The notes under the pieces: generated by a model
Database searches by the model: none
Seen by the model: only the letters and a program-made list of their open reading frames with translations
What the model was told of the DNA's origin: nothing
Origin: Membranipora membranacea
Lineage: Eukaryota > Bryozoa > Gymnolaemata > Cheilostomatida > Membraniporidae
Length of the DNA stretch: 64,000 nt
Assembly (NCBI GenBank): GCA_914767715.1
Contig: OU612073.1
Coordinates: 13,764,001-13,828,000, forward strand
Reading direction: 5' to 3'
In this document: in pieces, positions 1-64,000 of the stretch
Layout: each line of letters begins with the position of its first letter
Position numbering within the stretch: position 1 is the stretch's first letter
Made by a program: the position numbers and the translations under genes

Positions 1-2063
1 ATTGAATGTGTCTTGCAGGACTTAGAATAGGTACGGGGGCACCACAGACAATTACTGATAGAAAATTTAGTGTACCAAAGAGCATGTAGGAGGACTGTTG
101 AGGGAGGGTTTGATCAAAGCCATTCAAATGACTTGGCCGATGACTTTCGGTAAATAGTTTAGAATAGTTTTCATTTTGTACCTCAGTAACAATAAAGTAA
201 TGAGAGGGTGTTCATCGAACAAAGCATTCATGTTTTATGATTTGAATGCATCATGATAGATTGCACTTGAGTTTGTTATACAGTCTCATCTTCTCACATA
301 CAAACCCTTTTATTTCATGACAGCTACTACTGATGACCCTCATACCAAACTGATCACTTCCAGACTCTTAACGTATAAGGAAATTTCCTATGCATAACCC
401 TCACAATACTATTATAGATTGTCTGCTCAACACAAAAAAGAAGATAAATCTTGATGCTGAATCAAGCCGTAGAAGCCATATAAATTTCAATGTTGCCGAT
501 AGGCAATAAATTGTTTGTAAAGCAGCAAACAATATATGCAACTAACTTTAGCATTTGTTATAATTTGATGTCAACTTCAAGGTCGTATTGTTTACAAAAA
601 GTTGGGGAGGCATAAATCCTTGAGGTCACAAAGTAACACTATAAGCTCCTACTGGGTGAGGGCCCAGTCTCAACATCGTTATAAGAGGTCGTAAATGAGC
701 TGATTCTGACATGGAGTAGCGGTTATGGGCCACTTTTATTGGCGTTCTAGTGGAGCGCTCCAAGCCCAGCCTCCCATTAAAATAAGGGCCTCACACTGAA
801 CTCTAATGATGTCTTTGTCGTTGTGGTAGAGTATTAGATGGCTAATAGTAATACATTGGGGAACTTATTTGCCTCTCATTGTCCGCACAGATGTTTGATC
901 ATCGCATACTCCGGGAAATAACCATTTATGCCATATTCAGAATTGAAATCATATTGTTATCATAAAAAATATCAGCAGTTTGATCTGATGCTCTCTATAA
1001 TTTTAGATTGTTGTTTTCCAGTCCTGATTTGAATTTGGCGAGTTGTTGGTTTCATCACAATAACCATACAGCATTTACCATTTAATGCCAATGCATACAA
1101 TTCATCGGTGTTTGTGTAGCCAATATCTGCATGCAATTCAGGATTTTATCTCTGATAATTTGACTCCAATCCACCATCAGTATAACCTAACCACACAAGG
1201 CTACCTACCACACATGTGACCTAACCACGCAAGGCATGCATCCATTATCAGTATCCATGCCAGTTATGTTTTACTTTTCGGTGCAATCATGCATACAAGG
1301 ATACGCACAAGATAAGATCACAGCGTAAGGATATATCCTTACTCTGTGATTAGATACCTAAACATTAAACCCATTGCTTCATTTGAGCATGATTTGAGAC
1401 ATACTGAACTATCTATATTGCATACACGACATTCTTGTGCTCTGAACTGTGACATTCAACCTAATATAAATAATAAGGCCTTCATCGCTTTAGTAGTTAG
1501 TTAAGTAACTCAGTGAAGGTTTAGCTGTTATGGTGGATTACTGTCATTACGAGTCAGATTAGATATCAGAGATTTGTTGGAACTCAACTTATGAGTTTGT
1601 GGTAAAGCACTATAGAAGGCTACGGGCTAGATTGGCAAGCAGCGCTGTAAGTTAATTAATATACTATAATGCTATAGTTGACATTGAGTAGTATTTGTAA
1701 ATGAACCTACTTACTCCACTGTCTTGAAATAAGATGTAGGCTACATTACTATATTCCTAATATGATCGGGGTTGTGTGGGGTTGGGGTCGAGGTCGAGGG
1801 GCGAGAAACCTGCTCTATTAAAACTCATTTGAATGATTCCAAACAAAGTGCTATGAATGCCTGTGTAAGCATAGGACATCCGCTTTCCCCAGACTTCGAA
1901 CTTCAAACACCATCCAATGACTGTAACATACATGCTTTCTAAAATATTTACATATCAGGAAGTTAAGTCCTATACCTAATAACATAACCCACAGTGTTTA
2001 AACCTGACCATTGATTACTAGACACAAAATTACAGTTGAATTTAGAAGCATGCTTTTATGGCT
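1..2063. other. non-coding, AT-rich flank
   Basis: I see no supportable gene here. The only distinctive structure is a 34-bp near-perfect palindrome at 1317-1350, listed separately. Open frames are short and show no family motif or splice-phase continuity. Confidence 0.6.
1317..1350. repeat. 34-bp near-perfect palindrome, end of a dispersed repeat
   Basis: The left half (1317-1333) is the reverse complement of the right half (1334-1350) with one mismatch. The right half, ending CTTACTCTGTGAT, recurs at about 19661-19683 and 55922-55941, so this is probably the terminus of a small dispersed element, here joined head to head. No coding content is attached. Confidence 0.6.
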
Positions 2064-5000
2064 AGGAGAGGTATACACCCGAGGGTGCTGGGGGCTGGAA
2101 CAATCAACAATGAAAGCTCCCCCAGTGGGTCTCGAACCCACAACTCCTGCGGCACTAATCGCCTGGCAGTGAATAGCAAGCGCGCTAACCGATTGCGCCA
2201 TCTCACCATCCCCAAAAAAGAATGGGTCGATGGCGCTAATTAGATAGCCCGCTATTCACTACTCGGAGTTGTGTTCTCTCATCCCACAGCACATTCCAAT
2301 CCACCATTGCCACCCTATGAAACACAGCGTACGTGTTAGGGTTATTGGCCTTACATGGCCCATTGCTGGGACCCCTTGTAGTAGGTTTAGCTGTCTTTCC
2401 AGCTTGTCAGCATGTCTTTCCATGCTGTCACATGTCTTTCCATGAGTCAGTCAGTAGACAAGTACACAGGAGAGGTATACACCCGAGGGTGCTGGGGGCT
2501 GGAACAATCAACAATGAAAGCTCCCCCAGTGGGTCTCGAACCCACAACTCCTGCGGCACTAATCGCCTGGCAGTGAATAGCAAGCGCGCTAACCGATTGC
2601 GCCATCTCACCATCCCCAAAAAAGAATGGGTCGATGGCGCTAATTAGATAGCCCGCTATTCACTACTCGGAGTTGTGTTCTCTCATCCCACAGCACATTC
2701 CAATCCACCATTGCCACCCTATGAAACACAGCGTACGTGTTAGGGTTATTGGCCTTACATGGCCCATTGCTGGGACCCCTTGTAGTAGGTTTAGCTGTCT
2801 TTCCAGCTTGTCAGCATGTCTTTCCATGCTGTCACATGTCTTTCCATGAGTCAGTCAGTAGACAAGTACACAGGAGAGGTATACACCCGAGGGTGCTGGG
2901 GGCTGGAACAATCAACAATGAAAGCTCCCCCAGTGGGTCTCGAACCCACAACTCCTGCGGCACTAATCGCCTGGCAGTGAATAGCAAGCGCGCTAACCGA
3001 TTGCGCCATCTCACCATCCCCAAAAAAGAATGGGTCGATGGCGCTAATTAGATAGCCCGCTATTCACTACTCGGAGTTGTGTTCTCTCATCCCACAGCAC
3101 ATTCCAATCCACCATTGCCACCCTATGAAACACAGCGTACGTGTTAGGGTTATTGGCCTTACATGGCCCATTGCTGGGACCCCTTGTAGTAGGTTTAGCT
3201 GTCTTTCCAGCTTGTCAGCATGTCTTTCCATGCTGTCACATGTCTTTCCATGAGTCAGTCAGTAGACAAGTACACAGGAGAGGTATACACCCGAGGGTGC
3301 TGGGGGCTGGAACAATCAACAATGAAAGCTCCCCCAGTGGGTCTCGAACCCACAACTCCTGCGGCACTAATCGCCTGGCAGTGAATAGCAAGCGCGCTAA
3401 CCGATTGCGCCATCTCACCATCCCCAAAAAAGAATGGGTCGATGGCGCTAATTAGATAGCCCGCTATTCACTACTCGGAGTTGTGTTCTCTCATCCCACA
3501 GCACATTCCAATCCACCATTGCCACCCTATGAAACACAGCGTACGTGTTAGGGTTATTGGCCTTACATGGCCCATTGCTGGGACCCCTTGTAGTAGGTTT
3601 AGCTGTCTTTCCAGCTTGTCAGCATGTCTTTCCATGCTGTCACATGTCTTTCCATGAGTCAGTCAGTAGACAAGTACACAGGAGAGGTATACACCCGAGG
3701 GTGCTGGGGGCTGGAACAATCAACAATGAAAGCTCCCCCAGTGGGTCTCGAACCCACAACTCCTGCGGCACTAATCGCCTGGCAGTGAATAGCAAGCGCG
3801 CTAACCGATTGCGCCATCTCACCATCCCCAAAAAAGAATGGGTCGATGGCGCTAATTAGATAGCCCGCTATTCACTACTCGGAGTTGTGTTCTCTCATCC
3901 CACAGCACATTCCAATCCACCATTGCCACCCTATGAAACACAGCGTACGTGTTAGGGTTATTGGCCTTACATGGCCCATTGCTGGGACCCCTTGTAGTAG
4001 GTTTAGCTGTCTTTCCAGCTTGTCAGCATGTCTTTCCATGCTGTCACATGTCTTTCCATGAGTCAGTCAGTAGACAAGTACACAGGAGAGGTATACACCC
4101 GAGGGTGCTGGGGGCTGGAACAATCAACAATGAAAGCTCCCCCAGTGGGTCTCGAACCCACAACTCCTGCGGCACTAATCGCCTGGCAGTGAATAGCAAG
4201 CGCGCTAACCGATTGCGCCATCTCACCATCCCCAAAAAAGAATGGGTCGATGGCGCTAATTAGATAGCCCGCTATTCACTACTCGGAGTTGTGTTCTCTC
4301 ATCCCACAGCACATTCCAATCCACCATTGCCACCCTATGAAACACAGCGTACGTGTTAGGGTTATTGGCCTTACATGGCCCATTGCTGGGACCCCTTGTA
4401 GTAGGTTTAGCTGTCTTTCCAGCTTGTCAGCATGTCTTTCCATGCTGTCACATGTCTTTCCATGAGTCAGTCAGTAGACAAGTACACAGGAGAGGTATAC
4501 ACCCGAGGGTGCTGGGGGCTGGAACAATCAACAATGAAAGCTCCCCCAGTGGGTCTCGAACCCACAACTCCTGCGGCACTAATCGCCTGGCAGTGAATAG
4601 CAAGCGCGCTAACCGATTGCGCCATCTCACCATCCCCAAAAAAGAATGGGTCGATGGCGCTAATTAGATAGCCCGCTATTCACTACTCGGAGTTGTGTTC
4701 TCTCATCCCACAGCACATTCCAATCCACCATTGCCACCCTATGAAACACAGCGTACGTGTTAGGGTTATTGGCCTTACATGGCCCATTGCTGGGACCCCT
4801 TGTAGTAGGTTTAGCTGTCTTTCCAGCTTGTCAGCATGTCTTTCCATGCTGTCACATGTCTTTCCATGAGTCAGTCAGTAGACAAGTACACAGGAGAGGT
4901 ATACACCCGAGGGTGCTGGGGGCTGGAACAATCAACAATGAAAGCTCCCCCAGTGGGTCTCGAACCCACAACTCCTGCGGCACTAATCGCCTGGCAGTGA

Positions 5001-6702
5001 ATAGCAAGCGCGCTAACCGATTGCGCCATCTCACCATCCCCAAAAAAGAATGGGTCGATGGCGCTAATTAGATAGCCCGCTATTCACTACTCGGAGTTGT
5101 GTTCTCTCATCCCACAGCACATTCCAATCCACCATTGCCACCCTATGAAACACAGCGTACGTGTTAGGGTTATTGGCCTTACATGGCCCATTGCTGGGAC
5201 CCCTTGTAGTAGGTTTAGCTGTCTTTCCAGCTTGTCAGCATGTCTTTCCATGCTGTCACATGTCTTTCCATGAGTCAGTCAGTAGACAAGTACACAGGAG
5301 AGGTATACACCCGAGGGTGCTGGGGGCTGGAACAATCAACAATGAAAGCTCCCCCAGTGGGTCTCGAACCCACAACTCCTGCGGCACTAATCGCCTGGCA
5401 GTGAATAGCAAGCGCGCTAACCGATTGCGCCATCTCACCATCCCCAAAAAAGAATGGGTCGATGGCGCTAATTAGATAGCCCGCTATTCACTACTCGGAG
5501 TTGTGTTCTCTCATCCCACAGCACATTCCAATCCACCATTGCCACCCTATGAAACACAGCGTACGTGTTAGGGTTATTGGCCTTACATGGCCCATTGCTG
5601 GGACCCCTTGTAGTAGGTTTAGCTGTCTTTCCAGCTTGTCAGCATGTCTTTCCATGCTGTCACATGTCTTTCCATGAGTCAGTCAGTAGACAAGTACACA
5701 GGAGAGGTATACACCCGAGGGTGCTGGGGGCTGGAACAATCAACAATGAAAGCTCCCCCAGTGGGTCTCGAACCCACAACTCCTGCGGCACTAATCGCCT
5801 GGCAGTGAATAGCAAGCGCGCTAACCGATTGCGCCATCTCACCATCCCCAAAAAAGAATGGGTCGATGGCGCTAATTAGATAGCCCGCTATTCACTACTC
5901 GGAGTTGTGTTCTCTCATCCCACAGCACATTCCAATCCACCATTGCCACCCTATGAAACACAGCGTACGTGTTAGGGTTATTGGCCTTACATGGCCCATT
6001 GCTGGGACCCCTTGTAGTAGGTTTAGCTGTCTTTCCAGCTTGTCAGCATGTCTTTCCATGCTGTCACATGTCTTTCCATGAGTCAGTCAGTAGACAAGTA
6101 CACAGGAGAGGTATACACCCGAGGGTGCTGGGGGCTGGAACAATCAACAATGAAAGCTCCCCCAGTGGGTCTCGAACCCACAACTCCTGCGGCACTAATC
6201 GCCTGGCAGTGAATAGCAAGCGCGCTAACCGATTGCGCCATCTCACCATCCCCAAAAAAGAATGGGTCGATGGCGCTAATTAGATAGCCCGCTATTCACT
6301 ACTCGGAGTTGTGTTCTCTCATCCCACAGCACATTCCAATCCACCATTGCCACCCTATGAAACACAGCGTACGTGTTAGGGTTATTGGCCTTACATGGCC
6401 CATTGCTGGGACCCCTTGTAGTAGGTTTAGCTGTCTTTCCAGCTTGTCAGCATGTCTTTCCATGCTGTCACATGTCTTTCCATGAGTCAGTCAGTAGACA
6501 AGTACACAGGAGAGGTATACACCCGAGGGTGCTGGGGGCTGGAACAATCAACAATGAAAGCTCCCCCAGTGGGTCTCGAACCCACAACTCCTGCGGCACT
6601 AATCGCCTGGCAGTGAATAGCAAGCGCGCTAACCGATTGCGCCATCTCACCATCCCCAAAAAAGAATGGGTCGATGGCGCTAATTAGATAGCCCGCTATT
6701 CA
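2064..6702 (-). repeat. 404-bp tandem satellite built from a tRNA-Ile-like SINE
   Basis: The array is 4639 bp with a period of exactly 404 bp. It reads as 12 copies of a ~195-bp segment (S) alternating with 11 copies of a ~209-bp spacer (L), so it begins and ends with S. By eye the units are identical at every base I compared. S, read on the minus strand, has a tRNA-like head. L holds three short copies of a TGTCTTTCCA motif. The left edge is at AGGAGAGG (2064) and the right edge is inside GCTATTCA (6702). Small open frames inside the unit repeat with it and are not genes. The array sits about 600 bp upstream of the proposed start of the LRR-Roc-COR-caspase gene. Confidence 0.95.
2117..2206 (-). 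repeat. tRNA-Ile(UAU)-like SINE head, first of 12 copies
   Basis: On the minus strand the segment has a box A (TGGCGCAATCGGTTAGCGCG) that resembles eukaryotic intron-containing tRNA-Ile(UAU), and a consensus box B (GGTTCGAGACC) inside a perfect 5-bp T stem. The seven bases on each side that would form the acceptor stem do not pair, and the anticodon arm is not clean. It is therefore a tRNA-derived pol III promoter head, not a working tRNA gene. Eleven further copies start every 404 bp, at 2521, 2925, 3329, 3733, 4137, 4541, 4945, 5349, 5753, 6157 and 6561. Confidence 0.85.
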
Positions 6703-6740
6703 TTACACAATCATTCATTACACAATCATTACAACTCCTA
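6703..6740. repeat. short direct repeat at the right edge of the satellite
   Basis: CATTCATTACACAAT occurs twice in succession just after the last satellite unit. It may be a target duplication or a tail of the ancestral SINE insertion, but no matching copy is seen at the left edge. Confidence 0.5.
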
Positions 6741-6800
6741 CCTCTTCCTAAGCTTGTTTGTTATTTCACTTCACTTTTTGCGCATAAGATAAACAATTTT

Positions 6801-7110
6801 TTGACACCTCCATTTATATATAGAGGATTTAAAAACACAACCAAGTTCAATTTTGGTGATAAACATTTACTTTTATATCATACAGACAATCTAAGATACA
6901 AAGTTTCTGCTACATACAATTCTTTACCGTTACATTTGAGATCTAAAGAGAAGTTCAGTTCATTCAAAACTTTACTTTTCAACAATATATTATCGACTTG
7001 ACCAACATCATTGATGATATTCTTTCCTATTTTTTGTTTTAAAAAAAATTTTTCTGGCACTGAATGCAAAACATTTCGAATGAGATGACTTTGGTTGCCA
7101 ATAAAAGCAT
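6801..7110 (+). mobile_element. LINE 3'-end fragment (RT C-terminus)
   Basis: A 66-codon open stretch (6801-7001) carries the pattern YNSLPLHLR followed by FKTLL. This is the usual C-terminal signature of CR1/Jockey-like reverse transcriptase ORFs. About 110 bp of it (6930-7040) recurs inverted at 58326-58437, which confirms a dispersed repeat. The polymerase core is absent, so this is a 5'-truncated relic. Confidence 0.7.
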
Positions 7111-7313
7111 ATATATGGCAGTTGAAATGGTCTGATTGATCTTGAGTCGGCAAGGATAGTGCAGCAAATTTACCTCCTCCTTACAAACTACTGTAGTCTG
7201 ACGTTTACCATTCATTCACCATAACATAATTGTTCAATATCCGCTATTGCAGGGCTGCGCTCAAGTGGTCGAGCAACTCAGACTGAAGAAGGTTACTGCT
7301 TCAGTTTACAGAG

Positions 7314-7338
7314 ATGGGATCGGGTCAGGAGCGTGAAA
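7314..7338 (+). CDS. proposed first coding exon (8 codons plus 1 nt)
   Basis: The ATG at 7314 opens a 25-nt exon ending at GAAA|gtaagt, phase 1. This matches the phase required by the acceptor at 8393 and yields a Lys codon across the junction. An in-frame TGA lies upstream. The choice rests only on phase and a good donor, because no homology helps with so short an exon. An ATG at 8300 reads into exon 2, but it lies inside the TIR of a foldback element, so I prefer splicing. Confidence 0.4.
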
Positions 7339-10300
7339 GTAAGTAGGCTGAGGTGTAGATTTTTCGTAAAGCCTTGATCTAGGGTCACTCCCGCCCTAGC
7401 GGTTGCAGCAGCAGGTCATGCTTGATCTAGCTCAGACCTATGCCAGCTTCACTAGGTAATGAAGATGCATGAAGATATAGGCCTTAGTTGCTATGCAAAC
7501 TCTAATGAATGAATAGTCACAGCTTTATGACATAATATGTTGAAATAAGTCGTTGGTTAAAAATATTGGTTAAAATCCCAATCGTTAGTCACTCACCACA
7601 TCGTGGCGGCGAAATAGTGTGCCTGAAGGGCGAGGCTGCAATGACTGCGCCAATTTGCTCTCAGTTTGTAGGCAAGTCGGAGCACACCTGGGGGTCCAAC
7701 AACTCCCAGTAGTCAGTTGACTGCAGTGGGATTTCAACTTATGACCTTCAACACTGTCATGATAAATGCTAGTCTCCACAAAGATGAGGGTCAATTATTT
7801 TAGATCGCACATAAAGACTTCAGAAGAACCACAGCAATACATAGTCTGGCAGCTAGTTATGCAATATTTTCCCATTCAGAAATTCAGAGCACTATTGGGT
7901 AAAAGTTATGTATAGTGTTAGTAATTGTTCGCCCTTCTCATCTATGAGCTATGAGGCATCCATGGTGCCTAGCGCTGTGCCAACCTAATAAGCTACCACT
8001 TCAAAATAATTTTAATAACCATTCTTTTCCACATAAGTTCAAAATCAATATAGTTCCAGTGTCAGTAGACATTTTACAATACTAGATAACTTCATTTATT
8101 AATTTATACAGTTCTCTCAAGTAGATAGAAGTGATAGTTTATCGGGTTGGTACAGCACTAGGCCCCATGCCCTCATAGCTCATAGATGAGAAGGGAGGAA
8201 AATTTTTAATACTATACATAATTTTACCAAAAAGTGCTCTGAATTTTCCAAGCGTGAAAATATTGCGTAACTACTGCAGAACTAGCTGCCAGACTATTTA
8301 TGGCTGTGGTCTTTTTGAAGTCTTTAATCCTGTACATGTGCGATGAAGCACATACCTACCACTCATACCTTGCCCATGTTGTTTATTTATCAGAGTACAC
8401 AGTAAGTTTCTGGTTCGACGACCCACCAAATATTCTAAAATTCAATCCTGAGGAGCACGAGAAACGCGTCTTCACCAGGCTGACAGAGAGTGAGCTTGGA
8501 AACCTGATATACAAAGGCCAACCAGAGAGGAAAATAACAGTATTATATGTACTCGGTAACTTACCAAACATCATCTCCATCGCTCCTAAGCTCCGGTGGC
8601 TCAGACTGTCAGCTTTCACAGAGGAAGTTAGGAAACTTGGATGTTTTCGTACACTTCATGAGAGGTATTGATTGCGATAGGGGGAAAATACAAATACTAT
8701 TTTCTGACCCAAAATGCAGTGTCCCGGGATGGATGGTGGCGCTGCGTGGCACCAAGCTCTATCAGCCATCTTATTATGTCTTCAACATCAAAATACAAAT
8801 ACTAATATAAAACCATATTGCATAAAAATTTACAATCATTAAATTTATAGTTTGCTACAAGATGAGCGACCCCCGACTCTAAATAAGTCGTTTGAATCGA
8901 CACTTGACAAGTTTATCATTTTCATTTCTTCAAAAATTGCTATCCAACAATTGAGTTGATAGTTTTGCTGTTATATTCAGGCTTACATACGTGAGAGATA
9001 CCCTAGAAGTTCTGGACATATCAAACAATGATTTACATGAAGAAGGAGTACCATCATGGGTCAGAGAATTTCCATATCTCAAATGCTTGGATTTATCCAG
9101 ATGTGGACTAAAGGATCTCCCATCTTGGTAAGTTTCAGCAGATTACAGAGGATTAGAATTTAACATCAATGTGGTATGGGTTCTCTTAGAACAAATTTGA
9201 TTCAATTGCCTGCATTCCTGTTGCTCCCTTCCACTGGTCACCCCGGGGGCAAAGGCCTGCGGCGTGACCAGTGGATCGGGAGCGACTCGGAATGCAGGCA
9301 AATGGACCAAACTTGGTCTAGGGTTCACTGGATCATGGGTTACCAAGGACAGGTAGGTCAAAGCTTTGTTTCCAGAGTAATGAAATGGAACAGGGCTTGA
9401 AAAAGGTCTTGTTATGATCACTTGAGACACACCTACTGTGTCAATTACTACCCATTATGTCAAACCACCGAAACTAACAAAATGCACTGAGGGATCGATG
9501 AGATTGATTGAGATGCTCATCAACACACAGGGGTGGCTTCATGCTGCTGGGGCCGGCCATTGAGGAGGTTGTACTAGAGAAGGCCTCAAAACAGCGCTTG
9601 ACTCATGGTTTCTAGCTGAAGACCTGTGTGTTGTGCAGTGGTACGCGCGCCACTGTATGTTGTATCCATAGAGTTATTATATACTCTAGAGTGGACAATG
9701 CAGTGCTAAAAACATCCGACTTAATTATTGCGAAATCCATGACACAACGCAATCTGGTTGTGCATGGCTAGTGCCTGTATCATATAACTTATCATTGAGA
9801 ATATACATATCGGGTATGGAAATTTAGATTTTTAGAGCTTTTATAGCTATTTTATCGGAAATTTTTTCAAGTGACTTTATGTGGATCACTTGCATGAATT
9901 TTCACTCGCAGCCAGAGGAAAACGTTTCTATTTTTTCCCATAAAAATAAGCCAAAATCTCTATCGAATAGTGGACGAATCATTGACTTAACCATTGAACA
10001 TATTAGAATTGGACAAACAAATTTAGTTTATGGAGCACTAATGGCCATTTTTATCAGAGAATTAACACCATTTACATCACCTGCAGGTGTTCTCTCTTAC
10101 AGTCAGTATAAAAATTTTCTTATTCCCCCATTAAAATAAGTCAAATATCAACCGCAAACACATGAGCTAAATCGCAATGACAGGACTAGCTCGTTTCTGC
10201 CACTCGCCACTGTGTCCTGTCTGTTGCACACTCAGTCGGTTTATTTTATCTGTTCAGTTCCAGCTACTGACGATGATTTGTGATAACATGTGGTACAAGT

Positions 10301-13300
10301 AGCCTGTGGAAAAACAATTGGAGGTGAAAAAGCTTGCTGCTTGCCTTTATTGTTTGTAGAGCATTTTTAGCAATATATTTGTAAACTTTTCATGTCACAC
10401 TATAAGACGACTTGCAAGTGGTTTCTTTAGCAGTAAGGGGATAAAAAGATTTGTGTTATCCCCTTAAAACACCAAAATCTCAACCGCCAACACATCATCG
10501 CGATAAAATCACAATACCAGGCTAGCCGGTTTTCGCCCCTGCCACTTGCCTTCCAGTTTAACTGTGTCCTGTATCTCTTACCAAAATGTTATACACTCAG
10601 TGAGTTCATTTTATCTGTCCAGTATTATGACTTCCATTTATACAAGGCGTGCAAGTAACCCGTGTGGTTCAAAAATTTTCTGCCCAAAGATCTCGGGTTT
10701 TTGTTTGGCTATGTCGTTTAAAGCTCTTAATTCCCTGTCCGGGGTGGCCGCTCGATTTTTTATTGCCGAAACTATTCAAGCCAACACATCAAAAAATGCA
10801 TAAACTCTTCTGCTGAGTCGCTGAATATCAAGAAAACGCCGAATGGACAACTCAAGATACATACTTGTCAAGATTGATTATATGAAAATGGCAGTCAGTT
10901 ATCAATTATGGAGAAAACACCATAATATTTCGTCTTTGCAACACCAATCTTCAGTTGAGAAGAGTATAGAGGGCGTAATTAGAGGCTTTAATAATATTTC
11001 ATCTTTAGGTACATATATTGGTATACAATGTGAATCTTTTAACCAATGATACATTATCATTGGTCCGAATCTTTCTATTTGCACTCGCCTCTGCGATCTA
11101 CCAACAAGACAGATATTAACATGGTTATATTAGTGCTGAGAAAGCCGCTATAATTTCGCTCTCCGATGTGACATTTTCACAGATATTTCAGATTTCTCAC
11201 AATACTCAAACTGAGAGATAATTTGGTTCAGGGGGGAGATGGGTGTGATGTAACTTTATTTGATGGTTGTTTATTTGTAAACGTAAACATCACATACACT
11301 ATTTTTACACCTCACTCACCTCACTCTACACAGTCTACTTGTACCTCTTTTAATTCTTTTAATTTTAATTAGGTCAGGTAATTTCTATTTCATCACAATG
11401 ATGTGTTTGCGGTTGAGATTTTGGCTTATTTTAATGGGAAAACATTGAAACATGTTCTACTGGCAGCGAGTGAAAATACCTGCAAGTGATCCACATAGTG
11501 TAACACAAAAGAATTTCCGAAAAAAATAGCTATAAGCGCTCAAAAAGTCTAAATTTCCATGCGCGTTACGTATATTCTCAATGATAAGTTATATGATGCA
11601 GGCACTAGCCATGCACAACCAGATTGCGGTGTGTCATGGATTTCGCAATAATTAAGTAGGACAAAAACTGATGCTATTTTTGTACTCATTGTCCACTCTA
11701 GAGTATATAATAACTCTATGGTTGCACCTCTTATCTCTATGGCAAAGATGTGTGGATATGTGAATGGTTTTCCTGGTTTTGTTCAGTTGTCACATGTTTG
11801 GTTATAAGCATCACAGTTAACGTTGTTTTACAGGATTTCTGAATTACAATGTTTAGAGAAGCTTGTACTCTCTCATAACCAGTTCGAGGATGGAGTTCTG
11901 CCAGAGGTAGTATGCAAGCTGAGCAAGCTCAGAGAGTTGAATCTGGTTGATTGCGGTCTCAAGACTCTACCTGATAGGTATGTGTCCTCTTTAATACAAA
12001 ACTTCGAGTCCAACCTTCACCTTCAGGTCAGTGGTTGAGTTACAACAAATGGTCTAATATGAAGGTATACCTAGTTACCAATGAATGAATTCCACTGAAT
12101 AGGAATTAAAATCTCCAGTGCCCCAATGATGGTGACCTAGCGTCCCTGATAAAATTAAGTGAAACAGATTTATTCCACATATTGTTTGGAAGTAGCCTAG
12201 AATTAGTTTATTTCAGCCTATGTTATAGAATATATATTGTGTGTTGCAGCTTTGAGAATCTCAAGAGTTTAGAATTACTTAATCTGGAAGCGAACGAGCT
12301 TACAGATTTTCCTGATGTAATCACCAAACTGACAACCCTACAGCAACTTTACCTTCCGCACAATAGAATCTCAAACCTCCCAGAAAGGTGTGTTCTTTAT
12401 AACAGTAGAAAACCCAACTTTTATGATCAGATCAGAGAGAGAAACTTGTTCTTGATTGCAATGTTATGGCTTTTAATGATTCTTTCATTTCAAGGCAAAC
12501 ATACTACATTCCCTTCTTAAAAGAGTAGAATATTCCACATTATGAAAAATATCGTAATGTAGGGTAATGTAGGGTAATGTTTGATATGTCCTATGTCCTA
12601 ATATGACGTCATGCGAACATGTTAACAGGCATGTTAACAATGCTGACGCTGCACAAACCTCAGCACTTTGCACATGAGCACCAATCAATTAAGGCTGGTA
12701 AACTTTGTACTGTAGCGTTTGGAATATCCAAATGCGCTTGAGTTCCTAGTTTGGATGGGGTGACTTTCCAGTTTGAGCACATTTAGATTAATCCAAACAC
12801 TACGGTGCAGAGAGACTGAGATCACTGAGTCGATCTGCAAGCAGTGTGGATCCTCAGAGGATTTTATGTGTATACAAAAACCAATTTAGGAGCTGTCGAG
12901 GTTGCAACCTCTTGTCAATGTGTTTAGACCATCATGAACACAAGACAAAGGTCATCGTATTATGACATGCAAAAGTTTCTGTTGTTGATGTCAGCATTCC
13001 ATAATTTTTGTTGCAGCTTTGGACAATTGAAAGCCCTGAAGTGTTTGAATATAAGAGAAAACACGTTTCGAAGCCTGCCTTCCTGCATTTACCAGTTAAA
13101 TGACCTGGAGAATTTAAATGCCAGTGGAAATAAACTAACTAGCGTTGAACCAGAGATAATCACCCTTCCAAAACTTGAGGTCTTAGGCTTGACTGGATGT
13201 ACAACTCTTCGCAGTCCTCCGTCAGAAGTTTGTGAGCAGGGCATTGAAAGCATAAGACAGTACTTTGTCGACTTATCTACTGGCGTAAGGAAGACAATTC

Positions 13301-16300
13301 CTGCTGTAACAATGGCTGTGATTGGCCAAAAGATGTCTGGAAAGACCAGTCTGATAAGAACTCTACAGAATAAAATGAGGAAGAGAGTGCTCACAAACCG
13401 TGTGCCTGGCACAGCTGTGGATGAAGCTACTAAAGTATGAATGAAATTTTGCTTGTCGCACATTGTTTTCCATATCTTCCAAACTTCCATTCTGAGTTCT
13501 TTTGTTATCAAACAAAGCCAGCACCGACCCTTTAAGCTTGTTATGGTGCAAAAATGTAATATCACATATTGTAAACAGTAGAATAGCAGCGTCTTTTTGT
13601 CTGTCCGACAGGTTTTCAACATGGAAAAGGTAGAGGTAGGAGACAACATCCTTAGATTTCTAGATCTAGGAGGGCATGAAGTGTACCATCCAACATACCA
13701 CATGACACTGAAGGACAGCTGTATTCCAGTAATTGTTGTGAACATCGCCAAATTTCAAGAACTGGCCACTGACCCAGCTGTTGGCCCAAAAGAAGCAGTT
13801 AGAAAGCTCTGCTTCGACTGGATGTCTCATTTGTATGTCTCGTGCCCTAAACTGGGCCCTCCAACTCTAGTATTCACTCACAGGGATAAGTTGACATTGG
13901 ATGATAGCGTTTCCGCTATGCAGAGCTTCCTCTTCTATTGTGAAGAGATTAGGACATCCCTTCTTGAGGAGGAGGAAAAAAGAGATGGAGTTTTCTGTAA
14001 GATAGACCACATGAGCAATACAGAAGTTCAACTGTTTGACAGGAAAGATGTGTATATTATATCTGATGATCCCAATCACTATGATACTTTTAACCGGATG
14101 TTGATCTCATTCCAGAAATTAAGTGGCCAGTTTGAGCGTGAGCTTCCAGAAATATGGATAAAGATCATATTTCACATCGAAAGCCTCGTAGGCACATTCA
14201 TTATTTATAGGAAGTTGAAGGAAGAACTGGTGCACAAATTTCAGGCCAAACCAGAACAGATATCTGTTGTCCTCACTTACCTCCATGATTCAGGAGCCCT
14301 ACTGTGGTACCCTGATATAGAAGAGCTTAGACCTTATGTGTTTCATAATATCCCTGCTCTGACCGGCATACTTAGTGTGTTCTTCAACCACGCCAGTGAT
14401 AACATTTGGGCGAAGCGTTTCAAAGAGTTTAAACCTTTCCTGGATAGCAAAGGTCATCTTGTGGAAGTCGAAGAGTTTGAAGAACATTACCAGACCCTGC
14501 AAGGATCGGGAATCATGAACGCACAGCTTCTTTACCACCTCATACAGACTGAATCAGAATTCTCTAATTTTGATTCTGTGTCTGTGGCACTTGGAATACT
14601 CCATAAGTTCAAGCTCATGTTTGGGCCAATCCGGCATCAAGGGAAGCCAGCATTTGTTCTCCCTTTCTTCTCTGATGGCTATCACAGTGATACACTTCCG
14701 TACAAAGAATATCCACTTCGTTTTCGAATAGAGATAAACTTCAAAGGACTGGCGTTACCACAATACCTTTACCATGCAATGAGCATTGACTCAGTTCTGA
14801 AATGTTTCAGAAAGGCTACGGACACACTAAGGCTAGTATCCAATGGCGTGACAGTGTACCACAAGAAATCCGTCCTGCGTTTCACCCACGATTTCAAATC
14901 AAGGAAAGCAATCATAGAGATGACGGCTGATGTTGATGAGCTAGCTCATAATGTCTGGGCAACACTACAAAAAGTGACAAAGAGAGTGATCTTTGATGCT
15001 AAACATGGCTGGTCAGCTGCAAGATTTGTCTGCATCTTCTTCTGTCCCCATTGTCTGATCAAAGGTAGTCCGCACCCACGCCGAAAAGTTAACCCAGACT
15101 GGTGCTTCCCATCATTGACTAAGCTGAACCCTGTAAGGAAGGGAGGTCTGCACTATAACTGGGATAGTATAGATTGTGCTGCTATGGAGCCTGTGATATG
15201 CGGATCGGATATGGAGGTGCCGTACTGTCTTACTGGTCCAGGTAAGTGGTCAGACTGTTTACATTCCATCTGCTTTGACAATAAGATATTGCAAGTTTGG
15301 ATATTCTATGAACTTGAAGTGCATTCTCAGCACTATGTCAGTTATCACAGAACAATTTTACAATCCCAGTAGTATTCCATTAATAAACATTTATGATATG
15401 AGACAAAATGGACAACTATAGAATTCAAGAGCTGAGAGAATTATTTAAATCTTGTATTTTCTTAAAGTTGCAGGTGATATGTCTGCTGAAGAGATAACAC
15501 AACTCACAAAATATATCAATGACATAACACCTTCAGCTCGAGCACATCCTGTTTCACGTCCGACTCCATTGCCACGAAGCCTATCAAGACCAGCTGAGTC
15601 AGTAGACTCTGTTCAGCCTCCGATCCCCTCTCCCAGGCCTACTAAAAGATTACAAAATGATACAGCTATGTCAGTCAAACCAGTCGCTAAGTGTTCTGTG
15701 ACAGAGAATGGTGGCGCTACCAGCGTTGGAGGGACATTAACAAATGTTCATGCTGACATAACGAATACAATAAAAGGTTAGTTAAACTTTTATTTTATGA
15801 ATAACTTTATAAAATTGCAGTGACCTAGAACTTAGACGGATTCTCTAGCTCTTTTCTAGCAGCCAGCTAGATATTAACTCAAATAGATATATATAGATGA
15901 TGTCTCTTTTGATTTAGAGCAGGAAACGTCAGAAGTTATTAATTCTGGCCCAATGAATATTGAGCGGATTTACGCTTGTCACCATATGGAAGCATGTACT
16001 GCTACGACAATAAAGGTTCTAATGCTCCATCCGCCCTTCAAGATATTTCCGATATGTATTTATCCTTTTGATCCATGCCATTCATAAAATTGTGGTAGCA
16101 AGAACCAGTTCTCAAACTTGACCCAATTTGGTAGGAACACAACCCAACCATGTGTAATATCTCACTGTGTCGTCATTTGTTGTAGTAACATCGTCCGCAC
16201 AAATTCCACAGTATAGTGATGAGAGTGATATGTCAGATGGGGACGGGTACCTGGACCCTCAACCTGATGAAGACTACAAATATCTGATCAGGCTACGAGT

Positions 16301-19300
16301 GGCTCCAACAAGAAAACCTCACATCAAGTCACTCTTCATCAATACAGACAAGGTTTGAAGCTACATACAAATAAACGTCATCATAATCATAAATAGATTC
16401 TGTCTCATTTACAAAATTTCCCTACCCTGGAGTGTATCTAGAGATTCTCCCCCTTCTGTCATATAATTGGCAAATCCTTAACTCAATTTTGTAAATTGAT
16501 TTCTACCCTCATTGTTACACAGTTTGTAGGATGAAACTTTGTTCTTGCCACTCATACACCCATACACTTATCATCAACCTCCTGAACTTCCAGGGAGGGA
16601 ATGCCATATATTAGATGTTGCAGTTAAAGCTGATCTCCCTTTGTTCCAGGTTAAAGTAAGCCAATGTGTTGGCTCTGATCTGATTGGCCGTTGGGTTGGA
16701 ATGGTTCTCCTGCATGCCACCAGCCAATCAGAGCCAACACCTATGCTGTGTTAATACTGATGCAATAAAGAAAAATTCCTAACATACCCTGTTATAGGCT
16801 TACAAGATGTCCAACCCAGTGAGAGGCAGAGCATTGGTGATAAACAATGAGCGGTTCTCTCAGCTATCCCTTACTAGAAAGGGATCTTCTGTCGATGTGA
16901 AGAATATCGAACTTGTGCTGAAGTCTCTCAAGTTTGAGATTGCAGAGCCTTCCACTGGTACTGAGAACCTCTATGCTAAGGTAGGGACCTGTCTATTCAG
17001 TTATGTTTAGCCTGAGTGCACATACTCTTCAGATCAGGAAGGATGTAGCTATTGCCCTGTATATTACACATCTATGCAGGCCGGTTCTGGCAACTGTATG
17101 GATTTCAATTTGGCTTTATAGTCTTTATAGACTTTATAGACATCTACTCATTTTTGATAGGTTGTTAAAGCTAGAATTGAAATAATTGTAAATTATTGCC
17201 ATTACTTATACTGGTTGCAAAACCTGCATTAATTTTCAGCTTCACCTAACGTCTGTCAAAACAAAACTTTGGATTGATGGTTGGGTACCAACTTGATTTG
17301 AATGTTTCATATGCAATGCTTACATCTTAAACATGCAATTTTAAAATAGTATGATGACATGTGACCTCTTGATTCACTTGATACTATTATAGTTGTTATC
17401 CTCTCCCAAGTTTTGGACATAACATTGCACATTTATATGTAGGACATGTTATCAGCCATCCGGGAAGAGACACAGAACCTAGATCATGAGGATTACGGCA
17501 TGTTTGCTCTGGTTATCATGAGCCATGGCACCGAAGATGAGTGTATACTGGGTGAGTAATACACTGCATTTCCATGGTAATTCTGAGGTCGACCTGAGGC
17601 TAATTTCGAGGGTCTTCGAGCTATGGAAATGGCTCCGAGATCGCTTTGAGCTTCAAGGTTCAACTCGCACATATCAGCTTGCTGTAAAGCGAGCTGTCTT
17701 GGCCGAGCGGTTAACATCATAAACTCTGACGCGGGAGGCCGGGTATCAAATCCCCGCGGCGGCAGTTTTTTTTGATGTTTTTTTTCTCAGCACTATCATG
17801 GGAATGGCTGCATATTTCGAGATCGAGCCAGGGGTGATAACTCAGCTCGATCTAAGCCAACCTTGAAATTCACGTGGAAACATGGTGATAGTCAGACGGC
17901 TGCAAGTGCGAGTTTGCAGCAAATAAATGTTTGATAATGTAATGGCACAAACTTGTAATTTCAGCTGTTTAGCACTTAGACTAGGTGAGTTACGATTGAG
18001 TTCTCTAAACAAACATTGCATCGTGTGCAGAGTATCCATGATAAGCACTTTTTTGGTAGATTTTAATAATTCTGTCCCCACAATACTTATTTTAGATATT
18101 ATCCTATCTTGTTTTAGGGTCCGACGTGGTTTCAGTGAAACTCAAGCACATATGCGACCTTCTCTCGCCTAAAAACTTTCCTGGAATGGCTGGGAAACCA
18201 AAGCTGGTCATAGTACAAGCTTGTGCTGGTTGTAAGTGTTATATAATAGCACATTTCATATCACTTTTTTAAAATAAGTTACTCTACAGTGGAAATGATT
18301 ATGTGGCTTATATTTAAACACTGAGTAAAGTTAGCCAAATCACATTCTGCTCTTGTCATCTGTCCAGAAGGGTGTTACTTTAGGCTGGTATATGGCATGG
18401 CTGGTATGGCTGGTATGGCAAATGATTATGTATATATGAAATTTCATATTCCCTCGTGATACCACCAAACACCTACTGAATGTTTATGCATTTGAGCGAA
18501 AACAGTGTGAGGCAATATTTCAAACCATCAAAGCAAACATGTAGATTTTGTAAATAATCTTAGGAGTAGGAGGCGGCTCAGTTGGTTAGAGCGCCATCCC
18601 TTCAGCATGCAAATGTTCAAGGTTGTGGGTTAGAATCCCACTGCATTCAATCGACTACTGGGGTTCGGTCGGCCACCAGTTGACCTCCAACTTGCCTGCA
18701 AAGAGAGAGCAACCTTGCGCAGATATTCAGGCCTTGCTCTCAATGCAACTAATATGCTTTGGGATGTGGCGTGTTATATGACAACTTGATTTTAATTAAC
18801 CAGTCTCTACTGCATCACAAATAAAAAGGCATCCCTAATTGAACATCCGGCATTCTAACTATTTTCAGATAAACCAGATTTAGGTGGCAGTGAGACAGTG
18901 ACAGCAGACACCTCGCTGACACCGACACTCAAAGTGGTAGACTATCATGTCTCTCCCTCAGCAGCGCCCAGTGAGGTCGTCATAACACCAGGAGGGACAA
19001 AAACTGAGGTCAAAAATGAAAAGACTCGAATAAACATGCTGAATGTTGATGACCTGCTGATTATGCGATCCTGTTTTGAATGTAAGCTAATTTTCCAGTT
19101 CTATATAAATGACTAAGAAATGAAATATATTTGTTGGTCCAAATTGATCCTGCATTCTCCAAATATTTTGACAGTTTTGATGCTTTGCAGTCTGCTATAC
19201 TTTTTTGAAGTCAGGATTGAATTTAAAACCGCCTGAGGGTTCAGATTATAGACAAAACACATCTATGTGTTTTGTTGTCTGTGGCACTTCAATTAATTAT

Positions 19301-20062
19301 TTAGGAGTTGTGCTCCCATCGTTGAGGTGAACCGCATTCTTGGCCCTTCGTCAGTCCCGGCTTTGTACGATCAATACACACTTGATATGTACATGTGCTG
19401 AGGAATTATAGTAATATTATCCATGTTGTAGCCTATATGTCTATCAGGAATGAGAACAGCGGCTCTCTCTTTATACGCACACTTGTGACTACATTATACA
19501 AACACGCCTGTCATAGGGATATGTGGAGTCTGTTTGAAATCGTAAGTTCTCTCAATTTTGGATTTGAGAAATAGTGAGAACTATGCATTAAAACAGTTTT
19601 CTTTGTCTTCCATATAATGTAAATATTTATACATTGGCATCTAGATATGCTCTGAGATTAGATATATAGCCTTACTCTGTGATGATTTGATTTTAAGGTA
19701 GCTAATATGTCTGTGGTCATATGCTGATATATTGGCGGTAGCATCTTATTGCTTCCATTATGAGTCATCATTTCCAAACCCAAGGTGGAGCAACGTTGGC
19801 TGTTTGCTCGGCTTTAATTCCATCTTATCCAATCAAGCATTGTACTGTGTTTTTCATAGGATGCAGTAGAGCTATGTTGTCTTCTCAAACAAATGTCGAT
19901 GGTTCTGTTTTTTAGGTTCAAGAGAGAGTAAGGAGAGAAAGCATAGCGATCGCTGAGAGACATCCAGGGATTGGGTTCGGTCAAACAGTGATAGCCAACA
20001 AAACATTCACCAAGAGAAGAAAACTCTATTTGTTCCCAGGATGCTCCGCTCCAAGGGAATGA
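7314..20062 (+). CDS. LRR-Roc-COR-caspase fusion protein, 15 exons, 1372 aa
   Basis: Exons: 7314-7338, 8394-8664, 8981-9127, 11834-11977, 12250-12387, 13017-13434, 13612-15241, 15474-15776, 16186-16352, 16798-16980, 17443-17551, 18118-18231, 18869-19081, 19432-19541, 19916-20062. All introns are GT..AG, phases match at every junction and the total is 4119 nt without an internal stop. The order is leucine-rich repeats (about residues 99-305), Roc GTPase (P-loop 345-352, DLGG 399-402, THRD 470-473), COR (about 569-741), a Cys-rich tail, a Pro-rich linker (925-1081) and a full caspase domain (1082-1372; His1170, Cys1214). The expected role is a cytosolic sensor/switch in which repeat-mediated recognition and a GTPase control a protease. 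That role is inferred. Exon 1 is the least certain. The alternative is two neighbouring genes, a ROCO gene and a caspase gene, but I see no stop or terminal exon between them. Confidence 0.8.
7590..7780 (-). mobile_element. degenerate tRNA-derived SINE copy
   Basis: On the minus strand this stretch aligns by eye with the body of the SINE at 18570-18800. Shared landmarks are ATCCCACTGCA, a tract around GACTACTGGG, ACTTGCCT, GAGAGCAA and TGCGCAG/GGCGCAG. The box B region is corrupted. It lies in the first intron of the proposed LRR-Roc-COR-caspase gene. Confidence 0.55.
7812..8326. mobile_element. 515-bp foldback/MITE with ~180-bp inverted arms
   Basis: The arms 7812-7990 and 8148-8326 are imperfect inverted repeats beginning TAAAGACTTC. 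Shared blocks include AGTCTGGCAGCTAGTT and CTTCTCATCTATGAGCTATGAG. No transposase is present. Related single-arm copies lie in introns of the LicD-like genes (about 46150-46310 and 53110-53280). It is inserted in the first intron of the caspase-fusion gene, just upstream of exon 2. Confidence 0.85.
8394..9127 (+). CDS. exons 2-3: N-terminal region and first leucine-rich repeats
   Basis: Exon 2 (8394-8664, phase 1 to 2) encodes an N-terminal stretch with no clear domain. Exon 3 (8981-9127, phase 2 to 2) encodes two leucine-rich repeats with LEVLDISNN and LKCLDLSRCGLKDLP cores. The donor of exon 2 is AG|gtattg at 8664; an earlier GT at 8553 gives an incompatible phase and a stop in exon 3. Intron 2 (8665-8980) is short and shows nothing notable. 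Confidence 0.75.
9206..9302. repeat. hairpin element with ~36-bp arms
   Basis: TTGCCTGCATTCC...CCACTGGTCAC is followed after a GC-rich loop by its imperfect reverse complement GTGACCAGTGG...GGAATGCAGGCAA. A second copy is at 61138-61212, and both are followed by ATGGACCAAACTTGGTCTAG. Two short open frames over it, one on each strand, are products of the palindrome. Confidence 0.8.
9666..11721. mobile_element. ~2.06-kb foldback element with ~310-bp terminal inverted repeats
   Basis: The left arm (9666 to about 9970) and right arm (about 11412-11721) are inverted copies starting CCATAGAGTTATTATATACTC. Between them is a partial direct duplication (about 10130-10275 and 10455-10625) sharing AACCGC(A/C)AACACAT. 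No transposase-like ORF is visible, so it is probably non-autonomous. It fills most of the intron between LRR exons 3 and 4 and explains that intron's length. Confidence 0.85.
11834..12387 (+). CDS. exons 4-5: leucine-rich repeat modules
   Basis: Exons 11834-11977 and 12250-12387 are both phase 2-2 and each encodes about two repeats (LEKLVLSHNQF, LRELNLVDCGLKTLP, LELLNLEANELTDFP, LQQLYLPHNRISNLP). Together with exon 3 these are 147, 144 and 138 nt symmetric cassettes. Duplication of such exons would add repeats without disturbing the frame. The repeat spacing of about 23 residues is typical of ROCO-type leucine-rich repeats. Confidence 0.9.
13017..13434 (+). CDS. exon 6: last leucine-rich repeats and Roc P-loop
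   Basis: The exon starts after TTGTTGCAG in phase 2 and ends AAA|gtatga in phase 0. It carries the last two or three leucine-rich repeats, a capping segment and then the nucleotide-binding P-loop GQKMSGKTS (residues 345-353). The AVIG beta strand directly before the P-loop is typical of small GTPase folds. An intron splits the Roc domain between P-loop and switch II. Confidence 0.9.
13612..15241 (+). CDS. exon 7: Roc switch regions, COR domain and Cys-rich tail
   Basis: This 1630-nt exon is open throughout. Switch II is LDLGGHEVYHPTY (D399 to G402) and the guanine-specificity motif is FTHRDKL (THRD, 470-473). Both fit the Roc class of GTPases, which often has THxD in place of NKxD. COR-type sequence follows from about residue 569, with a segment around LTYLHDSGALLWYPD that is typical of the family. 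Residues 855-862 give CIFFCPHC in a Cys/Trp-rich tail resembling the C-terminal region of MFHAS1-like ROCO proteins. The donor CCAG|gtaagt is strong, phase 1. Confidence 0.9.
15474..16352 (+). CDS. exons 8-9: Pro-rich and acidic linker
   Basis: Exon 8 (15474-15776, phase 1 to 1) encodes a low-complexity Pro/Ser/Arg-rich segment with PxxP motifs such as PTPLPRSLSRP, which could bind SH3 domains. Exon 9 (16186-16352, phase 1 to 0) encodes a Ser/Asp-rich stretch (SDESDMSDGDGYLDPQ). No known domain is recognised. These exons are the bridge on which the single-gene interpretation depends: both are open and phase-compatible with the ROCO exon before and the caspase exon after. A further open segment at 15918-16015 shifts the phase and is not included. 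Confidence 0.65.
16666..16740. repeat. 75-bp inverted-repeat mini-element
   Basis: GTGTTGGCTCTGATCTGATTGGC is followed by the reverse complement GCCAATCAGAGCCAACAC. A related copy follows the caspase stop codon (about 20073-20125) and a fragment lies at about 57966-57984. It sits in the intron between exons 9 and 10. Confidence 0.7.
16798..20062 (+). CDS. exons 10-15: complete caspase catalytic domain (p20 and p10)
   Basis: Exon 10 begins the p20 fold with RGRALVINNERF and the RKGSSVDVKNIE helix. Exon 11 carries the catalytic His in VIMSHGTEDE (H1170). Exon 12 carries the catalytic Cys in KLVIVQACAG (C1214; QACAG instead of the commoner QACRG/QACQG). Exon 13 is the intersubunit linker with several Asp residues. 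Exon 14 has SYMSIRNENSGSLFI, where the Arg and Ser match the P1-Asp pocket residues of caspases. Exon 15 ends with the RKLYLFPG strand and a short tail before TGA (20060-20062). All catalytic and pocket residues I can check are present, so I expect an active protease that cleaves after Asp. There is no CARD or DED; the ROCO half takes the prodomain position. Confidence 0.9.
17562..17887. mobile_element. repeat with imperfect TIRs enclosing a tRNA-like sequence
   Basis: The element opens CACTGCATTTCCATGG and closes CACGTGGAAACATGGTG, an imperfect inverted terminus. In the middle (17692-17766) is a type II tRNA-like stretch with box A TGGCCGAGCGGTTAAC and a degenerate box B (GGGTATCAAATCCC). 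A second copy is at 39949-40222. It lies in the intron between caspase exons 11 and 12. It may be a MITE that captured a tRNA, or a tRNA SINE nested in a TIR element. Confidence 0.65.
18570..18800 (+). mobile_element. tRNA-derived SINE
   Basis: The head (18572-18650) has box A GGCTCAGTTGGTTAGAGCG and box B GGTTAGAATCC, one change from the GGTTCGAATCC consensus, within a T-arm GTGGG/CCCAC. The body runs on with CTACTGGGGTTCGG and CTTGCCTGCAAAGAGAG. A degenerate minus-strand relative is at 7590-7780. It is intronic in the caspase part of the fusion gene. Confidence 0.7.
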
Positions 20063-23000
20063 ACCGGGTAGATTAGCCAATATATTGGCTCTGATCTGAT
20101 TGGCTGTTGGGAGGGAGCCAATGACAATGAAATATAAGCTCAGATTATCCCAGGAACATGTAAAATGTCTGTGGCACTTCGGAGATCATCCGCTAGAACT
20201 ATTGCAAGAGAATGATCGCCACCTCATAACACAACGTACAGTGTGCTGAAAGTCTCTAGTGCACTGCACTGCAGCATAATTCTCCAAACTGATGCAGGCA
20301 AAGTATGCAGAGAAACTGACTGCTCATATCAAATTGATGTTAATCATTCGTTATCAACATCCAACCTTTCACATAACTCACTTCTTACCTTGCCAACAAA
20401 GAAAATAACTATCATAAACAGAAATTTGTGTTGATCTATGTCAGAAGATTTCTCAAATCATCCTTTTTTCAGTATTTTGATAACCTCTGACCTTTTTTTT
20501 TCTATGCTTATTTTTATCAGTAGTTTCTACATATTTTTAACATTGTGCGCATTTGTTTTTATCAATAATTGATACTGCATGCTTCAATAAACTAAACTAA
20601 ACTAACTATTCACAATTCTTAACTTGGGAACCAATGACAGATGAGAAATGTGGTCCAGCAACCATACACGGATAGCCATATGCTTGTTCAGGGTCAGATA
20701 TGCTCCCCGCATCCATATAAAAGATATCAGTGTCTAGGACTGTGCATTGCAGGTCGATGATAACACCGTTGCTTCTACTCAATTCAAATCGTCACCTCTG
20801 GTTCATCTAGTGTCAATCTAGGTTATTTATCATGATGTTTATGAGAGAACCTTTTTCAGAATTCCACAATCCAACATTTTGACGATTTTTTTGGTGTAGC
20901 AGAGGTATAATTAAAACCTCTAGGGCTTGTTTGCTGTCTAGATATGTTTATCAGTCATTCATATACGAAATAAATCCTTGAACTTTTGAATTATTGGTTA
21001 AGTCTGAAATAAAACAAATCACCTCCAACTACAAGTAAATCGGAGTAAATCTGACACGCTGATGCGTGTCAGTGTGGTTGCCCAAGAATGTTTGGCCAAA
21101 GGTTGGCTAAAAAAAGAACAGCACGTGTAACATCAACAACAAAAGTTTCGACAAGTTGGCTGTGGCCGTATTAGTGGACACATAAACTGACTTTTCATGA
21201 TCCAATTTTTACGCTACTGGTGTATTGTAACGGCTTATGAGGAGAGCAGGACCAACTCTAAACAGTAATTAAAATTTTTCCTTTTGTGCCTTTTTGAAAC
21301 ATCCCGTAATAAGTGATAAGTTATCCTGGCAAATGTTTGATACTCCATTAATTCAGTTGTTTTTTCTCTTTTTTTGCATCTGACTCCTAATGGAAAACAA
21401 TCATTGAAATGATCATGGTGGTCAATAAAATGAATCAAGCTTAATTAACGGAGCTCTTTCCACATATTCTGTAAGACGGTTACTCTGTTCATTTCAATAA
21501 CTATCTTAATATTTTATAAATTTTTGTGCCGTGATAACAAAATTTAATGTTCTATTTACAGTTAGTCAGCGTTTGCATACACCAGACGCACTGTGAACTC
21601 GCCATACCTTGTAGAAGTCGCCAACAGGTTTGTACTATTTGTGGCTTCTTTAGCCTTTTTTCTTTCTTGGGGGGTTCCTGGGTTTCTGGTCCTACTACTG
21701 CTGCAGCAGTTTCTTTTATAGATGTCAAATGTGTCTCTATTTGAGACTGAGAACTATAAAAAAAAACACAGTCATGACGATCAATCAACTACATATATGT
21801 GCGTTAATTTCCTCAACAAACATCAGTTTTCTCACAATAATTTTTTTTTTAATACAAAACTGTAAGATAACTCGCACAGATTTGTTTGTTTTCCTATATG
21901 GTGTCCTCCCCTCCAAAGTCAGTTTCAGAATCAGAGTTTAAATTCTCCGATTCTTTAGAAATGATTTTCTTGCTGAAAATAAAGAGACAATACAGATGTT
22001 TGTAATATCACAGTTCAGTTAGTTTTAAAAATACCTGAGGTCATGACCAGACAACCAAAGCAACCATGTAGCCCCTGAAAGCAAGCCCATTCGTTTTGTG
22101 AACTGGCTGTGCATCAAAAAGTTAGAATCTTCAAGGACTTTCTAAGGGATACAATGCAGTTCAAGTGAACTGTACCTCAAGTGGATGTGGCTATTTTTGG
22201 GTATCCATGGTCATCACTTAGTCAGTGTCTTGGGTGCTCTTATCAACACACAAATTACACTTTAGATAAATTTGATGGAGAAAATCAGTGGTGAAAGTGT
22301 AATAAATATCAATATGTTGGGACCTTTGATACTCAATGTCCATGCTATTTCAGAGGGCAAGATTGGTGGATAAACACAAGTCATGATGAAGATTCCAACT
22401 TTAATGCACAGGCTGAGGCAGACAAATCTACACCAAACATTACAAATAATCAGGAGGAAGACAATTCTTGCATGGAGTGCACTGATGGTATAAAACATAC
22501 TTCTTGATCTACTTGATTGTTAATGCGGTTTCAATATAAAAACATAATGCTCTGAAATTCACCTCACCTTTGCTTTTCTGTTAAGAAATTGTGCCATTGC
22601 TGTGCGTCTGGTTGTAGAGTGTGAAGGCTGTGGTGAAATCTGCAGAAGGATGATCAGCTGCGGAGCTTCAATGAATTTAGACCTTTTTTCATTGTAATGA
22701 TACAAGACAAGAGGTAGCACAACTCGTTGTTGTTCACAATCCTGCCAGATGAATTATACAATTTCTAGAGAACTTAACCGATTAAATCTATTTTCAGACT
22801 CTGAGAAAATACCAAATAAAATATTATTATTATAAAACTTTCACCGGTTACCAACGGTGCTGGAAATCATGCAATTTACACTGCAACGGTTTGCAAGTGC
22901 ATGCCAGACCGTTCATAATCAATTTTACTCTAATGTATGTTTGCCTCATTCGCCATTTATGAAAATGACTTTTTCTGTTGCCCTGTCCTCGTATTATATG

Positions 23001-24004
23001 CCCGGTCTGACTGATGTACCGCCCTCGGCCTTAGTTAGGATATAAATATTATAGTTTTTATATGTTAATCATGTTCTTTGTAAACCGATGCACAGACTGT
23101 TTGATTAACCATTTTAACTTGATAAATAGACCGTTTTTATTTCTAGATTAAATACTTTTTATTGGGTACATGTTTATGTGCTAGGAATCTGTCTCTTTTT
23201 ACACAAATAATTAAACTGGAATCATCGCTGCAAATCAACTTGAGTATTTAATTTAGTTAGGAGTATCAATAATATGAATCATGTAAGAATATTCACCATC
23301 ACTCATACTTGATATGCCCTGCGCTGGCCGTGCTACTTGAATAAAGGTAGAACGGTCCCACCATCATTTAGGGTGCCTACTCACTACATTCATAGCTAGA
23401 GCCTCTCCGTTGAGCCTGTGTAATAATAGCTACAACACCAGCATCTTTCACTGCGGAACAAATCATTAAATGGTAACTTTACAAGAACCCAGCATCTGGT
23501 GCCAAATGCTTAGCAAAAATTTCGTGTGGTTAAGGTAGCATCACAACACTTAACATACTCACTCTCATACCAACAACCCAGTTTTGTCTGACAGAAAAAA
23601 TACCCCTTTACTTGGTCTGACTCCACATGATTTTGAAAAATTTCACAGCCACCAGCCATAATAGGAAAATTAACTTCAGCTTCATTTGCATTTATTAACC
23701 CAGAATAGTTCTCAAAGAGGTTTCACAACACAATCATACCAGGCTCTGCAAGAGAGTAACAAAATAACCTCAGGAACTGTCCTTGCATTTACCCAGCATA
23801 TTAGCTGAGAAATTCCACAGCACACTATCATACTAGGCTCCGCAGTACAGTTATTCTGTGAAAAAACTCGACTGTAATTGCCTTAACCCAGCATGTTACC
23901 TGAGTCATAAATACCTCAATTATAAAAGCCACCACAGCATGTGGGTTCAGTTGATCAATGTTTTAGCTTTGAAATACCAGCATCTTATCCTAAAAACCTA
24001 TAAC
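20063..24004. other. non-coding interval after the caspase-fusion gene
   Basis: No supportable gene. The first part should hold the 3' UTR; an AATAAA lies at about 20586, followed by a short CTAAA-type repeat that may be a retroposon tail. A hairpin is visible at about 21052-21073 (CTGACACGC/GCGTGTCAG). The rest is AT-rich intergenic sequence with small unrelated open frames. Confidence 0.6.
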
Positions 24005-24138
24005 CACTATAAGGTTATCTATGAACTTTAGCCGTTTGGGTTAGGTGTAGAACTCTTATAACTAGAATTATCTAGACAAAGTTCACTGAACTACGATATC
24101 TTTATTTTGTCTGTTATCCATAATATTTGATATTCTTC
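24005..24138 (-). repeat. 130-bp repeat covering the end of the BEL-type frame (copy 1)
   Basis: This segment matches 30612-30743 in the same orientation with only a few differences. It contains the last dozen codons of the gag-pol frame plus the sequence after the stop. The pol frame was therefore probably joined by deletion to its own 3' terminal region, and 30612-30743 is a second terminal fragment. Confidence 0.8.
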
Positions 24139-27100
24139 AGCTTCTTTCTCAGTATCTGGTAAGTCGGCAAGCACCTCTGCTACCTCTGCTTTGTTACTGA
24201 AGAACTTGTGTAACCTCAGATTTCCTTTGCTGCACATCTTTCGAGTTGTGCAGATTAGGCCTTTTGCAGACTGAACATTTTCGGTACTGATTATTCCGTC
24301 GTCCACATAAAAGTTGTCGTTCAAGAAGCTAGCTGCTTCCCTGGACAGAGCTATGTTGTCTTGAGCTAATTTTCTTAGACCGAAAGTAGCTACCCCTAGG
24401 TAACTCCGAAAATATGTACTTTCATGCGGTATGTCTTGATAGTTGTCAGGTCGTCGTCGTACCATCGAAATCTGAGAAAATCTCTGTGCTCTGGGGTAAA
24501 ACATGGACTCTACATCACATGTAACTGCTACCTTTCCAGTACGAAAACGGCAGAGAATTCCTAGCAGGTTGTTGAGTTGATCAGGTCCGGTCAGCAAAAG
24601 GTTGTTCAGACAGGTGTTGGCATATTTGGCGCTTCCATCAAACACGACTCGCAGTTTACGCTTTTTAGGGTGAATAACGCCAAAATGAGGGATGTACCAA
24701 CATTTACCATCTCCGGGCACATCTGTTCCTGGAATTTCTTCTGCAAATCCTTTGTCCAGCAGCATGCTCATGAATGCCCTATAATCTTGTTGATAGGTTC
24801 GGTCCTTTTGCAGCTTATTTTTCAGCAGCTTTAGTCTCTGTTCTGCCTGATGTCGGTTGTTTGGTAGGATTGGTGTTGATTTAAAAGGCAGCGGCATCAC
24901 ATAACTTCCGTCGTCGTCCTGAAATATCCCGTCATTAAGAATTTCTAGAAACTTCAAATCTTGTTGAGACATTGGTTTGCCTCCAGGGTCTTCAAAGTCT
25001 TGTTCTACTATTGGGAACAGTTTTCCGTCGGTCTTGTAGCTTGACACCAACTTGTTCCTTAGCTTTCCGCCACAGAGTGTCCAGCCAAACTTTGTTTTAC
25101 AAGCTGTTGTTTCTCCAGGCTCTCCACGCATTGTGAGTAAAGGTGTAATGATCTCTGGGCTGTCCTTGCCAATCATGAGACCAAAAGGGATATCTAGTTG
25201 TGGGGGAAGGTGATTAGCAATAGATCTCAGGTGAGAAATTTTGCTGCATTTTTCATCAGTCGGTATGTTGTCCTTGTTGCATCTAATAGCGGGTCTTTCT
25301 ACTGCTTCGATGGTTGATGTTGCATCTGTCAGGTACCCTCTTATCTGTAGGTTCTCGTATCTTAGTGTATCTGATCTGGTTACGGCATTCATGGTCTCTA
25401 GGTCTAATGTATCTGGGATGCCACAAGCGTCGATGTCCAGAGCTGTTTGTCTCTCGATATAGGTAATATCTGAGAGATTATCTAACAGAGCGTATATCAG
25501 CTTTTCCTCTCCGCCTGCAGACACATATACTGGAACCATTGTGCTAAAACTCGATGAACTTGCGACACCAGTTGAGTTGCAGGTCCTCGTTTTATCTGCT
25601 CCGTCTTTTTCCTGAGAAGTGCTGCTGGAAGTACTCGCTCTTGTTTGTTGTGAGTCTGATTTCTTGAACTGTTTCCACTCAGGGTCGTGAAACATTGTCG
25701 GGTGCATTCTGTTGCATTTCTTACAGGTCTGCTTTCGATTGCACTCATTTGATCGATGTTTGCCATTCATACAAGAGAAACACAGGCCCTTCCTTAGTGT
25801 GAAGTCTTTTCTTTCTTTCAGCGGTTTCTTGGCAAGCTCGAAGCAATCTCTTGTGTAATGTACATTTTCACCACAAAAATGACAGTAAGGCGCCTTCTTG
25901 CTGCTCTCTGTCTGATAAGATGCGGCTCTCCTATTTGGTCGCACGTCATTCCGGCTCCTTAAGTTTTCAGACTTCTGTTCCTTGCTTGTAGATTGCATGA
26001 TGCTGCTCATATAACAATCTGCTTGGTCAAGTATGAACTCGGTGAAAACGGAGAAAGAGGGGTGGTCGATCTTTTGTCTCCTAGCTCTGCATACCTTCTG
26101 TGTCCAGGCAAACTTAGCATTGTCTGGCAGCTTCTGACATATTCTTTCATTGTATGTCTCTGTGTCCACTATCCTCAAACCTTCTGTAGTGCTCATACTC
26201 CGCCTTATCTGGTCCAGAAAGTCACCAAACTCTCTCATCTTCATTCCATCTCCGTGCCGAATATTTGGCCAGTTGTCCAGTTTTTGAAGTAGTAACCTTG
26301 CTACGCCGCCTTGCATGCTAAACCTCTCCCGTAACTTTTCACGAGCCTCACGATAGGAGTCTTCATTTCTGTAGGTCAGTAGTGCAAAGATGGCTTTCTT
26401 GGCATCCCCTGCGACAAACTTCTTGAGATAACGCAGGGCTTCTCTGTCGGACAGACCTTCATCAGCCACATAAGCATCCATATCAACTTCCCAGTCACCA
26501 AATTCTAAGGTGTTCCCAGAGAAGGTATTCGGCTCCATAGACTTTCTGTAAGGTTTGGGTTGGTTTTCAGCTGTCCCCTGTAGGTTAGAGTTAAAAGATT
26601 CAGCCAGGTTGTCAGTGAATGCCTTGAGTATCTCCTGGGTGTTGGTTTGAGGTTGCTGAGCTCCATTTGTTTCATCTACACTTGGTAGATTAGATGTGTT
26701 GAATCTGTCGGTGTTTGGGGTTGAAGACGCTGCTGCTCTCGTATGAGGACCGACGAGCGAGGGAGAACTTACCTTTGTTGACTCAACCTTTCTCAGGAAG
26801 ATATCCCTCTTCGTTTTGTAAGCCTGCATTTGTTCTTCTAGTTTTTCCTTTGCATCTTGCAGCGCTTGTTCCTCATTGAGAATTTCCTCTTCTTCTTGTC
26901 GACGGCTTTGTATTTGCGCTTTCAATATATCGACATCGGAAAGAAATTCATTTAAAAGCTTTTCATATCCAGGGTTGACTTCATTTTCATTCATTACCTT
27001 GAGTTTCTCATATGTTTCAACAATATTCTTGATTTTGATCTCAGTTTCACTTACAAATGAATCAACATCTTTAGTAGAAATTGAATGACTTTCACTTTCA

Positions 27101-27336
27101 ACAGAATGAGTAAGTTTATCCAAGAAATCTATCATGCACGCTGACTGCTGGTTTATTTCGCTGACAAATTTGCTGCTGAATTGTAAAATTTCATATTCGA
27201 GCTGTTTTGCTTGGCGCGACTGAGCGCGTTGTGAGCGCGGATCATCTGAGTTCACAGGGGGATTTGAGCTATCTAACTGATTTTCTGACTCTATTGTTTG
27301 AGAAGCCAATTCTGACCCTGGATTGTCTGACATCAT
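24091..27336 (-). pseudogene. BEL/Pao-type gag-pol relic, 1081 codons open, RT damaged
   Basis: The reading frame has a coiled-coil-rich N-terminus, a DUF1759-like gag region (from about residue 269), two CCHC knuckles (CX2CX4HX4C, about 483-500 and 514-530) and a retropepsin-like segment with DNLSD in place of DTG-like residues (about 616). The reverse transcriptase follows, with FYVDD near residue 1009. The conserved RT core between about 24505 and 24395 reads in another frame that meets stops, so two compensating frameshifts have scrambled this stretch. The frame ends soon after the RT palm: RNase H and integrase are missing. No matching LTR pair brackets it. It is a dead internal fragment, with coding only on the minus strand. 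Confidence 0.85.
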
Positions 27337-27528
27337 GACACTTTAGGATTACGCTCTTATTATTTACGTTGGTTACAAGTCTTATTGTTCAGTTGTCAAT
27401 TTAATTACTCATTGGTTTGATTTAAACTGCACTTTTGTTTTGATTTACCTGGCTCTGTCGAATTCAGTTTTTAAAAAAAAACTATGAAATCTAAAAATTG
27501 TCCCTTGTTCCAAAATAGATCTTAATAC

Positions 27529-27959
27529 TGTCGGATCGAGAAAGATCACGACAGTTCACTGCTGGCAGAGTTCATATGAGATTACTTTATAATACTGAAT
27601 GCAGTTTTCGGCAGTTGATGATTTTATTACTGAACTACACCCTGGGGCAAATGCCCCAGGCGACTGATAAATTGCAACGCCAAGTTGTAACTGAATCTTC
27701 AGATCAAAAACCACTGTTCTTTATACTGACTTGTATAAATAGGTCGTAAAAATAGAAACAGGTGGGATGATACGTCATTATTTTGATGGCCAACCTCCGC
27801 ATTTAGATGGTAATTAAATGTGCAAAAAATGGAAGTAAATGCGGAAGATTATAACAATTAATCAGATTAAGACCATGGCAACCATGACAGTGCAATATAC
27901 AGTGCCTAACTTCATGTAGAGTCATGCACCTAGGCGTGTCACATACAGTGTATGTGACA
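27529..27959 (-). repeat. LTR (3' LTR by minus-strand reading)
   Basis: The 431-bp sequence starts TGTC and ends GACA on the plus strand. It is adjacent to the purine tract at about 27966-27974, as expected of the 3' LTR of a minus-strand element. Confidence 0.9.
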
Positions 27960-28944
27960 CATGCACCCCCCTGGTTGCGATCGTCCTCGATCGCTTTAAC
28001 TGGTTCAAAAAACATTATAGCTTATGTCACACAAGGATAATCATTGCAATATAAAATTTAAAACCTCAAAATCTCCTGAAATACAAACAAATCAAAAATG
28101 TCATGCATAAAAGACGGTCATAACAAAATCATGACATTCCCTTCCAAGGCTGAAGAACCTTAACAACTGCTTCAGGTCCATTAACAAAAAAAATATATCC
28201 CACTTTCCTCTCAACTCTAGATCTAAGAACCTAAGCTTTGCTTAGATTACAGGACAGACGAAGGTATAAAATTCATGAAATATTATAATGCTGCTTTCCT
28301 GCACAACTATCATTAAAAAATCGGCATCGCAGGAAATTCAAACGATAAATATATAAATTGCATGATCAAGGTTGTGTCGATGGTAATAATATCAAATAAT
28401 TCAATACATCCTAACTAATACAGTGACCGTATTATTTTGTGCTGATCCTTGCACTAATACTGCTGCTATATTAAGATCAGTTGCCAGTTGGTTGTAGTCA
28501 GCTGCATTCCATAATCTTTTATTCTTAGCGGATCTTAGGTTACGGTTGCCTAATGTTTTTATTTAAGTTTTTCTATTTTTTTGAGTTACAGTGTTCACAC
28601 CACCAAGTAGTTTGTCTGCTGTTGTAGACTGAGACTGAATAGAACTGGTTGAATAAAATCAGGAAATTGCAGAGGTACCTTGTCAGTTGGTGAATCATGA
28701 GCAGAAGATCAAATGTCATCACTAGTATATCAGCTTCCATATGTTTTGTCTCTACATCATCTAAAAAGTCCGTCTCCATTTCTCCTTATAGTAATGTAGA
28801 CGATGTAGACACATATGGTTCCATTATATTGCTTGTATTAGATCATCTACTCCAAAGACATTTTCCTCCAAGTCCACAATCTCCATCCTCTTTCTTGTAT
28901 ATTCAACGCTATCAGTCTCATCATCTGAAGGTGTGAAGTTCTCT

Positions 28945-28964
28945 CCTCACTCGGTTGGGCACCA
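28945..28964 (-). promoter_or_regulatory. primer-binding-site-like sequence
   Basis: Read on the minus strand it begins TGGTGCCCAACC, complementary to a tRNA 3' end ending in CCA, three bases inside the 5' LTR. Which tRNA primes cannot be told from the sequence alone. Confidence 0.6.
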
Positions 28965-28966
28965 AT

Positions 28967-29397
28967 TGTCGGATCGAGAAAGATCACGACAGTTCACTGC
29001 TGGCAGAGTTCATATGAGATTACTTTATAATACTGAATGCAGTTTTCGGCAGTTGATGATTTTATTACTGAACTACACCCTGGGGCAAATGCCCCAGGCG
29101 ACTGATAAATTGCAACGCCAAGTTGTAACTGAATCTTCAGATCAAAAACCACTGTTCTTTATACTGACTTGTATAAATAGGTCGTAAAAATAGAAACAGG
29201 TGGGATGATACGTCATTATTTTGATGGCCAACCTCCGCATTTAGATGGTAATTAAATGTGCAAAAAATGGAAGTAAATGCAGAAGAGTATAACAATTAAT
29301 CAGATTAAGACCATGGCAACCATGACAGTGCAATATACAATGCCTAACTTCATGTAGAGTCATGCACCTAGGCGTGTCACATACAGTGTATGTGACA
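28967..29397 (-). repeat. LTR (5' LTR by minus-strand reading)
   Basis: The 431-bp partner of 27529-27959 shows three substitutions. The three-base gap to the primer-binding-site-like stretch supports this as the 5' LTR. Confidence 0.9.
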
Positions 29398-29947
29398 ATA
29401 CCTCAATAGCAATGCACACAGTAGTGAAAATTCATGTAAGGTTATCTTGTCATAAGACAACTCCAAACTTTAATGTGTGTGTATAAAACAATGCAGTGTG
29501 TACGCACAATGAACAAAATCTTCTTTAATTGTATACTGTGGTATGTTGGGTCGTTGCTGTCTGGTTATGTGATACCAGTCGAAGTTCATTAACACACTGA
29601 GAGTTTGTTATGATTGTATTGTATTGTACTTAGCTGACAGTCTGAAACTAGGTAGATTCTTTGATGATCAGCTGCAGTATGAGTGATGCAATCCAATTAG
29701 TATCCAAGCTGTATCGAGTTTAGTCCGTGTACTGTATGTTATTCTGTATGTGTTTGAGGTGATTGCTGTGATATTTGCGTGCTTCAATATGAGGACGAGC
29801 AAACCCGACTGTTAATTTCAACCTTTATGCCGTGAGAATGCTGTACTATGACAATGTTACACAGATCCGTTAATGCAAGTATCTATCTGTTTCCGTTGAG
29901 ACGTTGTGATGATGCTGTGCTGTGACAATGTTACACAGAAAACAGCT

Positions 29948-30412
29948 CCGTTTATACTTGTGCCTTTCTTGTGGTAACTTTCCGTAATTGAGAGATTTTA
30001 AACTGCAGTATGCTGTGTGTACCAACTGTCCGTTAGTCCTTATTGTTTTAGCCTTGTTTGATGACAGTTGATGTACGTTCAATGATGCGATTCTGCAGAA
30101 TTCCGTTTATACTTGTGCCTTTCTTGTGGTAACTTTCCGTAATTGAGAGATTTTAAACTGCAGCATGCTGTGTGTACCAACTGTCCGTTAGTCCTTATTG
30201 TTTTAACCTTGTTTGATGACAGTTGATGTACGTTCGATGATGCGATTCTGCAGAATACCGTTTATACTTGTGCCTTTATTGTGGTAACTTTCCGTAATTG
30301 AGAGATTTTAAACTGCAGCATGCTGTGTGTACCAACTGTCCGTTAGTCCTTATTGTTTTAGCCGTGTTTGGTGACAGTTGATGTTAGTTTGATGATGCGA
30401 TTCTGCAGAATA
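29948..30412. repeat. 155-bp tandem repeat, three copies
   Basis: Copies start at 29948, 30103 and 30258 with CCGTTTATACTTGTGCC and differ at a few positions. Each contains GTAACTTTCCGTAATTGAGAG and ends near GATTCTGCAGAA. A partial fourth start is seen at about 30411. No coding function is evident. Confidence 0.9.
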
Positions 30413-30611
30413 CCGTTAGTAAGCAATCTTGGTTATCTTGTGTTATATAAGCATAACCGGTGTGTAACACAAGTCCGTATAGTGTTTTTAACTGTGTTGA
30501 TGTGGATCCACAGTTCCTTGATTGAGCGAAAGACTTTATCCGTAATTAAGCTCAATGTTTGTGAATTATTTACGATTTCCCTTATTGTCATTAGGTTTCA
30601 CTAAGGTTTCA

Positions 30612-30743
30612 CTATAAAGTTATCTATGAACTTTAGCCGTTTGGGTTAGGTGTAGAACTCTTATAACTAGAATTATCTAGACAAAGATCACTAAACTACG
30701 ATTTCTTTATTTTGTCTGTTATCCATAATATTTGATATTCCAT
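30612..30743 (-). repeat. 130-bp BEL 3'-end fragment (copy 2)
   Basis: Direct repeat of 24005-24138. It has no adjoining gag-pol and is probably a terminal remnant of another copy or of the same element rearranged. Confidence 0.8.
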
Positions 30744-31004
30744 TTAAAGTCCGTGAAACCTCTGGTGTATTCCTAGTTAATATTGGTTTTCACATCTTGA
30801 CTCTATGGTTTTCTACACATAACTGAATCGATAGAGCCAGATGACATTCACTTGATATTTTATGTTTTGATGTTTTGAATACTAAGTGGTAAAAAATGAC
30901 CGTAATTCTGTTGTGTTAGGTGCAGGTTGATCTGTAAACCCCATTAATTTTGGTCCATATTTAGAGGCAGAAGTTCAGCGAGAGTTCAGATTAGAAATTT
31001 GTGA

Positions 31005-31049
31005 GTGCTAAGTTGGGTTTTGGTAATTACCCAAAACCCAACTTAGCAC
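31005..31049. repeat. 45-nt hairpin with ~19-bp arms
   Basis: GTGCTAAGTTGGGTTTTGG, a short AT loop, then the reverse complement CCAAAACCCAACTTAGCAC. Two copies of AAATGAGTACAAAA follow within 60 bp. It is probably the tip of a small TIR element. Confidence 0.7.
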
Positions 31050-32854
31050 TTGCCAACCTAATTTTTCCAAAATGAGTACAAAAATTTGCAAAATGCTTAA
31101 AAATGAGTACAAAACTCCAGGGTGCCTCAAATGATCAGAAAACGCCCCAAAAATGCTATTATCACAGTAAGTAGTCCTTAGTAGCGTAGGAGTGCAGATC
31201 ACTCAACATTAGTCTTTTTCCCTTTGCGTTGTAAGGTGCAATCTGCTAATAATAAATGAGAAATTGTTTGTAACCTAGCCTGTCTGGACAAGACAGGCTA
31301 TTTGAAAACCTGTTTGCCCATCCTCCCTGGTTTGCCCTTGAAACACTGGGGCAGGAGATCTGAGTTATCTCACCCCAACAAGGAGGTAGATAACTTTGTT
31401 ACTCTGATTAAAGAAAAGTTGAAGTTGGCAGAACCACCATATTCTACAATGGATTACTAGTTATGTTGTGTCTCATTGAAGAAAAGTTGCAATTTGGCTC
31501 ATGCAAAACTTGGACAGGTAAAAAGTCAACTGTAAATCAACATCATGGTTTTCTGCAGCCAATACCAGATTTTTAGTCTATTATTTAACCATGACAACCA
31601 AGTAAACACTAAAGATAAAAGATGCGTTTTTGATTGCCTAATTAGATGAACAGGCGTTTGGAAAACCATAAATGAGTACAACTAGCGTTTTGCGTTTAAA
31701 ACTCAATTAGTGTCAAATAAGCGTTTACAAACGCTTTATGCGTACAGGTTGGCAAGTATGGTAATTACTTTTGCAGCAGCATGATAGATTTTTTGGAAGC
31801 CATAAACGAGAATCGCAGTTTAGGTGTTTTTTTTAATAATTGGCAAGCGTATAATTTGATAATAACATACTAGGCACTACTTTGTTGTGGATTCTTACAA
31901 CCACTATTGGTTCTAGAAACTGGTGAGATTCAGAGCTCCTTTATGTAGACTCTCAGAGCATCAAGAAGTGCTAAACAAATTATCTCTACTTTTCCAACTG
32001 GTGTCTTTTGGATCTATTTGTTTGTTGGTTTCATAAGATGTAAGTAACTAAATTTTATCCGACCAGACTAAAGTTTTTTTTGGTTTAGTGCTCAAAGTCA
32101 CAATCGGCAGGTCTGGAGGTTTTATATCAACTAATATGTTCCAATATGGAGTCTGAGAATTTACTTGTTAGTCAGCGGTGAGCTTCAATGCGAGGAGTTA
32201 ATAAAATAGTCCTTATCTTGTTGTTGTTTATACTTGAGTTCCTTTTGTCCTGTTCTCAGCAGATCAAAGGTAAGTGATGAACTTATACATCTTGCGTTCA
32301 TGTCTCCTAGGATGTCACATCACAGGCTCGTAGGCGCTGCCTCCCCTAGAAAGCTATATAGAGTGGCCTAAAAACACTATAATTAAATAATCCATGTCAT
32401 AATCAGTTACTCTGGGATTTCCGTTTGCTAATTGTATGCCTTAAATTGCTTAGGGAGGAACTTACAGCACCCCTCCTGGTGATGCTTTGGACTCGCCTCG
32501 GACTTTTGCCTCCCCTACCATTTTTTCCAAATAACGGCCCTGCATCACCAGTTTTAGTCCTTGCAACCCTCTTGAAGACCAGCCTCTAATTCAGTAGTTC
32601 TGATCCAGAATTGTAAATTTGAACAGATAATAACATTCATAATCTTAAAACTTTTATATTTGCTTAGAAGATCAAGTTACTCTTTGCTAAATTCTGAGGG
32701 TAAATATTTTGGTAGAATACTGAACATTAATGACTGATTCTGTTTGCCAGGAGCAAAAACTAAGATCTAATGAGTATTTTGACCTACTATGCAAAGTGAA
32801 TAACACAACATTTATTTCTTGTTTATTTGTAGTTGAGTTTCTCCTTTTGGTGCT
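31050..32854. other. non-coding interval upstream of LicD-like copy A
   Basis: No gene is recognised. The promoter and 5' UTR of copy A should lie in its right-hand part, but no clear core promoter can be picked out. TATTTGTAGTTGAG just before the start codon of A also precedes the start of B, so a 5' UTR acceptor may be conserved there. Confidence 0.5.
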
Positions 32855-35800
32855 ATGATCATGATCGGATCATTTAAGAAAAGTTTTGTGATAATCGTGG
32901 TATGCTTGCTGACGCTCATACTCTACCAGATCTATGTTACCTTTCAGTGAGTGGGTTTAATATGTGATCCTAAGAAAAGTTGCAGCGTCAGCAGAAATTT
33001 GATTCATTGGGCTTGTGTCAATAGTTTATAAAGTATAAAGTCATATATTATTTGAAAGTAAATCAGATGATTTACTAAATCTCTAGGAATATATTTCACC
33101 TGTTTTCAAAATTCATGCAAACAGTTATGTCCGCCATCCACTTTGCTCAAAACTGCCCTTTCTGTCACATTGCTTTCCAAAATACACTTCCCCTCTTTCA
33201 TTGGTCATTTGTCATACAAATATAGTCCGTTTACAGAATAGCTGATCATAAATCAGACAAGCCCTTAGAAGGGGAATATGGGAGTAAAATTCAGACTCTG
33301 GAGATTCTCATCCAGGATATCATCACTAACTGTGACGCTACCAGCTGTGGGGAGATAATGAGGATTATTACTAAAGCTCAAACAGAGGTCAGTTTACTTA
33401 ATACTATTTTCAGACTGTAAGCCAAATCACGAAATAGTAAAACTGATATTTGTGAGTTGCCTCAACTGTATCATTTGGCTAAACTAGTACAGTGTTAGCT
33501 TCCTATGTCTGCCATTTAGCTTTTAATGGAAGGGAAGACAGCTCCTGTAATGTCAAGTTTTTAGTGATGTCCATGAAAAAAACCAATATCAAAATGGATC
33601 GGGTATCCAAGAACCCAATGGCAGATATAGTATACTTGCAAGATTTTCTTGCAATTGACTGTATCTATAGCCTATAAGTTGCATTGGTGAAATCAATACT
33701 ATGTTCCATAAATAATAGAGCAAAAACATTTTTATCCTAGATCGTAAGGAAAAGAATTGCAGAAAGACTAACTGGAGTAGGGCCTGCATACAATGAGACC
33801 AGTACCTCTAATACCCCAATCAGTGAGACAGACAATACATCTAACAAGGTAAGTGTTCTTAAAGGTAATCAGAGGTTTCGGATCGTCTTGTCTTCTACTG
33901 TAAAATATGGTCATTTACTATAATGATTTGTATGAATGATGAGTTTTTCTGATCCTTAACACTTTTTTGGTGAAGTATATGAATAGAAAATTGACCTGCA
34001 TGTGCAAAAATCCAACAATTCAACGCCACCAGAACAATGCTTTGTAGTCATTGAGCTTTGTAAGTTTCGCACCTGCGAGAATTTCGTGATGTTGAGACTG
34101 TAATGTTGGTTGGATTGTGATATCTTGCAACACCTTTCAGTCGCCACCGCCTGTTTTAAATGCCCATTCAGAATAGTATGAATTCTTGTAATAAGGGCAT
34201 TTACACCACATTTGCTGATTTCACACAGTTTTAAATCTGCAAACAAAGTAATTCTGATTTACCAGTTGTGAATACAAGGCACAATAAGCAGGTGATTATT
34301 TCACATATTCAAATGTTGTAGTTAAATTTACGTTTTTCTTGATCCATGAGTTGATTGCAACGGATATACAGACCATTATATTTTGTTGATGCCTCTGCTA
34401 TACCCTCGTTAAACAAAGAATTGGTATAAAGTTGTCTGAGTTGTGCTTACCTGTTGTAAGAGGAGACAACGCCGCTACAAAATTTTTGATTCTTTATGCG
34501 ACATGGGAAGGTAAAATCATCTCATGTGATAGAACAAAATCATTTCTTTACCAGATGATAAGGAAAAGGACATCAGAAAAACTGCATGGTGTAGAACCTC
34601 ATGACCTAGGACCAGCATACAAGTCAATCAGCAACTCCAATACCTTAATCAGTGAGAGACAAAATACCTCAACCAGTGAGAGACAAAATACCTCAATCGG
34701 TGAGGCACAAAATACCTCAATCGGTGAGACACACTATTCAACTAATGAGATGAGTCACCAGGAGATTATAAGCCTAACAGAGAAGGAAATTCCTGATGTT
34801 TGTCCCGAGAGATACTTCAATGCTGATTGTGGCAGCGGTACATGTTTTAAAGGTGAGAGTGATGAAGTTGTAACTGCGGAATTCCAATCATCATTGGGTC
34901 AATGGTAACATGTATCATACTGTAAGGTAAGCACATAGATTGTTATACACGTAGAATGCCCGCAAGAGTGAGTTCTGATATACAACCACACACCTTGGAG
35001 TCCTAGATATAAGAGAGCTCCTATTAGTATAGTATTTCCCGCCGTATGATGTCACGGCCTGAGATCAATCTATCATCCAAGAGCAGACAACCTTCACACA
35101 TACTGACCTAGCCTTTCTATAAACTGCTTTGCCTTGGGAAGGGCAAGTGATTGATTATTAACGGTTTGATCACCTTAACTACTTCAATCTGTGAATCTCT
35201 ATGTATCAGGACTTATTGAATGGTAGTTTTATTTAAGATACATGTTATTATAAAAATTACAAAAATATGTGTGATGTGATAGAATCTGGTATCAATTCTC
35301 CATTTTGTCCATCTGTTCTGTTGCCACTGCCTAAGATGATGTGAATCTTTAAGAGTTGTTGCTGGATACTGATTGTCCATTACAGGTTTTGAAACCCAGA
35401 ATTGCTCCAGGGTTCCAGAGTTTCACACGATACTGACACTAGTGTACAACTTTGTGCATTATAGCAGCGCAGATCTTCAGAGGGTCCCAGGAATAATATT
35501 GTCAGTGAATAAACTCTACCCTAAGCTCAAAATCATAGCTGCTGTACCCACAGACTTCAGGGCAAGCTTATCTAAACCATATGTGGTAGTAATCAGCCAC
35601 AGTACCAAGTATGTTTGTAGCCTTATCTCAACAGCTCAATTTTTATTGTTTTCACAAATGTGGTATTATAACATATTATTGTATTTTTGCTTTTGTGAAA
35701 TAATGATTCTCATTTGTCTTGAACATTTGATACCTAAAGTTGATCCTAATCTTGATTTTGCTTACTAACTTTTGTAAAAATGACTGATAACATCTGCGTC

Positions 35801-38800
35801 TGTCAGAACAGAATGTGCCGCAATGTATCAGATGAGGACAACTATGCTTTTAACAGCCAATTCACAGTCTCCATTACCATACTGGACACATATTCCAGAC
35901 TCTTTCATAAGCTGGGTATTATGTTTCCATCCAGCTTGGAAAGTGCTGCATAGCGTGTTTTGTAATATTTTTTCTCAAAGACATGACAGCTGAATTCATC
36001 CTATTGGTTGTTGTAGCACACCTGAGATGATGGTATGGTCATCCCTTATATCTCGTGTACATACGAAGTACGTTTACATTGGGAGGAATGTAGCCCATTT
36101 CTCCGAGTTTGATAGACTAGAGAGGCTGGTTAGGCAAATCAGTAGTTTGAATGTCACAGTGGTTGGGAGTGCCGTGAGAGGATTCATGAGTGGCAGGGTA
36201 AGCTTGAAATTTACTATTTAGGCAAAATCAAGGCAACGTTACAGTCTCATTGATTGCATCCTATATTGTACATAGTAGACTGTATTATACTCACTGTAAA
36301 ACCTCATTATAAAATCACAAGACTTGAAAGTAAATTGCTGTGTTTTCAAAAAGAACTTTTTTTCCATTAACAAGTCATTACACACTTTTAATATTATGCC
36401 TGACACCTAAAACCATTTATTCATTGACCGTAGTTATATTACTGGTTTGTTTTCCCTGATATGCCTTACAAGGTCCTATAATGGTATAATTCTTTGTTTT
36501 ACTTCAGTGGAGCACAGGTTGTTCACAGTCTATATTACGTAATTACACTCTGGTATATAGACATGGCTATGAGAGGTCCGAAGAGGAATGTCTCTTCTGT
36601 GACCACATTCAAGGTCCTTTCGCTGCTAAAACACAACTCTTCAAGCAGGTTGGTTCAGAAACAAGCGTACAATAGCCCAAATTCTAGTGGACAGGGGGGG
36701 TACCACCCTGAGACGTCTGCAAAAAAATGAGAAACACAAAAATTTTCAAATTTGGAGTTACACCTCCTACAATACAAAACTTGTTAAAAATTACTCAATT
36801 TAGGTACCCAATTAGACTTGAGATGCAAATGATAACTTAAACTCTTTAATCTGTCTTAAATTAAAACATCCTTTACATATAAATCTGATGAAAAAAGTAT
36901 ATCAACATTCCATTTATTAGGAAAACCTCTTTTCATTCTAGATAAAGCTTAAGGAAGTAAAGAAAACTGCAACAAGTAGCTTTGCCCTCTGGTTTCTAAA
37001 GCTGAAAGCTGCTGGCAAACAGGCTCTTGTGTGTCCAGATTCTATGTCATTTGTAACTGATGAGAGTACTGAGCCAACTAAACGAGAAGACTGGCTCGAT
37101 CTGGTGCGAAAACTTCAGGTGAGTCTTATGGTTCCCCGGCTACAGCCAGTGGTTGGTCGAGAGACTTCTTACCACATATCAAGGTCCACAACGGTTACAA
37201 TGCTACAGTCTAGCAGTGGTATGACATATAAGCACATCATTGATGCACCATAATGACATCTTTTTGGTGAATTCTGTTTTATTTTGCTATGTTATGTTTA
37301 ATTTTAATAGTTTATTCTTCTGATCTTCACAGATTGAGAAGTTGAACCTTCCATTAAATAGAGTATTCGAATACACATGTTCTGAGGCAAATTCACATTG
37401 CGCAAACAGCAAAGACAAGAAAGGAGTTGCCCTTTCACACTGCTGTATGAAGGCATTGTCAGACAGTGTCCAGTTAGTCATCAGAAATTTTGAGGTGAGT
37501 ACAGTTAATAGATTATTGGCTTGATTCAGTTGAACTCAAACACTAAATACCGAGACTTCTCTGTTTTATGACAACACTAGTTCATCACTGTCATGCAATG
37601 ATAATATACAAGTTCTTTGAGAACACAGTGACATTGCTTTTATTAGATCGCTCTTCTAATGATGAAATACTACACACACTATGTTTCTGTTGAAGGAAGT
37701 GGGAATATTGTATGAGCTTATTGGAGGTACCCTGTTAGGAGCAGTTAAACTCAATGCATATCTTCCCTGGGAGTTAGACGCAGACCTCCTAATACATCCT
37801 AATAATAAAACTGCTTTTACTGAACAAGTACAACCCTATCTAAACAGTCAAGGCTTTAAAGTGGTAGGATATTAAATTAATGCATTTATCATTTTTAAGT
37901 AATGTTGAGGAAAGGAGTTGTTAGCCCTTACATTGATAGCAGACAACTCACGGAGTCATGGGATGTATGTATGTATGTATGTATGTAGCTGTATTTTGAC
38001 CATGGAACCATTTAGATGCGGAGACATTCAAAATTACCGTTATAGGTCTTTTGGTATAAAAAATGGAGAGAGCGTCAAAAGTAAAAATATTTTTCTCAAA
38101 GAAAAATTGTAAAGATCTTAACAGGCATTCCAGAAATTGATCAGAGGGGATTTCGCCCTGAGTTGAGTTCTGGTTTGGGGCTTTGTTATTGATGATTTGC
38201 ACCCATGTGATGGACGCGCTGAAACTGATGGTTTGTGCCTTTTGATTTGTTCATGCAGACTATGGTTGATGTTCGTATTGATGTTAGATGTATGCTGTTG
38301 GTAATGCTGCTGCATAAGGTCTAATATAGGTGTTATCTGACAGCGCGCCACTCTATCCATGTAATCAGTTGTGTCTGGCTTTATGATTTTCAAAGCCAGG
38401 TTTTTCTATTATTTCCACCTTAGCCCTTTTGAGATGTCATGGAGAACCATGCTGGCACTGCATAAAGTATGGTTGGTCGTATACATGCAATATTAAAGTT
38501 TCTCAGTAGGTTAAAAGGAATGCCTGATCTCTTGAGGTCTAGCAGGGTGTATATAAGTTTTCTGGTCTTTTCTGCTATGTTGTCCACATGTTGCCTGAAG
38601 GTGAGATGCTTGTCAATAGTCACACCAAGGAATTTTGTAGCATCTTCAGCAGTTATTGTGGATGAAGTCAGCTCAAACAATAAAATTAACATGATTATTA
38701 TCAACAGCTTCCCATGGAAGTGATCTGCGGTCCCTAGTTTTTCAATTTTTCATGATGCGCAATGTGTGATAGTCTGTGGTAATGCATCTCATCTTTCTGT

Positions 38801-39751
38801 AAAAAACCTGACAGTTAAATTTGCTGTGAAATGATTTTAATTCCAGGAATCTTTTGATAATAAGTTGACGGAGACAGTGGAATATAGGATCTATGCCATA
38901 CAAAAGTGGAAAATCGAGGTGCTCCCCTGGTCAATAGAGATGGGAAGCACCAAATTGACTAGGCAAGGCTTATCACCAACAACCATCAGCTTGGACGGTA
39001 AAGATATGGTGGTGTCTGAGAGCCCAGGGCTCTATGCTCGCAATCAGTAAGAAAGTAGAAACTTTTTCACACTCTGTTAACTATTACTTTAAATGAAGAA
39101 CTTTCAAATCTGTGGATCTCTATGAATTGGCACACCATGGCAAGAGCAAGTGCTTGTCTTTTCAAATGTACACCATGGCCATCACTGGGAGTCGAACCCG
39201 TATTAATCTAGTAAATCACACCAACAGATGGACTGAGACCGGCACCAACTGACTGACCGACAGCACCCACAGCAAGCTCATCCTCACCAGAAAAATGTTT
39301 ACATATGATAAGAAGGCAGGAGTTAACTGATGTCACAAATATTTATAATTCTAAATCGTCAGTTTTTCTCAAATTATTATTTATTTGACGAGAAATTACT
39401 GTTCCTTCACAGAAAGGTATGATGTCGAGGGTACTAGATTCCATTGCTTCCCCTTACATGCTTTCATAGATAATTCGATATTGCAGGTATGGGTTAGAGT
39501 TATTTAGACATGCACCGCACTGGATTCAGATGGATGACACCACCAGATTGACAGATAGAACCCACATATATGAACAAGGGCAGTTTGGTGGATGCGAGCA
39601 GACCGGAAAGTATTTCTGTAAGGATATTTGGATGGCCAAGTCTTACATCGGTGGGAAGTTCTCTAAATGTCCTCAACAAGGATCTCACTTCTGTCTGGAT
39701 CAGTACTCGGTAGATGGAAATCTGCAGTTCAACCCACAAGGAATTAGCTGA
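32855..39751 (+). CDS. fukutin/FKRP-like LicD-family transferase, copy A, 12 exons, 721 aa
   Basis: Exons: 32855-32946, 33237-33387, 33741-33848, 34555-34852, 35386-35608, 36017-36197, 36508-36648, 36942-37118, 37333-37494, 37696-37863, 38847-39046, 39487-39751. All have GT..AG introns, the phases are consistent, and the 2166 nt are open to TGA. Exon 1 gives a type II signal anchor (about residues 11-30), which suggests the Golgi lumen. Exons 5-6 resemble the FKRP stem region. Exon 10 carries the LicD core GGTLLGAVKLNAYLPWELDA, with an acidic D539-A-D541 expected to bind metal/CDP substrate. The C-terminal exon is Cys-rich. FKRP and fukutin transfer ribitol phosphate to alpha-dystroglycan; the acceptor of this invertebrate relative is unknown. 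It is the only intact member of the three-copy cluster. Confidence is high for the family and lower for the exact enzyme. Confidence 0.85.
33741..34852 (+). CDS. copy A exons 3-4: duplicated stalk exon with NTS repeats
   Basis: Exon 3 (33741-33848) and the start of exon 4 (34555) encode the same motif (IVRKRIAERLTGVGPAY and MIRKRTSEKLHGV...GPAY), while copy B has one such exon (43685-43895). Exon 4 also holds about four copies of a 10-codon unit around (E)RQNTS/GEAQNTS (about 34650-34735), which create several N-glycosylation sequons in the luminal stalk. Both exons begin in phase 0 and exon 3 is 108 nt, so exon 3 could be skipped without a frameshift. Confidence 0.7.
37963..37987. repeat. 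(ATGT)n microsatellite at a LINE 3' end
   Basis: About six ATGT units adjoin the LINE relic in intron 10 of copy A, in the position of a LINE 3' microsatellite tail for a minus-strand insert. Confidence 0.7.
37988..38704 (-). mobile_element. 5'-truncated LINE in intron 10 of copy A
   Basis: The minus-strand frames at 38420-38704 and 38118-38393 carry KFLGVTIDKHLTFRQHVDNI and following RT-thumb and C-terminal sequence of a CR1/Jockey-like LINE, split by a frameshift. The corresponding intron of copy B (47310-47666) lacks it, so it inserted into A after the A/B duplication or was lost from B. Confidence 0.75.
39175..39290 (-). mobile_element. tRNA-derived SINE remnant in the last intron of copy A
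   Basis: Minus-strand box B GGTTCGACTCC (about 39189-39199) and upstream GTCAGTCAGTTGGTGCCGGTCTCAG resemble a tRNA head. A homologous copy is in the same intron of copy C (about 51540-51640), but none is seen in copy B. Confidence 0.6.
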
Positions 39752-39948
39752 CTCTTTACTTAAAAGTAACGTTTATCTATTCTTTACCCTGTTTTTATAT
39801 CATCTTACACTAACTCATTACAGAATGTGACATACATTCTAAGCATTGCAATTCTGTCTGTCGCAGGGGGAAGCTATTCGTGAAAAAATACTCTAGCTGA
39901 ATGAGGTTTTGCCTTAATTGAAATTAATATTCCCACTAAAACACTTTC

Positions 39949-40222
39949 ACTGCATTTCCATGGAACGACTTGGCCTATTATCAGGGCTCTTCGAGCCATG
40001 GAAATATCTTCTGCACTGAGCTTTTCCAGCTACAGGCTATAGCGAGCAGGCGTGGCTGAGCGATTAGCATCAATGAATTTTACTGGTTCAAGTCCTGGTG
40101 GTAGCAGATATCTTTTGATGGATTCATTTTAGCTCTATACATGCATATTTCCAGGGCGAGCCAAGAGGTGACAATTCAGCATGATCTAGGCCGACCTCAA
40201 AATCCACATGGAAACATGGTGT
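39949..40222. mobile_element. second copy of the TIR element with tRNA-like core
   Basis: It starts CACTGCATTTCCATGG and ends CACATGGAAACATGGTG as at 17562-17887. The core (40045-40107) has box A TGGCTGAGCGATTAGC and box B GGTTCAAGTCC, closer to consensus than in the other copy. It lies just downstream of LicD-like copy A. Confidence 0.65.
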
Positions 40223-42114
40223 TTATAAAACTAAACAGCAAATTTTCAAAATTATTTAGCTTTTCATTATTGTGTTATTTTCAATAGTTTGATTTTCATC
40301 TCCAAACAACAACGTAATAAAAAGTTTGGTTAGCAGCTAAGCTTTAACATAAATCTTTAATTTAATGAGCACAGTAAATTCATGTTATTCATTTTATATC
40401 AATAGCTTTCTACATTTACTTTTTATAATCTTTTAACCACTGGAATTTTACTGCAATGCTTTGATCGCTGTATTGCCGATTTTTAGAAGGAAAATATAAA
40501 AAACATAGAACATATATTGTGACTTATCCTGATTAGAGATTTTTTCAAGCTATCATGTCGGAAAACTTGACAACAATAAGATGGACTCTTCAGGGTAGCT
40601 AAAATTAACTGTATCCAGCCATGAGTGGCAAATGAGCAGCCAGTTGTGGTTAGGTGAGTTTACAAGAATTTGACAGTATACTGTCATCAGTGGCAAAAAT
40701 CTTATTTCTTACCATCTTCTACATGGGGAGATGTAACGAGTCACAAATGCATCAGTCTGAGCGGGATTCAGACACCTCGGCACGTCTAAAATCATTATCT
40801 CAGAGCTCTGAATATACCCTGCCATAACTGAACTGATGAATGACAGTGAGTCCACATATTTTTACCAGTGAGGTAGGAATATAGTTATTATTATTATAGT
40901 TATCACACCCTACGGCCTACAACATCAAAAGTCAACCCTCATGATAAGCATCTCTCAACAGCCACAACCTACCACAACCTCACAGCCTATTCTGGAAAGC
41001 TCTTTTGATATTTGATTATTGTCTGTCTTAGCTCTTGTTCCATAGCCAGGTGAGTATCACTAATTCAAGTAGGTAGCGTCAGAAATTTTTCTGGGCATGT
41101 TTGGTAAAATATTGAACGGATAAAAGAAACTGCTCTCTTGGCTGAAAAACAATAGGATGTAACTAAAAAGATGCAGGTTGTTTTGGGTGGTAATTTACAA
41201 ATTGACTAAACTCACTTTGGGCTATCTTGTGTTGTGTTGAGGTGAATTTTTACCTGATAAAAAACAATAGCAATGTTTTTGAAGTTAGAGACAAGTTATT
41301 CGGAATGTCTAAGCAAAAAGTAAACCCTTAGAATATGAATTATATTGCATACACGCACATAACCAAGGTATGGCTTGATCACAATACACCATCACAACTG
41401 CCTTGTCTATAACATTTAATTACATGCCATGACCCTTTTCTACCCTCCCCCTCCTTACATAAAAACAAGAAGATTATTTGTTCATCAGAGGCACTGGCAT
41501 CAGGGGTCTATAATCCATGTTGAGGATTGCAAGGCAAGGCGCACTTTCTATGCCATTTTAAGCAGATAATTTCAACAGTAATAATTACTCTATATATGGT
41601 GTAGTGAGTTTAGAGGTAGTAATTACCTTTAAACTCCATATAACTACCGCCTCTAAACTCTCTACTCTATGAGCCCTTATTTTGACGTTTCATAAACAAT
41701 GGAAAACGATCCTCTTATCATTTCACAAGACCCAGCTCATTTGTGACCGTAAATATTTTATGTCACTAGTCATCGAGTTTACGGTCTGTTTGCATCACAT
41801 CTAAGCCCACTCAGTGTAAGTGTATTTTTTACATTATTATTTATTACAATAAATTTGTAGGTAATTCCAGGCAACACACAATGCATTCTCATATATCATG
41901 TTTGAATTGTCATAACCATTGCATTCATATTTCATGTGTACAAATGTGTGAGTTTTTTTTCTTTATGCAGCATTTGAATATGTGCCCATTTTTTCAATGC
42001 TCTAATAAAGCTATCCCAATTTGGAGTTATTATAATAAACAGAGAGTGGATCCATTCCATAACATCTATTTGTTTTTTATTTGTAGTTGAGCTTATACAT
42101 TTTGTGGTCTGATC
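40223..42114. other. 3' flank of copy A and 5' flank of copy B
   Basis: No gene. About 40370-40990 is homologous to 48860-49460 downstream of copy B and, inverted, to about 50070-50700 downstream of copy C. The duplicated unit therefore extends at least 1 kb past the stop codon. A hairpin with GAGTTTAGAGG/CCTCTAAACTC arms is at about 41606-41658. Confidence 0.65.
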
Positions 42115-43684
42115 ATGGCCGGATTATTTAAGACAATGTCCGTGATTAGTGGAGTATGTTGGCTGACGCTGATAGTTTTCCAGATCCATGATACCTTTCA
42201 GTGAGTGGTTTATTTCGTGTTTATAGTCCTATTTTTACAACAAAAATAAGTAACAGCTACAGTTTGATTAACCTTTGCTAAACATCTTCTAGCCAATGTG
42301 TCAGCTGTGAAAATAGTTACACTGGGGTCAGCAGATATTCAGACATTTGGGTTCTGCGTTTTGCTATCTTTTGATAACATAGAATGTCGGACCAGATTTT
42401 TGCTGACATGTCAACACTCAGTAGGTCGGCAGCATTAAATCGGTGTACAGAAAATCAATATTTGATGACCCTCTGTCCCTTCCTGATGTTCCCCAAACAG
42501 ATAGCCTTGGATTGCTGAATTTCAATCATGAAAATATGAAATAAAACAGTGTTTGCATGTTATTAGGATGTATTAGGGAGTATACAAGCCCTAGCTAAAT
42601 CAAGCTAGATTCAGTTTGTTTGCATTTGGAATTTCTTCTACCCTCTGATCAGTGGCTTATCAGTGGAATGGGAGCTAATCCGAATACCAGGAAACTGGAA
42701 CAAACTGTAATCGAACCACTTTATCAAACTTTATCAAACTAAGCCTCACTGTCCCACATTGCTGGACAGACAAGTTATAATTATGTCTAACTTAACACTT
42801 CCAGGTACCACAATGAAAATGAGCTGTGTACTGTCCCTCACCTTCAATTAAAGTGGTAATTCAAACTTCTAAGAAAACGATCATGTCACCTCAACCACAA
42901 TTAAGAACATCCTTGTTTTGATGCTAATGCTCCATAACATTATAACGCCCTGAAGGTTTATCACAAATTCTAGGAACTAACACTTTAGCTTTAATTACCC
43001 CCATGTTTTGTTGATGATTCTGTTACTCTTGTGCTTTTTTACTGACTGTAGGCTCAGTCGTAGCCTGTCTTGACAAGCTTTAATGTATCGGAAGGGGTCC
43101 ACCCACCCACAACAAAGTTTGTCAGAACATGCTAATTCAGTCCTCTAACATATTTTTCATGTCACAACAGTTTTGAACTGTTTGTAATAAAGCACACATG
43201 AAATTCACACTTGCTCTCTTTCAGTGGTCATCTGTCAGTTATAATACAATCCTTTTATAGAATAAATGATCATAAATCAGGCAAGCACTCAGAAGAGGAA
43301 TCTGGGAGTAAAATCCAGACTTTGGAGATTCTAATCCAGGATATCATCACTAACTGTGACGTTACCAGCTGTAAGGAGATAATGAGGATTATTACTAAAG
43401 CTCAAACTGAGGTCAGTTTAATTAATGCTATTTTTCAGCCTCACCTGTATCTTTTGGCATACGTAGTAAAGTGTTAGTGTCCTATGTTGCCCATTTAGTT
43501 TGTAACGGAAGAGAAGACAGCACTCATTATGTCAAGTTTTCAAGTGACGTCGTTTGTGTATTCAAGGATCCAATGGCAGTTATAGTATACTTGCAAGATT
43601 TGCTTGCAATTGACTGTCACTATATAGATTGCATCGGTCAGTACTACGTTCCATAAATTATTGAGCAAAACATTTTTATCCCAG

Positions 43685-43895
43685 ATCTTAAGAAAAAGAA
43701 TTTCAGGAAGACTAGGTGGTCTAGGACCTGCACACAATGCAAACGTCAACTCCAATACCTTAATCAGTAAGACACACCATACATCTAACGAGGAGGTTCC
43801 CCAGGAGTTAATTAGTGGAACAGAGAAGGAAAGTCCTGATGTTTGTCCTGAGAGATACTTTAATGCTGATTGTGGCAGCGGAACATGTTTCAAAG
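43685..43895 (+). CDS. copy B exon 3, unduplicated stalk exon
   Basis: This single exon corresponds to copy A exons 3 plus 4. It begins with the RKR motif, lacks the expanded NTS repeats and ends with the conserved CPERYFNADCGSGTCFKG segment in phase 1. It probably represents the ancestral state. Confidence 0.7.
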
Positions 43896-46149
43896 GTGAG
43901 ACTCAATTAGAGGGGCATGCCAATATGTGTATCTTACAACATGTATCATACTGACCCGGCTGACCCTTCTATTGGCAACATTTACTTGGGAAGGCCGGAA
44001 GTGGTTGATTATTAACAGTTTGAACTCTTGGAATACTTCAATATTATGTGTACGATGTGGCAAGACTTGATTGTTGATTGGCAGCCAATTATTTTTGCGG
44101 AAAAGAAGTAGATTTGGTTGGGGAAATAGATGGTAGACCCACTGTGTGCAGGGAGTGTGCGACAGAGCATAAGATTGCTCTCCCATTTATTTATTTTGCA
44201 TTAAGACCATTAATTTAAGGACTCTGGGGTATACCCGTGAAGCAACTTATTGTACAGTGATGTAATATAAAATTGGGCATAGCATGAGTTAAGGCTTAAA
44301 AAGAGTAGACCAGACCATCATGCTTTTTGAAAAAAGCAAAAGAGTAAAAAGTAGAATTTGAGAAAAAGTAGATCTAGTAGAGCTGGCAGCCCTGTTGAAA
44401 TTTTTATTACGATAATGGTGAAACTTTTTTGAGCTATCATTAAGATAGATATATTCTGGCACTGGCAACAATCCCCCATTTCCATTATGTCCATTCACTC
44501 AACATCATCAGGATGGTTCCTCAACTATTTTTCATAATAAATGTAATGTTGGTGATACGATTCTTTAAGAGTTGTTGCTGGATACTGATTGTCTATTTCA
44601 GGTTTTGAAATTCAGAATTGCTCCGGGGTTCCTGAGTTTCACACGATACTGACACTAATGTACAACTTTGTACATTATAGCAGTACAGATCTTCAGAGGG
44701 TCCCAGAAATAATACTGTCAGTGCACAAACTCTACCCTGAGCTCAAAATCATAGCTGCAGTGCCCACAGAGTTCAGGGCAAACTTATCTACATCAGATGT
44801 GGTAATAACCAGCCATAGTACCAAGTATGTTTGTAGCCTTATCTCAACAGCTCAATTTTTATTGGATTTAGACAAAAACCACTGATATATACCTTTGTGA
44901 AATGATGGTTTTGTTGTGTTCGTATATGTATCTCATATTTATTCTATTTATCCCATCTTTATTAAAGTATACAAACAATGAAACTTGGCTTGATTTACAT
45001 TTTTCATACAGTTATGAACATTTTTTTTATTGCTTCTCTGGATTTTGCCTACGGTAGTCAACTTACTTTTATTCAAATGTCAATTAAATCTGTCTCTGTC
45101 AGAATGTGCTGCAATGTATCAGGTGAGGACAATTTTTAACTGCCAATTCAATCTCCATAACTGAGCACATATTCCAGATTCTTTCATAAGCTTTTTTTGA
45201 TTTTGCTATCCAAGATTAGAACTTGCTGCAATGTATTTATGATTATTTGTAAAGCTGTCTAAAAATCATCCATGGCAGCTGAATCTTTCCTATTGGATGT
45301 TGTAGGACACCTGAGATGATGGTATGGTCATTCCTTATATCTCGCATACAGACGAAGTACGTTTATATTGGGAGGAATGTAGCCCATTTTACTGAGTTTG
45401 ATAGACTAGAGAGGCTGGTTAGGCAAATCAGTAGTCTGAACGTCACAGTGGTTGGGAGTGCCGCGAGAGGATTCATGAATGGCAGGGTAAGCTCCAAGCC
45501 TAGGCCAGGCTACATGCAAATTTATGGCTGAGTTACTGCTTTAACATCATTTTGTATTGTTTATAGTACAAGCTGCTGTTACAGCGATAAATGATGATTT
45601 GATTTCTCATTAGATATTGTTATTTCACTTGTCTTTTTTCATGCTCTATATAATGGTATATTTCCTTTTTTTACTTCAGTGGGGCACAGGATGTTCACAG
45701 TCTATATTACGTAATTACACTCTGGTATATAGACATGGCTATGAGAGGTCGGAAGAGGAATGTCTCTTCTGTGATCACATTCAAGGTCCTTTCGCTACTA
45801 AAACACAACTCTTCAAGCAGGTTGGTTTACAGCTTTGATCACATGTAAAAGATAATAACCATAGACAGTAGCTACATATGTTTTGGTAACAATACAGAGA
45901 GGTTGACCTACAGTTTACCAAAACCGCCAATTTCCCTCATAATATCCCCAGTGCCTGTAAACATGGCAGTTTTGGTCCGACCGGAACCGCCACTTAAGAG
46001 AAGACAAGTATAATGTTCAGCCACAGTGGCGGTTTTGTCAGATCCATAGAGTATATAATAACTCTATGCTATGGTCAGATCAAACATGCTATTTGATTTA
46101 GTAATTGACTAAGACAACATAGAGGTGGACAACATGGTATTTTATAGGG

Positions 46150-46310
46150 CTTGAACAGCATATACCCTTTAATACCTAATAGATGAACAAGGAAGAAGGG
46201 ATTTCTAACACATCACAGAACTTTTTCAGTGTAAAAATGTTGCATAAGTGCTGCAGAATTTGGACTAGCTGCCAGACTAAAATGTAGCTTTGGCCTTTTG
46301 GTATTCCTTA
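46150..46310. repeat. single-arm relative of the 7812-8326 foldback family, intron of copy B
   Basis: It contains GACTAGCTGCCAGACT and a tail related to the arms of the 7812-8326 element. The inverted counterpart is in the matching intron of copy C (about 53110-53280), so it predates the B/C duplication. Confidence 0.6.
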
Positions 46311-48427
46311 AGTTATCTTGTTTTATTCTAGATAACGCTTAAGCATGAGAAAAGAACTGCAACAAGTAGCTTTGCCCTCTGGTTTCTATAGCTGAAAGCT
46401 GCTGGCAAACAGGCTCTGGTGTGTCCAGACTCTATGTCATTTGTCACTGATGAGAGTACTGAGCCAACTAAACGAGAAGACTGGCTCGATCTGGTGCGAA
46501 AACTTCAGGTGAGTCTTTTGGTTCCCCGGCTACAGCCAGTGGTTGGTCAAGAGACTTCTTACCACATATCAAGGTCCACAACGGTTCCAACAGTTTAGTC
46601 CAGACTGGCTACATCGATAAGTTGCTGTTGATGCACCACAATTAACCAGTTTTTCTGAGGAATTTTATGCTATGTTATGAGTTGTGTCCTTCTTTTATTT
46701 CTGATCTTCACAGATAGGGAAGTTGTATCTTCCATTGAATAGAGTATTTGAATATACCTGTCATGAGGCTTGTACACGCTGTGCACACATCAAAGGCAAG
46801 AAAGGAGTTGCCCTTCCACCCTGCTGCATGAAGGCACTGTCAGACAGTGTCCAGGTCATCATCAAAAAGTTTGAGGTGAATACAGTTAATAGATTATTGG
46901 TTGGAATCAGTTGAAACCATATTTGATTCAGTTGAAAACAAACTCTGAATATCGAGAACACTCTCTCTGATAACAACACTAGTTCACCTATGCTATGCAA
47001 TAATAATATACAAGTGCTTTTAGAATACAGTGGATTGCTCTTGTGGATTCGTGGACTTGTGGACTTGTGCTCTTGTGGACTTGTGGACAGGGGATTGTTC
47101 TTCTATAGATAAATACGGCACACACTGTGTTTCTGTTGAAGGAAGTGGGAATATTGTATGAGCTTATTGGAGGTACCCTGTTAGGAGCAGTTAAACTCAA
47201 TGCATATCTTCCCTGGGAGTTAGACGCGGACCTACGAATACATCCTAATAATAGAACTGCTTTTACTGAACAAGTGAAACCCTATCTAAACAGCCAAGGC
47301 TTTAAAGTGGTAGGATGTTAAATTAATGCATTTATCATTTTTATGCAACGTTCAGGAACAGGAGTCGTTTGCCCTTATATTGATAGCAGACGACTTAAAT
47401 TGCAAGTTTGAGGGTGATGGTGGATGAAATCCGCTCAAACAATAACATCAACACTAAATATAATAACAATATCATAGAAGATTGGTTTTACTTATCAACA
47501 GCTCCTATAGGATTGTATTAACTCTTAGTGTTCTGCAGTTTCTAGTTTTTCAATTTCTCATGATTCCCATGATGCTCAATGTGTGATAGTCCGTGGTAAC
47601 GCATCTCATATTGAGGTGATATAAAACCTGACACTTAGATTTGCTGTGACATGCTATTATTTTCAGGAATCTTATGATAATAATATGACAGGGACAGTGG
47701 AATTCAGTATCCTTGCCAGACAAAAGTGGAAAATTGAGGTCCTCCCCTGGTCATTTGAGATGGGAAGCATTAAACTGACCAGACAAGGGTTATCCCCCGC
47801 GACTATCAGCTTGGATGGTAAAGATATGGTAGTCATGGAGTCTCCAGGTCTCTATGCCCGCAATCAGTAAGAAACTAAATGCATATTTCATCATGCAGTT
47901 TGAAAATAGGGTTCTTGGATTTTATAAATCAGTGGTTTGGCTTTTCATGAATTGAGCAAGAAAAAGCGCACCAATTTGTTTGCATATTATCAGAAGCTGG
48001 GAACTTGCTGTCATCATGGATACCATACCAAATTATCTTTCTGACCTTATTTTTCTTGAATGATAACAATGAAAGTATTGTTCCCTCACAGGAAGGTATG
48101 GGAAGGGTATGATACTTAATTGCTTCCCCTTACATACTTTTATAAATAATTCGATATTACAGGTATGGGTTCGAGGTATACAGACATGCACCACACTTTG
48201 TTTATAATGATGACACCCCCAGACTGACGGATAGAACCCACATATATGAACAAGGGCAGTTTGCTGGATGCGAGCAGACAGGAAAGTATTTTTGTAAGGA
48301 TATTTGGACGGCCAAGTCTTACATAGGTGGGAAGTTCTCTAAATGTCCTGTACAAGGATCTCACTTCTGTCTCGATCAGTACTCGGTAGACGGAAATCTG
48401 CAGTTCAACTCACTAGGAATAAGCTGA

Positions 48428-51055
48428 CTGTTCACTCTTAATTATAGCTGTATAAACAAAGTTGATCCACATTCTCCACACTGCTTTTAAATTTGCCATC
48501 CATTGCTGACTTGTTATGCAATGACATCATAAGCTGACTCATTACGCAATGTGATGGACATTCTAAATGGTCCGTCACAGGGGGAAGCTGTTCGTGACAA
48601 AATCCTGTGGTCGAGCTGAGAATATATTTTTTTAACCACTGTTGACACCAGCCAAAAAATTTAAATAGAGCCAGCAGCAGTGGTTTAAGTCCTGATTCTG
48701 TAGCTGGCTGCTATTCTATAGCTGAATCAGGATGGAAATTAATGTTTTCAACCAAAAAACTTCATAAAACCAATCAGCAAGTTTTCAAACAATATTATGG
48801 AGCCTTTCATTAATTGTGTCATTTTCAATATTTTGATTTTCATCTTCACTTGACAACATAATAAAAAGTTTGTTTAGGAGCTAAGCATTTACTTTTTATA
48901 AATACAATGAATTTTAGTTATTTATTTTATGACAAATACTTTGTATGATTACTTGTTAAGTTATAACTTTTTATCTAGTGAATTTTCTTTCCAGTGCATC
49001 GCTGAATTGCCAATTTTAGGAGGAAAATGAATATACAATATATACATGCATTGTGGATTATTTTGATGACTGAGTTTTTCTAGCTACCTAGTCGGAAAAC
49101 TTGATCCACTCTTCAGGGTGGCTAAATTTAACTGTGTCCAGGTATGAGTTGCAAAAGAGCAGCCTGTTGTATTGTTTAGTGGGTTCACAAGAATTTCACA
49201 TGATACTGTTGTCGGTGGCAAAATTCTAATTTCTCATCAGCTTCCAGGTGGGGTGTAAGGAAATGTCACAAGTGCATCAGTCGCAGCAGCATTCAGAATA
49301 ACACTACATTTAAAAGCCGCATCACAGAACTTATACTAATTACGAGTGAGGTAGAAATGCTTGCAGTTATCACACCCTACAACATCACCAGTCAACCCTC
49401 TTCATATCCACCTCACCGTCACAGCCACCACATACCACAACCACACAGTCTATTCTGGAAAGCTGGATTGTAGCATAGTTGGAATTCAGATCTCTTTCCT
49501 TATATACCATTTGCACTGCAGTTTTGTCTTGTCTTGTGTGGGGGGAGGGAGGCTACTGGTTTGAGACCGCACACTTCAGAGAACAGGTGATTGACACCCC
49601 TAGTGGCCAAAGACCCTGGACAATTTTGATTATTATTGATAGAACACATCCTTGATGCTAGCAGGATGAGAATGTTCCATCAGTCGGTTTTTTTGTGATT
49701 ATGAGAGTGTGAGATATTGGTGATTTGTGAGAGTTGTTGGTTGAAGTAGATTTTTGATTTTGTGGTTTTGTGAGTCGTGAGAAGCCAGGGTAAATCCCTC
49801 GAGACTAGAGCGGACATCAAACCCGGGACCTCTGGATAGCAAAGGATGTGATCATTTGCGCTATCAAAGCTTCTGCAGTATTAGCATAGAAATAATAAAA
49901 CACCACATTGCTACCATTGCGATAATAAGGTGTCTTTGTTCTGCCTCGAGAGCTATTTCATTTATATGTTCAATATTCTACCAGTCTAAGAGAAAACTCC
50001 TCCGCTAACTAATCAATTTATTGATACTCACCCGGATATGGACTAAGTTCTAAGACAGACAATGAGTGGTACAGCCATCAATACTTCAACATAGCTTTCC
50101 AAAATACGCTGGGTATGGTGAGGGTTGAAATTAATTGTTGTAGGCTGTGATAACTACAAGTATTTCTACCCCACTTGTAAATTTATGTGAATTAGACGCA
50201 TCGAGTTGTCTGAATCCCGTTCAGACTGATGCATTTGTGGCTTGTTACATCTCCTCATCTGAAAGATGATAAGAAATCAGATATCTGCCACTGACAACAA
50301 TATGCTGTCAAGTTCTAATAAACTCACAAAACTACAACCGGCTGCTCATTTGCCACTCATGGCTGGATACTGTTAATTTTAGCTACCCTGAAGGTTCAAT
50401 ATAATTGTTGTCAAGTTTTCTGACACAGAAGCTAGGAAAATTCACCCATCAAAATAAGTCACAGTGTATGTATGTATGTTTTTTTCATTTAACTCCTAAA
50501 ATTGGCGATACAGCGGTGCACTGAAGTGAAATAAAAGATAAATGAAGATAAGAGTTTGAAAAATTAATCATAGAAAGCATTTGACAAATGGGCAAAAACT
50601 CACTGTACTAATAAAACTAAACTAAACTTTGTTAAATTTTAGCCGCTCTTTTATTATTTCGTTAGTTGAAGATGAAAATCAAACAATTGAACATGACACA
50701 ATTAATCAAAAGCTCTATAATATGGTTTGAAAATTTACTGTTTGGTTTTATAAAGTGTTTTGGTGGGAATATTAATTTCAATTACGGCAAAACCTTATTC
50801 AGCTATAGAATAGCTGTCTCCTACTGAGTTACAACTTGAAAAAATATCTTCCCTGCTTGACTAGAGTATTGTGTCAGGAATAGCTTCCCCCTGAGACAAG
50901 CAGACTTTCACTACAAGGTACATCACATCACATCACATTGCGTAATGAGTTAGTGTAAGATGCTGTTGTATAACAAGTCAGCAATGGAAGGCAAATTTAT
51001 AAACATGGTAAAGAATAAAAAATTTGTTTGTACAGCTACATAAAGCAGTGAAGAG
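48428..51055. other. spacer between tail-to-tail copies B and C
   Basis: The outer parts (about 48430-49460 and 50070-51055) are inverted copies of one another, being the duplicated 3' flanks. The central ~600 bp is unique and contains a tRNA-like SINE relic on the minus strand near 49790-49880 (box B-like GGGTTTGATGTCC). No gene is seen. Confidence 0.65.
49790..49880 (-). mobile_element. degenerate tRNA-like SINE head
   Basis: The minus strand reads TTTGATAGCGCAAATGATC (box A-like) and CGGGTTTGATGTCCG (box B-like) at tRNA-like spacing. It is weak and old. Confidence 0.4.
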
Positions 51056-54000
51056 TCAGCTTATTCCTCGTGAGTTGAACTGCAGATTTCCATCTACCGA
51101 GTACTGATCGAGACAGAAGTGAGATCCTTGTAGGGGACATTTAGAGAACTTCCCACCGATGTAAGACTTGGCCGTCCAAATATCCTTACAAAAATACTCT
51201 CCTGTCTGCTCGCATCCAGCAAACTGCCCTTGTTCATATATGTGGGTTCTATCTGTCAGTCTAGTGGTGTCATCATCCATCTGAATCCAGTGCGGTGCAT
51301 GTCTAAATACCTCAAACCCATACCTTCAATATAAAAAACTGAATGTAAGTATGTAAGGGGTAGCAATAACATCCAATACATTTAGCCTCACAACTCGTTG
51401 GGTTAGAACATTACTTTCATCGTCATGAGTCACGAAAAAAAAGGTGAAATAGATAATTTGAGAGGAGTTGACGATTTAAAAATATAATTATTCGTAACTG
51501 CAGCAATTTCCCATCTTCTAATCAGATGCAAACACATTTCTGTGGTGAGGACGAGCTTTCTGAGGGTGCTGTTTGTCAATCGGTATCGGTCCATTGGTTG
51601 GTGTGATTACTAGAATGAAAGGGGTTCGACTCCCAGTGAAAATTGAAGATTTAAGAGCTAGTTAGCTTCTGACTAACCACCTATGATATCGTTTTCATCA
51701 TCAACATGGGTGTTGGCGAAGATATACATTTGAAAAGACAAGAGCACTTGCTCTTCCCCTTATTGGACAAGTTCACAGAGATCCATTGATTTCCAAAGAT
51801 TAGAAGGTGCTTGATTTAAAATATTGTTAACAGAATGTGAAAAAGTTTCTAGTTGCTTACTGATTGCGAGCGTAGAGCCTTGGAGACTCCATAACCACCA
51901 TATTTTTACCATCCAAGCTGATAGTTGTTGGTGATATACCTTGTCTAGTCAATTTCATGCTCCCCATCTCTAATGACCAGGGAAGAACCTCGATTTTCCA
52001 CTTTTTTATGGCAAAGATCCTATATTCCACTGTCCGCGTCATGTTATTATCATGATATTTCTGGAATTAACAACATGTCACAGCAATAACTACCCTCAAT
52101 CTTCAGATGGAATGTAAGTTGTCTTCTATCAAAATAAGGGCTAACAATCTTTTTCTTCAACATTGCATAAAAATGATAAATGCAATAACGTAACTGTAAA
52201 GTTTTTGGTTTTTAGATAGGGTTGTAATTGTTCCGTAAAAGCAGTTTGATTATTAGGATGTATAAGTAGGTCCGCGTCTAGCTCCTAGGGAAGATATGCA
52301 TTGAGTTTAACTGCTCCTAACAAGGTACCTCCAATAAGCTCATACAATATCCCCACCTCCTTCAAAAAAAACATAGTGTGTGTGGTATTTCAGCATCGCA
52401 GAATAGTTCGTGCCAATAGCCAATGCGCTGTGGATTGTGTTTAAAAGCAGTAAATAATTATCGCAGCATATTTGTGAACTAGTGTTGTCACATAAGAGAG
52501 TGTTCTCGATATTCAACTGAATCAAACCATTTATCAAATATCTGTATTCACCTCGAACTTTTTGACGACGATCTTGACACTGTCTAACAATGCCTCCATG
52601 CAGCAGGGTGAAAGGGCAACTCCTGTCTTGCCTTTTTTGGTTGGTCCACACCATGTATATACCTCATCACAGGTGTATTCGAATACCCTATTCAATGGAA
52701 GTTATAGCTTCTCGATCTGTGAAGATCAGAAATGAAATCAGAACACAACTCATAATATAGCATAGAATTCCTCAAAAAGCATGTCAATTGTGGTGCATTA
52801 ACAAAAGCTTGTCAATGCAGCCAGCCTGGACCAAATGGTTGGAACCATTGTAGACCTTGATATGTGGTTAGAAGTCTCTCGGCCCACCACCGGGCTGTAG
52901 CTGCAGAACCATAAGACCCACCTGAAGCTTTTGCACCAGATCGAGCCAGTCTTCTCTTCTAGTTGGCGATCAGTACTCCCATCAGTGACAAATGACATAG
53001 AGTCTGGACACACAAGAGCCTGTTTGCCAGCAGCTTTCAGCCTTAAAACCAGAGAGCAAAGCTACTTGTGGCAGTTTTCTTCTCTTTCTGAAGCGTTATC
53101 TAGAATGAAATAAGGGTACTCAAGGAATACCGAAAGACCAACGCAATAGAGCAGTCTGGCAGCTAGTTCTGCAGCAGTTATGCATTGTTTTTACACTGAA
53201 ATACTTTACAATGGGTAACAAATCCCCCCTCCCCCTCTTGAACATAAGGTATTCATGGATATATGCTGTTCAAGCCCACTACGCCACCACCGCTTCCATG
53301 CATTTTTAATTATTGATTGTTTCCACATGAATTGAAAATAAATATATTTTCCATTGTCAGGAGACATTGAACAATAGAAGATAACTTCATTCATTAACAT
53401 ATGTTGAAAAATTCAACCTTCATAATTCACTTAATAGGAAGAATGGTAGCTAAAATCTGAACCTGAAACGACCTAGCAATCCGGAATTGAAGCAAGAAGA
53501 AAAACATTCTTGACACATTCCTGACCGTTGCTGGGGAGGGGGGGGGGGCGTCGGGCTGGGGGGCTTAGACTAATCTAGCAAACAACAACGAAGATTAGCT
53601 TATTCTGAAAAATATCCTTGTGAAGCATCAGACTGTACCAAGCAATTAATCTGATTTAAATCTGAGATCTGGCAGTGCGGGATGCTCTTCCTCTCTGTTT
53701 CGATACCAATTAATATGTAGACAGCTACGGATACGTCACTGTAATGGTTATCAATGTTTAACATATGATCAAAGCTTGTTTCTGAACCAACCTGCTTGAA
53801 GAGTTGTGTTTTAGCAGCGAAAGGACCTTGAATGTGATCACAGAAGAGACATTCCTCTTCCGACCTCTCATAGCCATGTCTATATACCAGAGTGTAATTA
53901 CCAAAAACAGACTGTAAACAACCTGTGCTCCACTGAAGTAAAAAAAGGAAATATACCATTATATAGAGTATGAAAAAAGGCAAGTGAAATAACAATATCT

Positions 54001-54320
54001 AATGAGAACTCAAATCATCACTCATGGCTGTAACAGCAGTGTGTACTATAAACAATACATAATGATGCTGATGCACTCACTAACACAACACATAAATGTG
54101 ACCTTAGCCTAGGCTTGCCTTTACCAGTAAGGAGCTTACCCTGCCATTCATGAATCCTCTCACGGCACTCCCAACTGCTGTGACGTTCAGACTACTGATT
54201 TGCCTAACCAGCCTCTCTAGTCTATCAAACTCAGTAAAATGGGCTATATTCCTCCCAATATAAACGTACTTCGTCTGTACGCGAGATATAAGTTCTGACC
54301 AAACCATCGTCTCAGGTGTC

Positions 54321-55640
54321 TGATTGATTGATTTTATTTCCATCACTAACATAATATATGTTGTGAAAAAAGGTGTTAAATACTGATGCCCATGATATTA
54401 AAAAAATGATGACAGTGTAGCATACATGGCTTAAAATAGAAGTTAAAAGTCTCTGAGGCTGGATGTCATTTAACAAAAATTACTATACAAGTTTATTAAG
54501 CTTGAGTGCTGCCTGGTGTAAAAAAGAATCTCTGCCCCATGTGCTTCTGTATTTAATAGTACAATATCGTCCTGATGGGCACTTTTCAAGAAAGGCATTT
54601 ATAAAATGTTTGTCATCATGTATATATTGTAGAAGCAAGGTGTTAGTTTTGGCCTCTATTAGATTGTCGATATTCCCAAGATCTTCGATGCCTAGTTTGA
54701 GTGCCTCTTTAAAAAAGTGTCGGAGTTGCTTTTCATCTTTAGCATACAGGGATGTGAAAAGAATGGGCAGACAGTAAGTAAGAAGGGAGATAATAAAACT
54801 TTTGAATAGCATCCTAGCCAGGGTGGTTGAACTAAGGTAAAAAAAATTTCTAACGATATAAATTCTCTGACTAGCTTTTGTTGCCACAGAGTTAATGTGC
54901 TCTTCAAAACGAAGTTTGTTGTCTATCAGCACCCCTAGATATTTCACATTGTCACTAAAACTGATACTAACATTATTCAAAATCATAGCAGGGGTGTCTG
55001 GCTTAATAGAAAACAACATTTCTTGGGTCTTACTTGGGTTCAAGAAAAGGTCTAAGGAATTACATTGATCGGATATTCTATCTACTTCAGAAATATAATT
55101 ACTCAAATCAGACTCATCAGAAATACAACCTATTACACAAGTGTCGTCTGCGTCTGCGTATTTTAAAGTAGTGACATTATTAGTTTGAGATCTAAAACAG
55201 AAAACAAAAGAGGGCTTAACACAGAACCTTGGGGAGTGCCTGTATTGGTGACAATAGGCTGAGACATAGTGCCATCAACTAATGTTCTTTGAACTCGACC
55301 ACTGAGGAAACTGGTTATCCAACCTGTTACATTACAGTCCAGATGTTGTAGTTTGGGTATGAGATGACTGACGTTTATAGTTCCAAAGGCCGAAGAGAAA
55401 TCTAGGAACAGGCATCGTGAATAATTGCAAGCTTGTATGTCAATAAAGTTTGTAACAGTCGTAGTGAGGCAGAGCACTGCATCCTGGGTTGAACGATGTG
55501 AGCGATAAACGAACTGAAATTTATCCAAGGAAGTGTGGTTAGAGATGTAGGTCTTAACTCTTAATAAGTCTCTCTAATATTTTCACCAGGCAGCTAGTCA
55601 GAGCAATAGGACAGTACAGTTACAAGGCTGCTCTACTTAC
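54321..55640 (-). mobile_element. 5'-truncated CR1/Jockey-like LINE inserted in copy C
   Basis: Minus-strand frames at 55163-55528 and 54483-55106 carry RT signatures: FVYRSHRSTQDAVL, LDFSSAFGTI, GTPQGSVLSPLLF, a YADADD variant of YADD, and KYLGVLIDNKLRFEEHI. The two parts are separated by a frameshift and another occurs near 55530. The element ends in a (TCAA)n tail exactly at 54321, the edge of a LicD-like exon, and removes the normal acceptor. It is dead. Confidence 0.85.
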
Positions 55641-56955
55641 ACTAGGAATTATCAAAATAAACAATATTGGACAATGGTAGCGTAGTCAAAGATATTTTAG
55701 TATTAACGCGTAACAGGGGAGATAACCTACTCTAGACCCTTCTAGACCCTGGATTTTCGTCCTTTATATTAGGTTACATCATTCAATGATGTCAATGATG
55801 GCATAACAAAACTCCATTGTAACTTTTATAAATCTTGAAAGTGGCAGGTGGCCAGATTGATGAATTTCCCCCAGTGGATAAAAACCGCAGGCACTATAAC
55901 AATCACTGAAGTGTCCCCTCTGTATATCCTTACTCTGTGATAATATGGAGCATTAGCATTGAAACAAGGATGCTCTAAATTGTGGGTGAGGTGAGGTGAT
56001 GTTACGTGATACTTTTGTCACAAGTTAGAAATATCACTGAGGCCAATAATTAAAGTTGAGGTGCAGGGCACCATTTATTTTCATCGTGGTACTTAGAAGT
56101 GCAAGATTAGACATAATTATAGCTTGTCTGTCCAACAATATTATGTGGGGACAGTGGGGCTTAGTTTGATAAAGTTTGATAAAAAAAAAAGCAGTTTGAT
56201 AAAGTTTGTTCCAGTTCCAGGACATATAGAGCGTTTTCTTAGAAGTTTGAGTTATAGCATAATTATACCTCTGAGGCCTCAATTGAAGGTGAGGCGATGT
56301 CATCGTCATGCCATTGTTATGCTACAGCTGTTATGTCACGGAATTGTGCAGTAAACAATTCATTTCCACTTCCATTTTCAAGGCCATTGGAAATGATTAT
56401 AACTTGGCTGAGGAACAATAAGTGGGACAGATAAAGTTCGTTCCAGTTTCCTAGTATTCGGACTACCCTTCCACGAATCAGCCGCAGATCAGCGGGTAGG
56501 AGCAATTCCAAATGCAAACGAACTGAATAAAGCTTGATTTAGCTAGGGCTTGTATACTCCCTAATACATCTTAATATCATGCATGTACGCTGTTTTAATG
56601 CACATTTTCATGATTGAGATTCAGAGATCCACGACTATCTGTTTAGGTAGACAAGGAGGTCAGCAAATATTGTCTTTCTGTCGACCGTTTATAAGCTGCC
56701 GACCTACTGAGTATTGACACGTCAGCAAAAATTTGATTTGACATTCAATGTTATGAAAAAAAGAGCAAAATATACTTACCTTTGCCTTTTACAGTCTACG
56801 GCGATATTGATATACTGGACTCAATCAGAAATAATCAAAAAATTTAATTCAATATCTATGAATTGCTCCAAATCATTGTTTAAGATTTCGCATCATATCA
56901 TCAAATTACACAAATCAGGCAAAATAAATGACGCGAAAAGTCAGTGATCATATAT
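55641..56955 (-). other. remnant of intron 1 of copy C
   Basis: About 56034-56570 is homologous, inverted, to intron 1 of copy B (about 42590-42860). Two partly redundant blocks (56034-56250 and 56270-56520) suggest a local tandem duplication. No exon is present. Confidence 0.6.
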
Positions 56956-57781
56956 CAATGAACTAAACCTCCAGGAAGAACAACTCATAGTTAAGCTGGC
57001 TGCTGATTGGCTAATTCCGAAAAATTGAAAAATGATGTGCATGCATAAATAATGGTCACTTGAAATTAGAGAGTGATCAGTAAAAAATGAAATTGCAATC
57101 ACTAGGAGTAATTGTTTATGATGAAACATGGTTATGAGGGATAATAGGAGTCATACCTTCAACTGCCTGTCCAACATTCCATGATTTAGAGTCAGATGAC
57201 ACATTCCTCAGCATATCTTGCTTGTATATGCTGATTTTAATGAGTTTTTCATCATTTTACAATCAAAATGTGAATGTTCAATGTATTTACCTGCAAGGTA
57301 TATGTTCTTTGCAATATAGCCCATAGCCACATGTTTTTAGATTGATCAATTATGGGTTCTGCATAGAGATTCCAGGATTTATAGAGTGGAAAATTAACAT
57401 TTTAATGACTTTTCTCTGCATTATTTTTGAGGTTTAAGCATTGTATATCTGCAAAGGATGGCACCTCAAATGTCAATGAGCATCTTCTCTATAGTTCCAT
57501 GTCTCAGTTTAGTGAAATAAACCATCAGTTATGAGAATATTTGGTGTCAACACCATGGCCATCAAGCCTCATCACTAAGCATATTCACAGAATTGCGGTT
57601 ATTTTCTAGTGAGTCAGTGTATTCAGTGTAACCCACCCCTAATTGCTACAAAAGAACTTGGGCTATCAGGGAGTTATGTTTCCAATTTAGTGTGTTTTTG
57701 AGAGGACAACTCTGAACCAACTGCACACACCTCAATTGGTCATGTGACTGCAGTTGTTCTTCCTGGAGGTTTAGTTCATTG
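56956..57781. mobile_element. 826-bp hAT-like non-autonomous element in copy C intron 1
   Basis: Perfect 30-bp terminal inverted repeats start CAATGAACTAAACC, matching the loose YARNG start of hAT elements. CATATAT directly flanks both ends (56949-56955 and 57782-57788) as a 7-bp target duplication. The interior has no transposase. Copy B intron 1 lacks it. Confidence 0.85.
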
Positions 57782-58325
57782 CATATATTAACCAATTCAT
57801 ATAGTGAGCCAAATTTCTAAGGATAAATTTCACCTGCCCACTTGATAAAACAGACTTTTCAACCTCTTTTGTTCAAATAATGCAATGTCATAGAATCAAA
57901 TTTCTGCTAACTTTTTACCACTCAATAGCAGAAAGCCAATATCTGCTGACCCCAGTGGGTAGACCTATCAGAGCCAACACAATGGCTAGGAGGGGTTTAG
58001 CAAAGGTTATCAAACTGTGGCTGCACCATATTTTTGATTATGGGATAGATATGATTAATAGTATTATGTGAAACCACTCACCGAAAGGTATCATGGATCT
58101 GGAAAAATATGAGCGTCACCAAGCATACCCCGCTTAGCAAAATCGTTCTCTTACATAGCCTGATCATCATCAGACCACCAAGAGAAGAAACCGAACTGCA
58201 AATAAAGACAAATAGATGCTATTGTATGGAGTCACCTCAGCTCTTATTCTTTGCTCCAGAATTCCACGTGAACGCCCAAAAGTACTCTAAATTCTATGGC
58301 TAAGATTTAATTTGCACGGTAAGAA

Positions 58326-58437
58326 ACAGAAAGGAAATAATATCATCAATGATGTTGGTCAAGTCGATAATATATGGTTGAAATGTAAAGTTTTGAATGA
58401 ACTGAACTTCTCTTTAGATCTCAAATGTAACGGTATA
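58326..58437 (-). mobile_element. LINE 3'-end fragment
   Basis: It is the inverted match to 6930-7040 over about 110 bp with few differences, the 3' end of the same LINE family. Confidence 0.75.
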
Positions 58438-61137
58438 TAGCTAATCTCAAATATCTCAAATATATAGCTAATCTCAAATATATAGCAAATCTGGCCTCAG
58501 GTACCCACTAATGAATCTTTGGAGACTGAAATTCAAAAATTTCTAGGTAATTTTTAAAAAAACACAAAAACAAAGCACATAAATGCACTGACAGCAAATG
58601 TTGCATTATGATGGCTAACCTTGTAGAGTCCATGCAATTATCTTCCTACTTTTTATCTACTTTTCCTGACTTTGTAATCTCTATATTCAAGATGGTCGTA
58701 GTGAGATCAAATTCTTGTTCTAAATGTGAGGCATGGGTAAAAAAATTGGTGGCTAGCTTGTATTAATTTTACTTTCTTCTGACCAAAACATGTGGATAGA
58801 ACAAAACATCTTTGTAAGCTTGTGTGTGTGATAGAGCATAATAACACCTGATTTAAAAGGGATGTTTTTATATAGTGGGGGGAAGAGCATAACCCTGTCA
58901 TGGGATCAACATGATAGACATGGTAATGGGGATATGTTATTACAATCGACTTTGTATCAAAACATTCTCATGTTACAATCCTTCAAGCATTTGAATTAAA
59001 CTGTTCTAGATTGCCTCTAATTTGACCTTTATTTGAAAATATTTCCCTTATGGAAAGTGGTTATATGCTTGATGGATACGCTCCCTCATTAAATGCGATT
59101 TCAACAAGATGACAGTACAAATTTTACACTATTTCAGATGTTCTGTCCACATGTAACAAAACCTGCGGGGGATAACACCTGTTTGGTCTTTGGGTAGTCT
59201 TTAAAAATAACAACGATAAAATGAGGGATACAAAATATAAGAGCATGCACCAAACAGACAAAAACGATGAATTGGATGAAAACACTAACTATAACTTGAT
59301 GTCGATGCACAGCTTACAGTGATTATATTTGGGAGTGGCTGTTCAATGAATCACGAACATAGAGGAGCAAACTTCATACAGTTGCTGCAAATGATTAGGT
59401 GTTGACTGTTGCAGCGCGAGCATCGCATACAAGAGCTCAAAATTAATCACCGAAAAAAATCAGGAAATATTTATGCTATAACAGCGAGGAGGAAGAAGAA
59501 AAGAACTGCTACACACTGGGACACTAAGCTCATGTGAGACAAACATTAACAGAGATTCCTATTCACTAATCATTCATTGAAAATCATTTAATATGATTAT
59601 ATAGCAATGAATCGGGAAGAAGGGGTTGTGATTGCCATGCCCTGGCTGACCCAAACATTTGCTATTGTGATTCGACTAATCCATGACTGGTATACACCAA
59701 TGTGAGGTGAAGAGAGTTTCACCCAATAAGGCCGATGATGAAAACTCATGTCCCAGAGCTCTACCCATAGGAAAAACAGCAGCGAACCAAAACTAAACTA
59801 ACTATGAGTGATGATACCATACAGTAGTACTCAATATGAGAGAAATGTTGTCTGGCTGAAACAAGAGGAGACGATTCCAATACTCATTGTACAACTGGTT
59901 CACAGCAGGGATAGTAGCTTTGATTGGGGGCGGGTACCCCCCCCCCCCCAAACAAAGCTTGTCAAAACAGGCTACAGGGATAGGTGTGTCCCAAAAGGAA
60001 TTAAGTGCTTCGGCATAAAAATAGCCTTTTACCTTGAATCATCAGGTATGTATGGTAAAATAATGGACAAATGCCCCACTGAAACTGTGTCCGCGTGTGT
60101 AACATTCTCCTATATCCTATCTCCTATATCCTACAATCATCATTGGCGGACCAGCGGAGAGACAAGAAAAAAAAATACACCAGAATTAAAAAAATAACAA
60201 GTTTTAGAGAGCTTTGATAGTAGCTGTTTATATTGAGTAAGTTTTTTTGATGAACGTATCTGTATTAGTTAAGGAGTTAAAAGTTGTAGTAATTTTTTTC
60301 TGATAAAGTGATAATGTAAAGATGTTTGAACCCAAAAAAAAATTTGAGAGCTAGATGAAATAAGGAAATCCGGAGCCATGAAATGCAAAGTTTAAGAGCC
60401 AAAAAATAAGCTTACCTTTGGTGTTGATTTTCCAACCTGTTTTTTTTTTGGGATGATAGTTTGATGTTTGTTTTCTTGATAACTGATAATGTGCGGTAGG
60501 ATTTAATCTTCATTAGATCTGCAAGAAATACCAGTAAATTAACACAAACACCGTCAAATCCATAAAATAAAACCAAAGGTTTTATCACGTACAAGAAAGA
60601 GGTTACTATGATGAAATCCCGCATGCCAAAAGTAATGTTTATTCACAGGTCTTCACAACATTGGGATTATTTTGCCAGGTATAACTATTGAACCAATCTG
60701 AGAAAAGATGTTTTCTCATGGAAGTCAGTCAAAACTTTCCGTTGCGCTGTACAACTTTGAACGCTTCGCTAAAAGTAACCAATAATAAGTACAGTATTTT
60801 TCCTGAAAGGGCCCATACACTCATCCTGCGTTGGCTTGGTTCTAGTTTAGATCTCTTTCCTCATACCACTTTTTTTTGGGGTCTCCAAATCAAAAAAAAG
60901 TATGACAAGGCTAGTGTGGTCAACTTAGCAATACTGCAAGAATGATTTCACCTGTTCTATCAATAGCAGCTATCTCAAATACTCAATGATGGTGCCTTTG
61001 CCGTAGATTCAGTTTAAATTCAAAACATTCTTGCATAAACCTTGACTGCAAAATTATTGAATTATGGGTAAATACTAGAATAACAATAGCTTAAATCATG
61101 TCCAATCTAAGGGGACATAGATCTAGTTTAATTTTTG
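58438..61137. other. non-coding interval
   Basis: No supportable gene. Two low-complexity features are visible: a C homopolymer run at about 59939-59950, and a nearby CAAAGCTTGTCAAAACAGGCTAC block that is related to about 43062-43110. Confidence 0.5.
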
Positions 61138-61212
61138 CCTGCATTCCAGTTGCTCCCTTCCACTGGTCACTGAGAGGCGACCATGGGAAGGGAGCAACTC
61201 CTAATGCAAGCA
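61138..61212. repeat. second copy of the TTGCCTGCATTCC hairpin element
   Basis: It has the same arms and the same ATGGACCAAACTTGGTCTAG flank as 9206-9302, but a shorter loop and a less perfect right arm. Confidence 0.75.
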
Positions 61213-61589
61213 AATGGACCAAACTTGGTCTAGAGGGGACCTTGTAGAAGTGTGTGTGAATAAGCAGGAAATTAGAAGTACAGATTTCGAATCAACAAGC
61301 TTGCACTGTAGATGATTTTTGTGTGGTAGAACTTGCGTATTGCATGTCAGAATCTTATGAGGCAGTCATTTTAATATATTTGATAAGAGGTTCATGCTCC
61401 GGCTCGGGAAGGTGTTTTAAAGTTACTGAATTTTGCGGTTGAGATTTTTTGCTGTTTTCTATACATGCTTAATCATTGCCACAGACTATCATCAAAACAA
61501 ATATGCAGGGACACTCAGAGTTATTTCCCGTTCGGGATAGCTTGAATCTATGTATGTAAAATACATCGACAAGCCATAATTGAGGTGTG

Positions 61590-61865
61590 GGCACAGGTAC
61601 CTGGCCATAGGCCCATAATGCCATGGTTAACAACTTGGTAGAAATTTGTACTTTAGGTAGAGGGCTGCCCCACTGCCCCAGTTCTAGTTGTGTATATGGG
61701 GCTCAGGACAAGTGCCCACGATTCCTTGACAAAATGCCATGGTCAAAATGCCATTGGGACAAAATGCCAGTGAGTATTATGCCGTCGCCATTATGTCAGG
61801 GCCATAATCCCATAGGTGAAAACACCAATGGCATTTTTACCATGGCATTATGATCGGGTACCGCA
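61590..61865. repeat. ATGCCAT-rich element with imperfect terminal inverted repeats
   Basis: GGTACC...CATAATGCCATGGT at the left is mirrored by ACCATGGCATTATG...GGTACC at the right. Several AATGCCAT and ATGGCAT motifs lie between. No coding content. Confidence 0.6.
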
Positions 61866-63119
61866 TGGAATCACCGGCAGGAACAGAAACTATCCGAATG
61901 TAATAAAACTCTACCTTCCCTTCAAACACAGGGAGTGTTAATGCCACCGCTGTGGGACTATTTGTTTTTGTTCCAAAATCAAATAAAGTATCTCTTTTAC
62001 AAACATGGAGAACTACAAGATCAAATCTAGCAAACCAAATAAGAGAGGAGCCTTGACCATGTTACAGCGTCTCTTTATCACACAGAGATGTAGGCTCTTT
62101 ATCTGATCCTGACCAGATACCAATGCTTTTTGTCACTGCACTCTTCACAAAGTAGAATAAATTACTCCCTTGCAGCCATAGATCACTTTGTCAAAATGTC
62201 AATTATAGTGAAGGTCTCATTGAGTCGTATATAACTGTGACACATGGATTATTCCAAGAACAACAAATTTAGCTTTGGTAAGCACCATTCTAATGAACAA
62301 CAATACTAATCTTGGCCTAATTTGTCCAAAATGTAATAGCATAATGTTTTTAGTCATTACAGCAGCATCACAAAAGAATGGGAACACTCCATCAATACTT
62401 TAGGATTTTTCCAATTCAGAATTTACCCTAACCCTGATGTTACAAAATATTAAGCTGTTCTGAATGGCACTAAACAGGCACTGGCAACGGGTGAGGTAAG
62501 ACATGTGGCAGGTGCTGTATGGGATATGTCTTGCCGCGCTCAAGGCCTATACAGCACTGCTGTTGGTGCTGTAGAGGCCGCATGAATGATGTAAGGCATG
62601 TCCCATACAGACATTCAACGTGTCCCACAACATCCAAGTGTTGGATTTGACAAAGAACCTAAAAATATGTCTAAGCACACAACATGGGTTGCGCCAACAA
62701 ACCCTCTGCAATCTTTTTTTCCATAAAACTAGCAACTTCCCATACACAGGGCTAATATTTTAAAAGTCGTTTACAAAGATGATTTTCGATTATCAATAAA
62801 AGTATCTATAAAAAGAATTTAAATGGAGGTCCCACCCTTTAGCAGAATGCCCTAGTGTCCCTCTGGCACCCTCCACACGTTCCACGACCTGCTGCCTTTA
62901 GAAAACTGCCAACTGCAACAAAATTTACACTTTTCCATCAATAATAGTTGGTAGTCCTGTCCATACAGAGCTTTTCTTTAATAACTTTTTCAGAGGCAGA
63001 GGCTATTTGTTATGAAGGCTCGAAAAATATATGACCGTATAATAAATAATCTTACCTGATATGTGACCCCTCCCCCCACTGCCCACCGTGCCAAAACCAT
63101 AAACTTAATAATAAACCTG

Positions 63120-63535
63120 GACATGAAGCATTAGCATTGAGGCATTTAATTGTGGGCAACGTAACGACATTATCAGGTGTAGAAGCAATGATGCTATCAT
63201 TGATTCTCTGTCTACAATACAGGTTTTTGTCGATAACTCGACAATTTTGATCACATTTTGAGTTTGGAAATTACGATAGGTTTAGCAGCTTGTCCTGATC
63301 ATTTTGATACTGGTTTTAGGCAAAAAATTTTGAGGAAGAAATGACATCAAGTCGATAACAATGCTGCTGATTGTAAAGCGATTTTCAAATTAAAGATCCG
63401 ATCAAAATTGATCGAGTTATTGACAAAAAACCTTGATTATAGACAGTAAGTCAATGATAGCAATAGCATCAATGCTTCTACACCTTCAAATTTTGCTAGG
63501 TCGTTCCACAATTAAGTGCCTCACTTCAGCTGTAT
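63120..63535. mobile_element. ~415-bp TIR element
   Basis: The left arm (about 63120-63251) and right arm (about 63401-63535) are inverted copies. They share GAGGC(A)xTTAATTGTGG, GGTGTAGAAGCA, ATCATTGA and GATCAATTTTGATC-like blocks. A related terminus is at about 55944-55990. No transposase ORF. Confidence 0.75.
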
Positions 63536-64000
63536 ATGATGTCCTGTCTAGGTTTATTATTGAGTCCATGGCCCAAACCCTTGAATAATACCATATCATA
63601 TTGTGACATGTACATGGAGTTGTGCCTTCAGTGCAAAGTAGGATATAACTCCAAAACTGATACCAAGTCCGAAACATCAATAAATGCAGGTAATATATAC
63701 TATCAGGATAGGACGTATAGTAATGCATTCTGCGCATGCTCAGCTCTGGGCATGAGCTGATCTACATGCCCAGTCAGATCACGAGAGTCAGTATGATAGT
63801 AATGTGAGTGCTAGCTATTGAGAATGACAGCCTAAAAATGAATTCGAGTACACATGCTACAAACTATATGGTTATTTATTACAACAATTACAAGGACTAG
63901 GAGTAACTCCTTAGTTGTCAGTTTATAAGATCCTAAGTTCCTGACTATAAGAGTAAATACAACATATGCCCATCTAGTGTCTTGATGTAGATGAGTACAA

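Follow-up and report, generated by a model that had tools for sequence, protein, structure and literature searches.

Gene model and domain composition

The question raised by this locus of the bryozoan Membranipora membranacea is whether leucine-rich repeats, a Roc-COR GTPase and a caspase are encoded in one polypeptide chain or belong to two neighbouring genes, and what function such a chain might serve. Within the window—the whole stretch of 64,000 nucleotides that was analysed—the 15-exon model was rebuilt exactly. As originally predicted, its exons match in phase and join into a single frame of 1372 residues, which remains open throughout (Table 1).

Table 1. Exons of the predicted gene, with positions in the window and, for exons 1-6, correspondence to the second copy on contig C1
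Feature	Position	Strand	Content	Copy on contig C1
Exon 1	7314..7338	+	Start codon, residues 1-8	placed
Exon 2	8394..8664	+	N-terminal region ahead of the repeats	differs by in-frame 3 nt
Exon 3	8981..9127	+	Leucine-rich repeats (Pfam)	placed
Exon 4	11834..11977	+	Leucine-rich repeats (Pfam)	placed
Exon 5	12250..12387	+	Leucine-rich repeats (Pfam)	differs by in-frame 12 nt
Exon 6	13017..13434	+	Final repeats, then the P-loop of Roc (residues 345-352)	placed
Exon 7	13612..15241	+	Remaining Roc (DLGG, THRD), COR, C-terminal CxHC stretch; fold match to Roco structures	
Exon 8	15474..15776	+	Linker; helix-like segment at its start (DMSAEEITQLTKYI)	
Exon 9	16186..16352	+	Acidic linker with DESDMSD and IKSLFINTDK	
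Exon 10	16798..16980	+	Caspase p20 begins; Arg1108, presumably in the S1 pocket	
Exon 11	17443..17551	+	Caspase catalytic His1170	
Exon 12	18118..18231	+	Caspase QACAG, catalytic Cys1214	
Exon 13	18869..19081	+	p20-p10 linker, then start of p10	
Exon 14	19432..19541	+	Caspase p10; Arg1293 within SIRN	
Exon 15	19916..20062	+	End of p10 and stop codon	

A domain search with the joined protein bears out the predicted composition for the leucine-rich repeats and the caspase, both of which exceed the Pfam cut-offs. Roc and COR remain below theirs (25.7 bits for Roc against a cut-off of 27), though the Roc-COR fold of exon 7 matches the structure of LRRK1 (E 5e-13) and also those of LRRK2 and C. tepidum Roco. 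The Roc motifs that had been claimed are all in place, with GQKMSGKT at residue 345, DLGG at 399 and THRD at 470 representing the P-loop, DxGG and (T/N)xxD signatures of Roco proteins, and COR follows immediately after Roc, as is characteristic of the family. The caspase fold, too, is as complete as had been proposed, with the catalytic His and Cys of peptidase family C14A both located. Arg1108, Gln1212 and Arg1293 match the S1 pocket trio at the level of motif, an arrangement that we take to direct cleavage after Asp, and this specificity is accordingly predicted for the enzyme. The linker between p20 and p10 contains Asp residues and constitutes a putative autoprocessing region.

The Roc-COR fold places the protein among the Roco proteins and the catalytic domain places it among the caspases; it lies outside the three described Roco groups. 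Group 1 is described with no domain after LRR-Roc-COR, and here the repeats are present and a caspase stands behind COR. Among the 15 Pfam families found at E ≤ 0.1 there is neither the kinase of group 2, nor the N-terminal kinase and death domain of group 3 (DAPK1), nor the CARD or DED prodomain of initiator caspases; NACHT and NB-ARC, the mark of NLR/STAND proteins, are likewise absent from the Pfam listing, and the switch is Roc.

Continuity of the frame and the second gene copy

The alternative to a single chain is that a Roco gene and a caspase gene adjoin each other in conserved order and are merged only by gene prediction. Such an arrangement could draw on an ATG close to where exon 10 begins, together with five AATAAA hexamers between positions 15241 and 16798; against it, the Roc-COR frame reaches a splice donor without encountering a stop codon. 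Because of these hexamers, a shorter alternative transcript may exist.

A second copy of the gene, located on contig C1, shares 94% identity in the Roc-COR exon and retains all 15 exons, the splice sites and the frame; 14 of its exons were placed automatically with AG/GT borders, and exon 8 was placed by motif search after alignment. The frame of this copy is open up to the stop codon, and the differences in length between the copies are in frame, which counts against two separate genes. The ratio dN/dS between the copies is 0.18 over 1356 codons (Nei-Gojobori), with values of 0.25 for the leucine-rich repeats, 0.09 for Roc-COR, 0.58 for exon 8, 0.26 for exon 9 and 0.12 for the caspase. Pooling the linker exons 8 and 9 gives a deficit of nonsynonymous relative to synonymous differences (p 0.009), and this joint purifying selection on the linker also argues against two genes. 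Taken singly, exon 9 gives p 0.025 and exon 8 p 0.055 (Fisher), exon 8 being weakly constrained. The protein sequence changes faster in the repeats than in Roc-COR (Fisher p 0.0008). An assembly error or a chance join, also considered, was judged unlikely in view of the second copy and of the relatives in other genera.

An expanded family in the Membranipora genome

A search of the species' own genome with the exon 7 protein returned 219 candidates, 80 of which were scored and gave 80 matches, including the window gene; the corresponding caspase search returned 515 candidates, with 140 scored and 145 matches, and the copy numbers derived from both searches are lower bounds. At 58 of the 80 Roco loci, a caspase match in the same orientation follows downstream at no more than 6 kb (median distance 1425 nt), and none of the 80 has one within 6 kb upstream or on the opposite strand, against an even-spread expectation of 0.0013 caspase neighbours per locus. 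The 20 best-scoring of the 80 loci, a non-random set that includes the window gene and the C1 copy, were fetched with 6.2 kb of downstream sequence, and all 20 carry downstream caspase exons in the orientation of the Roco part, with none on the opposite strand. Eight of the 22 unpaired Roco loci belong to this set, bringing caspase evidence to 66 of the 80, and the remaining 14 lie outside it. The window gene is, by sequence, a member of an expanded bryozoan family, with groups of at least three Roco loci per megabase at C9, C11, C3, C5 and C7.

GTPase and caspase motifs are largely intact across the fetched loci. Every one of the 20 has DxGG and THxD, and 18 have a P-loop in the same frame; the catalytic His and Cys occur in all 18 loci where their exons were reached, with the Cys in QAC in 15 and in QSC in three; of the 20 loci, only L033 departs from the presumed S1 Arg, with a Lys in its place, and the p10 Arg is kept in 18 of 18. 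At L033 and L038, only the first caspase exon falls within 6 kb. Three loci of the C7 cluster (L034, L035 and L037) have QSCSDG in place of the usual QACxG around the catalytic Cys.

The linker behaves unevenly across the family. The helix-like segment of exon 8 recurs between Roc-COR and the caspase in 14 of the 20 fetched loci, the window gene included, and a profile of the exon 8 start yields 25 forward matches against a single reverse one (weak matches and those at the end of COR included); this recurrence on the coding strand is a further point against two adjoining genes. A profile of the exon 9 end gives nine forward and seven reverse matches in the species' own loci, without a clear forward excess. 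Both profiles include the window gene's own row. The acidic DESD-like motif was considered as a general release site and rejected, since the strict pattern occurs in only two of the 20 loci (the window gene and the C1 copy) and in none on the reverse strand; looser variants seen by eye in some other loci provide a lead only.

Distances between Roc-COR sequences and between caspase sequences correlate at 0.947 over 25 genes (Mantel test; 0 of 5000 permutations), a value inflated by recent duplicates among these genes; the two trees are similar, not identical. Tree and test leave out L033, L038 and four of the relatives described below (P0002, P0006, P0007 and P0008). Such correlation is as expected of halves travelling together, and physical linkage alone, as in a conserved pair of separate genes, could suffice to produce it.

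Among the caspase matches, 87 of the 145 are unpaired with Roco; part of these are fragments of one gene and part may be ordinary caspases. Many of them lie in clusters of caspase matches on C1 (33-37 Mb) and C10 (14 and 22-24 Mb), some with open frames above 400 residues, and most lack a Roco partner among the 80 scored loci. These clusters possibly represent another caspase family that has expanded, or else Roco genes of a more divergent subfamily.

Relatives in other bryozoans

The same architecture was found in predicted proteins of two other cheilostome bryozoans. Eleven database proteins—ten from Watersipora subatra and one from Bugula neritina—have a caspase behind the Roc-COR part. All 11 pass the C14 cut-off, and Roc is detected at E ≤ 0.01 in nine, exceeding the Pfam cut-off in only two. 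These sequences are gene predictions by other annotators, four of the 11 shortened at one end; P0002 and P0006 lack the repeats, and P0007 and P0008 lack p10. The number of repeats varies among the Watersipora models from 1 to 17 LRR_4 stretches, with leucine-rich repeats above the cut-off in seven of them, and one model, P0004, has by eye a degenerate P-loop. The catalytic His and Cys are kept in all nine aligned sequences, window gene included. NCBI labels five of the 11 as MFHAS1 homologs, a likeness at the level of the annotated name.

That annotators working on two further species arrived at fused models counts against the two-gene alternative, which we regard as very improbable. At the level of genome evidence, the fusion is almost certainly real: the single-chain order first read from the window is upheld by the purifying selection acting on the second copy, by the domain order of the relatives and by the genome-wide co-orientation of Roco and caspase sequences.

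The relatives emerged from protein database searches with residues 1030-1372 (8 hits among 3939 candidates) and residues 380-1372 (7 hits among 5761 candidates). Outside Bryozoa, the only protein returned was P0012, a snail prediction in which a retroelement is joined to a caspase. The search depends on five-residue words in common and missed vertebrate MFHAS1, which makes it weak evidence of absence elsewhere.

Two minor features of the alignment and the models deserve mention. Cys859, His861, Cys862 and Cys911 at the end of COR (residues 859-911, exon 7) are invariant across the nine sequences and form a possible metal site, and four loci of the C7 cluster have CGSC in place of CxHC. In P0003 from Watersipora, six fibronectin type III matches and a hydrophobic C-terminus come after the caspase, pointing either to a form anchored in the membrane or to a prediction that merges separate genes.

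Proposed mechanism and function

The one-frame order, the conservation, the intact GTPase and catalytic motifs and the co-oriented copies are given by the sequences, and on them we build a mechanism in which a single chain combines a sensor with a GTPase switch and with a caspase resembling CED-3, caspase-9 and caspase-3. We assign this explanation as a whole a probability of about 0.7. Initiator-kind caspases activate on being brought together, and dimerisation is the most likely route of activation here. The leucine-rich repeats would bind a trigger, the oligomeric state of Roc-COR would change with GTP, and this change would bring two caspase domains together; the paired caspases might then cleave one another within the long linker between p20 and p10, and perhaps also in the linker after COR. 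The protease would act without a CARD/DED adaptor, and it is plausible that fusion has made the adaptor dispensable. Human MFHAS1 binds GTP and has a nucleotide-dependent oligomeric state, and C. tepidum Roco is mainly a monomer with GTP and a dimer without nucleotide, according to a 2019 review (PMC6337361).

In an expressed fusion, the caspase might instead have no protease role and act like c-FLIP, as scaffold or decoy, be it throughout the family or only in part of the copies. The variation of residues around the catalytic Cys (QACAG, QACSG, QSCSDG) would suit such a role, to which the retention of both catalytic residues in every locus reached and every aligned sequence, together with the low dN/dS of the caspase between the two copies, is opposed; we consider it improbable. 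The expansion of the family suggests a role in defence or cell fate, and the repeats, changing fast and varying in number, behave as would be expected of a recognition part. A developmental or housekeeping role, such as controlled loss of zooids in the colony, would also be served by a caspase, which suits any controlled cell loss. Recognition fits better—without being proven—with the many, partly clustered copies, with the spread of repeat number in Watersipora and with the faster change of the repeats relative to Roc-COR, and we hold the developmental role unlikely, though less so than the decoy.

Comparison with known systems

The 2019 review describes, in its accessible part, three Roco groups without a caspase in any of them, and the term caspase is absent from its main text (PMC6337361). 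The closest likeness is to group 1, including MFHAS1 (MASL1), which has the same LRR-Roc-COR order and for which the same part of the review describes only repeats before Roc-COR and no further domain after COR; the window gene adds a linker and a caspase. LRRK1 and LRRK2 (group 2) and DAPK1 (group 3) likewise chain a Roc-COR switch to an effector, in their case a kinase, with a death domain added in DAPK1 (PMC6337361); neither is detected in the window protein by Pfam. With respect to CED-3, caspase-9 and caspase-3, the protein differs in having no Pfam CARD or DED, its GTPase and repeats occupying the N-terminal position.

According to a 2014 review, MFHAS1 genes are confined to deuterostomes, and placozoan Roco proteins carry CARD and death domains (PMC4104024). 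The placozoan proteins are thus also tied to death-signalling modules, but through an adaptor domain and not the protease itself. A 2021 paper describes conflict systems of prokaryotes in which STAND NTPases and caspases cooperate or share one chain (PMC8195603). These systems share the pairing of an NTPase switch with a caspase and differ in using STAND instead of Roc and in belonging to distant organisms; the likeness is likely one of convergent design.

The original prediction knew of no described family with this domain order. The Roco groups of the 2019 review agree with it; "undescribed" is provisional, since the literature search was limited to titles and abstract openings, where no metazoan Roco-caspase fusion was found. 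In the accessible part of PMC7159879, Roco terms are confined to the reference list and no such fusion was found. Provisionally, then, the new element is a Roco protein with a caspase as its effector. We tentatively propose, at somewhat less than even odds, a fourth Roco class in bryozoans, with at least 66 loci in this genome and a gene number probably well above that. In its members, one chain would unite a repeat-based sensor of variable make-up with a GTPase switch and an initiator-type caspase, giving a self-contained death or inflammation receptor, operating without a CARD, DED or death-domain adaptor and taking the place of an NLR or inflammasome.

The coupling of GTPase and effector is a long-standing question in LRRK2, itself a Roco protein, and the present family could serve as a natural reporter of the action of Roc-COR on a downstream effector, since protease activity would be simple to assay. 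The family also suggests that, in one animal phylum, a large arsenal of receptor-proteases has arisen with a GTPase, not an NLR, as its base, and it bears on the assembly of death and immune pathways from shared modules.

Other features of the window

A tandem array at 2064-6706 ends shortly before the gene and consists of 11.5 copies of a 404-bp unit that are 99% alike. It contains 12 tRNA-like matches on the minus strand, all exactly at the Rfam cut-off (29 bits); ARAGORN reported no tRNA genes. Another tRNA-like stretch, noticed by eye at about 18565-18660 in the intron between exons 12 and 13 and perhaps a SINE, is absent from the ARAGORN and Rfam output. The minus strand holds two open frames at 54486-55573, one without a Pfam match and the other with a match to reverse transcriptase (RVT_1, 58.2 bits), and, at 24094-27342, an open frame of 1083 residues with DUF1759 (32.2 bits), a domain presumably typical of retroelements.
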